A DNA stretch of 64,000 nt from Apteryx mantelli (lineage: Eukaryota > Chordata > Aves > Apterygiformes > Apterygidae): assembly GCF_036417845.1 (NCBI RefSeq), contig NC_089985.1, positions 27,362,583-27,426,582 on the forward strand. Direction: 5' to 3'. The notes beneath the pieces were generated by a model. That model worked only from the letters and a program-made list of their open reading frames with translations, ran no database searches and was not told the DNA's origin. A program made the position numbers and the translations under genes. Each line of letters opens with the position of its first letter. The stretch's first letter is position 1. This document shows, piece after piece, positions 1 through 64,000 of this stretch.

Positions 1-3000
1 CACTTTAGACCTGTGTATATTAATCTCACAACTTCCTCATGCAGGTGTAACTCCAGAAGTGGATAGGGATATTGGTTTCATGCAGCTGCTGTGAAACCTA
101 TTCTTAACAACACCAATATAACAAAGAAGTGTTTCTACGCAGCCCCTTTTCAGACTTGAGATAGAATTAAGATTGTACAAAAGTGAACAGGAGTGTTTTG
201 CTAACTCTAATGGACTATTTTATTAGAAATTTGGCAGGCTTGGATTATTTTAAAATTATCTGCAATAAAGATTTCCACCTGTTCTTTGTTCTTAGCATCA
301 CAGAAAGAGGATTTTTTTTTTTTTTTTTGGATCCCTCCTTCAGTGCCTTTACCTATTCTGGCTTAAATCTCTCATTGGAAGCATACTTGTGCTTGTTTTT
401 ATGAGTCATTAAAATTCTAACCCTTGGTAACCAAAACAGCCTAGTTCTTTTTTAGGTTTTTTAAACTCCTTTTCCCCTTTCTTCTTTCACAGATTTTGTT
501 TCTCTCTTGTCATCCTGCTTCCTCTTGTTCAATTTTTATTTTTCAGGGGCTCTTGTTATGCTCCATGTGTTGCCTTTCCTCATGCACAGGTCCAACAACG
601 CCGAATAACCTTAAAGGATGGGCCTCCTGTCCTTTTCTCAGTTTAATTTTGAGCTACTCTGAGAGAAGAATGATGTCTGTTGGTTTTATTTTTTGTTTTC
701 TCCTGAATGCAGATGATGCCCTGTAAGGAAAGCAATGAGCCATGCCCTGTTACTGAGCGCTGCAAAAGTCAGTGTGCGAAAATGAACAAACTGATTCTCT
801 GTCCTTCGCTATGATTTGTAGTATCCCACTCTATCGAATTAGATAATAAAGGACTGATGTAGTGACTAAGAAGGAGTTGGCTGCCATTTATCAATTAATT
901 ACCCATGAAAACTGAAGTTACATGGCAGTAGTAATTGTACCCATGGTGTTAGGCATATGCTACATAAAAATGCAGTCACCTTGAAATAATATGGACAAAC
1001 CAGCTTGTAACCTACTGAATTCTATTAATAATGTAGTGTTAATAATGTACTGCAAGACTGAAATTTGTCCCTGTGTGGTCTATAGATAGATTGTGTAATC
1101 TTTTACATATGGTTCAAATTTTGGGTCACAGAAGATCAAGTTGGCTGAGCTATGCTTAATTCTGAAATCAGGGATTTCTCTCTTACCAGTTCTTACATGC
1201 ATGGAGTAAGTTTAATATTTCCTTTTTTTTTTTCTCCCATGGTTTATGGAAAACCATGTTGTAAGACAACCCCCACAGCACTAATGCCATTTAGCCTTCT
1301 TGCCGTACTGTAGGAAACCAGCCTTGTTTGTTCTTTTTTGGCCAGTTCATTGAACCAATGAACTTTCCTTGTTGCGCTGGCTAGAGCATACATGGAGCCT
1401 GTTCAGCCTTTGCTGCTAGAGTACCAGACAATGAATGCAGACGATAGCACATTATTGTTTATGTTTATATTAGATTTTCGACGTGCTAATTAGGATGTCA
1501 GCGTCTATTGTTTTTTCTCTTCCTACAGAGAAAGCTGTAGTCACTTCCCAAGAAAGCTCGCAGTCAACACTTGTAGATGAGGTATAACAAGTGAGTAACA
1601 AACAATAACACAAAGAGGTTGAAGGAAAAACAGCAAAAAGATGACCCAAAGCCTATTTAAATCAATAGCAATGTGCTCATCAACTACAGTTGTCTTTGGA
1701 TTCTAGATACATTTTTATGTGGTTATTTATCATGGTATTTGACATGTGTAGAGAAAAGTTTTTCATCTTCCCCCCACCCTGCCCACAGTGAAAATATACC
1801 TTAATATGAATGCAATAGTATGAGCCACAATATATTGGTAGTTTAAGATGTTCCTCTCTCCATATTACCTATGGCTTAATAAATGAAAAATAGTGTGCAC
1901 AAAATTACAAAAATTATGCACAGGCATTCATTTCAGAGTTAGAACTATTTGGATGCAGCTATAAATTTATCATTTGTACCAACAGCTAAACAATACATTT
2001 ATTTGAGTTTTATTCTTGGAGCATTTTACACAAGTGTATTATATGCTTTTGATCCTACATTGTGCACCATGCACTCTTCGTAATTATGGCAACTTGACTA
2101 GTTGCTAAGGTTGAAATAGGTATCTGCCACTAGAAATCTGCAAAAGGCAGTTGATTAATGCATTTCATTATGTAAGAGAGCACTGTCAAAGTTCCCATTT
2201 TATGTCAAGTTCAGGGGTATGCTAAAGTGCCTACCCTTTAAAAAAAATATATTCTTAATATTTCAGTTACATTGACAAAGTTTTGCTTCAGCTTTGATTC
2301 CAAAGTCATGTCCCATGTCAAAAATCCAGGCTGTAAACGATGCTACCTCTCTGCAAAGGGGGAGTAGAATAGAGGCTAATAACCTTTGAAAGCAAATCAG
2401 CACAAGAAAAAGCAAGGTTGGAGCACAGGTAAGGATTCTGGGATTGGGAATGTGAAACATGACACTACCACTCTTTCTGCAGTAGCAGAGAAGTTCTCAG
2501 GATAGATGTTGCATAAAACTTCAAGCATTTTGCTACTAGCTCAAGGAAATATCTCTGCAGAAGAAAGTGTTTGGGACAAGGTTACATGTGTAGTCCAATT
2601 GTGGAGTAGGTATCTATCCACCACCTTAGATGTCTCCTTAGATATGCTAGATAGATAGCTTATTACTAGATATCACTTTAGATATGAAAGTAGATAGATG
2701 CTGTTATGTACTGTATTTGCCTAAATTTCTTTAGTGAAGTCCTTGCACCACAGAGATTTTTGGTGGTTGGCTTGTGCTTGGCCTCCTTGGTTTTGAGACT
2801 CATTCTCAAACCAGGCAATCTGGTTGTCTTTTTGGTTCAGGGCCCAGTATGGCAGGCACTGGCAGTGTTTGGGGTACCCAGTATTGCTGCAATTAGGTTA
2901 TTAATTCTCAAGCTGAGGGATCCATTGCCAAATCCCTTCTAGCTGATTCAAAGCAGGGACTTTAACCCAGAGGTGCCAAAAGGGTGACTGCCTTATTTTT

Positions 3001-3714
3001 CCTGTCGTATCTCTAGCTCTGTAACAAGCTATTCATGGACTAGAGCAGCAGAACAACTGGGCTTTTGCTCTGAATGCTGCTTTCGGAATACAGGTTTTAA
3101 GTCCTTACTGGCAGTGAACATGGTTTGTCTGTTTTCCAACAACTAAACTGGAGCACAAACTCCTCTAAAGACAAATGGAGTGTCAGTGGCCGATTGCAGA
3201 CAAGATAAAGGATTCCAAAAGCTGTAAATATTGCAGGCAGCTATCCAGAGCTTATTTAATATCCGTTTATTCCAGCTCTTTCATCACTTTAGTCTTTGCG
3301 AGCAGAATATAAGTTGTATAGTTGAATATATTCACAGAAATAAGATACAATAACTTCAACCATACTCCAATACAGACTGGATTATCTATATGTATTACCT
3401 ATCCTTCTACTCCTCTTCTGTTTCTATAAAAAAGTCTCTCAGACAGTCTTTCCTATTCTCTATTTTGATCATCATCTTCATGTCTCTTTTAAGCTACTAT
3501 GAACAAGAATTGAAGATAAAATGTTTGTTTATAGATAACATCTTAAAACAGCTGCAATTTCAGGGCTGGACCAACCCTCTGATTAGACAAGTGGAAAAGC
3601 TGTGATGTATACTTGATAATACACGTCAGAGCAAAGGGACAAAAAAACAGTCTTACTAGAGACAAGCAACAGCAGGAAGTAAAAGAACCTGTGGCAAAAA
3701 GCAAAAAAAAAAAA

Positions 3715-3736
3715 ATATATATATATATATATATAT
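3715..3736. repeat. (AT)11 microsatellite
   Basis: Uninterrupted AT dinucleotides directly after a poly-A run (3703-3715). Confidence 0.95.
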
Positions 3737-6700
3737 CAAGAGCAGAAGAGAAGATCAAAAGAGACAAAGAGAAGGATCACGGCCTTTTTGGTGAGTAAAT
3801 ACTTTTAGACAGGTATTGATCTAGTGGGGGGAAAGCTGCACACGCTCTCCATTGTGAAACAGCACTTACTGGGGCGGGGAGGAATACACACAGGAACAAG
3901 GTAGTGAGGAGAAACAAAGCATTTGTTCATGGCATGAAAGCGTTCTGAAAAATGGAAGTCTTTTCTGTCTCTAATTTTAATGTTCAATACCCAAGACAAA
4001 GAAACAACAAACTGATTCATATGGGAAGATCCTCTTAATGGTTTGGAAGAGAAATCATGACCTCCCTGAAGTCAGCAAAAACTTCTGCCACTGGTTTAAC
4101 TGGAGCCAGGGCCTCACCTCAGGCTTTACTGTCATGAACAGCAGCCTGGTGCTGACTACAGAATAAAACATGGCAGCAAGAAATACTTTGTAAAAGTTCC
4201 TATCTCCTTGTCTTCTCCTCACTCTCTTGAAGATGTTACTGTGGTCCAGTGCTGAAACTGGACTGTACAGTACCCGCTATTTCTACCAGCTGGACTAGTT
4301 AAACTGGATTCCTTTATTCTTAAGGTCATTCCACTATGGGAAGAGGTTGAATATGCATAAATATAAATGGTTGAGTCATCTTGTTTCCTAAGAGAAAATA
4401 ATGCCCTAAATCTTGTCATTTTTTCCCCCAACTGTTTTATTATTCCCTACCTGTTGAGAGAAAAGTGATTAAGTAGTGAGCATTCAATTTACCAGGGATG
4501 CTACAAGAAGAGGAGCATGGATGTGGAACAGCATTGGCTCTGCGATAAGGTAATGAAACAGAGGGGATGAGCAACAGAGATTAAGTGACAGGAAATAGTC
4601 AGTACCACACAGCAGCCCTCATTCTGCTCTCCTTAACTGGTGCAGGTCTGGACTAACTCCACAGACCTCCATCAAATTATGCTGATTTCATACGGGTGTA
4701 AGTGGAGTCAAAACTTAGGCAGATTCTGCATGCTCTGCCACTACCTATGTATTGCCTCATTACTACAATAAAACGATTGTGAAAAGCATTCAGTATTTCA
4801 TCAAAAATAATACTGAAAGAGAGCTGCATCAGCAGGGAATAGTAATTTATTTGTAATTCACCAAATACAACCAAATATCTTCACCTTCTCTGAAATGAAG
4901 GAGTCACAGAATTAAATTTCATTCCTAATACTGACTTCTTTTCAACTAGATGCTTTCAGCAAATCTTGCTAATTCAGCGTGCCTTGAAAGTACGCAAGAT
5001 TCACAAATTTCAGTACAGTAAGTAGACTCATAGCCGTGGTAAAACACTGCTAAGCCTTTGGTTGTTTGGAGCTACCAATTTTTTCTTGCTGAGAGCATAA
5101 CCTATTGTACCTTACTCTGCAGCACATAGGCGACAACTGCATGCTGATCCACCATTTCATATGGAGACATTGCACATCATCCCTTTTTCCCATTTTGGAG
5201 GCAAACCAAATGCTAAATATTTGAGGTGCAGCAACCCTTTCCCTTGTCCCCAAGAAGAGCACTTACTTGAGCATCATCACCATTCCCACAGGAGAAATGC
5301 AGCTCTCCTGTAAGCAAGTGGTGCTGTGGTTTGAAGGCATCTATGCTTGCTAGGCTGAATGCAACTTTGTACCATCTACGGAGCACGTAAGGCAACGAAG
5401 AAAGGTCACCTTCATGTCAGTGTTTGCTAATAGATGCCTTCTTAACCCTCTTCCCTGCTGGGGTTGCCGGCTCTTACACAGCCGAAGTATGCTGACTGGT
5501 ATGCAGCCCGCTGCAAGAGCAGCCTATATGTATCTCTGTAGTGATCAGAGACCTTGAAAGCTATTCTGTTTCTGATACGTTCAACCAGAAGAAAATGTGA
5601 AATAGATCCAATTTTGCATATCACATACTGAAAAAGGACGTGGTTTCTATTGGAAGGAAAACTTTATCTAAAGATGAAGTTGGCAAACTTTTAAAGCCTC
5701 ACTGATTGCAAGTAGTGACTGGAAGACTCCCTTTAAATTACTGAAACTTGTAAATCAGTGTGTAAATAAACAAACCACGTAAGTCTAGTCTTATCACAAC
5801 ATTTACTTTCTTCATGTTTTTCCCTTGTCAAATATTCTTTGTTTGTCATACTTAGAATGACTTTGCAATAACCTATTTCTGCAAAAACACTGCGGTGTTG
5901 GTAGTACGGAACTTTCTCAAAACCTGGGCTAGCCAAACTCTGGGAGATGAAGAGACAATACTTAATGTGTAAGTGAAAAGACAGTTTAGAGCACCCTGTT
6001 TTAAGCTTAAAAAAAAAAAAAAAGAAAAAAGAAAAAGGAAACCAAGCCATTCAACCTTATAATAGCTGGACTATGAATTAAAAAAATTTTTTTTATTTAG
6101 TCCTATAATCCTTCCTAAGATTGTGGTGGTATTAAAATATGCATCTAGAATTCAGATTGTTCTGAATTTTCACCTCTATGCCATGAAAATATTTTGAATA
6201 AAAATTTTCACCTACCCCCCCGCAAGTTATTGAAGTTTTTCCACTATAAAAAATAGACTAAATTGAATATTCTGAGTGAACCATAAGCATGTCATATTTT
6301 AGAACTAAAGGTCTGATCAAATGTAGAGAAAAGTGAATAGGAATTTTCTTAATAAATAGTAGTGGATTTGAAATGAACCAATGCAATGTTTTTTGAACAA
6401 ATTTCTAGCTCCTGTTTAATTCCTCTGCTCCATACAGAATATATCCTGAGTTTCTTTTTCCTGGCAAATGCAAATCAAATATTAAATGATTACATTTCAT
6501 TGTAATCATCATATTCCAGGGAAGGGTTGAGGAATGAAGAGCAGGGAGGAGTTGTTTGTTTTTACCAGGGAAACCAAGAGCTTTTCTGTGTGTATGTTTA
6601 ATGAGTGAATCAGCCTACTTTAGCACACAATTGCTTAGATCGATAATTATTCAAGAAACGATACTGCCTTGGGAAAATCTATAGTAATAAAAGAGAAATC

Positions 6701-6750
6701 TAGATGGGCTGAATAGCCTTTTCAGGTAGATATTTATCTCCAAATGAAGC

Positions 6751-6768
6751 TTTTTTTTTTTTTTTTTT
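6751..6768. repeat. Poly-T run (18)
   Basis: Uninterrupted homopolymer in intergenic sequence; no attached retroelement body was recognised. Confidence 0.9.
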
Positions 6769-7319
6769 GGTAAGGTTTCTATTCTTTAGAAAATGCATTA
6801 TTGGATGGTTAAAAAATAATCAGATTGTTAATGTTTAGAGTCTGGAGTTCAGGGTGACAGTGAAATAAAGCATTAATGGATGATATTCTCAGACGTATAG
6901 CCGGGAAGATTGTTAGGTTTTAAGTATAAAGTCAAAGTGGCAGTATGAGCTGAATCTGTGCATCTGTACTCTTGTGACAACTGTTACCATTACCAATAAG
7001 AACAGATAGCAGGTTCTAATTAAAGTCACAAGCCAGAGGGAATAGGCATTAAGAAAGAAAAGAATAATTCCATGAATAAATTGCACTTGATTTACTAGTT
7101 CACAAAAAAAGGTCTAAAAATTAGTATCTGAAATTACTTTAAACACAGCATCTATCAAACCACAGAACAATAATCAAGTCGACCTAATTAGAACACTTAT
7201 AACTATAAGCAGCATGTAGCATGTTCTTATCTTGACGTGGGGAGACCAAGCAGTCCCCTAAGCGTCAGCTATTCTCCAGCAAACTTTTGCTGAGACCTGG
7301 AAGAAAACCCCTGCAGCAG

Positions 7320-7510
7320 CTACGTGCTCACCGGCGGCGCTGGACTGCCGAGTGCCGGGTCCTGCGCTCGCCGCCGGCCGCTGCACCGGGGCTGTTTCGG
7401 GGCGCGCACCACCAGCGGGCTCGCGGGCGGCACTAGCAGATTGCGCCACGCTTGGCAGGCGCAGCGGGGTCCGCAAGTGCGAGTTAGCCTTCCTTAGGCA
7501 CACGCGTCAC
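7320..7510. promoter_or_regulatory. Small CpG-rich patch
   Basis: GC-rich and dense in CpG (for example CACCGGCGGCGCTGG and CGCTCGCCGCCGGCCGC) against AT-rich flanks. Next to it, on the minus strand, GGGCAG|GTAAGAGT at 7517/7516 forms a consensus 5' splice site. It may be part of a regulatory or promoter region shared with the larger island 0.9 kb to the right. No transcript evidence. Confidence 0.5.
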
Positions 7511-8340
7511 TCTTACCTGCCCTTTTTGCCTGCTCCCTCAGGCCAGCAATCCTCTGCATATATGAGGATGCCAGTGTAGCATGTGGTGGATATATAGCTT
7601 TTAACAGCAGACATCATAGTTTCCTTCAGTAATGCTGAGAAGTGGGGAAGGCGTATTCATCTCTTCAGAAAGACACATAGTGTATGGGACTCTGGAAAGA
7701 GATAGTGTGTGGCTAAGACAGTGTATGGGACGCCTATGATAAGGCAAATGCCTAGCCAGCCGTCTTGCGCTAGGTGCACTGACCGGTTGGTTCATTCGCA
7801 GTGAGGCCTTATGAGTGGTAGCCTTTTGGTCTGTTGAAATTAGTTATTTTGGCTAAATCCAGTCTTGAAAATTTCAAGCCTTATGCTTAGGACAAAAAAT
7901 ACCTAGACTGCTTTCTGTAAGCATATTGTGAGCTGACTATCCTATTAGATTAAATATTTAGGTTGTAAATATGAGTTAACAAGCTTGCAGAATTAGAAAT
8001 GTTTCACTAAACTGAAGTATTTTGTCAAATTTCCCAGAAGGATGGACACCAGTGAGATTTTTCTGTGTCTTGCCTGCAGGGGCTGCAATACGGGGTGTCG
8101 GAAGGGAGACAAATGGTGGAAGGCAAAATTAATTCTGTACCTCATTTGATTCATATCATTCCTTCATTTTCTTCTCCACCTCCATTGCTGTGTATTCTCT
8201 CTCCCCCTCACTTTTTAAACGGGGAAAAAAAAATGTTCAGGCTCTTCAGGCAGTGTTTAATGTGTTGGAAACCTTCACTATTTCTTATAACCCTGCATGC
8301 GTTTGTGCTCTGTGGTGGGACAACCCTGTCACCAGGCATT

Positions 8341-9330
8341 TCAGCAGAGGTGAGGCTCCGCTCCGCAAGGCTTTAAGAGCAGCTTCGCAGCAGCGCCCGC
8401 AAGCCGTCTCTGCCCGGCGCAGCACAGCGCTGGGCGCCCACGTTGCTCCTTGCAGAGCCGCAGGCGGCACTGAGCCCAGCCAGCAAAGGCTGCAGGTCGC
8501 TGGCGCCAGCAGCACGGCCATTCCCAGCCTCCGGCCAGTTTTGCGCGTCCTCCCGCGTGCGACCGTGGTAGGGCCAGAAACGCTGGCGCAGGCAGGAGCT
8601 GCGGCAGGTTCACGGCAGGAGGTGCTGGGGCACGAGGGCTGGTGCTGCCGGGGTCTGCCTTCCCTGGGACGGGAGCCCACGGGAGGAAACCCCGAGCCAG
8701 CAAGCGCCAAGTGCTACCTCATTTTGTAGATTTAACCGTGTTTTTTCCTACCGCCGGGGTTGAGGGCCCAAGTAGCAGGGCAGCCAAGTCCAGGTGCTCC
8801 AGGCTGCCAGTGGCTCCCGTGTTTCGTAAGCTGTGCTGCTCCCTCCCTCGCCCTCCAGCAGCGCCAGCTGTCCTGCGCCTTGCGCAGGGGCACCTTCGTT
8901 CGTCCCCAGACATTCAAAACCACGTGCGCCGCCCGCGCGGCTGTAACCCGGTTTGGGACGGGGCGCGAGGGCAGCGGTTGGGTTAAGCCCGTCCCCCCCA
9001 GCTCTGAACCCGACATGCGGCCGACGGGGGGAGCGCAGGCGAGCACGGCTGCTCCCGCACGAACGGTTTGCTCGCCGGCGTAGCGAGCCTGCCCAAGGGC
9101 CACGGACACGCCGTCGCGCTCAGAGACACCAGATAAAAACATAGGAGCACGCAACGCCGGCAGCTGCCTCCCGCCCAGCCGCCCGGGGCTCGTCTCCTGT
9201 CCCCAGGTGAGTATTAACCGCACACCACAGCCAGCGCAGCAGCGACGCCGGCTCGTGGCGCTTCCTTGCCGGGGCCCACCTCGGCTGCGGGACGCGGCTG
9301 CACATGCAACGCAGCACAACTTTGGGTGCC
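8341..9330. promoter_or_regulatory. CpG island in the gene desert downstream of ADGRL2
   Basis: About 1 kb of GC-rich, CpG-dense sequence (very dense around 8880-9130, for example CACGTGCGCCGCCCGCGCGG) with sharp edges against AT-rich DNA. Open frames of up to 195 codons exist on both strands but resemble no known protein and reflect lack of AT-rich stops. At 9201-9213 the + strand reads CCCCAG|GTGAGTA, a perfect consensus donor. This suggests the first exon of an unannotated + strand transcript. The island would fit a promoter or a developmental regulatory element. Confidence 0.65.
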
Positions 9331-9639
9331 AAAATGGCTTTTAGTGACAAAAATTGTGTGTGTCTACAAGTGTAGAACTATTTCTGCCCCAGAAGTGATG
9401 CCCCGTGTGCCTGTGAGTGACGTGCCTGGGGATTTCACTGCCTGCAACCCACCTAAACTTCACTTTGAAAACTTAAGTGCTTTTTTTTCGGGTCTGACAT
9501 CTAGCAGCTCAGTAGTTAAGCAAGTATGTGCAGAGGAAACATTGCTGGAAGAGATGTAAAATGCTCAGGGCAAGAAAATTGTGCCTCTCTAATATACTAA
9601 AATTAAGTCAATCGTACAGCTGTGGGGGGGGTGGGAGCA

Positions 9640-10585
9640 ATAGTTGATGTAATTTATTTGGACTTTCAAAAAAAAAAAAAAAATCCTTGTAAAAATATCC
9701 TTACGAAGAAGGCATTAGAGAAAGCCAGTATTCAGGAAGTGAGAGCTAAAGTAGTCACATATTAGAAACTAAGAAGCAGAGCAGGATTAAATGGTCAATT
9801 TTTTTTTTATCATGGCAAAAGGTTAACAGTATAGTGCCCTAACACACTGTATTAAAACTGGTGTTATCTGAGAAAGGGGATGAACAGGCTATCTGAAAGG
9901 TGGCAACATTTGCTGTTAACAGAGAATTATTTCAGTTAATCAGAACTAGGGAAGATTGTGAATAACCTGGGTTAACAAAGTGAATAAATGGGCAGCGTGA
10001 AGGCAAATGAAATGCAATGCTGACAAATGCAAGGTTGGGCACATGTTCGGGGGAATAATTGGAAGTACTTGTAGGCTTTGCTGGGTTCTAAATTAACCGT
10101 AACTATTTAGGTCATTACTTGCTATGATCAGCTTCATGGAAACATTGGGGAGAATCAGGGAGAGTATGAAAACAAAAGATAATGTGAGCCCATGTTAAAA
10201 AAAAGGAATAGAAAATACAATTCCATTTATAAATCAACAATAGCAGTTCATCCATAATTTTGTGCTTGCCCTATCTCTTGAAGCATTCTGACAAAAAATA
10301 ATTCTTCAGACTAGCAACTAAATGGTTAGAGAAATGGAGGAGTCTGAAAACAAGGATTTGTTTAGAAAGGAGTCAAGTAATAGGAGGCAAACTAGAAGTA
10401 TTTAAAACAATGGGTGGTATAAAGAATATAAGCTAAGCAATTTCTATTTATCCTGTTAATGCCAAAAAAAGAGCAAAGTGGTCTATTTAAAGTAAATGAA
10501 AATGAATTATTTTCATAGAAACCTCGTTAACCTTTGGGACTCATTCTCCTGAGCAATCACCGAGGTTGAGAGTTCAGCGGCATTA
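9640..10585 (+). mobile_element. Decayed CR1-type LINE (3' part of reverse transcriptase region)
   Basis: Segments in the right order match sauropsid CR1 sequence: TTATTTGGACTTTCAAAA, AAATGGTCAATTTT, AGAAAGGGGATGAACAGGCT, AAGGTGGCAACATTTGCTG, TGCTGACAAATGCAAGGTTG, and near the end CGTTAACCTTTGGGACTCAT with CCGAGGTTGAGAGTTC. It is full of stops and indels, so old and inactive. Boundaries are approximate. Confidence 0.8.
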
Positions 10586-13500
10586 AGCTATTTTAAAGCT
10601 ATTCTTATGCTACAAGAGAACTGGAACAGTCATTTTAGATGCTCAGTGCTGCTTGCTTCTCCTTTAAAAATGCCTGTACAGATACTACCCTGGCTCCTGC
10701 TGCTTCCTGGCTGTGAATCAGACCCTTTACCGTAGGAAGAGGTTTCTGTGCTCAGCTTTGCTGTAGCTAAACTTTAAATTGGTTTGCAGCACAGAGTCAG
10801 CAATGGTGCCAGGGCTCCTAGTCCAACGCACAGAGGAGCTGTGCACTGGCGGACGAAACGGTGAAGAATTACATGAACTTTAGAAGACTTTGCTTGATGA
10901 AACTACCTATTTTAAATGTTACTTCTGCAACTGTGACTTCCCCAGCCTGGGAGCCGGTGCTGACGACTTTAGCAGCTGGTGCATTATGTGGAATGGTGCT
11001 TTAAAAGCTCCTGGCTGCTGGGCTGGGGTGGGTTTGATTTTCTGGAGCATTTGTGACCGCTCCGACTGCATCGTGGTGTGATGCGTTTCACATGCCAGGA
11101 ACTTTGATGGGGAGAGGTTGAGATTAATGATGACATAATACAGTAAGAAGAGATATTAATGCTCTTAGGCATGAATTAATGAAATACCATTGAGAATTTA
11201 TCCTGCATGAATAAAGGGATTTAGAAGTTCTCGTTTTAAAAGCCGCATGAAGTATTTTACTGGAAAAAAAAAAAATCAAATACTCTGCTGAGATAGACAT
11301 GGTCCTAATGAACCTTTACTCCAGATTCTTGTTGGAGCTGGATGGTTGAGCAGGTTTACTTAATTGAATTACTACTAATTGCCAAAGTGTTTATATAAAC
11401 AGGAGGCACAAATCTCTTGCTCCAGGGGTGTGGTGACAGTTTTTTCCTCTCTCTAATACAGGGATGGATTCCAGCCTGTGATCGGTTCCTGGACAGAGAC
11501 ACAACATGCCAGTTTAAATCTGTGGAGCAAGTGCGGGATGCTTACTGGAACTGTAGCAGTGCCCTTCATAAATGTAGCGGGTGACTGCCACCACGATCTC
11601 GCTGGCGTGAACGCCGTTGTAGGGCTACAGTAGAGAACCGTACTGCTACATCCCATCGCTTTTTATTCTCCAGTATTCCCGAGAATTAGTTATGGAAAAC
11701 CCCAGTGAAATGTTTGTATACATATGTAATGTCTACCTGCAGCTTCTCTTGATTGGAAAAGTAATTTTATCCTGGGATAAAACTTTACACTAGCATATGA
11801 TGCATATTATCAGCTCTAGAAGAGAACTTTTGACAGTTTTGTGGCAAAGTGGGATGAAAACAGCATGCAGGGAGTTGACCCTTTTGTCTTTGTTCTGCTA
11901 ATATCTGAGTAGTTCAGAAAGAAAATTGCCTTAAAAATTAGGACATAAAATATGACGCATATTTTATCCATAACTTATGTCAATTTGAAACACCTTTTAT
12001 TACCTACATAAGCGATTATATGTAAACTTTATTAATAATTTCATTTCCAATTTAAAAGAAGCAAAGGTGTACTGTAGAATTCACAGATAAAGGTTAATTT
12101 AACTATAAAGGTATTACCAGTGTTGCATTTCTTCATGTTATGGTTCACTTATGTAGAATTGAGATGTACCTTATATTAAACAATGCATAGCACCATTATA
12201 CAACAGTTCACTAAATGCACATCCCATTTAATCTTTTGTAGGAATTAATAGAACTGGACTGAAGTTACAAGGAAGAATTGGACTGAGCCAGGAGGGTTCA
12301 CACTAACAGGAGATTACTAGCCATAAGAAAATTACAGCTCATCTGAAAGACAGTGCCTAAAATAGCAGCATATCCTTGGCACCATCGTAGGAACTGGTTA
12401 ACTGATGACCCTGAAGAAACACTTGTTTCCATTAATTCTGCTGTCATTATTCTGCTAGCCTTGAACTCTTCCTCTGAATTCTTCTGTCCTTCTGATCCCA
12501 AGACATGATGGCAGGAACGTGAGAGAAAACATAAAGAAATTACAATAAGCTGTCGGCTATATAATTATATTGTAACCTACTTCACTGAGAAGTTACACCA
12601 ACAGAAATTTGGCAAGGTATTTGCTGTTAGCTGCTAGCTGTACACAGGACACTCACTAGTATAACATTAAAAAAAAAAAAAAAAAAAAAAACCCAGGCTC
12701 ACTAAAAAGCAACACCTACATTACAAAGAAGCTAACAAAAGAATTCCCTTATGATACTTAGGTTCATCTGCTTCATCTTAGGTTCACCAGCTACATTTTC
12801 TTCTTTTATGAATACTTGTTACATTTGCAATTGAATATATATTTAAGGTCACAATGCTACAAACCTTTTTCCAGCATGTAGTTTCGCCACCTTTAGTTAG
12901 ACAACATGTGACACAAAGGAACACTTGCTCGAATTAGGGTTGAAGATTCTGCTGAAAGTTGGTGACTTTATTAGGTCGTGTGTACTGTAATGACTTGTGC
13001 ACCACAATTTTTAAATCCCTAAGACATGATTTCCTAGGTAGAAGGCAGCAAGCGTGCTTTTAAATTGCCAGACCGACCAAGGGAATCGTTTTGTTCCAAG
13101 CAATCGGCTGTAAATCCTGAATCAGAACAAATTCATATTTCGTAGAGAGTTCAGATTTTAAAGTATCTTTACCGAACAGAAGTAAACAGTCTCTGATTAA
13201 ATTCCAAATGTTCCACGGACCCTACTGTAAACATAATAACTTTTAGTGTTAAGGAACTTATTGGCAAGAGTTATCAGTAGGGCCCTGTGGTGAAGTAGCC
13301 TCTGTCTTCAAGAAGAATAGCTCCTGTGCCACAAAGCATCCCGAATACAGGTACATCGTGGTTATCTATCTGAACCCTGGGGTTACAGCTGAACCCTCCC
13401 ACCTTTTTTTACAGAGTTTGCACAGTGTCAACATTAGGAAATCTTGCCCAAAATATTTTTCTGAAATCTTAATTTTTTTCAAAATGCACCTATGCCAAAC

Positions 13501-14589
13501 TGTTCAGATAACCAGAGCTTATCAATATATATTCCAAATGAACAGAAAGAAAGTATCTTTGGACTTTTTATATTCCAGCCCCATTAGAACTTAACAGAAT
13601 TTATAAGGCTTTCAAATGAATTTTTGTTCATCATACAGGTAGTCACAGTGGTAACACATGTCACCATGGCCTCTGTGATGACAGGGCATTTAATTTAACA
13701 GTTATTTAGACAAAGACAATTTTGGAAGCTGCAGCAAATGAAGTCCTTGGCATTACCTTTGACAGGCCCTGGTTGAGAGGAACAAAAGAGGTTTGGGAAT
13801 CAAGAAAATGAAGACTTCAGAATTCCAAATTTGCCACTGATTTGTTGATCATATCTTGGGCATCAGCTGCCTTCTGCAGTTGTCCAGTCTGGTAAAAATG
13901 GGGACCGTCATGCTTATTTCTCTAGCTCAAAAAACTGTCGTGACAGACTGATTATTTGTATAGCACACAGAAAATAAAGTGCTATCCACATGCTGCGTAT
14001 TCATGTTTTCCCCACTGCAAGAATATATCTTCATCACTAATAATTAACTGCTAATTACTGTTGCTGAGAATATGATGGTGGTGTTCACCACCTTATTTTT
14101 AATTTCAATACAGATGCGTACTTAAAAGTTATGTAAATATATGAAATTACAGTACATTTTCCTAATGGCCCTGCTACATCTGAGCTTGATCCTATTCAAC
14201 TGTGACTACGAATTGAATAGCAATGATGACCTCTATTCAGTAGAACTACACAGACAGTTTCTATTGTATTCTCAACACTTAAACCACAAAATGTAAGGAA
14301 GCCATTCTAAGCAGAATACAGATGGGTCAAAGGCCTACTGTTGCCAATTATGCTTTGTACATAATAATGCACGTTTTACCTATTTGGAAAAAAATTCACA
14401 TTTATTTACTGTCAAACAGGTGTTAAACTTTACACTGGATATTAGTGATGGGCTCATTATTAACAGGTTTACACAAAGGGATGAAAAAAGCAGAATTTTG
14501 TTGACACAATTTACATTTCATTAGATTTTTATCATAAAATAAATTAATTACTAAATATAGGCAGAAGGAATATGGAAGAGTAATAGTTA
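10586..14589. other. Intergenic sequence between the CR1 remnant and the ADGRL2 3' end
   Basis: AT-rich, with a poly-A run of 23 at 12669-12691 and a GC-richer patch at about 11460-11660. No gene recognised. Confidence 0.65.
12669..12691. repeat. Poly-A run (23)
   Basis: Uninterrupted homopolymer; no retroelement body recognised in front of it. Confidence 0.9.
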
Positions 14590-14592
14590 TGT

Positions 14593-14629
14593 TTTATTTT
14601 ATTTTTTTAAAGGACAGGCACCTTTTATT
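14593..14629 (-). terminator. ADGRL2: Candidate distal polyadenylation signal cluster
   Basis: Three AATAAA hexamers on the minus strand (14624-14629, 14598-14603, 14593-14598), about 1.1 kb after the stop codon. The cluster makes this a likely main 3' end, but this is inference. Confidence 0.45.
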
Positions 14630-15041
14630 CACGAGAAAGCTTGTGAGAAGTGTCCAGTGTCCCCTTCACCCCTTACCACCCAACCCTGATTAAAGAATGA
14701 ACAGGGAATCGAGTTACAATCTTTGTTAGCTATACCAAATTTGTGCAAGGCTTGGCATAATTGGCTTCTAAAACAAATTTCTCCCCAAATTATTTTTTTT
14801 TGGCAATAAAAATTCAAAACATAAGAATAAAAACTAACTTGTCAAAGCAGAACACTGTTTACAGTGAAAAATAAGTGAGAACGGGTAGAACTTGCATTTT
14901 AAACATACTACCGTACTATGAACAGAGTGTAAGAAAAACAGCTTATAACATATGTGCAACCAAGAGCTTTTCACAATATTTTCTTCAAACTCTTTAAAAT
15001 TATTTTTCATGACAATTATATTTCAGTTGGACACAAATGTA

Positions 15042-15047
15042 TTTATT
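15042..15047 (-). terminator. ADGRL2: Candidate proximal polyadenylation signal AATAAA
   Basis: A single AATAAA on the minus strand, about 650 bases after the stop codon. Use is unproven. Confidence 0.35.
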
Positions 15048-15515
15048 TTACCCTAGCAATAGAACAAAATATAATTTCTTTAGCCATTTTTTCATGAGAA
15101 CGGTTCATTGTACAGTTGAGGAAATATATGAAATAAGGCCTGTGGCTTGATTGCTAGTGGTTAGACATGTATTCAATCTTTGCCTTAATGGAAAAGATTT
15201 GCAGTGAACTGCAAACTGACGCAGAATATCTCTCCTGCTTTTGCAAGTCTTGTCAGGAATAGTAAGGTACAGTAAATTTGTCCCACAGGATTTCAGAGCC
15301 TACGCCTTGTATATAATACAATGTAGGCCTAGAAAAAAAAATGGTGCAGCCATATTTACAAATTTAGTTCACAAACTGCTGCAGTAAAATGGCTGGAACA
15401 TGTTTTCTTTTTTTTTTTCACAATTTTGTTAAATTCAGCAGCAGAAGATATCTTAAAATACCTTGTTGGTATTTCTTTTCTTTGTAACAAATAATTCATT
15501 TTAGTATACTCTGTG

Positions 15516-15523
15516 TATATACA
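15516..15523 (-). promoter_or_regulatory. ADGRL2: Pumilio-type motif UGUAUAUA in the 3' UTR
   Basis: Exact match to UGUAnAUA on the transcript strand about 180 nt after the stop. Short motifs arise by chance, so function is only possible. Confidence 0.3.
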
Positions 15524-15698
15524 AAGTTTTTGTTTTATAAAAATTCACAGAACTGCAAGGTCCAGTCATCCCTGTTACACTGGAGAACCACAGGGTCAAC
15601 AGAATTGTCTCTTCAAGCAGATATGAGGGAGCCTGCATGGGGCCAATTAAGTCTTTTTAATACTTGTACATGGCCTTTAATATTTCTTTGCTACACTA

Positions 15699-16453
15699 TT
15701 AAAGGCTTGTCACTAGTTGCATTTGTCCTTCTCTAACATCCCCTTCTGGAATACATCCTTCCTTGTTAATGGGAATTATATAGCCGTCGCTATTACCCCT
15801 GCTGATTTGATAGTACATCTGAAGCTGATGGCCAGCTCCAAGATTTGGCATGCTCTTGTAGTAAATGTCCTCATTTTCACTCCTCCTGGAGGGAGAGAGA
15901 TCTTCTTCAACGTCAGGGCTGCTCTCTGGGAAAGGAGAGTCTCTGAGGTTGGGCATGCTCGTGTAAAGAGAGTCTCTGTTGGGGGACTGGAGGTGGTCGT
16001 CAGCCTCAGCCGTCAGCTGGGAGACGTAGCTGTCAGTTCCTTCGGTCTTCACTTTCTTCTGGGGCTGGTACAGAAGGGAGTGAGTCCGCTGCGGAATAAG
16101 GGGGGCCTCCAGCTCCTTGTGGTGGAGCTCCAGTCCGGGGGTGTCGCTGTGCATCAAAGATGACGCATCGGCCACAATGGCATCATCTTCGCTACTGCTC
16201 CCGCCGATCACAGCTTTGGCTGGCAGCGTGCGCTCCAGGTTGTGGTTCTTGCTGCTGCCCCGCAGGTTGTTGTGCACTAATTCTGAAATGATCATTTTCT
16301 CAAAAGCAGTATCATTCAGGCTTAGTCCACAGTCTACAACTTGCACACTGTCGTTATAGTCTCCGTTGCGCAATGAGTAGCTGTTGTTGAAATTACCATT
16401 TAGCGGTAGAGTATCCATGGCACTTGTATCCCTGGCATTGTTCAGTGAATGTC
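15699..16453 (-). CDS. ADGRL2: ADGRL2 terminal coding exon: C-terminal tail with PDZ ligand
   Basis: Encodes [19 protein letters not shown] and about 230 further residues to the TAA at 15699-15701. Recognisable segments are [64 protein letters not shown], the twin YTSMPNL / YKSMPNL repeats, [14 protein letters not shown] and the final QLVTSL. The last four residues VTSL form a class I PDZ ligand, which in latrophilins binds Shank scaffolds. The acceptor is CCATTTCAG. The first 61 bases are also coding in a second frame when the 52-nt cassette is included. Confidence 0.98.
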
Positions 16454-17430
16454 CTGAAATGGAAAAGGACAGTTCTGGTTATCGCCTGATGTGCTTTTTA
16501 GCACTTTTTTTTTTTTTTAACAAAATTCTTTAATGTAGTTCAGGACAAAGTTGTACTTGGAAGTAAGACTCGAGAAAAGTTAGGTTATTGCACATTCCCA
16601 AATGTAAACAGTTGCACACCTTATAGGAAAGATGTATTTAAAAAAATAGTATCATGTATTTCCTGTGGGGAATAGTGGCATTTTAATTTCTTAATTTAAT
16701 GTCAATTCTGTGACTCTTCCACAAGGAACTGTTCACTCCATGCCCTTGCATATGTAATGCAAAGCAATTCATTTGGAAACATCTACATTTTGAAGTACAA
16801 CACCATGATTTAGAAAATAAAATTAACAGAATTTGTCCTAAACGACACTAAATTAAAAAGGAATTAGATCACAGACATAACTGAAGGTAAATGTACAACA
16901 TAAACCCCCATAACTGGCAGGCAACTACTTTACTTTAACGACATTTCTAAAATTGTTTCCCTTTTTTTGAGATGAAGTAAAGAAAAGAATGAAAAAAATG
17001 GATAAATACAAAGAATTTATGTTAAACAAGGACAGCCATCTTTCACACTACAGGGACCAGGGTCCACAAGCACCATCCAACAACACGATAGACAGCAGGT
17101 GGAATGACTCACTTTGGACAACTCACATCATGTCTGTCTGCTCAGGCTATCTGGCCTAAGAGTAGCTGATATATAAAAGAAAGTAAAATGATTTATTGTA
17201 ACATGATGAAGAATTACTGAGCTTCTCAGCAACTTAGTCAGAGCAAGGGTTCAGCAAATTAGATTACTAAGCAATAACAGCTTTTCTTTTCCCACTTAAT
17301 GTAATTTTTTTGCACTAATATTCTGTCTACCAACAACGGCCCCAGGCTTCTAAAGGTCAAAGTTTGCCTGCAGTCTGCATCAGTCACAGTGACAGCGCTG
17401 AATGAACCAGAATAGTTAATTAAGAGTTCG

Positions 17431-17449
17431 GCCCATGGTTACCATGGGC
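17431..17449. repeat. 19-bp inverted repeat with 9-bp arms
   Basis: GCCCATGGT-T-ACCATGGGC, perfect arms around one base, in the last intron of ADGRL2. Function unknown. Confidence 0.9.
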
Positions 17450-18882
17450 ATGGAAGTCAAATGCAGAAATGTTAGGAATTTCTGTAAGTATGGGTCACAG
17501 AAATTAAACCAAAGAATAAATATTAGTCGTGGAATGGGAAGAGGAAATCAGCCATGGCTGATATCTTATAGCTGCTGGAGGAATGACAGATTGGGTAAGT
17601 CTGCTGGAAACATGAAAAAAAGTTCTGGGGGAGGAAGGGGAATGAAGTCTTATGATGATTAAGGTCTTTATGTTTTGGGTTTTGGCTTTTTTTCGGTAAC
17701 ACAATAAAGGAATGTTTTTTCTATAGACACAAAGACATGTAAACTATGACATCACAGCGCTTCCCAAGCAAAGAAAAAAGAAAAAACTTTGAAAGAAAGC
17801 AAACAGCCTGAACCATGGAAAGTTAAATTGTTACAGCACTGCTAGAAAATCACTGTATCTACAGATATGGCTGGAAGTAAAGAAAGAATGGAGTGATGTT
17901 ACTGAAATGAGACTGACCACTGTGAGGCTGCTGCATTATATGCAAGGCTTGGAGGAGTACAAGAAAAAAGTTGTTTTGAAAAAGATTATGCATTTTCCTG
18001 TTTTAGGTTTGTTTCATAATTAAAGCTGCAGCTTATCCTAGAAAATTCAACCTTCTCTAGAACATATTGTTTTCAATTAAAAAGTAATTGCATTTTCTCA
18101 TGAAACAATTTTTATCTTTGACTTTTAAAACACAGAATAATAATTTCTAAATAAATTCTGTTTGAGTAATTTGCAAATCATTTTGCATTTTTGTTACTGT
18201 AACTCTTTTCCATGTGTACTGAACCCATGATGAGGGTTGTTTGAAAGGTCTCTTTAAGCTTTGATTAAACAACTTCGTAGTTCTGCAATTTCATATATGT
18301 TCCAAGATTTTCCTTGCAACGGATTTAGCTGTGCAGAACATATGGCATTTATAAAAGTAGACAACACATGGACCACATGCTGGCATTCATTTCCCTCATG
18401 AAAGTGATTTAATTCTATAATTTTCATTCTTTTTTCTTCTGCTAAACAGATACCAAAACATATCTGATAATCCAAAATGAGTTTTCTATGATATACTGCA
18501 GAGTTAAGCATGCTAGAAGATATTCAAACTGGTTTGATGAGGCAAATTTTGTTGCCCATGATCAGGTAATTCATTTGAAATCTTTCCATAGCCTGTAGCA
18601 AGATTACTGTGGGAATGTAAAAAAATAAGTAAATTGTTAAGCATTTCTGCTTGACACTGCTTTGGTTTTAAACAGCAAATTATTTCAGCATTGCATAACT
18701 TCTGTTACCAATAGGATTTGCTACAGACCTCATGTTGTTTTCCAAAAAGCAGTATGCAAGTACTTTTGGAATGTGGAAACATTTCATTTGCAAATTGTGA
18801 ACCACTTGCCCACTGAGTCTACTTCATGACCGCTAGTTATGTTTTAATTGTGCCCATTAAAAATCATGCTGAAAAAATTTAC

Positions 18883-18934
18883 ATTTGATAGGCAAAGTTA
18901 AGTTTTACTCCCATACTTGTCTCTCTGTAGGTTG
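18883..18934 (-). CDS. ADGRL2: 52-nt frame-shifting cassette exon (alternative C-terminus)
   Basis: On the minus strand, GCTTTCCTCTAG precedes 52 bases and GTAAATTT follows. After a phase-1 exon it reads (A)-T-Y-R-E-T-S-M-G-V-K-L-N-F-A-Y-Q, matching the latrophilin tail segment YRETSMGVKLN.AYQ known from mammalian ADGRL3. Its length is not a multiple of three, so inclusion shifts the terminal exon into another frame. There [20 protein letters not shown] ends at a TAA (16393-16395). If the donor were not used, a TAA would follow directly after AYQM. The result either way is a short tail lacking the PDZ ligand. Confidence 0.85.
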
Positions 18935-19726
18935 CTAGAGGAAAGCATAAGGAAAGTAAGAAAACAAGAGAATGAAAATAGAAACTACAGTTCAGTTAAA
19001 AAGGAAACTTGAAATAAAAACTGGAAGCAAGGTTTTATGAGCTCTTAATCAAAGATTTAACACAGTTTCAGCTATCCTACAAGTTATTATCAAACTGTAA
19101 CTACTAGATATTTACTGATGAGTGATCTGCAGTTAAAAAAGCAACTAGATAACGTAACAGCAAAATGTTAGGTAAGCGATGACACCCTTTATTCCTGCAG
19201 AACTAAACTGTTCTAACTGCTAATCTCAAGATTTTCCTAAAGGAATGATCTACCATAAAGCTGCACTATACTATAGTTTAGATCTCTTTGACGCTGGATA
19301 CAATTTTCTACACTGCAGTATCCAAAGGTGTCAAGATGCCTTGCGCTGCTTTGTTATCTAATCCGCTCCGTAAGCAGGTTTTTCTCAGCAAGAAACCTTA
19401 TATTGCATAGACGTGATACCTCTAAGTGATAAATATCTTGAAGATGGGCTCTCGGACCATGGGGTGTCAGTCCTGTAATAGTATATTAAGATTTATGCCA
19501 CCTGTGTTAAAAACATGGATAATTATTGGTAAATACTGTTATGGCAAAGGCATTACTATAATATAGTGCAGTTTTACAAGCTAACATTGGCAATACTGTA
19601 TTTCTTGAACTGACAGAAATTCAGAATGTAAGGCTAGGATATTGCAACTTGAGCTTCTATCTAGGGAAAGGAAGGGATTTGGAGCGAGCCAAGAAAAGCA
19701 GTTTTATTCAGGAAGTATAAGCACAC

Positions 19727-19855
19727 CTGGTGAGTTAAACACAGGAGCTGAAGGGGCATTACATACAACTGTTTCAGCGAGCAATGTGTTATAGGGGTTG
19801 TTAGTGCCGTGTGGTCGAAGAAGAGGGTTTGTTAGTAGGTAATTGCCAGTCATTC
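19727..19855 (-). CDS. ADGRL2: 129-nt cytoplasmic-tail cassette exon
   Basis: Encodes [18 protein letters not shown] then [14 protein letters not shown] and [10 protein letters not shown], entering and leaving in phase 1. Because it is symmetric, skipping would join LNQ-G directly to HSLNN without a frameshift. It matches the mammalian ADGRL2 tail segment very closely. The acceptor TTTTGCTTTAG carries a UGCUU element 4-8 nt upstream of the exon. The donor is CACCAG|GTGTGC, somewhat weak. Whether it is skipped in this species is inferred. Confidence 0.95.
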
Positions 19856-22552
19856 CTAAAGCAAAAGAAATAGAAAAAAAAAAGTCAGTTCTTTAATTTT
19901 ATTCTGACAGTTTCAATAAAGAATATTTTTTAATCATCATGAATCATATAGAACTTGTCAAATGTAATTCAGCTGAAAATTTCTGAATGTATTTGAGCTA
20001 TGTATTTGAAATGGGAGTAGGAATATACAGTTAAATTTCAGTAATTCACAGGTGCTGTCCAAATCCCCCAAGTGAACATCTGTTAAGACTGACATTTACT
20101 AACGTATACAAAATCACTGTTACACAAGAATAGCAATTAAATATGTAGAGATCAAGGTGCTATATAAAGCTATTAGAACTTAAAAATGGCACATTTCTGT
20201 CCAGAACTGAGAGAACTGAATTTCTTAAATTTAAGGATATTGAAAATTCCCTTACGAAAGGATCAGAGTTGTTATTCACTTTATTAAAAACACACAGATA
20301 GTGGAAGGGAATCGCTGTTTTCAAACAGACAGTGGATGACAAACTGCAAGAAGCATATCTTAGTATATGCAAAAGTATGCATGCTGGGGGGAAAGCAAAA
20401 TATTTGCTCTAAGAAATCAGAGCATTCATATTTTCTCTCGGGACATTCATGCTGCAAATCTATCTGCCAGATTTTAAACCAGAATTCCTTGAATGACAAA
20501 TCTTCTAACAATCAGTTTACAAACACTGTAAGATGAAGCAAAATATTACATGAATGAACAGATTTTTAAAAATCAATTTTACATATTAGTGCAACATTTA
20601 CATGACTCAGAGTAATTATTAAAAATCAGCATTTGGGGGAAATTGTTAAAAATCAGTTAATCTGTGATTTCTAGTTACTAAAAGAAAAATGAGCTGGAAT
20701 AATGACAGAAAAATCACAAAAAACATTGTAACTTAAAACATATTTTAAGCATCTCCTTAAGGTAAAATTCTACTCCCTTTTCTATTGCACTGCACAGCAG
20801 TACATCAGGATCAGTGTATCACAGGCCCAAGGACAACTAAAGAGCCAGCTATATTTATTAGGATTATGAAGCAATGGCAAAGGTAATATATATTCTAAAT
20901 AGTAATGGTTTTGTACTACCACAGATATTTGGAAGTGGCAAGTAGCAAAAAATTCTGAAATTCAGAGAATTATTTTACTGCCTGATTATGCTAATCTTAT
21001 TTGACAGTTTAATTCAGTCAACAATTAAAAGGTTTTAACGTAGCCTTTTCCAGTCTACTTATTACTAGAAATACTAACTGAAATATATGTTGCTTCTTTT
21101 TGTTTACTATGTTTAATTTTACCTTGAATAATATTACCTGTAATTTATGGCAAGAGGATTTTTTTTTATTCTATCCAATACTTTTTGCCACCTCTAAAAG
21201 CTTGAATTTTATTTTAAAGGAAAAATGACATTTGCTGTTCATTGCTAAATTATCCTCAGAAGTATGTTTTATTGAGATAGTGATAATATTATAATTGAAT
21301 AATAATGCTACTAATTTTTCTAGTTGTGGCAGAACATCTCCAATGACTTGGGACTGGAGCTCTGAAGCAGGAAGAAGCTCTGTCCCACAGCCATCAAACC
21401 GGGGTGCAATCCCAGATTGTTTTCTATAGCTTATTCAGAGGATTTTACTTAGGCATTGGAAGGAAAGGTACTTCTTGTTTAGGCATGAAAAAAATACATT
21501 TTTCACTTAGGAGAAATTAGTTGATTTTGATTTTGCCAGAGGATCATAAAAGACTGAGATGGGAGAGCAGTGAGACATACAGGCCTCATCCACTTTTAAT
21601 ATGCCAAATAGCAAAAGCAGAACCTTGCTTTTTGAATTTTTTTCTTTTGTAAAATACTACACTTTATACTCTCATAATAAATGTGAGTCAAATACACGTC
21701 CCTACTACTGAATTTTGAAACAACAAGGAAAGAAAGTTTGCCACTTATGGTTCATGAGGGTTTTACAGCAGCCCTGACAGTGGTGAATTTGCTGTTGGGA
21801 ACTTTTTCAGTTGAGCAGGAACTGCCTGGAACGAGATCAAGCCTACGTTTTCTTCTCTCAGGGATGTGGGTGTGCACTCGGCTCGCACACAGCAGTCTTC
21901 CCTCCATTACTAGCTCAAACCGCCTTAAAAAAATAGAGGGCAAGGAAGAAATAAAGGGACATTCTGTCTCAGTTAATACCCTTATCTTCTAACTGGACAT
22001 GAGAATGAGGTTAGGGATTTCAGAAGTGTGTTCAAGCTAAGAAATTGGGAGTTTTGGCTTTGCTGGGCCTGAAAATCTAAATTCTATCCCATGTGACAGA
22101 CACAATGCTCTTTGTCATAAAAAGATAAATGCTTTACAGACATCTTTTGCATAGAAATGATATCAATTAGATTTCACTGGGAAAATTTCTGCACCTAGGA
22201 ATCATACTCAAATATGCATTAAAATGTTACTGCACTCATATTTCTGTTTCAGATTTAACCTATAAAGGTTAGGAAAGATTTAAAATTATGATCTTGCTTT
22301 TAAGTTAAATTATTGATGAAGCTTATTTAAATACATTTCCACAAATGGAGAAATTCGACTTCTATAGCAGGGGCCCAGTTGAGGGAGCAAGGTTTTAAAA
22401 TATGCTGGTGGGTGACTTTAAAACTCTGCTTTTAGAGATCATTTGTTCCAGAATTTTTTTCAACACATTCTTTTCAATTCTTCTGTGTTAAATGGTATAA
22501 AATCTGTATAAAATCTAAGTCTTCTAAAACTGAAATGTTCCCAGTGACTGAC
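19856..22552 (-). other. ADGRL2: Intron of 2.7 kb
   Basis: AT-rich; no further exon recognised on either strand. Confidence 0.7.
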
Positions 22553-22649
22553 CTTGATTAAGTGTTGAAGTGCTGTTGATGTCACCTGAGATAAAAGAAG
22601 ATTCAGATTGTTTTCTCACAGTGTCATTCCACATCCTCCTTATACGACT
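22553..22649 (-). CDS. ADGRL2: ADGRL2 exon: cytoplasmic tail
   Basis: This 97-base exon encodes [18 protein letters not shown] then [14 protein letters not shown], a segment almost unchanged among latrophilin paralogues. It leaves one base (G) of a Gly codon. The acceptor is GTTAACAG and the donor is AATCAAG|GTCAGT. It can join the 129-nt cassette, the 52-nt cassette or the terminal exon, since all three accept phase 1. Confidence 0.97.
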
Positions 22650-23072
22650 CTGTTAACACAAACCAACGAGACAAAAGCATAATAAGTTACAAAAAGATTT
22701 TTTTCTCTTATGTGCTATTATGTAGAATATTCATATTTATTTTGGCCTAAAGTAAGCCATTCTTCTAGCATTATAGTGGAACTCTCTCTTCTGTTATTAA
22801 AAGTCTAATTTATTAAATTTCATTTATATGAAACATGATGGTATAAACCCTCCTAATAAACCAGTCCCTAATTACAAGAAAAATAAGGTGTTTTCATTAG
22901 AAAAAAATAAAAGGAAATGTTTAAAAAGAAATCAACTCTAGTATGCAGAAGTATGTATTTGCCATCTAGATGATTATAATGAGAAGACAATTAGCGCATC
23001 TGATTGGAACACATCTCAGTAGACTTTTTATAAATAAAGTTAATTAAAAGATGCTGTCAAAATCTTTGTTAC

Positions 23073-23201
23073 CTGAGTGCCAGAGGAATAGCGAGCACTA
23101 GTTCTTGTTGTTGATGCCTTCACTGAACTGTGGGGACTCTCCGTTGGTAGCCCACCACAGCAGTAGGAATGTCGGAAGCATTTGCCATATTCCTTACGTA
23201 C
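23073..23201 (-). CDS. ADGRL2: ADGRL2 exon: start of the cytoplasmic tail
   Basis: This 129-base exon (43 codons, phase 0) encodes [20 protein letters not shown], then [15 protein letters not shown] and ARYSSGTQ. The Cys residues next to the membrane (CFRHSYCC) are candidates for palmitoylation. The Ser/Thr-rich remainder is a possible phosphorylation region. The acceptor is TTCTGCAG and the donor is ACTCAG|GTAACA. Confidence 0.98.
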
Positions 23202-26200
23202 CTGCAGAAAAGAAACAGAAACACTTAGTACAAAAAATAGTATCAAATATCTTCATTGGCAAAAAGAAATGAACCTTGAATCCAAACAATTCAAATATTT
23301 TTCAAGCAAATAGGTCATTCTTGTCTATTGAAATGCTGGCTATTAACAAAATCAGATAATTCTCCCTAGTTAGTGGCACTGTTATCATGGGCTATCCAGG
23401 ATTTTTGAACAAATTATTTCCAAAGGATACACACATTTAAACACACTTCAATTAGATGTGCCTGAATAATTGTCACTGAGTTATTTAGGAGATTATTTTT
23501 ATTGTGTCTTCACATTGGTGTAGTTAAATTTACCCGAATTGAGTACTGTTTGAAAATAGTCCTCTTTAGCTTTTGGTGCAGCAACCATAGAAGGCCTATC
23601 TTCCCATCCTTGCATGCAAGAAAGGTTGATGTTATTAGCATTTGCACTCCTTGTTACTGCCCATTTAAGTTATCACCTTCCAAGAAAGTATGCCAATGAA
23701 TGGACTCTCTAAGCTATAAACACATTTTCATATAAAGCTACTCTGTGCAGCTCAAACGTCGGCTAGTTCCTGTAGTCACACCTGCTTCAGGTTTGCCCAA
23801 AACTCCCAAATAAAATTGCCCACCTCTACGCAGAGCACCAGCTATGCTGGTGGAAGCACTGTCAGTGTTGCAGAGTCAAAATCTGAACTGTAATATCTGG
23901 GCAATGACATATCTTTCACTTTTAGGACCAAAAAAACCCACCCTCATTACTGTCTATGCTCGCTGAATTTAGAAGCTTGAACACACTTATATATGAGAGA
24001 TTTCTGTTTGATAAAAGAGGAACAAAACAAAACTAAGCAATGATTTTAGGATTTGGCCTACATTTATTCAGCTTCTGTTTCCAGAAAACTACTGGAAACT
24101 TCATTAACTATGTTTCAACCCTTGTCATACAAGTCATCAGGATTAGTTTACAGGACACTTAATTCCCTCAAATTTGATGACTGCTACACTGACTACTATT
24201 TTCAAATAACGTAAGACTGCATACACATCCTGGCAGCATGACAGATCAGTGAAAAGAAACAACAGATAAAATTTGCAAAGATGCATAAGTCTACATTCAT
24301 AAATCTTTTAGGTGCTTGGGAATCTAAGTGCCTCTTCTTCAGACTTCTAAATTTCTGTGAAAAAATGAGAATTAGGCTAACTGTAAATTTTGCCTGGCCT
24401 ATGAATACAGGGGACAAAAGAAAGTTATGTGTTAAACAAGGGGAAAGGGGAAAAAATCAAAATAGTGTGGGTTTTCATGTCATGCGCTGCTTTCAATAGT
24501 CCAAGAATTTTAATCACAGAATACACAGGATGAAGTTTTTATAAAATAGAAGGTAGATGAAAATTTGAATAGCTAGTGCCTTAATTTCAATCTAGAGATA
24601 GCATTTTATCATATTATAAAGGCATACTGTATGTATTTCAAGTACATATTTTTAATCTATACCAACATAAAATACACATAAAAAATGAAAACAGAAATGG
24701 ACACATATAGAATTATAATCTTTAACTTTGTATTCTGAAGAATATAAATCCACGTATATCATCACTAGATGGTATAACACCTAAGAAAATACATTCCTGA
24801 ACATTAATGGATATTAAATGCTCTGAAACACTATATAATAGAGACAATAGCAATCAAAACTGTATTTTCACCCAAATACCACCCTCCAGGGCTGGTTTTG
24901 CCTAATGCCTATATTGCTGTGAATGTACATTATCTGTCAGTACTGCGCATTCCACTGTCATTATTTCTAAATTATAGCTTGTTGGAAACTGATGGAAGCA
25001 ACAGCACTATCATCTTGTCAGAACTGGAAACATAATAGTTTTCACTTTCACAAATCTATTTCTCTGTTCAATTTAGTGACCAACTAGTAACAACAGAATA
25101 AAAAGACTACATTAGCTATGCAGACAGAGGATAGGATGATATCTAGTGAAAGGCACTGAAACTTAGAAATCTTAAATGGCAGCTTTAACATTCTTTCAGG
25201 TATAAATCTTATTGCTGTAGGTTATGCTTTTCACACTTGACTGGTATTTTAATATTACTTTTTGCTGACTTCACTTAATATTTGAAAACAATGCACAACT
25301 GTAAAAGGAAATAAAAAAAGAAACTGTTTTTGGTTTTCAAGCCCAGTACAAGTGGTAAAAAGGGCAACATTATACGAAACCCTAATCTAGAAAATATTTG
25401 CATTTTGAGAATGTTTGCATTTTCTTCCCCCTCTTCTTTTCTTACACTCAATCTCCTCTCTAAGTGTGCTTTTGTTCTCTAAAAATGAAAGGAGTGCCAT
25501 GTTCAGCTTGATAAAATTCTATCTTCCAGATCTTTTCCTGAAATATGTATGAATGCCATTGTCTACACCAAATTTATAGACACTGATACTGTTAGAGCTG
25601 GTACAGTTCAGAACATGCAAGAATATGATTTTGCACTTACATAGCAACCCTTTATCCTGTGGTCTCAAACCACATTATAAATATCAGTTAATTATGTCTC
25701 TGGTGAGCTAATTATAATGGGAGTTAATAATTGCTAGGTCTCCAGCCTAACACTGGTAAAAATGTTTAGAAAATAAATATTGCAAATTGGGTATTTCCAA
25801 ATTGGGGATTTTTTGCATTTTTTTCTTAAGGTTTTCCGTGGAGTTTTTTGACATTTACCCTTCCTCTCTCCTCTCAATTCTTGTTTGCTTTCATTTGCCA
25901 TGCCTTCTAACGCAGACTATGAGCTTTTTTTCTTTTATCCTTCACTAAAACACCTCTAAAGTATTCATGGAAGAAGCCTCCATTCTCAGTCTGTGAAAGA
26001 GAAGGGTGCGAGAAATCCTGAGAGAATTCCCTCCTGCTGTGACTTTCACTTCCTTCTTCTCTGTTTGTCCCTCTTGTCCCTACAAAATTTCCCTTCTCTG
26101 CAGCAGATCTGCTCCTTCTGGACCCCGTTGCTCCCACCAGGCGAAGGGGAGCAGAGCGCATCCCCCTAACCAGCACCGTGGGCAAGGCTGCATTTCCTCC

Positions 26201-26934
26201 TTCCAGGGGCTCCCGGTTTCCCCAATTTAGAGAAGGTAGCTGTGGGACGGCTGGGTGAGGCAAACTTGAAAAAAGCAGAAACACTGGCATCTTGGGAGAA
26301 CTCTCCCCATTAGCAGCTGCTTAGCACTAATGACTTCTTTTTTCTAAGGTGTGTTGAAGTTCTTAATGAAATTAATTTTTAGATCTCTCTTAATTTGGTA
26401 ATGAACAAGCTCTCTATCACAATCCCTGCCTATCACCCTTAGGTGATGTGGCAGCTTAATGGGATCTCAAGAGAGGCCCTCTACCGTGATCTGAAAAGAG
26501 AGAGAGTTTCTAGGCTGAGATGCAGTGATGTTGTAAATGATGCTTTGTTTGCAGCACTGTAATGCAGGCGGGATTTGTTTTGTGAGCGCGTAAAGGACTT
26601 TTGGCTATAAATCCAAAATCACATATACTGCATTACCAGTGTTAAGCAGTACATTTTCTATAACAAGTTTCTTCCCCAAACTGCAAAACTTTTAAGCAAA
26701 TGTCAAGCCCAGATACGAAATTCTACATCCAATTTGAACCCGCCCAGGCCACAGAGCAGTTAAATGACTTCCACAAGCAGACAGCAAAAATTGTTTTAGA
26801 ATCCTAGTCCCTTCCTCAAGCTACTTTAAAATACTCCTTTTCTTGAAAATGGCATTTTTTTTCTATTTTTGAAGAAATGTATGTGGCTATTTTGAGGGGT
26901 TAGGGAGCACGTGTATATGTTTTCAGTAACTTAC
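23202..26934 (-). other. ADGRL2: Intron of 3.7 kb
   Basis: AT-rich, with a slightly GC-richer stretch near 26090-26225. An open frame of 127 codons at 25907-26290 on the minus strand has no recognisable similarity and no supporting boundary. Confidence 0.7.
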
Positions 26935-27103
26935 TTTCTTTTGTAGGGCACAATGAAAGATGAAAATAAACATTCCTTGGAAAGCATTAAATACTGTGAA
27001 GAGATACGTCATCACAACAGTCCCCTCATTGATAAACAGCAGGCCAAATGACCATGTTAGGCCAAGAAGACACAGGAGAGCAAATGCACCCAGGACCCAG
27101 GAT
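26935..27103 (-). CDS. ADGRL2: ADGRL2 exon: transmembrane helices 6 and 7
   Basis: This 169-base exon encodes [40 protein letters not shown] and [18 protein letters not shown]6 carries the conserved LLGLTWSFG core and TM7 the FNAFQG motif that stands in for NPxxY in adhesion GPCRs. The loop between them ([13 protein letters not shown]) differs at several positions from mammalian ADGRL2 (NEETIVMAYLFTI). The acceptor is TTTTACAG and the donor is AAGAAA|GTAAGT. Confidence 0.97.
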
Positions 27104-27772
27104 CTGTAAAAGAAAATTAATTTTAGTAACTTTACTTACAAAAATGCATGTCACCAAATCCAATATTAACATTTCAGTTCCTGCAGTTGACTTTTACTAG
27201 GTTCACATTCAAATGTAAAAATTTCTTGGCTTTAACCTTTTATCTACTAAAGAAAGAACAATTCCATTTGGTACTTTTAGTCTCCAGTGAAAACAGCAAG
27301 AGTAGATATGACCTTTTTCTTTCTCAAGAACTGCACGGGATGTCAAAACTATTTTGAAACGCAGAAGTATAGCACAAGCCCCAGCTACTCCATTGCTTTA
27401 TCTGCTTTTGTAAAAGAGATTGATAAATCTGGCTTAACCACTAATCACACCATAGATTTTAAGCAGTGGTGCTGCCATATAACACCAAATAATGTAATAC
27501 AAATGCACAAAGGTTAAACAGCAGATTAAAAGCCTAGAGCCCAAATCTTTAATGCTCTGATAAACTCAGCTAAACTGAAGCTAGATGATCTAACTTCCGC
27601 ATGAAGAAACCCTGCTGAAATGTGACAAAAATATGGATATTGCTCTAAAGAATAAAGTCTAAAAAAGATTCCATCATGAATAGTTTAAGGAAAAGGAATT
27701 GTAGAGAACGGCACAGGATGAAAGGGAAAGGGAATTTAGTCAGTGAATTCCACATCTAACTAATGATCTTAC

Positions 27773-27799
27773 TTGATAAATGGCTTATTATCTTCATAG
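27773..27799 (-). CDS. ADGRL2: 27-nt microexon in intracellular loop 3
   Basis: On the minus strand, GCTTTCTAG precedes 27 bases (CTATGAAGATAATAAGCC at the start, ATTTATCAA at the end), followed by GTAAGATC. It encodes Y-E-D-N-K-P-F-I plus the split Lys codon. After the 45-nt exon it reads G-Y-E-D-N-K-P-F-I-K-S-W; after the core exon it reads N-Y-E-D-N-K-P-F-I-K-S-W, the form usual in mammalian ADGRL3. It is phase-neutral. A UGCUU element lies at 27805-27809, 6-10 nt upstream of the exon. Confidence 0.92.
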
Positions 27800-28087
27800 C
27801 TAGAAAGCATCATAAGCAGAAAAGAGAAACAAAATTATTAGACAGAATTGAAACAGAAATTAATAAGAGCATTTTTAATTGTCTATAAAAATTAGTCAAA
27901 GTTAGGAAATTCAAAATGCAGAGGCAAGCAATTTAAAATTATAAAGGCATATAATATTTAAAAATACTTTAGCAAATCAGATATCTCAAAACTAGTTAAT
28001 TAAAATTAAGGGCAATCCACAATATTGACCGAGTTTGTAAAGTTAAAAATCATGCTAGAAGTTTGTTAATGTAGGGTTCTATCTTAC

Positions 28088-28132
28088 CCAGGTAAGTCCG
28101 TATTATAGTAGCCATCACAAACACGGTAATTA
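28088..28132 (-). CDS. ADGRL2: 45-nt alternative exon in intracellular loop 3
   Basis: On the minus strand, CACACCAG precedes 45 bases ending CTTACCTGG, followed by GTAAGATAG. In phase with the exon before (AA|T) it reads N-N-Y-R-V-C-D-G-Y-Y-N-T-D-L-P-G, a loop-3 insert I know from mammalian latrophilins. It has 15 codons, starts and ends in phase 2, and so can be skipped or included without a frameshift. A 37-nt almost pure pyrimidine tract (28145-28181, minus strand) lies upstream, suggesting PTB-type control. Inclusion level cannot be known from DNA. Confidence 0.92.
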
Positions 28133-28989
28133 CTGGTGTGGATGAGAAGACAGAAAGAGGAAAAGGAAGAAAAGAGAGAGATGCTAAAGATTAGCTCTCT
28201 CTCTCTCATCATGCAACATGCAGTGAAGCTGCTACTGACCTATCTATAACATCTAGTTCATAATGCTAGCCTTACTGGAAGTCTCCCTTTGCCATTTCAG
28301 CGTTCAAAGTATATCTGTAAGACCCTTTCACATCCAACCCGTAGAGATCTAAAGTTGCACCATCCCTTCAGTGTTGATAACAAAAACCTTCAGTACAACA
28401 TAAAGCTAAATACAATACACTAAAAGACTAGCTAAAGAAGCAAGAGCTGTCAAAGTCTTTTTAATTACATAACACTTGTCTTATTCTGCAAAAGGGATAC
28501 TGCAGTACAGCACCAAGACAAAGTAAACATTTGTTAAATTAACACAAAAACAGCAGATAATCTTCAAGTTAACAATAATAATAGAGTCAATTCTCTTGGG
28601 AGAACAGGATTACGAGTAGAAACTGCTCAGAATCCCTAAATCAAAAAGTCATTTAACAAAACAAACTTAATATAATCATCTCAGCCATGCAAACAGGAAC
28701 ATCATTTTTGAACTGCATTTTAAATGCAAATGAAATTACTACAGTGCTGTGGCATTTCCGTGAAACAGTTTCTTGGCACTAGTTCCAGGCTGAAATTATC
28801 TAATTTTGACCAATGTTTGTGACATTGTGGCAACAATGTGACGAAAGCAGGATTGGTTCTGTTTGCTCCTAATTGACATCTGCAGTTGCTGGGAGACAAA
28901 GGCATGTGTTCCTAATGGAGAGTAGCTTTCAATCAGTTCAGCAATCAGAAAATAATCATAGTTCTCATACTTGAACACAAAGCACTTAC

Positions 28990-29081
28990 TTAATGTTTTC
29001 CAACCTGCTAGAGTCTGGTTTCAAAGTGTTTGAGTGCTTCACCATTTTGCACAATGTGATCACCAAGAAGATAAGATTCAG
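28990..29081 (-). CDS. ADGRL2: ADGRL2 exon: end of transmembrane helix 5 and third intracellular loop
   Basis: This 92-base exon encodes [18 protein letters not shown] then [12 protein letters not shown], leaving two bases (AA). It finishes TM5 and forms most of intracellular loop 3. The acceptor is TTTTGACAG and the donor is ATTAA|GTAAGT. The dangling AA becomes Lys when joined directly to the TM6 exon, and Asn when joined to either alternative loop exon downstream. Confidence 0.97.
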
Positions 29082-30184
29082 CTGTCAAAACAGATAAGAA
29101 CGAAATTAAACTACTGCAAGTAATAGGTTGAATAATGATGATGTTACAGACTAAACAAAAACCCACAGTTTATTTTCAAATATGTAGTGAAACTGGGTAA
29201 CTTTTATCAGTCAGTTTGTAAGTGGTGATTGCAAATACAGGTGAGGGGCAAAAATGTTAAAAATCCTTGTTTTACTTAATTTTCCTAAACTGACTATATT
29301 ATGCTGAAGCAGCCATATTTTGCTTGTGTCCAACACTTGCCACCATCACTCTGGCTCTGCTTTCTGCATGTTGCTCTCAGTTGCTCTCAACCCCTGTTCA
29401 CCTCTGCCTATCCGTTCTGGTCCTGTTCCCCATCTCACTGGCTTTTTCCAAGGGCTACAGTTACCCTTAACGTTTAGCTGCCTTTGTATCATCCTATGCT
29501 TCTGGAATGTTTTTCTCCTTTGCTGGTTTCCTCCCTTTCTTTTTTTAATTCCCCTTGGTTCCCACAAATTCCGTCTTGAAACATCTGAAAAATCTTGAAA
29601 ACCTGGTCTTGAAAATAGCTTAAATGTAACCATAGAAAAATAAAATAAAAGGGAAAGAAAAGAAACACAAAGATGTAGCAAATGCATCAAACTTAACAGC
29701 GGCATACATATATGCTCTGGGTGCACCCTCTTACTGCCTCCATTCCTTTTGTAGTCTGGATTTTACTGCAGTGAGACTGCATGCCATTTGAAGGAAAGGA
29801 CTATGCCATCTTATTCTTGTTGTGTCATTCATACAGATAACCCAGGGGAAAATACTGAAAGGTAATTTTTTATAGTTTTCATATTGTGAAACAGAATCAC
29901 AGATAGCAATGATATTAGGTGCCTTTCTCCCATTGATTTCAAAGCACGTGAAGAACATAGGTAAGCCAAACGTAAAGATGACTGCACAATATGCTTGAAA
30001 AGATGTGTACGGTTCATTGGAATAATTAGTGTGTGCTCTCTTATATCATGGAAACAACTCAGATATAATTATATAGTTGAAAATGCTAAGAGCTATGAGA
30101 GCTGTGCCCATTCATGGAGAAGAGATCCATCCTTATCCACTGGTACAGTGGTCCACAAGAAAACCCTAAACTTAACTAACAGAA

Positions 30185-30210
30185 GCTGGGAGAATATGCT
30201 GGGAGAATAT
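30185..30210. repeat. Perfect 13-bp tandem duplication
   Basis: GCTGGGAGAATAT occurs twice head to tail in the 8.6-kb intron. Next to it lie the inverted arms ATCCTTAT (209-216) and ATAAGGAT (235-242), and the palindrome GGATTATAATCC (30239-30250). Confidence 0.9.
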
Positions 30211-32259
30211 CCTTATAATATACATATTAGATAGATAAGGATTATAATCCATTCTTATAATCTTCCCGACATATCTGAAATCTATTACTGAAGAATGATC
30301 AAGCCCGTCTCCTATTTTGGGGAGCCTGTGGTTTGAGACAGCATCGAACTCCTCAGATCTTCTGTAACACTGGGGATACTAGTTCATACTAGAGATGTTC
30401 CTAGAGCTGTATCACAATGGTCAGAAATATCACTCAAAACCCAATAAAGATAAGGTTGTAACAACTTAAAAAAGAGGAGTGCTTTGAAGGCTCTGATGAT
30501 AGACTGTTAACAAAGAAGACATATACTAGAGAAATAATTCCTACAGCTAAGGGCAACAAACTTATCACTGCTGCTGCTGTCTCAAAATCGAGATGGATAT
30601 TATGTACCATAATGCAGTTCTTAACACCACATCAGAGTTGGTCAGCTTTTTGAGCTCAGAAGCGAAATATTTTTACAATTGTACCTTGCGATTAATGTAA
30701 AAGGTGTGTACAATATAAATAAAAATAAGCTTTTAGAATTCTCCTCTGTGTGTGTTTTAAGAACTGATAGAAAATACTTCACCTTTAAGTGTAAATATAG
30801 GCATGGCATAGGTAAGCAAATTTTCATTGCTGCAAAATGTGACAGATGTGTCATATCTTGTGACCCTGCTGATTAGCTTTTATGATCCTTATGGGTAATG
30901 ACCAAGCAGTTGAGAAATACTTCATTATATCATTGTGATCATTTTGTTCCTCTTATTGAGGTTTCCACTGTACTGTGTAAGGTATGTAGGTGAGAAAACA
31001 AGTTGCTTCTCTCTGTCCTTTGCATCGGAACAGGACTTGGGTTCTGCATATGATCTGGCTCCCAGTTCTATGCCTTTTCATGCAAAGATTTTGTTCTTCT
31101 ATGCTTATAAATGTTTCTTGTGCATTGTGACAGCTGACATAGTCTGAACAACTTCAGCTCACCTGAAAAATGCAGCTTTGATTTACTTTTTGTGGAAACA
31201 AACAGGGTAAGAGCTAAGAGACATGCCCCATGCCAATCTCAACATGTAAATCAACTTTGGCTGCAACCTACGTAACTGGGAGTGCACAATCCAAATCAGA
31301 ATACTATTTACAGCACAGCTGGAAGCTAATCCTTGCTTAAGTAGCTACCCTAGAGTATCCTGTATTGTACCAGCAACATCATTCTTTGATCAAAAACTTA
31401 TAGGCATGGCTTAGCCCATAAAGGACTGCCTTACAAAAGGAGAGGGTTTTATCCTCCAATTTCTTGTACAATTGAAGGGCTGGCTTGATATATAAGAAAC
31501 AAAAGCTTGTTTCCTTCAGTGACATGCAAGGAGACGTGGCCCTGCCCTAGAGCCTGAGCCAAGCTCCAGCATATTCAGAAGGTTTTATGTAAATACTCTG
31601 CTCTCTCTGCATGTTTGTCCTTGTTGGATTAGGGAATAACTGTACATAACAGATTCTTAATAGACACTTTAATTCTAATTTAGGAAACAGAACACCAAAG
31701 CAGACCACTGAAATAATAATGCTGTATCATGGTAGCAGAAGAAGACCTTCTAAGAAAAGAAAAACAAAAACAAAAGCAAATTATTGTACTTTGAAGGCAA
31801 AGTAACTATGACAACAGAACATATGATGCTTGTTTCTCCATCACTGCGAAATACTGCATAGTTTTCAGTTTCAGCAGTCAAAGACCATCGTTTGCCACTC
31901 GTTCAAACACACCGGCATCTCTGTTAAACACTGTGTCATTATCAAAAGCCTATTCTGCCTGCTTACAAAAACTGTAACCAAACCTTTCTGCAGATGCATT
32001 CACTTTTGGCTTCCGCACTGCTCTTCCTCTAGAAATTGATTGTTTTGGAGGAACCCATGAGCTAAAGACTTTTGGGCATCCTGCCATTTTATTACACAAG
32101 ACACTAAGCAGTGAGGGAAGGGAACTTGTTGGAGAATAATTACTTTTAGAAGAAAAGGCTAAATTATTTTCTCAGTGAGAAATATGTGTGGGGAGAAGTC
32201 TGTACAGGAAGGAAACATCCTTAGTATTTTTGCATTCATGTGCATTAACTCTGTAAATG

Positions 32260-32447
32260 GAAAAACTTTTTCACCACAAGGACTGCCAAACAGTGAAGCA
32301 GGTTGCCCAGAGAGGCTGCGCAGTCTCCATCCTTAGAAGTTTCCAAGATCCATCTGGATAAAGCCCTGAGCAACCTGGTCTGAGCAGGAGGTTGGACTAG
32401 AGACCTCCTGAAATCCCTTCCAGATTATTTTGTGATTCTGCGATGAC
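32260..32447 (+). mobile_element. CR1 LINE 3'-end fragment
   Basis: Read on the + strand it follows the avian CR1 tail: TTTTCACCACAAGGACTGCC, then CAGGTTGCCCAGAGAGGCTG, CAGTCTCCATCCTTAGAAGT, then GAGCAACCTGGTCTGAGCAG and GGTTGGACTAGAGACCTCCT, ending in the characteristic TGTGATTCTGCGATGA. Only the 3' UTR-like end is present, typical of 5'-truncated CR1 insertions. It is moderately diverged, and in antisense to ADGRL2. The left boundary is approximate. Confidence 0.9.
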
Positions 32448-33694
32448 TGAACTGTTACTAATCCAAGGAAATTAATCTGCAGGTATTTGCCAACATTGAT
32501 GGACCTCCTGAGTAGGACACCTTTCTTTGTTCAGTACAAACGCACAAGAGTCAATGGCACCAAAGTCACATAAAGGTCCAGGTGAATGGCAAGATGGGCT
32601 TCCAGAAGCAACCTGGGAGGAAATAAATGGGCCTCTGACAACAAACTAGTCTAACCAAACACAGTGCCTTCTGCTTCCCCAGGAGTATCACAATGCCCAG
32701 AGCTTTTCACATGCCCAAAGAAGGCCCAATGGCATGAGCAATACAGCTAATAGGGTGACTCAAAGAGCCATGCTGAATTTTAGCAGTCTTGTTTTCAAAA
32801 AAGCACAGGATAAACTACAACTTTTGAGTTTTGATTTCCTGCTACTCTGAAAATATAGCTCTCAAAGGAAGTCCACTTGCTGCCCCAACAATTTTGTATC
32901 TTTTTTGTAAGAAATAGTAAATACCATAATCTAATCTCAAATGCAAATCTTGTTTCTCTCCTTCCCCATCATTATGCTTGGCTCTTAGGGCTCAGATACG
33001 GTGCTGGAAGCTTACGCATTGCCTACAGCTCCTCCACTCTACTTGCCATATGCTGGCCGCTGGAAGAGCCCTGTTAGATGGGCACAACTGCACAGGGCAT
33101 ATTTCCCCCTTCTCGGTGGTCTTATGATTTTCTCACCCCATCATATAAGATAACGGACTAGTGACAGGCTAGTCCTCATCCTGACCTGGGCTGCATCTAT
33201 CCCAGATGAACCGAAATCTGCATCTGAACATCACTGGCTACTTCAGTGCTAAATAGACTATACAAATGCACCCTGTAAACACACATAATGGCTGCGGCAT
33301 ATACATTGCAAACAGTCCTGGAGCCCTAATCTTGGTAAAGTCAGTAAAACCTTATTCATGCTTCCCTTCTGAAAATCAAGCCAGCCCTCTTCAGAAGTGT
33401 AAAAATAGTAATTTAGGAGTCAGTCAGGCACCACATTAGGATTTGACCATTCTGCTGTGATGCTGAGAGTGACAGAACACACAGCTACAGCAGCTGGAGC
33501 TGTAATGTGCAAGCACTTTAAAACATGAGCTGGTAAGAATAATCAAAAACTTGGATGATAGTATTTCATAAATGTCTATACTAGTTTCTTGCTCTAATTT
33601 CTAAAATACGTTAACCACTATGAGAGACAAGATACTGGATTACATAGAGAACCAGTTTAATCTATGCTCTAATTTTAGAAATATATGTAAAAGT

Positions 33695-33712
33695 AAAAAA
33701 AAAAAAAAAAAA
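33695..33712. repeat. Poly-A run (18)
   Basis: Uninterrupted homopolymer on the + strand within the 8.6-kb intron. Confidence 0.9.
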
Positions 33713-36700
33713 TTATAGCACTTTTAAAAATATCAGTTCCTACATATCTCTTCAAATGACAAGTATAATTGGATAGAACTGAGGGAAAGAAAGACAGTTA
33801 GGTACATATTAAAAGAATTAAAATGTCACTACTTTAAAATATAAAATTTGAAGAATTTTTATGGTAGTAATCGAGTTCACCACGCTGGAAGCTGATGCTT
33901 ATTTCATATCCAACATGCACAATGCCATTTCTGGTCTGGAAAACCAGCAGGTACTGGACATGAAACATGGTACAGGATGGAATTTTGTCCCTCTGGCAGC
34001 TGCAGCCAATAAAATTTTGGTGGAGGGAATGTCTTCAAGTCAATTAACTTTAAAAAAAAAGTGGATGTGATAACCTGCACAGAAGACTAATGGACTGGAA
34101 TTAGTCCCAGGTAAAATGGATTAGTGGCCAGATAAAGCTAGATTTTGCAATAATTATGACAAATTTTCCCCTATGAGCAATAGATAAATACCATTTATCA
34201 GGTGTCTACTATAAAAAGATACTTTTATGTTATTTGTATGCATAAGCTATTTATATATGTCTATTTTTATATGTGAAGCTAGATATGTGTGCATATGTGT
34301 ATGTATACATCCACTGACTTTGGTGAAGTAACACCTCAGTCTGGGTGAAAAAGAAAACTATCTTTCCTATGTCAATGAAACAGAACATTCCAGGAATTTT
34401 TGTTTAAATGACCTTTGCTAGCCTAACACATTGGCTCCATCTGTGAGGAACCAACTCCAGCTGTTTTGGCTGAACAAAGAGCAAACCAACTTCCCCCATT
34501 TCTTGGATATGAATGAACATGGATCTACACAGAAGTCAAAATATTCAGGTTTTTCTGACCACAGATTACAGGAGTGTCCTGTTTGTTTTATAGCCATCAA
34601 CCTGCTCAGTTGAATCACGTCCGCCTGAGCTTAGCAGCTTAAAATTCATTGCACACAGCCTGCAGTGCTGACATGGATATGATAAGACAGAAGAACAGAA
34701 ACACCACTCTGAAGTAACCTAGCTGAACTGCACATGTTCTGACCCTTTTTGAACTCCCCGGAGCTTTTGTTACCTGGCAAATGCAGCTCTAAAACTGCTC
34801 TTGTATCTCCAGATCTTTGCTCTTAGCCATGCAGAAGCCTATTTCTCCCTGGGACTGGCAGCGAGAGAGGTGCTCTCTGAAGAAGGCTTCTAAATGAGTG
34901 CGCAAGCTGAACTCTTACTGAACTGAATTAATTATTAAAGATGCAGATGGAGCTGTCCAAATGATAAGAACAGCTCCTGATGTGTCATGATCCAAGCTTT
35001 CATTAAACCATTTCAGGCATACTAATGGTTTCCCACCGCTCATTACTTACATGCTCTTTTCGCATAGATATAATAACCCTGGTGCCCAAAGGCATGACAG
35101 GCTATAGAAATAGTGAAGTTGAAAGTTCCTCAGAAGACAGTCTTCCTTCATGCTTTCCCCTCCTCACCTCCCACCCTCATCCTGTGCAAAACTGTATACA
35201 GACATGAGTGCAAACAGCTATAAACTTGGAGAAATTTCATAAATTAAAGTAGTAAGCAATATTGTCAGAAAAGACTTTGTATATATTTTAACAGTACCGT
35301 TAAAATGAGAAGCAGAAGAATGATTTGATCAACATGTTAAAAGGTTTACTAAGGTGAAATTCTTACATGCTACTGATGCAAAGGATGCTACACTACAAAC
35401 ATGGCTCTTCTCTGGTTACACTGCACACAACATATTATTTTTCAGCCATTACACTCCTCACACTTCTTCCTGCACTCTCTCTTGCTTTCTCAGTTGGGAC
35501 GATTAGAGGGCAAAGCAATTGCTAGAGAAGAATTACTCCCAGGAACTGTGCTGTGATTGCTACCTGCTGTTTCATATTTTTGAAGTTGGGAATACTGCTC
35601 CCAAAAGCCTTTTGCGTCTCAGCCTAAATGATTTACTGGAGGATAATAATGTCATGGCCAGTAAATAATAGTGAACTATGTCTGTACATGGTCAATATGA
35701 TTAAATGTCCTTCACCTCTATTCTCACTCTGACCTGGTTGTGAGGAAGTGAAAAAGCCATCAGCAATGCCCAAAGCTTCCTGTATTAAACATTATTTTAA
35801 AGCAAGAGAGAGAAATAGAGGTGACTTAGCAAAATACTCACAGTAACAATAAAAAAGCCAGACACAAAAAGCAAAATTATCACCACACAAGCAGACTTGA
35901 GGTGAGTAACGCAACTATTGTGACCTCGAACTTGGAACAATTTTCTAGCAATGATTACAACAACTGACAGAAACAGCTTTATGTGCTGAAAAATATCACC
36001 TATCATATTGAAAATATTAAGTATATCTTTTGATTGTAATTGTAGGTTTAATTAAAAAAACCCCTTCACTCTTAGACTTGAATTAATTGCAAATATATTT
36101 AGAATAAACTCTGTATAACTCTGATGGTCTAGACATGTATCTTGCAAAGACTATAATCTTTCTAATTCAATAGATACACACGTAAGTTTTGGCACCTAAA
36201 CCTATTTCTTTGAAAACATGCCTACAAATTGAAACAATTGCTACACTGCACAACTATCTTTTCTTAAGTAACTATTTAAGGGTTAAAAACAGTTCTTCAT
36301 ATAAACAGAGTAAAACTGACACTGATAAACTTATTTTAAACAAACACACAGATAAGCTTATTTCATTATCTGAAGATACCAGGAGGGAATAAATTACCTA
36401 TGAAAGATTGGTCACATACTTCTATAGAAATTTCCAGAATCATATAGTATCAGTTTATTTTTACACGGAGAAGTAATGTAAATTATAACCTACAAAATAT
36501 GTGTTTAAATAGCAAGTCTGGCATGTACATCTATAAAAGTCAGAAATTTTAGAATTATGCCTGACAGTTGTTCTTAAGGCTGAAAAAAATAGTAATGACA
36601 AAATGCAATTTCTGAATTTGGAGAAAGGGGGTTGAACTTAACTTCTGTTGCTTTTCACAAACGTACTGTTGTGTAAAGGCAAGGGTACGGGTAATTCCTT

Positions 36701-37677
36701 AAACTTTCAAAAGCATAAAAATAAATGCATCCTTCCAAACTATCAGAAGTTAGAAAAAAGATCTCTGTGTATCCAGGTTATGTCCCTAGCACCAGCCTTC
36801 TCAAATATTTCTCAAGCACAGCCAGGCTTTAAAAATCTTGAACTAGCAGAGAAAGCTAAGTTGAACCAAAAAGCACATTTTGCATTCAGTTTCCTTCCAA
36901 ATTATTTTGTTGTAGAGCGTCAGTATTATCAGTCGGAAATAACAGGGACATGTTTTTTCCCTGGGCTGACTGGAGCAATGCTGGGAGAATTGATAATGGA
37001 TGTAAGAATACAACATTCAATCTTAAATGGACAATGCGGCACAGACTTGTGGGTGTATACATGGGTGCATATGTACACAACAAATTAACTCAACAGATTG
37101 GAAGAATGTGTGTAAGCTTTCTACTGATTGCACAATACTTTATTATTTATACTAAAACATATGAACTTGTATGTCTAACATACATTACAAGTAGCATAAA
37201 TACATATAGAAGTAGTCACAAAAAATGTGCATATGCAAATATACATACAAGTACTGTACAAGTACACTGAAATATAAAATTTACTTAATTATCCAATGCA
37301 TTTGAACACTCTTTTGAGAAGTTCCAGTATATTAGATAATTAGCAGTTAAATTTCTGGAACATGTGCAATAGTGGCTCCTTTAAAAAACCTGTTTTTAGC
37401 ACTTTATTGATTTTTCATATGACTACACATGTCGATATGACCTTCAGAGTTCAAAGCATTAGGAAAAAAATGACTATGCTGAAGCACCACCACAGCTTTG
37501 ACAGTTAATCATTTAGTCAGTACACCTTAAAGATTTCTAAACATTTTCATGACCATTGCTCACGCTACAAATTGTATATAAGTATTTTCATGAAATGTCC
37601 TGCAAATAAGGATTTAATCTTTTTATAACTTTGCTGTAAGGCAACCTAGAATGAAAGAAAAAAAACGAAGTTCTTAC

Positions 37678-37744
37678 CAGAATAATAAAGGTAACAGGCC
37701 CAATGAAACTCCAGATAAAATAGTTATCTACATGGAGCCAGCAA
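37678..37744 (-). CDS. ADGRL2: ADGRL2 exon: extracellular loop 2 and transmembrane helix 5
   Basis: This small 67-base exon completes the Ala codon and encodes CWLHVDNYFIWSFIGP then VTFIIL. The CW at its start is the loop-2 Cys that forms the conserved disulfide with TM3. The acceptor is CTACCATAG and the donor is ATTCTG|GTAAGA. It ends in phase 0. Confidence 0.98.
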
Positions 37745-39041
37745 CTATGGTAGAAAAAAAGAGAATGGAAGGTGAATAATTGCATTGTGTCCTTAGTTCC
37801 ATAAATGCAAAGTGCAAAAATATTTCTTAAACTAACATTTCTTTAGTAAACAATGATAAACAGTACACAGTACCACTTAATCATGGACAATTTTTCCTAA
37901 CCTGCAACTCTTCTGCTGAGTCCTGTTTAATAATACTACGGATCTTGAAAATACATCATCAGGAATAGCTAACGTATAAGACGAAATAAAAACAAAACAA
38001 GCTCTTTCTCCTTTCAGTCAGAAGGTTCAGTCACAGCTATTGCCATGGATTAATGAACCTAAAATCAGTAGATACATTATTTTTCACAGGTTTTCCCTGC
38101 AATCTTCAGAATCTGCTTTTAACTTTATATCATATGCAAAGTGCTTATCCCTGAGGAACACCATACAGAAAATGTTCAGATGCCATGTTTTGCAGAAAAA
38201 CAATATGGTTTAAATAAAATGCCCCAATTGGGAGTTGAACAGTAGAGAAAGAATACACATGATACCGGACCAAATGATGCGTAAACTTATTAGGGCTGAC
38301 TTCACTTAGTGATTCGTTTTTCGTACACCCCAGTTCCCTGCTGAATCGCTTTTATTTGTCTTTCATCAGTAGCAAAATCAAGCCGCTTTCTTGTAGTCAA
38401 CAGTATCTTCCCATTCTGTAACTAATTTCATCAAAGGACAAAGTAAACAGTATTGGAAGGCAAATTCATGCCTCCAGCAACTCAAATCCTCAGAAACGTC
38501 CTCTGTCTACCTTATGTCACTTTCTATATATATCTGTATCTTTATATATAAAAGACAGTGGCTAATTTTAATCCTGCTCTACTCGCCTGATAAAATATTA
38601 TCAAAGTGAAACATACGGGTTAGAATATTGTACTGCCATAATTCAGGATGAGAGTTAGCTAGAGGGCCAGTTGAACAAAGAGATCTAATGAAGCATTAGC
38701 TTAAAACTGGGTGGTTAAGCCTGTCAGATACTTTAAGTTGAGACGAATTTTTACTTAATATCCATTTGAGGCCAAAAAGTTATTTACTTTTTCAATTTGT
38801 TTCAGGTCAATCTTTTGTGTTAAAAGAAAGACCATAATTTAGAATTGGTCTCTCTAGAGAACAAATCCTCTGAACCTAGAGAATTACAAAAGACTTGATT
38901 GTAATTTGTGCACAGCATCGCCATTCTCTTACCAGTAAAGCTTTCAGATGGTATTTTAGTCTGTCAGGGACCCTCTGACAGCTAACAGGCTTTAAAAAAT
39001 TATTCACTTGAAAAACACTCAGGTCACTTGCAATTACTTAC
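37745..39041 (-). other. ADGRL2: Intron of 1.3 kb
   Basis: AT-rich; nothing recognised. Confidence 0.75.
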
Positions 39042-39262
39042 GCTTTCTCTGTTCCATAGCTCTTATAGTCAATAGCTGCTGAGACACCAACTACGGTAGC
39101 AGGGAAGAGGTAGCCAGCAACATAATAGTATTTCTTCCTAGAATATTCACTTTCAAATACTTCTACTAACATAAGATAAAGCTGCACTCCTTCTAGACAC
39201 ATCCAGGCAAAGGCTGCCAGGAAGAAAAAGTGTAAGAGGCCTGCAAATATCGGACATGCAAT
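39042..39262 (-). CDS. ADGRL2: ADGRL2 exon: transmembrane helices 3 and 4
   Basis: This 221-base exon encodes [58 protein letters not shown] and [16 protein letters not shown]. It covers TM3, with the Cys (IACP) that pairs with extracellular loop 2, the [10 protein letters not shown] segment conserved in class B2 receptors, intracellular loop 2 and TM4. The acceptor is TTTGCAG and the donor is AAAGC|GTAAGTAA. It leaves after two bases of the Ala codon, completed by T in the next exon. Confidence 0.98.
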
Positions 39263-40338
39263 CTGCAAAGAAACAGAATGAGGAAAAAATAAACCACAAA
39301 ATCTTCACATCATTACGTCTCGAATTAAATAACATACAATAGAACAGCATATATTTCTATCAGATATCCTTCACAAGTCCAGGAACATTTTCACTATCTG
39401 AAAATATGTACTAAATATTTGCAAATACTAATGTATTGACAGGAGCTGCAGAAAGTATATTCAGCTAACATGCACAGGTGAAAATATGGAAACCTAGCCT
39501 CCCCCCAACCTTTATTTATAGAGTAGACTATTCAATTTTACAAGTAATCCTTTAATTTTGAAATTGATATGGTATTAGGACTTACAGTTTAGATAATCTG
39601 AGACGTAACAGTTGGTTTTAGATGCATAATGTAATACTGCTTCTTTAAAATTACCAAGCAGCCAGCAAAATTTTTTTCTGCTTTAATATCAAATTCTGTA
39701 TTTTAGAAGTTTATAATGTCATACCAGAAACCAATATAGATTTTCTCCTCTTTGGCCGAATGCTGGATGAAACTCTACCAAATTATTAAATTTCAAGTCA
39801 ATCACTTCTGAATGACACAATTAATTTCAACAATACTGCCAAAAAAGTGCATGAGTGTGCAGTGCAAAAAATGGGTAAATATATTAATAAGGCTCTGTGT
39901 GTACATGTGTGTGCACATGTATTTGTGTATATACATATAAAAAGAATGCCAATAGCTGTTGAGATATATATGACTATACAGAGAGAATATATATATAATG
40001 TATATCTTTTTAGTATGTCAACATTTAATTTCAGCTCCTCTTTCAGAAGTTTAAACCACCTGCTTCATTAATAGCTGGTGTTTCTCAACTGAAAATGAAA
40101 CACTGCTGTAAGTGGGAAATTAAGGCCACAGTAATATTTTTGTTGAATGTAAATACTATTTATGAGCATGTCTATCTTATTTTCTCATAGCGCTAAATAT
40201 CATGAGATATTTTCTCATTTTATTTTAGCCTTGCTGTGTCAGAACACTGAAAACTTGGCAGTTTGTTGTGTTTTAATTCAAATCTATTCTAAATAGTCAG
40301 TTCAGAGAACAAGATCAGGACACACACAGAAGACTTAC
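39263..40338 (-). other. ADGRL2: Intron of 1.1 kb
   Basis: AT-rich; a short region of TA and GT dinucleotide runs lies near 39900-40015. Nothing else recognised. Confidence 0.7.
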
Positions 40339-40548
40339 CTTGTACTCTGTCTTATCGATGCCTATTAGGAAAATGAACTCAGCAATGAATAGGTTGATAC
40401 AAAGGTTCTTGTGAATAGTATTACGATCACTTTGTAGGCCACGGAAAAAACAGAATGTGAAGATGCAGATGGCCAGGCAAACAAGAGAGATGACAATTCC
40501 CACCCAGGTGATGACAGTGAGGAGCAATTCGTGCACTCCATCTTTGTA
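40339..40548 (-). CDS. ADGRL2: ADGRL2 exon: transmembrane helices 1 and 2
   Basis: This 210-base exon (70 codons, phase 0) encodes [38 protein letters not shown], then [20 protein letters not shown] and [12 protein letters not shown]. It gives TM1, the first intracellular loop with the family-typical RNTIHKNL, and TM2. The acceptor is ATTTCTAG and the donor is TACAAG|GTAAGT. The terminal EYK differs from mammalian KYA; ADGRL paralogues also vary at this junction. Confidence 0.98.
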
Positions 40549-41554
40549 CTAGAAATAATCAAGAATGGAGAAAATTAATATGACTCTTTATGAGTATAAA
40601 CAAAAATCCATTTTCACAGGTAGCATCCAGAAAAGTTACTTGCTCATTATATGAGATGGGGAAAATGTACTCCGCAATTTATCAGCCTCAGGTCAGCTTC
40701 TCAGAAGAGCAAGATTAGGGTAAGTAGAAGACCAGCAGGTCGAAGTGCGAAAGATGACTATTTTTGCCAATCAGAGAGCATTTTGACTTCTGCTACGACT
40801 GACTGTAAACTTGTTGGACAAGAACAAGTAGAGAGACATAACATTTTGAAAGTACCACTAGACTCTGATGCAAGTGAAGTGGGAGAGCTTTCACTTGGGC
40901 CTTCTTCTAAGAGTACACATTCTTTCCTACAGACCTGCAACTCCACATCGGAAAAGACGGCTAAGATTAACAATGGACACAGCAATTAGGACAAAATGCA
41001 GTATATGTTACATATCAAACTCCAGTTCTAAGATGATTCCTTCCTTCAGTTGCAACAGACTCACTCTTGTCATCTCAGTTGCTTTTTTAGTGACCTTTCA
41101 GAATACAATGGGTTTATGAAAAGCCTCATAACCTTGCAAATAGTGCATACTCTGGGCCCCTTGACATCTGGCAAGTGCTTTGACTAGACAATAAAATTTC
41201 AGAGTACAAACAGGCATTCAAAAACCCAGTAAGGTAGCTCTTTGACCTTCCTATCGTAAGGAGAGCTGGCACTTATGCTTCCAGAGAACAGCCTGCACAG
41301 GTGCCCCTACAGATAGTCTCCATCTGTAATCTGTAAAGTCTGTAGAACGGTTGTAAGGCTGGTCAGTAACTTTAAAATACGACTTGAAGAAATCTCTTGT
41401 CCTTCCTTGTCCATCTTTCATGTTATTTTGGAAATAGTGGGTAGAAGTTATAAATACTGAAGAAACATCAGAAGTTTTGGATCCTTCTAAAAAATTTAAA
41501 GTTAAATCTTAAAAGGTTTGTTTCCTGCTCATGGCTAGAAACATCATTACTTAC
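40549..41554 (-). other. ADGRL2: Intron of 1.0 kb
   Basis: A + strand open frame at 40651-40989 covers part of it but resembles no known protein and looks like chance. Nothing else recognised. Confidence 0.7.
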
Positions 41555-41728
41555 CACAATTTCCCGATGAGCCATAAGAATTGCAAAGTTGGTTAGGTGA
41601 CTGCAAGCACAGGTTGTATGAGTTCTATTCGTGTCAACCAGTTTGCAGCCTTGAGTTGACCAATATCCCATCATAGTCCTCTCTGAGTAGTTCCAGAAGG
41701 AACAATTTGCATTGAAGTAATTGTCAGG
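41555..41728 (-). CDS. ADGRL2: ADGRL2 exon: GPS cleavage motif and tethered agonist
   Basis: This 174-base exon (58 codons, phase 0 at both ends) encodes [39 protein letters not shown] and [19 protein letters not shown]. It contains the full GPS signature: Cys-x-x-Trp, GYW, GC, CAC and the autoproteolysis tripeptide HL|T. After self-cleavage the new N-terminus TNFAILM acts as the tethered agonist in this receptor class. All catalytic residues are present, so cleavage should be intact. The last residue, Val, replaces Ala of the mammalian protein at the junction. The acceptor is ATCTCCCAG and the donor is ATTGTG|GTAAGT. Confidence 0.98.
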
Positions 41729-42813
41729 CTGGGAGATAAAAGGATAAAATAAAATGAGGATTTTACACACTAAGATGGCAATAACAATTGTTTAATATGT
41801 GTAAAGGGTAATTTAGATTAAACTTTGCATGTTTCGGACAATAAAGCTTTTCATCAGCAAAATTGTGGACTATGTTATACATGGAAGACATCTAGTTTAA
41901 AAGGGACTTTATAGTCCGAAACATTCTAAAGTGTAGTCTCAATTACTGTAGACCCATTTTTAAACAATTACAATTTCCATCTTACAATTTTATGCACTGA
42001 TGGTACATTATAGCCATTTTTGTTCTCTGCAAAATTAGGACTGTGAATTTATTCTGAGGAGATTTCTCCTGTAATTGAGTATTTAAAAATATGTTCTCTT
42101 TCCTATGATTCTTACCTTTGGTCAGGCCAAAGACATGTGAACAGACATCAGGAAAAAGTTAATTCCTCAATGCCTATCTATTTTGATGAAAAACCATCAA
42201 AACAGATTTACAAAACCATGGAAAATGGGAGGAAGATCCAAACATCTTTTCTCCACGCCTATACTGATCATTTAGTTTTCCCATGTGAAACATGAAACAG
42301 AAAGGACCAACTTAAAGAGCAAAGAAATACGTGAAATAAATTATCATGCAGAAGATACATACAAATCTGAAGCATAACACACCAAAGATATCTTACTTTG
42401 TTTTTCACTGCATAAATATATTTAAACAATTTCTATAGGTTTCCAGAACTTGTCTGAAATCAATGTAAAAAGTTCAAGCATCATTTAAACTTGCCATCTC
42501 AAACAAACAAGAATCTTAACGGTTGATATTTTCTATCCTACTACTAAGGTTAGAGTTAATTTTCATTTAGAAACAAATTAGTCATTTACATTTTCATGTT
42601 GATTACTGAATTAGCTTTCATTAAGAATACACTTAAGTTCTAATAATCACTGAACCAGGCTCATTTAATTTTATGTTCACAGACTTAACTAAACTTGTGT
42701 CTTTGACCTAGTCCAACTTTTAAAATTGAAATGGAAAAAAGGTTATTTTTCTGCATTGCTTTTTTCTCGTGCTGATTTTATGACCTTCCCGTTAGTTCAT
42801 TAGCGAAACTCAC
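41729..42813 (-). other. ADGRL2: Intron of 1.1 kb
   Basis: AT-rich sequence; nothing recognised. Confidence 0.75.
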
Positions 42814-43019
42814 ATCGATGTGCTCCAGAGTGAAATGCACAGGATCAGTCAGGTACACCCGGCTCGACTCCTTGTTGATGGAGGCTGCGATGACGTGGGA
42901 GTTCACCGCGATGGTACTATTCCGCCCAGCAAAGTCGCTGCCCAGCTTTATGGTTGCATTTTCCGTACTGAGAAAACGTCCCAAACTTTTGTAAATGATG
43001 AAAACCAGTTTTGCTAATC
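42814..43019 (-). CDS. ADGRL2: ADGRL2 exon: GAIN domain, subdomain B
   Basis: This 206-base exon encodes [60 protein letters not shown] and HFTLEHID. It supplies GAIN beta strands; NAT and NST are potential N-glycosylation sites. The acceptor is TTTTGTAG and the donor is ATCGAT|GTGAGT. It ends in phase 0, and the next exon starts with PDNYF. A short 271-base intron separates it from the previous exon. Confidence 0.97.
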
Positions 43020-43290
43020 CTACAAAAGAAAAACTCCCATCATCATGCCATGAAATTCATACTCATCAGAGAGTGCAATCTGTAATCTAATGAATGGAAA
43101 ATGAAGCATCAGTAAACAGAGAGGCATTCTCAGGCTATAGATTGGAAGAAAAATGCCCAGGTACCCACTACCTTTAAAAAAAAGTCACTAACAGTCTTCT
43201 TTTGTTTTGTTTTCATTTTTTAAGTAGGGGGGAGAATGCAGTTTTTATAAAACTTAATGGAGGTGTCAGTGTTAGGCGCCCAGGACTCAC

Positions 43291-43413
43291 CGTTCCTGCT
43301 GTTCTGCTTCACGGTGCTTGCAGAGAGCTGAATCGAATTGCCGCCTTTACTGCCCTGAGGAAACTTCAAGTCCTGCACCTGGCCCTCAGTAATGAGCACT
43401 GCAACATCCAAAA
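43291..43413 (-). CDS. ADGRL2: ADGRL2 exon: GAIN domain, subdomain B
   Basis: This 123-base exon encodes [20 protein letters not shown], then [13 protein letters not shown] and TVKQNSRNG, the first strands of the GAIN beta sandwich. The acceptor is CCGCCTAG, with few pyrimidines next to it, and the donor is AACG|GTGAGT. It enters with two bases of a Val codon and leaves with the first base of a Gly codon. Compared with the human protein the run GSKGGNS is slightly diverged; the rest aligns closely. Confidence 0.96.
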
Positions 43414-45531
43414 CTAGGCGGGCCAGAGAAAAAACAAGTGGTAAAAAGAAGGATGAAGAAAAAGTCTTTTGGCCAGATTGCAGTATGCCTGGAGATGGTA
43501 TTTTCCCCCTGCCCTTTCTTTAATTTCCTCACACGGCGGTCCTTATTTGCCTCTGTAAGACAGATCTCTACTGGCATATTTCAACCACACAGACTTAGAT
43601 TCTTTATATTTTAACTAAACCTAGTGCATGCTACTGAAATGACAGCCCTATAATAGTGAAAACATGACATCAAACCTTTTTTAATGTGTGCTCAAAAAAC
43701 CCCTCTTAAAAATACCACAAACACAAGTGTTGCAGAGAAATGTTTATTTGGAAGCTCCGTAAACCTGTACAATATCCACTGATCTAGAGCTCTGAGTATT
43801 GATTTAGATATAATAAGGTTTTGAAACAGTCAGCAAATGAATAGCTAAATACACCTAAGCAGCATATTTAGTGAAATCAGTATTCATATCTAAAGAAGAG
43901 TCTAATATTTTTTTCTAATTCTAATTTTAAAAAAAGGTTTATAATAAGACATTTTATTTGTCCGCTAAAAAAAAGTATTTTAAAGTGAAAGCTCAGATGC
44001 AATTCATCCTTACTTAAGTTCTAATTTTATACCACATTATATGTAAAGGAGCTTTCACGGGATTACCACTGAAGGCTGGATTCTTTTGGATCTGGAAAAT
44101 CACATAGGTCAGGGCAGTCAATTTATTATCAAATATCTGTGTTATGTTAAACTGGGTACATAGACCTACAAAAGGTATGGAATTTGTGAATGATTTCTGA
44201 TTCTCTAAAACACCTATACGGATGTGTGTTCAGAATTTAGCACAGGCCTATTCAGTTTTGCTTGAGACCAGCAGTGTACTACTAATCACGACTTGAAGAC
44301 AGCTTATGATAAGCAGCGATGGTCAAACAGCCTGCTGAACTCAGTGGACCTGCTTATTTACATCCTAACTGAGATGTCTAGCTATATTGTCTGTGTTAAA
44401 GGAGCATCTGCCTTAGAAATGAAATATATGATAGTTGGGAAAAGGTTCTTTGCTTTTTTAAGCAAAACCAAAGTAAGTACATTATTTAAGGCTTCTGTAT
44501 AAGTGAGAAGAAATACTAATGGCTAATTCCAGCCCAGACTCTCAGAGGATTTTCTGCAATTCTACCCACATTCCTTCAGAACCAACTGGTGCAGTTACTT
44601 CAGTAACAGATTGTAACACCCTTCCTGACCCCTTCCCAATATCTTCCTCCTCAGATAAAAACTAAGCAGAATCATCTTCTACAGTTACAAATACGCAGAC
44701 ATCGAAACGTGAATTTAAAGTCTAATTTCTACACTCTATTTCAAGTCTCTATCTTGGTACCCCTTCAAATTAGCAGACTTTCAGCTTCCTTGTACCTCAC
44801 TGAGACGTCATTCATCACCGTAATAAGACAAACGATTTTAATTTTATGCATAGCAATGATTTTTGCTATAACACAGCCCATCTCCCAATATTTGCACATC
44901 TCTAATACTAAACTCCTTCATTTCTCTGTCACCACTTAAATTTTAAATTATGCTCCAACTATCTTCAGCTATTCTGCAGTCTCTGGAGCATAGCTATTCT
45001 GCATTATGGGAGATGTAGTCCACTGAACACATTTTTACCTGAAGGCAGTCATGTTTAATATAAACATTTGGCCGATGTTCTGAGTGCCTAAAATATTTAA
45101 CCAGCAAAGCGCAATGCAAAAAGTAATTTAAATTCATTAGGAATAGATTATATATAATAGGAAAGCATTTCTGCAGCTCTGCAGAAAGCAGTTACCTCAG
45201 AAAAATCCATACTCTGCCATTTAAGCACTCTTCATAGCCTTACGTTCTGCTAATGATTTTTCAGTGGTAAATCAACTTTGCAACATCAACTACTTTACAT
45301 TTTACAGTGTATTAATAATACTAAAGAAGAACGCTAATTTTGTAGAACTATACAAGAAAAGCACTTCTCTGCTTAGGAGCACTTTTTTTCTACACAGGCA
45401 GGTATAGCTTTCTAGCAAATGCTGCATAGCTCAGCTTTCAGAGAGTATGTGGCTATCGAGAATATGTTTGTTGTTTTTGCATAATGCAATGCAGAGCACT
45501 TGAAGTTATGCTTGAAAAGAAATTCACTTAC
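43414..45531 (-). other. ADGRL2: Intron of 2.1 kb
   Basis: AT-rich. At 45001-45019 the minus strand reads ACTACATCTCCCATAATGC, which resembles the ZNF143/THAP11 promoter motif. No exon found. Confidence 0.65.
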
Positions 45532-45715
45532 CAATATTTTCTGTGGGCATTGAGACTCTAGTTGGTTCTAAGAGATTATCAGCCAAGACAAAAGCCCCTT
45601 CTTCTAAAGTATCAAGTAACATGGTTGCTGCATGGGCTTGTTCAGAAGAATTCATATCTTTCCAGGACTCTAGAGCTTCAGGCCTGAGCAGGTTGTCCAC
45701 TGTATCAACAATTGC
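45532..45715 (-). CDS. ADGRL2: ADGRL2 exon: GAIN domain, subdomain A
   Basis: This 184-base exon encodes [40 protein letters not shown] and [20 protein letters not shown]. It continues the helical GAIN subdomain; NSS is a possible N-glycosylation site. The acceptor is GAATGCAG and the donor is ATATTG|GTAAGT. It enters in phase 0 and leaves with the first base of a Val codon, completed by the next exon. Confidence 0.97.
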
Positions 45716-48700
45716 CTGCATTCATTAGAAAACTATCATTAGGTCTGACTGCCCCAGGCAGCTGGGGAAAATTTCCAACATTATCTGGTGACAATTATAA
45801 TACTTAACTGTCAGAATGATTTACTGTGATTTAATGGCACTAGAAAACTATTGCCAACATAAAAATATTTTCCATCCCCTTGCTGAACTAGCATTAACAG
45901 AAGCGCAGCCACTAGTACTGTGTTGTCCCTAAGTGGTAAACATGCATATTTGACTCATCTCATGTCAGATATAAAGAAGTCTTATTAATGTGCTGAAAAA
46001 TTTAAAAATAAATGCTACAAGTTTTGCCCGAAGCTTTCATCTTAAAGTTAATGTCAAAATACATAACTTCTATTTAAAAATACTAATGCCAAAAATGGCA
46101 TTCTGTAGTTTTGGCTAACTTAAGACAACTCATGCAGCTAGAGCACCATAAACTGCTTGTCTATGACAAACTGCCTTCTTTATTACAGGAGGCATGAAAT
46201 GAAGCTGACTCAGTGGATATAAATTAACCTGGGCCACTCTCACTCCCCCTTCTGTTCCTGTACCTGTTCATAGATATTTAAAAAGATTACTAACTCTCAT
46301 TCCTGCACAAAGGTCAGTTTAAAAAGGAAATCAATAGAGCAAACAAGATGTCCACTGACTGTCCCTGTTATCAGTGAAGGCAAAACTGTAAAACTGAGTA
46401 AAGCTGCCATTTAAAAAAGTCTGTCTTGTAACAACTCTATCATCGTGTTTTAAGGTTCATTAAGCTGCATATAAAGTAACAGTAAATAAGGAGGAAAAAA
46501 GAATTCAGAGACATCGTTACATTATTTTTACAAAATAATTCAATCAATCACAGTAATCAGTTAATCAATTGAAGGCAGGCTCTTACAATAATGCATAATG
46601 TAGCTGTGCATTGAGTATGCTGTGCATTGAGTATGCCATGCATTGCTGAAACACCATGTTTACTCTGTCCCATTTACCTACTCATAATGTGTCCTTAAGC
46701 ATATATATAATTTGTTTGATCAATTTAAAAGCATTGGGAATGGAAACAGAACATGTTGTACAAACAAAAATATTTTGCTCTGGAATACTGTATTGTGGAA
46801 ATAAATGAATAGAAAAAGTTGGTCGAGACTATTGTCAGAGCAAGATTAATTAGCCTAATCCATTTTAATATCCTCTTTCTGTCTGCACTGTGAGCCACCA
46901 CGACCTTCCTGGCAGGTGGAAGATACTTCGAAGTGGCATTAAAGCCTTTTTTCTTTCTCTAATGGGAGACAGAATAGTCAAAATGCTCACACTGATACTG
47001 CTGCAGCCATTAACTAGAGTGGAACAGAAATTGGTCTGCAGAGGCCAGATTCATTAGTCACCAAGAAATACAGATTGGAGCCTCTAATCTGAGGTACAAA
47101 TGAATCCTCTGTCACAAAGTGGGAACTTGCTTCATTTGCATAGTGTAAGCCAGCTTTTGAGTTGTAATTTCAAGAGGTTTATTAGTCTTATCTGAGCAGG
47201 GAAGCCCGTTTGAGACCTACAGAAAATGACACTGGTCAGAAATGAAGGTTGTGCCAAAGTTTCTTGTGTATCTCTGTATAGGGCTGATGGTATGCATTAA
47301 TTAATATGAAATGCTTTTTATTTATTATGGAATAATCTAACTCTGGCTTTTTCATTGGAATCAGAATGGTCATCTGTGCAATGATACTTCTGAGGCGTTC
47401 TCTCCCCTCAGACAAAAGAGACATGGAAGGTGGAAAGACCACGCTGCCCCTGCAACGCATCAGTCTAGGCAACTCAATTACTGTTCTTCACACAGTAATA
47501 TTTATTACTAAAAATTAAAGTATGAAAATTCAGTTTACTCCAACAATACCTGCTGGATTACCCTTTACTATGAAAAATCATGTTTTCTAATCAAAAACTA
47601 TTAAAATTATTATTTGTGAAGTGAATTTCTCTCCTGATCTTTGTTTCTTTTTGTTGATTTATTGCTGTAACTGGTCATCTCCCATCCCTTTTCTAGGCTG
47701 CAGGATGAAAGAGAGAAGGACTGTACAGAGAGCTGTCTCTTCAGTAAGTCTGCCTTATTTTATTATGTTGCAAAGTATTTCCAAGTTCTTTTTAAAAATC
47801 ATTCTTACATTTAATCTCAGAGGGTACAAGTAAAACCCAGTGTTTTAAAAGAAACTTTGAAAAAATATGCAGTAAAATTTTTAAGAGCCTCCGACTTGAT
47901 CTATTCTAGGTCTTCTTCTCTCTTCTTAACAGGACTGGGGTGGCATTACTGGCATTGTATCACAGAGTAGGAGCTGACAACTACAGACAATCATTCTGCG
48001 GAAGATGAAAGAAACTGAAAATCAGGCAACATATAGCCTGGTTAGTGGGATATACTGGCATATATTGGCAATATATTAGCATATATTGCTTGGCATATAT
48101 TTTTCTAGTGAAGTTGGAGAAATGTTTTTCTTTACATTTTATCCTGAAATTGCTGAATCTGGCCTTTGTAAGAACTCTTAAAACTGTAAGAAATAGTGAT
48201 TTTACTAGGTATAAAAATGCACAAGGAACAAAGCAGGCTATATAATGTAAATTTTTCATGCAAGTAAATTTAGTCTAACCAGTCTTTGATATAAAAAACT
48301 ACCAAGGTGAAGGAATTTCTGATCAGTTGCCAGCTTTTTCCTCTACCCAAAGTCATATTACAAGGAAAGAAATGTTACTTCCAATTCAGATAATAACCAT
48401 TTCTGTTCTTATACTTTTGAGAAAGTGGAGGTAAAAGAGGTATAAAATTTGATCTTTTTCTTTTCTGAGAGTTTTATACCTGTGCAAAGCCAACATTTGT
48501 ACAGTTGATATGGGGCACAATACACATTTATCAAAGACTGAAATACATAGGATCATGCAGCAAGATGATAAAGCGTGGCAGGTTGCTGAAGCAGGGAGAA
48601 AGCAGGGTGACAGCACAGGAGAGATACCTTAAGGTAAGCCCTGCATGTCTTCTCTCGTTTTTGGAGCTTTTTAGTAAGAAAAAAGAAAATCAGAAGTTAG

Positions 48701-49699
48701 ACACATTCTGGAAAGCTTCAGAAATATCCAAAAATTAGTCTGGTGTTTCAAATCCCAAACTTGAACTATAAAGAGTCTGGACATTAATATAGTTTCTGTC
48801 CAATGATGACCATAAAAAATCATCATACAGGAAACTTTTCTTCCAAACCTTAATACAGATGCCTAGATATCTTTGCCCAAAAAGTGGGATTTCTGTGAAA
48901 AGGTCGAAGGAGAAAAATCCTGTGTGAGCACCTGATTTGTCTCTGGGCAAACTCTTTTAAGGGTAGCTAGGGATTTTAAACAAAATTATTGTCAAAATAT
49001 TGAAGGAGTAGGAGGATCTCTCTAAAGTAGGCTGAAAAATGTTTCATTTGTAGCCTGTTGACTAAACTGAGGCAAGGAAGAGACCATGAAGTATAGCACT
49101 TCCTCTGAAAAAAACAGGAACGATATCACTTTTGTGACTTGCAAGTAAAACACTAAGACATAAGTTTTCTCCGAAATAAGGTTTCCTAATTCCAAACATG
49201 GGGCAGATTTTTAATATACCAATTTTAACTAATGTTGTATCTTAAAAAGGCTAAGAAAGTGCTATTATTCTGTAGGAAGTCAGATCAAAACAAAATCCTG
49301 CACCTATGCAGAATTCCACTGATTTTATTATATATTCAGGCTGATCATTAAAATGATCACTGGACAAAAAAACTGGACAAAAATACTGATTTGTTATGGA
49401 ATTTCTGAGAGCTAGTGCCCATTTCCCTCACATGAGTTATAATGTACTCCATATTCTGATAAGGGACATACAGCTATTCTGTTTTTAGGACAAGTCAGCT
49501 ATGGTGAATTATAGCATATCACCTACAGAAGGGAATTTAAACATTCTATTGCGTATTTACTGCTGTTTCCTCTCACATGTTTATTCCAGAATTAAAAGCA
49601 CGCAGGAGCAAAGTATGCATTTGGCAGTAATATTTCTGAAAGGAAAAAAACCCAAGGGCAATGGTTATCCCAGCAGGGGTGAGGAACAGAGGTGCGTAC
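45716..49699 (-). other. ADGRL2: Intron of 4.0 kb within the GAIN-coding region
   Basis: AT-rich. A perfect 16-bp tandem duplication lies at 46605-46636, and imprecise copies of a GGCATATATT-like unit occur near 48050-48105. No exon or transposon was recognised. Confidence 0.7.
46605..46636. repeat. Perfect 16-bp tandem duplication
   Basis: TGTGCATTGAGTATGC twice head to tail, followed by a partial, diverged third copy. Intronic. Confidence 0.95.
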
Positions 49700-49885
49700 C
49701 TTGTTATAACTCCTTCCCGCAGAGTCTTTCTCACTGGGCCTCAGTTCCTGCAGCTGAGCATCGAGAATGTCCACGAGCTGCTCCATCAGCCTCACCGAGG
49801 AGCTGACATCCCCGGCAAACACTGGTCCTTTGGTGTGTTTAGCCAGTTCATTGGCCAGACTAGCAGCATTTTCTCCACTTCTGAT
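49700..49885 (-). CDS. ADGRL2: ADGRL2 exon: GAIN domain, subdomain A
   Basis: This 186-base exon (62 codons, phase 0 at both ends) encodes [20 protein letters not shown], then [20 protein letters not shown] and [16 protein letters not shown]. It is the alpha-helical first part of the GAIN domain, the autoproteolysis-inducing fold common to adhesion GPCRs. The acceptor is TCATTTCAG and the donor is AACAAG|GTACGC. It is almost identical to mammalian ADGRL2. Confidence 0.97.
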
Positions 49886-50729
49886 CTGAAATGACAATTT
49901 ATATTTTCTCAGCAGGATCCCTTGTTCTGCTTGCGGCTCCTAATTCCAATTCCCCGTACACCTTTGTTGTGGTGAAATAACCATTTGCACATACATTCAA
50001 ATCTGCAACTAATTGAGACCAATAATGTTCTCTTTATCTCAGAAGATTAAAGGTTCTTAGATCCGTGACACACAAAAGCAGTTCTTAACAGCCATCAAAA
50101 CCAGAAATCAGACTGGGACTTTTGGGCTAGATCTTCTGTTTCATCCTCACTTTTATTTTACTGCCATTATTAGACACTAAGAAATCTATTTGTTCATATC
50201 AGTGCTTGAAGCATTTGAAAGTCAAGTAGCCTGGTACTGACAACAAATTATCCAGTTTTCATAAACTTGGTAAATCTCAGTAGGGAGGGAAAACAAAGAA
50301 AGTGGCTCTGTGCTCTAATCATACTGTTATTAATGCACTCATATAAAAAATCTATTTATTACAGTATAATTTTTCCCTAACTAAAAAACTGCTTTTATAC
50401 CACACATCTTGCTGTGTGATTTACAATATTTGATTCATTAAGCAAATACAGCTTTTGTTTTTTGAACACAAGGCAAGCTATTTTGCTTTAAATAGCGATG
50501 AAATTCCATGAGCACAGATACAGCACAAGAACTTAGGGCAAGAGCTTACCAGAACCCACACGTGAACCCAACTTTTGATAAATGCTTTACACACCAAGCA
50601 TGTGTAACACCTTCTATTCTAAATGAGTACAGTAATAGAGATGGTTTCAACAAACAAACTGAATTATTAACGCTCAGAGTTAAAATCCTTAATCACCAGT
50701 GTATGTCGTATTAAAAGGTTCCAACCAAC
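49886..50729 (-). other. ADGRL2: Intron of 844 bases
   Basis: AT-rich intron following the weak GTTGGT donor. No other element recognised. Confidence 0.75.
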
Positions 50730-50833
50730 CTTTTGCGCCAGCTGGTTCACCCAGTGCGAGGTGCAGTTGCTGAGATCGGGGCCTTTGGGGTTCCACGTTC
50801 CAGTTAAAACCACACAGAGATACGAGGCCGTTC
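50730..50833 (-). CDS. ADGRL2: ADGRL2 exon: hormone-receptor motif
   Basis: This 104-base exon encodes [18 protein letters not shown] and [17 protein letters not shown], completing the HormR motif with its Cys-Trp pattern (YLC, GTW, LSNC) and leading into the GAIN domain. The acceptor is GTTGTAG. It ends in phase 0 with AAG. The donor reads AAAAG|GTTGGT, which is weak: positions +3 and +4 depart from the GTAAGT consensus. No in-phase alternative donor is visible nearby, and the boundary matches the mammalian protein and the next exon exactly. Confidence 0.95.
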
Positions 50834-51372
50834 CTACAACAGATGTAGAAAGCTACAGTGAAACTGAAACCATTTTTCTGCATGCATTTAGGAAATCAGC
50901 TACAATGTACTCCTAACAGATGCTAAATTCTGAATACCACTAATGGAAGTAGTTGACAATAATTGACAAAAACGTTAAGAAAATAATGTAGATTACAAAC
51001 AGCAATAAAAAAGTCAGTGAAAAGTACCAGACGTTTTCTGCAAACAAACAAAAAGCCCTTGATTTTTTCTGGAGCTCATCCAGAGGGGAGCTCATAACGA
51101 GAAAGGCAGCTGTAAGCATATTTCACAACCATCCTCAAGCAAAGACCTAAAATTTGACCTGGATTCTCAAAGAGTATGTGCAAGGCAATTCTGCACCCGC
51201 GCTCAAATGTCTTTTATAGACTGCAACTTGACCACTGCCTGTAGATACTGCATTCTCCAAGCAACAAAAAAATCATATGACAGCTTGAGATTAAAAAAAT
51301 TCACCGTGAGAGAGCTGCACATTGCTTTTGAAACATCTGCTTGAAATCAAGATACATTTTTAAAGGCAATAC
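50834..51372 (-). other. ADGRL2: Intron of 539 bases
   Basis: AT-rich; nothing recognised besides its splice sites. Confidence 0.8.
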
Positions 51373-51669
51373 CTCGTGTTCCTTTGGGGCAAGGGCGTTC
51401 AACCATCATTCCTCTTTGTGTCTGAGGCCAGCTAATCCCCCTAGCCTCAGTCGGTTCACAGAATCTCTCTGGCAAAGGGAAAAAACTTGTCACAGGAGGA
51501 ATTTTGGTTGTGGAAACTGGTGGTGGTGGCTTGGGTCCTCTGCTTCCTTCCTTCGTTCCTCCGGCTAATGTTGTGCTTACAGGACCTTTCTGTGATGTAG
51601 TGCTAGTGGTGGACACTGTGGTTTTGTATAGCTCTGCAGAAGAAGTTATTGTCACTGCTGTGGTAGGCA
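51373..51669 (-). CDS. ADGRL2: ADGRL2 exon: Ser/Thr/Pro-rich linker and start of the hormone-receptor motif
   Basis: This 297-base exon encodes [18 protein letters not shown] and then repeated S/T/P residues ([30 protein letters not shown]), followed by [19 protein letters not shown] and [14 protein letters not shown]. The first half is a likely O-glycosylated flexible stalk separating the olfactomedin domain from the membrane-proximal domains. The second half begins the HormR motif, whose Cys and Trp (FCE, ISWPQ, RPCP) are conserved. Acceptor TCTGTGCAG, donor CGAG|GTATTG. It enters with two bases of the Val codon and leaves with the first base of a Gly codon, matching both neighbours. Confidence 0.97.
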
Positions 51670-54600
51670 CTGCACAGAGAAAATTAGAGTAATAATAAAG
51701 TAAGTGATTTCAGAATTATCAAAAAAAGTTTTTTAAATGTCATTTATGTGTTTTTAAAGGATTCTCTTGTGTCTCCTTTTCTTTATCTCAATATTACTCT
51801 TATTGCTATACTGGATGCTTAAGATATAACACTGAATGAGTTTTAATTTTTTTTTTTAATCCCAGCTCATACCAGTATGATGTTTCAACATGTTCTCTGA
51901 ACAATCTCTTCCATAATAAAAATTGATAGCTACATTTCTGAAGGCTGAAAGGCAATACTAGTGAGTTATCAGTACATAACAAACCTAAAGCAATTAAAGA
52001 TTTCTTAATCACTTCTGGAGAAAGAATAACTCAATAGACAGACTCATTTGAATCAGCATGCCATAAACAGTACAGTTCAGCTTTAACAGCAGAAGTAGTG
52101 GGCTGTAACTAACTAGACCATTTTAAAAAGTAGACCCCAAAACTTCAAGTCACCCACTACACACCTTCCAGGAAAATAATTACTATAACATCTTCCTACC
52201 CGGCAGTCATTCTGCTTGAGAGGCTCATAGCATGCCTGATTACCTCCAAACACAAGAGAAGCATAGCAGGTACGTGCTGTTTTAGTGCTTGAACATTTCA
52301 GGCTTTAACATCCTTTTTTGATAAAGCAGGTATGAAGATACAACTCATTCAAGCCAGTGGCAAGCACACAGTTTAATTGCTGATGAAACACTAGGCTTGG
52401 TTTAGGCCAAATCTTTTCTGACTGAGACTCACAACTGGTTTTTCCACTGACCCACGGAGGAAATGAACTGTTGGAACTGATGAGCTACACCCACAGCTAT
52501 TTAATTTTTTGGGGCGTTAGAGAGATAACACTAGTTAATACTACTGGAGATAATATTCTGTAATTTCCGTTCATCACCTTGAAATGTATATTGAGCAACA
52601 GTTGAAACAATGCAAGTGAGCAATGCAATTGAAATACTTATCATTAATTATTTCCAAATCTTCATTAGCATTCACAGTGTTTTATAGGCACATAAAAGCA
52701 CAGATCCTTGTGCTGGGGAACAAATAAGCTCATATCAAGTCTGCTTTTTATATCCTTCCTGATATAGAAATAAATGAAGCTAATTTTAGGATTAACTTTA
52801 GTGCATAAAGTGAGGTGGGTTTTTTTTTGCTCTTCGGCCCTTGAACTCTGACTTACTGAACAATGTATGCTCTTAAATTAAGCTACAGACAAAAACAAAA
52901 GAAAAGATGCCTAGCTTTCATCCAGCGGATGTTTTTTAAGTTTGTGTTTTGAATAAGATTAACTTTCAGTAGTTTGGAAAATAAACAACTATTATTTCAA
53001 AATCCTCTTTTAATTATATCCCAGTTATAACAATTTTTTACGAGTTTCATCAGTTTATGTTGTTGTTTCTATATGAATTTAGAGTGGAGTTTTTGAACAT
53101 CAGAATCTATTTCTAAAGAGCATGTGCAAAGATGTTCTTTTTAACCCTTTCTTGCTCACAGGTGAGAAACTTCTTCAGAGAGTGTCTTCTGTCCAGTCTA
53201 ATTCTTGGCTGTTTGAAAACAGCCCATGTAATTGTGAGGAACTTCTTGTGTAGCCAGCTACTGCGAAAACCTGTTCAAATCTTTGTATCTGTGCTGCAAG
53301 TGTTTGCCTGACATCTTGGGCAACTGCTGTAATTTCCTTTTGATTACAATGCAACCGGCCTGCTACCGCTTTCCCAACTTATGTTTGCCCAAAGCATCGC
53401 AATTGCTTGCAGCAGCGTCAGGCAACTGCTGCTCAACCGGGTCCCAGGCAAGAGGAGCTGCTGGGGGAAGGGGAACGAGGCAGGCGACGACCAGTTATTC
53501 CCATCATCCCCTAACACACTGCGCAGGTTAGTACATTTTAATCACTGAAATCAGTATTAGCAATACTGCTAACAGTACGCAGTCCTGTAGCGCTTAGGCT
53601 ACCTTTGCCTCAGGAGTGAAACAGCCCTGTAGGAACTCGTACCAAGTGCCGGAAGTTTAGCAGTGAGGTGACCATTTTCAGGACATATTTTGTGCTGAAC
53701 CCTGAGCTAAGATATTCTGCTGTCATTATGCAGCTTTAGGTACACCAATTTTAATGCTAGTCATTAAAACGAATTCTAAAGCATATCATCTATGTTGCAA
53801 ATATGACCCACATAGCTTAGCAGTAATACATACTTTTGAAACTTATTTAGGAAGACCTTCTAGGAAAATCACTTTAAACCACTTCTCTCACAAAACTAAA
53901 AGAATACAGAACATTTCTAAGAGATTTCCTCTTGTTTTACATATAAAAAATGGAGAACTCCATATATTTAAGAATGCACCATGGAACGTCAGGCAGCGCT
54001 GGAAGTCTTGGAAAGGAGAAAGTTGAAAAAACAAGACCCAACCGAACACACCACTTTAGGAATACATCTAGCATTTAAAAGGCAGATCATTTTGTTTTTA
54101 ATGACCTATTGGGGAACTTAATCTGCAAGGTCATTGTCCTGGGCTTTAAGCAGACACATGATAGCTGCCACCACCTGATGTTTCTCGTTCTGCAAGCCAT
54201 GGGTGATGGCATCTGCAGGCTCCCATACACTGTCTTTCACAGTGCTTTACAGATATAAGATAATGGCAGTGATTATTAATAAGCTGCAACTAAGAAGAAG
54301 AACAATCTCCGTTTAGGGGTTATTAACCTATCACTCCAAGCAGCATGGATGAGACTGTAAAAGGCTGAAGATATGTAATTTTTGTCCAATTCCAAAACAG
54401 CAGGTTTTACAATGTGAGATTCTATTTTGGACTTTTTGACTGGGCTTGTCATGCCAAGGAGAAAAATAAAACTTCTGCTGCCTTCTTTCCTTTCTTCTTC
54501 TTCTTCTTCTTCTTTTTTTTATTTTTAAGAATAAGTCTGTTTCATTGTCAGCTGCAGACAGTCTTTGTAAAATAAAAAATAAGAAAAGAATAACAGGAAG

Positions 54601-57600
54601 AAAATTCAAAGACAGAAGTAGAGGATAATTAATTTGCATTTGTTTCATGCATTACTTACCAGCTGATTTAAATAGTTATGCATACTATCTGTTTCTAAAA
54701 ATGAAGATGCCACTGGAGTAAAACTTAACACCTGTTTAACAGTGTGATGTCTATAAAAAAACATAACACAATTGCCCAGGACAGCAGGGAATAGTAACTT
54801 TGTTTCCCCAACTGACAGAGAAGAGTAGATTTAGAGAAGGCATTAATTTTGAAGCTATTTGGTATTGATTGCTAACAGGTTTCAACTCTAAGTAGGCATT
54901 AAATACTTAAGAAAAAATCTGATGTTAGATACTAAAATCTTATTGAAATGCCTAGATGATGCATCACTTCTGAAATTCTAATGGTTCCATTTTCATCTCC
55001 CTTTTCATTCATTTCATCTCTAGATGATTTTAGAAATTGGTTGCATTGATTTTTTAGTTAAACGTATGTTTTTATAGGTCAGACATTTAAATGCATTTGG
55101 ACATCTGAGAATACAGACGCCCACTTTCCTTTTCAAAACGTGTCACACACTGAGCTAGCACGCAAAGCAACAGGGATCAGAAACCTATGGCAGTCGGGAT
55201 CTCCCTGCCTTCTGCTGACTCCTGCTAATGTGCCTAACTGTTTTTATGCTTCAGTGCATAAGGGGAAGCCACTAAGACTTTCTTAATTACCTATAGTTTC
55301 CAGCTATTATTCTGGCCAGCATTCTATTGACCCTGCCAAATCCCATTTAGTTGAAAGCAAAATATTTACACAGCCATTTCTGAATTTATACCTGTAAATG
55401 GTAATAAATATGCTACAAAATTAGCAAAATAGCTATGATTAAGAAATGTGCTATCTGGTCCCCATTATGCTGTCTTTATTTGTACAGCCACTCTTTAATC
55501 AATCTGTAGGATAGCAGATTCGAGATAACAGCAAAGAGCTGATTTACTTAACAATTTGCTGCATGACTTCATCGTAGATTCTTGGGAGTTGCAAAGATTT
55601 ATCTGCACTAGCTTTCTACTATTTTAAGCCATCGGTGATGGTACTCTCAAGGGTTTTGCTCTGTCCACACGCACAACATCCATATTTTCCTGCAGTGATC
55701 CAATAAAACTTAATGATGGGTATCATGGTACAAAAGGGGAGACTGAACTCCAGTTTGAACAGCTTTTCACAGTTAGTGTAAATTGGAATAAGTACAGATG
55801 AAATCTTTCCCTAATGCACTAAAACATAACAAAAGGGTTTATCTTCTTTTTGTTACCAAGGAAACCTTACAATGTAATAACTCATTCACTTTTTAGGAAG
55901 AAAATTCCCTTCAGTCTTCCTGAGTTTTTTAATTTAAAATTCCTTTAAAAATTCCTTTTGCCAACTAGGATTCTTCGGGTCCCCTGAATACCCCTTTAGA
56001 AAGAATGTATGGGACATACCCATTAAACTTACCAAGCATATATAAAAAAAAATGTTTTGAATTTTTAATAGCTGCTGTTTGCAGGACCTGATACATTTTA
56101 TTACTAATTTAAGGTTTTTAATTTTAAATATAATTTTTTCATTTAACCTTAGAAAATGTGCTGTTCTGTAACATTTAAGCGGTATTTGTCAGCCATATCT
56201 CCGAATATCATTTATAGATCTATGTAGTGTAATATATACAGTACTCTGTTCCATGAGAACAGAGAAGAAAAAACAACAGATAACGAATGAAGTCAAGGCG
56301 GAGCATTCCTGAGGGCAGAAAGAGCCAGCAAACCCAATTTCTAGGGTAAAAGGGTAGCTTGGCTGCAGCGTCCTTAGTTTTAGAAATCTGAAGCATTTTC
56401 TGAAGATTAAGAATATAAGGATATGGGGAGCCTGTAACATACACAGCTGCAATAGGGGGAGATAGTTTAGGTTTGCAGCAAATGCAAGGTCAACATTAGG
56501 TTAATTACAGTGGTATTTCAGAGGTTTCAATGGGCACATTTAAAACTGAAAGAAAAAACAGAAAGAAAAAAGGCAGATTTGGAGTCACAAATGAATCCAG
56601 TATTTTGGCCTTGGGAGCAAAGTAAGAGTTCGAGGTCAACAGCGTGACTCAAAGGTGACAAAGAAGTCTTTCTATAAGGGAAGACAACTTGTTTTTGAAG
56701 CACTTGATAGTAAGAAGTTACGGCGTAGACAAGCACTGGTAGCCAAGACAGATAGATGGGAAAAAAATAAATCAGCGAGTGTCTATATATCATTATTGCT
56801 CCCACAGCAACAGAAGGAACACAGACAGCTGAGTTTTCCACGATGGCCCCAAGTTATCCATTCGAACAGGAAAGGCCAGGACTTCCAATTTTGAGGCACT
56901 GACCTTGTGACACCATTAAATACTGGATATTAAAGTACCATCACAAAAGACAGCAAAAAAGAAGGTTCTCGTGCTAGCAGACATAAAAAATGTTATCCTA
57001 ACACCTATGTCTTTGAGTAGATGGTTAAGAAATCTGAGTCGACCCGACAGATCAGAACAAAAGAAACACAAAAATATCCTTCATCAAATATATGTATGAG
57101 CAGAAAATTTGATCTAACTCCACATGAGATAAAAAAATCAAAATGTGTATTTCATATGCAGAACCTTATACTGCACAACAATGCAAGGATTGATCTTCAA
57201 TTTATATAGATTTTATTTTGAAACAAAGAGGAACTGAACATATAATACAAATAAAATACAGAGTCAGGAAATGTACAGAATCTCTTTATGGTTTTATAGT
57301 AGTACATCTCAAGGACAATCATATTAGATAATTTTTTCTTTAATTTGGTATATCTTTAACTACAGGCAATTGGCTTAGGCTGAAGAGGAAATGAATTAAA
57401 ACATATTCTTAGATCTGCCATATACAAATCCACACAAAATTAAACTACTGGGTATTGGCTTTATGAAGGAAAAAATACTTCTTCTGAATATATGCATCAC
57501 ACGTATATTCAAATAAACGTAATGTCTTTCTATAGCCTCTATAGTTAAAAAGGGTCAGGAGCAAAATGTATTTATTGAGCCCATAATGCATGTAGAACTA

Positions 57601-59469
57601 AAAGCCACAAAGCACTCAACAAAATATTCTTTCTGCATCTTCATGGGTGAACGGGTGAAGCGCTTAGATGAGAGGCGAGCACCCCGCACTGTGCCCCGGA
57701 CCCGGCTCGTCCAGCTCCGGCTGCACTCAGCTGCCTCACGTGCCGCCTTCTGCACATGGAAACCCAGGAGCAGCAAGGGGGGCTGGTGGATGCCCAAATC
57801 TCTTTCTGGCCCCAGGTGGGATGTGGCCATGATGTGTACTGTAACTCAGTACCTTACAGACTCTCTCATAATAAAAACATTAGGAAAGGTCTTGGGGTCT
57901 ATTAAAGCCAAGGAAGGACCCTACAAAGCCCTTTTGTACCTTGTTTAACAATTTTTGCCCCAATGAAGTGACTTAAAGATTAGCTTTTGCCACATTTATG
58001 ATGTATGCTTTTATTAACGTGATACCAACCTGGAACAAACTCTAGGGCAGTTGTCTGAATGGCAACAGCTACTTAGAACCTGCACCTCCATCTTCTCCTC
58101 CTACTTCTAAAGCTTTGGAGAATTTGCATCATCACCTCAGTTAACCCAGACGACAAGTGACATGCATGAGAATGCACGAAAATGAAAACAATAAAGTTTT
58201 TCTCTAATTACATAGGTGGGTACATCTACGCTAAGAGCAGTCCCAAAGCCTCCCTCGGGAAGGGGCTCGCTTCCTATGCAGCCAGCAGATCTTGCTGGAA
58301 GACTGGCCAGGTGGCCCTCGAGACCATACTTGGATCTGCAACACTGCAAGCTTCCTAGTGTATCCTCACCTGGCTCTGGAGAGCACTAATATATTAGCTT
58401 AAAACTGTCTTGTTCTGGTATATTGTATAGACTTGCATGTCTAGCAACAGCTATACCAGAATGTATTGATGTAACTGCGTATACACTGCATAGTTTGTAC
58501 TGCTGTGCACGAACCAGCTTAGCTGAAGCAGGATAGCTACCTTTCATGTTAAGAAGCCATTATTACTACCTTTTGGAAGTAGAAAAAGGTCTGTTAAACA
58601 TGTATACCAATTAGAAGAGAGAAGTGAAGTATTACCTTCATTACTAAAGCAGCTAATCAAAATTCTATTCTTTTTTGCATGCATCTTCCTCTGTCACAGA
58701 GTATTTCTCTTAAAATTTACTTTCTCCCTTAGGTGCTAATATCTGGCTGTGCCTATTCATGTCATTCTTTTAGGGATATCTGAGTCCTAAATGCCTGCTT
58801 TTTTCTGTTCACTTTTGGCAGTTAGTGTCTTGCCTTCTAGGTAGTTGTTCTAACTTCAAATCAAATGAATTGCAACTGTAATGGACTTACCAAGAAAACT
58901 GCTACAAAGATGCGAGATAATCTTGTCTAACCAGACATTAGAAACTGTGAAAATAAGGCTGCAAAAAAATATTTATCCTTGGTATTGCACATTAACCCCA
59001 TACACCTCCTCTGGGACTTCCCAGCACACGTCACTCTCAGCTGCTGGCGCCATGAAGTTAAAAGGTCTGCACATGTGTTGTAATCAATTTAAAAGGCAGG
59101 TAACATGGAACAAACACAAACATGTTTCCGGCTCAGCGTGAATGAACTAAAACTTACTTCAGCTACAGAAAGTTAAACTGACTGCTAGTGTAAAGTAAAT
59201 AATGCCCCAGCTCATTCTCAGACACAGACATATTATATTCCTGTATAAGAAAAGGAAAAAAATCCAAGCCTGTAAACCAAATAATTCTCTTTCTTCACAG
59301 GTTCTGTTAATTTGCCTTGCACCAGCGTAACTCCGCGCTGCCCAGCATCATGCTGAGAAACCCTCCTGGCCCTTCTGCCAAAAGCTAAGTCTAAGACCCG
59401 AGACATCTTAGCACAGCAATCTGAGTGGAAGTACACAGAGATTACGAATGAGAAAACCCAACATCTTAC
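51670..59469 (-). other. ADGRL2: Intron of 7.8 kb between the OLF and Ser/Thr/Pro exons
   Basis: Mostly AT-rich sequence without a supported exon. It contains a (TTC)n tract at 54492-54512, a GC-richer patch at about 57640-57840 and another at about 53390-53530. No transposon family was identified with confidence. Confidence 0.7.
54492..54512. repeat. (TTC)7 microsatellite
   Basis: Seven TTC units on the + strand (GAA in the transcript) followed by poly-T; located in the 7.8-kb intron. Confidence 0.9.
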
Positions 59470-60270
59470 CTTGGGCAGGATCAGGTGGGCCAAACTCCAA
59501 AGAATACCGTAGAATGAAATTGTTATTCCACACATACAGCTGGTTGTCTCGGGGGTTGTAATCCACTGCGGCAATGTACTGATACTGGTTGGGGAAGGGA
59601 AGGTCGATGTGCTCGCCCCTGCTCAGCCTGGTGTTGTAGATGTAGTCGATGGCGTTCCTGCCTGTTTCGCTTTCGTTGTCTTGATACACCGACCGGACGA
59701 CGTAGAGGACTCCGCATATCATAAAAGCATTCGACGCTGCCCGTTTGTCGTACGTGGTTTCCCACGTGGCTTCAAAGCGAAGGGTGTAGGGATTCAGCTG
59801 GCTAATGACGATCATCCCGTTGTTTTGCTCCGTGGCATAAATCACCCACAAGCCATTTTCATCAACGGCCAAGTCAATGTCAGTCTTTCCTCCCCATCGG
59901 TACGGAGAAGTGTCGTGGTAATTAGCGTAATTGATAATGGCCTCTCCGCTCTTAATTCTAGTCCTCAAGTCAAATTTTACTATGTTCCTAGTTCGTTCTT
60001 TGTTAAAAAAGACAGCACCGTCATACACTACAAATCCAGTACCATCCACTCGATTTGGAAGTTTATATGTTGTCTGCTGGCGTCCGTTTTGGAAGTCCTC
60101 TAAAGAAGCATATTCTATCAAAGTATCGGTGCGGTACGGAGTCCACGGCATGAAGTATATTTTATCTGCAGCCTGGAGAGGATCTTTGCACCAAGCACCT
60201 GCTTTTTGTTCAGCTTCATATAAATACGGTGAGTCCACAATTGCTTTCAACGTCCCCGGGCAAACAAAAA
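59470..60270 (-). CDS. ADGRL2: ADGRL2 exon: olfactomedin-like domain
   Basis: This 801-base exon encodes about 267 residues, from [14 protein letters not shown] to FGPPDPAQ, covering essentially the whole olfactomedin domain in one exon. The family's five-bladed propeller binds FLRT proteins. Visible hallmarks are [19 protein letters not shown], the calcium-site segment [35 protein letters not shown] and [16 protein letters not shown]. One Cys near the start (VFVCPG) and the one in FMICGVLY are positioned to pair as in the family. The acceptor is CTGTTAG and the donor is CAAG|GTAAGA. It starts with the last two bases of a Val codon and ends with the first base of another. One difference from the mammalian form is SPYLYEAEQ in place of SPCIYEAEQ. 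Confidence 0.98.
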
Positions 60271-61202
60271 CTAACAGTCACAGAGAGAAGTAAGACAAGA
60301 ATTACGTCAAATTACAACTGTCTCATAATCAAAAGAAAGAAAAAGAAAAAAAAAGCTAGGTAAATCATAATGACTGTGTCAGGAAGAAAAAAAATCAATT
60401 TAATTGGCACTGGATTATACCTTATTTTATAATTAATGCAGTTATCACCCTTTATCATCCACTTTTCTTAAAGTTACCATGTTCTTGCTGTACCAGTATG
60501 GGAAGTGGATGGGAACATTTTTCACTAGTACAGACCAAGGCTCAATGGCATACACAGACAGCTGAAAATGTAGAGCTACTCTTGCATTTTCATCTTAAGA
60601 CTTTTAATGAATACGCAATAACGCTCCAGAGCTTTTAACTGGTGTGCAGCAGTGCGCTAGGTCATTTCAGTCCGAAAAAAAATCACTTCGACTTGTTTAG
60701 AACTTTAAGAAGTGGGGAGGCTGAAAAAGGAGGTGCCTCGCTTAAAAATAAAGAAACAAAACAAATCATCAGGTATATAGAGAAAGCAATTAGGAGCCGA
60801 GAAAACAAAACACAACCAAAGCAATGAATGAAACAGACCAGGAAACCCTGTAACCATGGCATGCTATGGAGAGGGTTCTGGAAGCCAGGCAAGATGACAC
60901 TTTATTAACGAGAATTTACCCAAGGGTGAGAGAAAGAGAGGGAAAGAAAGACAAAGAGAGAGGGAGAGAAAAAAGCAAGGGAGTCATCCCTCCAGCCCAA
61001 GTATTTCAGACACTATCCCCCGCCACCTACTTTAAGCAGCCAAGTCACTTTATTGCAAACAGTCGACTTCTTTATGAGGTGTATTTATGAGATCCTGCTG
61101 ATTATCGTAATATAAGAGTGTTGTGGGGAAGGGAAGGGAAGAGGTTAACATCCATAAGGCACATAACAAGGAGCTGGGGTTTGGACTGTATACGTTATTT
61201 AC
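60271..61202 (-). other. ADGRL2: Intron between the microexon and the olfactomedin exon
   Basis: This intron of 932 bases holds a purine-rich tract at 60926-60980 on the + strand, which is a long CU-rich tract in the transcript about 220-280 nt downstream of the microexon. Nothing else was recognised. Confidence 0.75.
60926..60980 (-). promoter_or_regulatory. ADGRL2: CU-rich intronic tract downstream of the microexon
   Basis: On the transcript strand it reads as a long run with CUCUCU and UCUUU motifs, typical polypyrimidine-tract-binding sites, 223-277 nt after the microexon. Role inferred from its position only. Confidence 0.4.
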
Positions 61203-61217
61203 CTTTTTGCTCCACTT
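61203..61217 (-). CDS. ADGRL2: 15-nt microexon (splice site A), encodes KVEQK
   Basis: On the minus strand, AAGTGGAGCAAAAAG is flanked by AAAATAG and GTAAATAA, a proper acceptor and donor. The exon enters in phase 1 and leaves in phase 1, so A|AA GTG GAG CAA AAA G|TT adds K-V-E-Q-K between the lectin and olfactomedin domains. When it is skipped the junction should read A|TT, giving Ile-Phe. The same five-residue insert is known in mammalian latrophilins as splice site A, reported to alter teneurin binding. A long pyrimidine tract (61231-61271) and a UGCUU element lie just upstream. Inclusion cannot be judged from DNA alone. Confidence 0.9.
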
Positions 61218-64000
61218 CTATTTTAAGCATCGGAAGAAAAATAAAAAAGTGCAAGGAAAAAAGAAAGAAGATTAACATAAATTGACTATTAATCTAAAGA
61301 TTAAATTAGTAACAGACGCTAAATATAGGGAGAATAAGAACTGCACTATATTGGATAAAGAGAAACAGACAACAGGAAAACCTAGCAGGAGAGAGATTCT
61401 CAGGTTACATAAGTGAACATGGATCAATCATTTTAGTAGATTAAGGAGGCAATACAGATATGTTGGCATGTAGTTTCACTTAGTGAACCTGAATAAATAA
61501 TGAATGACTTTACTAATGCATGGTATATATACTCTTCTTCTTCTCAAACCCAAAGCATTATGCTGTCAGGTTGATTTTTAAAATGGCACATTAATATAGT
61601 ATGTATGTGCTAACACACATATACATAGTATATTAATTAGATAATTATAAATCCGAAATACAGTATATTAATTATACAGGTATGTATGTGTGCTTTGGAA
61701 ACCTTCCCCCCATCTCTTCCCCAGTCATTCCTCTGCTCTTCTTTCTTGTAAAGAAAGCAGTTTGCATCCTTTAGCTCTCCTTAGGTTTTATTTTATTTGT
61801 TTTCTTGAATGTTAATCTTGAGAATTTTGTCACTTCTTAGTCTATAACTGCAAAATCAGACTAGAAGGAACAAGCAAAAACATCTAGGAAGAGGAAGCAA
61901 AAGCACAGTAAGCAAGAAGAAAAGAGAGGAAAAAATTAACATTTAGTTCTTTTAGATATTCTCCAGCATCACCGATTAAGCCCGAAACAGCAAGCTAGTA
62001 TGCAAGGACAGTCATACTAAGTGTTCAAAACAAATACCCATCCCACCACCATGCATGGAAAATCATGAAGCAAACCCGATTAGCAAAGTTATATTACTAT
62101 AGCAATTTTTCCCCAAGGAAGTTTTAAGGAACAAATTACAGGATGAGTTATAGCTGAAGTCTAGCTAGTAAATAGCTTTCCAATAATTATTTGCAATAAA
62201 ACCTATTTCACATACTCAGTAGCCTTTGAAGTATGTTCCCTTAGTTTCATAAAATGACCTGGAAAATGACAGTTGTACCAATCTTTATAACAGTATCTGC
62301 TGATACCAAGGAAGTGTATCAAAACTATCTGCACAGCTATTACATCTTCAGTATTACGGTATTATCCAGAAAAATGTATTTGTATGTTCCATAAGAAGTT
62401 TTGGATTTTCAGTTTCATTTAACAAAATTACATATGATTTTGTGAGAATGGTATTGGCTGATCTAATCTAGTGTTTCTTTAGGAAACAACTCCAAAACTC
62501 TTAAGGGGGGGGAAGGGGGAAGAGAGGCGCTTAATATTGTCAAAATGAGCAGTAGTTTTCCTAGCCTTTGTTCATTTATATATCTTCAGGAAACATTCTT
62601 GTTTTTTTGCAATTTGTAATTCTTGAGTTATCCGAGTAAACAGAAGATGCAGTCTTAGGTGGATTCCTAGGTTTTCACAATTCAGCGTTAATGACTTTCA
62701 GATGATTCTGTCTGTGAACTATTATGCATGAGCTTATTCCTCGCCAAAGAGCAATATTGATATCATACCTGCTTCGAATCAGGAATAGGACAGTGGGAAA
62801 AAGACAGGGATAACAAAAATCATTAGTGGCATGTCTGCTCTGAGTGCATTTGTGTAAAGCTGCACAGTTTTCAGGGACAGATGGGCTTATTGAAATAAAC
62901 AAATGCTGCAAAGTCCAATCAATACAGAGAGAGAGAATGAAACACTTTAAAACGTTTTCTATTGAATTCCTGAGTCCAAAAAGGGCTTAAAATAAAAATG
63001 CACTGATGTATAAAATGGTACTTTTGATGTGCTTATTAATAAAAGGGCTGACTTTTCTTACTCAGTCAAAGTGCCAGCGTACACTGTGCAGCATAATTGA
63101 GAGAAATGTCAAGTATGGTTCTCTCAATTTCTTTGTAATTTAATCAATAACATTCTAATTTTAGGACAAAGCAATGCCTATTAAATTTGTTTAGAATTGT
63201 AGTTTTGTTGGAGATCCAACTGAGTATCTCAACAGATTTTTTTTCAACTAAAGAAGATTAGAAAAACATCAGCAATAGGTCTACACTCTAAGATGCAAAC
63301 ACAGGAAGCTTTTTATTAAGCATTTTGTTATGAGGGCAATGAATACAGAACCCAGAGGAAGCTCAATCAATACGCGTGATCATCAAGGCAGCTATGCATT
63401 TCTGGAGGCCAGCAAGACATAGAGAAGATCATAAACTGCATTTTGTACAAGGGTGACACACCAGCTCCAATGCATAAAAGCTCCCAACTTTTATCACAAA
63501 ATCTGGTACTAGAGCTATTTGTAGTCTCCCATGGACTGAAAGGTGTCGCAGTGAGACACAGTAATTTTGCAGTCCTGCCATAACCAAAGATGAAGTTCAG
63601 AAAAATAAGAACTATAACCGAACTTTGGTTTCTAGTTTCAAAGTCTTGTGAGCACTAAACACCTCCCTTCCTAGACCCACGAAAGCCCATCCTGCCTTCC
63701 TAACCAGTCTCTCATGCCGGAACAGCTGCTGTTTGCAACCCTAAAGATTTCAGCCCTTTCCACATGCCCGGCAATGGAGCACTGGCACATGTACGGGAGA
63801 AAACACTGGACTTGATAACTGGAACTGATCAGGCAGCAACCAAGAGACTTGGAAAAATGCGAGGATAGGCTTTGGGGGACAGGGAGAAAACACAGCCAAC
63901 AACCAAAGGGCTGCTGAGGCACAGTGTGGTTTGAAATCAAACTTCAAAGCTCATCTTTTATAACTGGCAACTTTTTTGATGATTGCTGGTAACGACAGAA
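61218..64000 (-). other. ADGRL2: Intron upstream of the splice-site-A microexon (continues beyond the window)
   Basis: I looked on the minus strand for the exon encoding the end of the lectin domain (expected to end near YLEVQYECVPY) and did not find it. The sequence is AT-rich and unremarkable. A pyrimidine-rich tract on the transcript strand (61231-61271) immediately precedes the microexon. No repeat family was recognised. Confidence 0.7.

Follow-up and report, generated by a model that had tools for sequence, protein, structure and literature searches.

The 64,000-nt stretch of Apteryx mantelli DNA analysed here (the window) holds the 3′ part of ADGRL2 on its minus strand. When the joined C-terminal exons were compared with PDB chains, the best score was obtained for 7wy5 (ADGRL3), and 9e51 (ADGRL2) was near-identical over 93 residues; the Pfam family PF02354 (Latrophilin C-terminal region) matched the same joined exons at 8.7e-172. 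We also searched with 21 query rows drawn from mouse Adgrl2 exons 12–31 (PMC13108381 Table 3), and all 21 mapped collinearly to the minus strand, from 50831 down to 15695. Because of these chain and domain matches and the conserved exon order, we assign the gene to ADGRL2. Its features are listed in Table 1. The main-frame tail of the terminal exon carries two SMPNL copies and the PDZ ligand VTSL.

Table 1. Positions of the ADGRL2 features in the window, in transcript order, with the basis for each
Feature	Position	Strand	Basis
Homologues of mouse Adgrl2 exons 14, 23 and 24	48628-48666, 28088-28132, 27773-27799	-	100% identical
Exon 27b homologue, upstream, ends in phase 1	22553..22649	-	Mouse Adgrl2 exon 27b, 88.7% identity across 97 nt
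Exon 28 homologue, 129 nt, in frame (MTGNYLL...FNSP)	19727..19855	-	Mouse Adgrl2 exon 28, 93.7% identity across 127 nt
Exon 29b/29a homologue, 82 or 53 nt, two acceptors	19420..19501 (29a: 19420-19472)	-	Mouse Adgrl2 exon 29b, 90.2% identity across 82 nt
52-nt frame-shifting cassette, homologous to exon 30b of mouse Adgrl3, encoding (A)TYRETSMGVKLNFAYQ	18883..18934	-	45/52 identical to exon 30b; AG/GT borders
18-nt in-frame short form, homologue of mouse Adgrl3 exon 30a; internal donor CAA/gtatgg; predicted ATYRETR before HSLNN, frame kept	18917..18934	-	Exon 30a also 18 nt, same 3′ border
Homologue of mouse Adgrl2 exon 30, 39 nt, own stop (ATLRPDSLSRQT*)	17127..17165	-	38/39 identical to mouse
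Terminal coding exon, homologous to exon 31 of mouse Adgrl2/Adgrl3; 250 codons in the main frame, to VTSL	15699..16453	-	Exon mapping, translation, PF02354
Putative dual-coding start of terminal exon: shifted frame (M) plus 19 residues, TAA at 16395-16393	16393..16453	-	Translation, codon comparison

The homologues of exons 14, 23 and 24, which are alternative exons in mouse Adgrl2, were identical to mouse at every DNA position (39/39, 45/45 and 27/27, respectively); the adjoining exons 13, 15, 22 and 25 were 78 to 89% identical. A mouse Adgrl1 tail query did not find an ADGRL1 locus in the A. mantelli genome, its two matches being the ADGRL2 and ADGRL3 loci. For E32, the alternative last exon of mouse Adgrl3, a query of the first 148 nt gave no match in the window or in loci L001–L006 at E 0.01.

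The cassette that an initial annotation of this DNA had proposed as a 52-nt exon matched mouse Adgrl3 exon 30b at E 3.9e-14 in a search against the window plus six loci. The two exons have the same length, phase and internal donor, and their 16 whole codons differ by three silent and two replacement changes. The splice sites had been described as good, which holds for the acceptor (...ctttcctctag; 17 of 20 bases are pyrimidines, and AG is absent over about 50 nt) but not for the donor. Ranked with an approximate matrix among all GTs of the minus strand, the 52-nt donor AAT/gtaaat is weak (88th percentile), and the internal 18-nt donor scores above it (94.6 percentile). On the same scale, the alternative exon 27 donor, known as 27a in mouse (CAG/gtgaca at 22586 on the minus strand), reaches the 98th percentile. 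The junction positions named in the initial annotation coincide with exon ends known in mouse, 22553, 19727 and 16453 with those of Adgrl2 and 18883 with that of Adgrl3 exon 30b. Around the cassette there is one GCATG 13 nt downstream, and a pyrimidine-rich tract and TGC 13 nt before the acceptor; the motif TGCATG is absent within 200 nt on either side.

The border at the internal donor (ACAA/GTATGG) is identical in the window and in mouse Adgrl3 exon 30a, and the ADGRL3 isoform 3 chain 7wy5 has PYRETK before GLLNN, as expected of an 18-nt form. From this correspondence the 18-nt form is predicted for A. mantelli as well.

Translation of the joined exons yielded the frame shift that had been proposed. 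With the cassette skipped, the terminal exon is read for 250 codons to VTSL; the long tail of the initial annotation is thus recovered, but not its length of about 230 residues. The 0-nt form reads ...NQGHSLNN... and the 18-nt form ...NQATYRETRHSLNN..., both continuing to VTSL. When the cassette is joined to 16453, the split codon AT/G supplies the initial M of the shifted frame, and its stop falls at the early position that had been predicted. The 52-nt form then has a short tail of 37 residues after NQ or NSP, from which both the PDZ ligand and the SMPNL repeats are removed, as claimed.

The core of the shifted peptide is identical in 13 of 13 residues to the shifted peptide of mouse Adgrl3. 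The resemblance to a mammalian short tail that the initial annotation had noted is therefore upheld for mouse Adgrl3 exons 30b and 31, but not for mouse Adgrl2 itself, where the shifted peptide differs and the tabulated exons (27a/b, 28, 29a/b, 30 and 31; Table 3 of PMC13108381) include no 52-nt cassette. Among PDB chains the short tail had no matches, and its peptide strings occurred in no paper of the open-licence collection searched. Because of the exon 30b homology and the complete identity of the shifted core to that of mouse Adgrl3, we judge the cassette to stand above chance, and by its sequence it is the homologue of a real exon. The cassette could nevertheless be a decayed relic in this ADGRL2, left unspliced or spliced as the 18-nt in-frame form only, as the weak 52-nt donor, the better-scoring internal donor and the missing entry in the mouse Adgrl2 table would suggest. 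We consider such decay improbable, since the cassette is intact in length, phase and open frame and at both its acceptor and its donor, its whole codons differ from mouse Adgrl3 by the three silent and two replacement changes counted above, and the downstream shifted peptide is fully kept.

The frame switch is already known in the paralogue mouse Lphn3. In the portions of Wang et al. (2024, PMC10830413) available to us, exon 30b shifts the frame of exon 31, is present in 20 to 25% of mRNAs in ribosome-bound neuronal RNA, and on inclusion moves coupling from Gαs to Gα12/13. The same portions report that the Lphn3 E31 protein joins SHANK-containing condensates and that the E32 protein and E31 without its PDZ ligand stay out of them, the E30b form being unnamed in that context. 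Mouse Adgrl3 (exons 30a/30b and 31, lettered as in PMC13108381 Table 4) resembles the window in having a 52-nt exon with an internal donor after 18 nt in the same phase, a shifted 13-residue core closed by an early TAA, and a long form that carries the PDZ ligand. The two genes differ in the ends of the shifted tail, which starts IGAS and ends STTEW in mouse Adgrl3 but reads MTFT...STAKW in the window, and in the 39-nt stop-bearing exon that ADGRL2 has in addition, between the cassette and exon 31. Expression, the frame shift in mRNA and the change in coupling were demonstrated for mouse Lphn3; the window gene is a different paralogue, for which we establish the sequence, homology, frames and codon conservation. 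What is added here, at the level of sequence, is the ADGRL2 cassette with its 18-nt donor, the contrast with mouse Adgrl2 and the third-base conservation of the overlap.

We think it very probable that ADGRL2 in the window has the counterpart of the exon 30/31 switch known from latrophilin-3, with the choice among 0, 18 and 52 nt setting a long or a short tail and with a dual-coding core. In the mechanism we propose, alternative splicing would place 0, 18 or 52 nt after exon 27/28 and ahead of the terminal exon. An insert of 0 or 18 nt would keep the main frame and the long tail, with its two SMPNL motifs and VTSL, whereas 52 nt would move the terminal exon one frame over and give the 37-residue tail without either element. 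By analogy with the mouse paralogue, the short-tail receptor, having no PDZ ligand, would probably leave SHANK-type scaffolds, and it would probably couple less to Gαs and more to Gα12/13. Over its first 61 bases the terminal exon would then code in two frames, with the core 13 codons apparently constrained by both.

Since the new stop lies in the last exon, short-tail mRNA should escape nonsense-mediated decay. The early stop does raise the prospect of a poison-exon switch, in which the frame shift would lower the receptor level through such decay. We rejected this explanation as highly improbable because the stop falls within the exon that is last in the mouse Adgrl2 table, with no junction after it; moreover, the mouse Lphn3 counterpart, as described in the portions of PMC10830413 cited above, occurs in ribosome-bound mRNAs at the frequency given and changes G-protein coupling when included.

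Exons 27b, 28, 29a/b, 30 and 31 of mouse Adgrl2 all have counterparts in the window, where the 27a donor is also present. Two of them, exons 29 and 30, appear from their sequences to be further tail-ending exons conserved with mouse. Exon 29a (53 nt) would bring the terminal exon into the third frame for three codons (DIH*), with the predicted product GLTPHGPRAHLQDIYHLEDIH, and exon 29b (82 nt) is predicted to stop within itself (GGINLNILLQD). The single difference in the exon 30 homologue replaces the TAA of mouse with TGA and so keeps the stop. If exons 29 and 30 are spliced directly to exon 31, their stops fall either inside the final exon or no more than about 50 nt from the final junction, by distances counted by hand. 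These two exons, together with the 18-nt in-frame form and the published mouse Lphn3 switch, go beyond the initial annotation.

To gauge the shifted frame, we recoded the main frame at random with synonymous codons 100,000 times, a null model that presupposes saturation. The shifted frame was open in 30% of recodings, and in 4.5% it was open and stopped at the same codon. Since so many random recodings are open, we rejected the open frame alone as evidence. Agreement with the ADGRL3 shifted peptide was far rarer: the mean match was 4.8 of 13 residues, at least 11 of 13 (the value of mouse Adgrl2) was reached in 0.014% of recodings, and 13 of 13 in none of the 100,000. Because of the saturation assumption, a comparison within the exon is the fairer control.

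We therefore compared the terminal exons of the window ADGRL2, mouse Adgrl2, the A. mantelli ADGRL3 (locus L003) and mouse Adgrl3, with mouse Adgrl1 as control. Of the 19 codons in the overlap, the codon test covers 16; the leading three were dropped because the exon starts of ADGRL2 and ADGRL3 differ. Counts of same-amino-acid codons exclude Met and Trp. Third bases of the window ADGRL2 were identical to those of the A. mantelli ADGRL3 at 14 of 16 overlap codons versus 104 of 225 in the rest of the exon (p 0.0012), and to those of mouse Adgrl3 at 14/16 versus 94/227 (p 0.0003). Where the amino acid is the same, codons agreed at 12/14 in the overlap versus 53/100 in the rest for the A. mantelli ADGRL3 (p 0.018) and at 12/14 versus 42/104 for mouse Adgrl3 (p 0.0015). 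The two ADGRL3 genes shared all 15 such codons in the overlap, against 113 of 186 elsewhere (p 0.0008). For the window ADGRL2 the 13-codon core was the most third-base-conserved segment of its length, ranking first of 232 against the A. mantelli ADGRL3 and first of 234 against mouse Adgrl3. Between the two ADGRL3 genes it is among the 7 of 251 segments with full third-base identity, and 19 of 238 segments equal the core when the window is compared with mouse Adgrl2.

Mouse Adgrl1 has an 18-nt in-frame exon before its terminal exon, at the place of exon 30a and similar by eye, but its terminal exon, read in the shifted frame, does not encode the short tail; Table 2 of PMC13108381 lists the 18-nt exon 26 followed by exon 27 and no 52-nt form. 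Identical codons for shared residues numbered 0 of 8 in the overlap between the window ADGRL2 and mouse Adgrl1, compared with 43 of 99 in the rest of the exon, and 1 of 8 compared with 36 of 70 for the A. mantelli ADGRL3.

The first 60 or so nucleotides of the terminal exon might instead be conserved for splicing enhancers or an RNA element of a regulated acceptor, the cassette being real but the second frame immaterial. Exon starts are often constrained, and mouse Adgrl2, with no cassette in its table, likewise shows raised third-base identity in the overlap: 13/16 versus 96/227 against mouse Adgrl3 (p 0.0025) and 13/16 versus 104/225 against the A. mantelli ADGRL3 (p 0.006). Its same-amino-acid codons gave 10/14 versus 46/101 (p 0.06) and 10/14 versus 47/97 (p 0.09), respectively, and codon identity between the window and mouse Adgrl2 was 13/15 versus 120/201 (p 0.03). 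As the raised identity persists in mouse Adgrl2, constraint there is at most weakened. The shifted peptide also varies freely at its end, where STAKW and STTEW are separated by two differences (A/T and K/E) that leave the main protein unchanged. An enhancer, however, would be indifferent to frame.

We counted the direction of changes over exon bases 11–61 in the four sequences, which have six variable sites; scoring began after the ten leading bases, in which the genes differ. Within the core, the shifted peptide is unaffected by two differences that alter the main protein (A/V and M/T), neither of which is confined to mouse Adgrl2. With mouse Adgrl2 set aside, the core thus has no main-silent, shifted-changing differences and two main-changing, shifted-silent ones, with a cassette presumed in the A. 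mantelli ADGRL3. Mouse Adgrl2 shows the reverse, two and none: its exon 31 reads EQCPGHKC in the shifted frame, where AGG to CGG and GAT to GAC are silent in the main frame but change the shifted peptide (Q to P and Y to H), leaving 11 of 13 core residues. In the A. mantelli ADGRL3 (L003:8981-9100) an ACG (Thr) in MDTLPLNG is silent in the shifted frame; the position is ATG (Met) in mouse ADGRL1, in both ADGRL2 genes and in mouse ADGRL3.

The shifted frame therefore looks held across its conserved stretch of 13 residues but free towards the end, a pattern drawn from few changes. This reversal, and the absence of shared overlap codons with mouse Adgrl1 despite its 18-nt exon, argue against conservation for splicing signals, which we rate as unlikely, although less so than decay of the cassette. 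Selection on both frames, as the initial annotation had suggested, is supported by the codon statistics, with four informative sequences and small counts.

These comparisons also bear on the history of the short tail. We tentatively suggest, at somewhat less than even confidence, that it is a dual-coding element that predates the ADGRL2/ADGRL3 split, was kept in both genes here, and was lost from mouse Adgrl2 together with the cassette, after which it would have been eroded by changes silent in the main frame. Our caution has two reasons, namely that the legend of a 2019 review (PMC6629964) allows a mammalian Adgrl2 cassette and that mouse Adgrl2 is weakly relaxed, its apparent relaxation resting on two substitutions. 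As far as that legend goes, mammalian Adgrl2 may have such a cassette, and since the mouse table gives known exons, mouse Adgrl2 may have an unannotated one.

Dual coding through non-triplet splicing has been surveyed in worm and human (Nat Commun 2026, PMC13247117). In the text available from that survey, a non-triplet alternative exon sets the frame and the wobble bases of the overlap are more conserved, both of which resemble the window; its main text, as available, does not name latrophilins. In the open-licence papers searched, including the available parts of PMC13197933, PMC13247117, PMC6667449 and PMC6510184, we found no description of an ADGRL2 frame switch or of the exon as dual-coding.

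Our analysis would extend the published Lphn3 switch, in which coupling changes and the PDZ ligand is dropped, to ADGRL2 of an animal other than mouse, and it points to a stretch of DNA on which two protein frames seemingly act at once. If mouse Adgrl2 has truly lost the exon, a form that may exist in other vertebrates is missed by rodent work on latrophilin-2, and the two genes would together offer a clean test of overlapping-frame selection. If the proposed history is true, the latrophilins would provide a natural before-and-after test of such selection in a vertebrate receptor.
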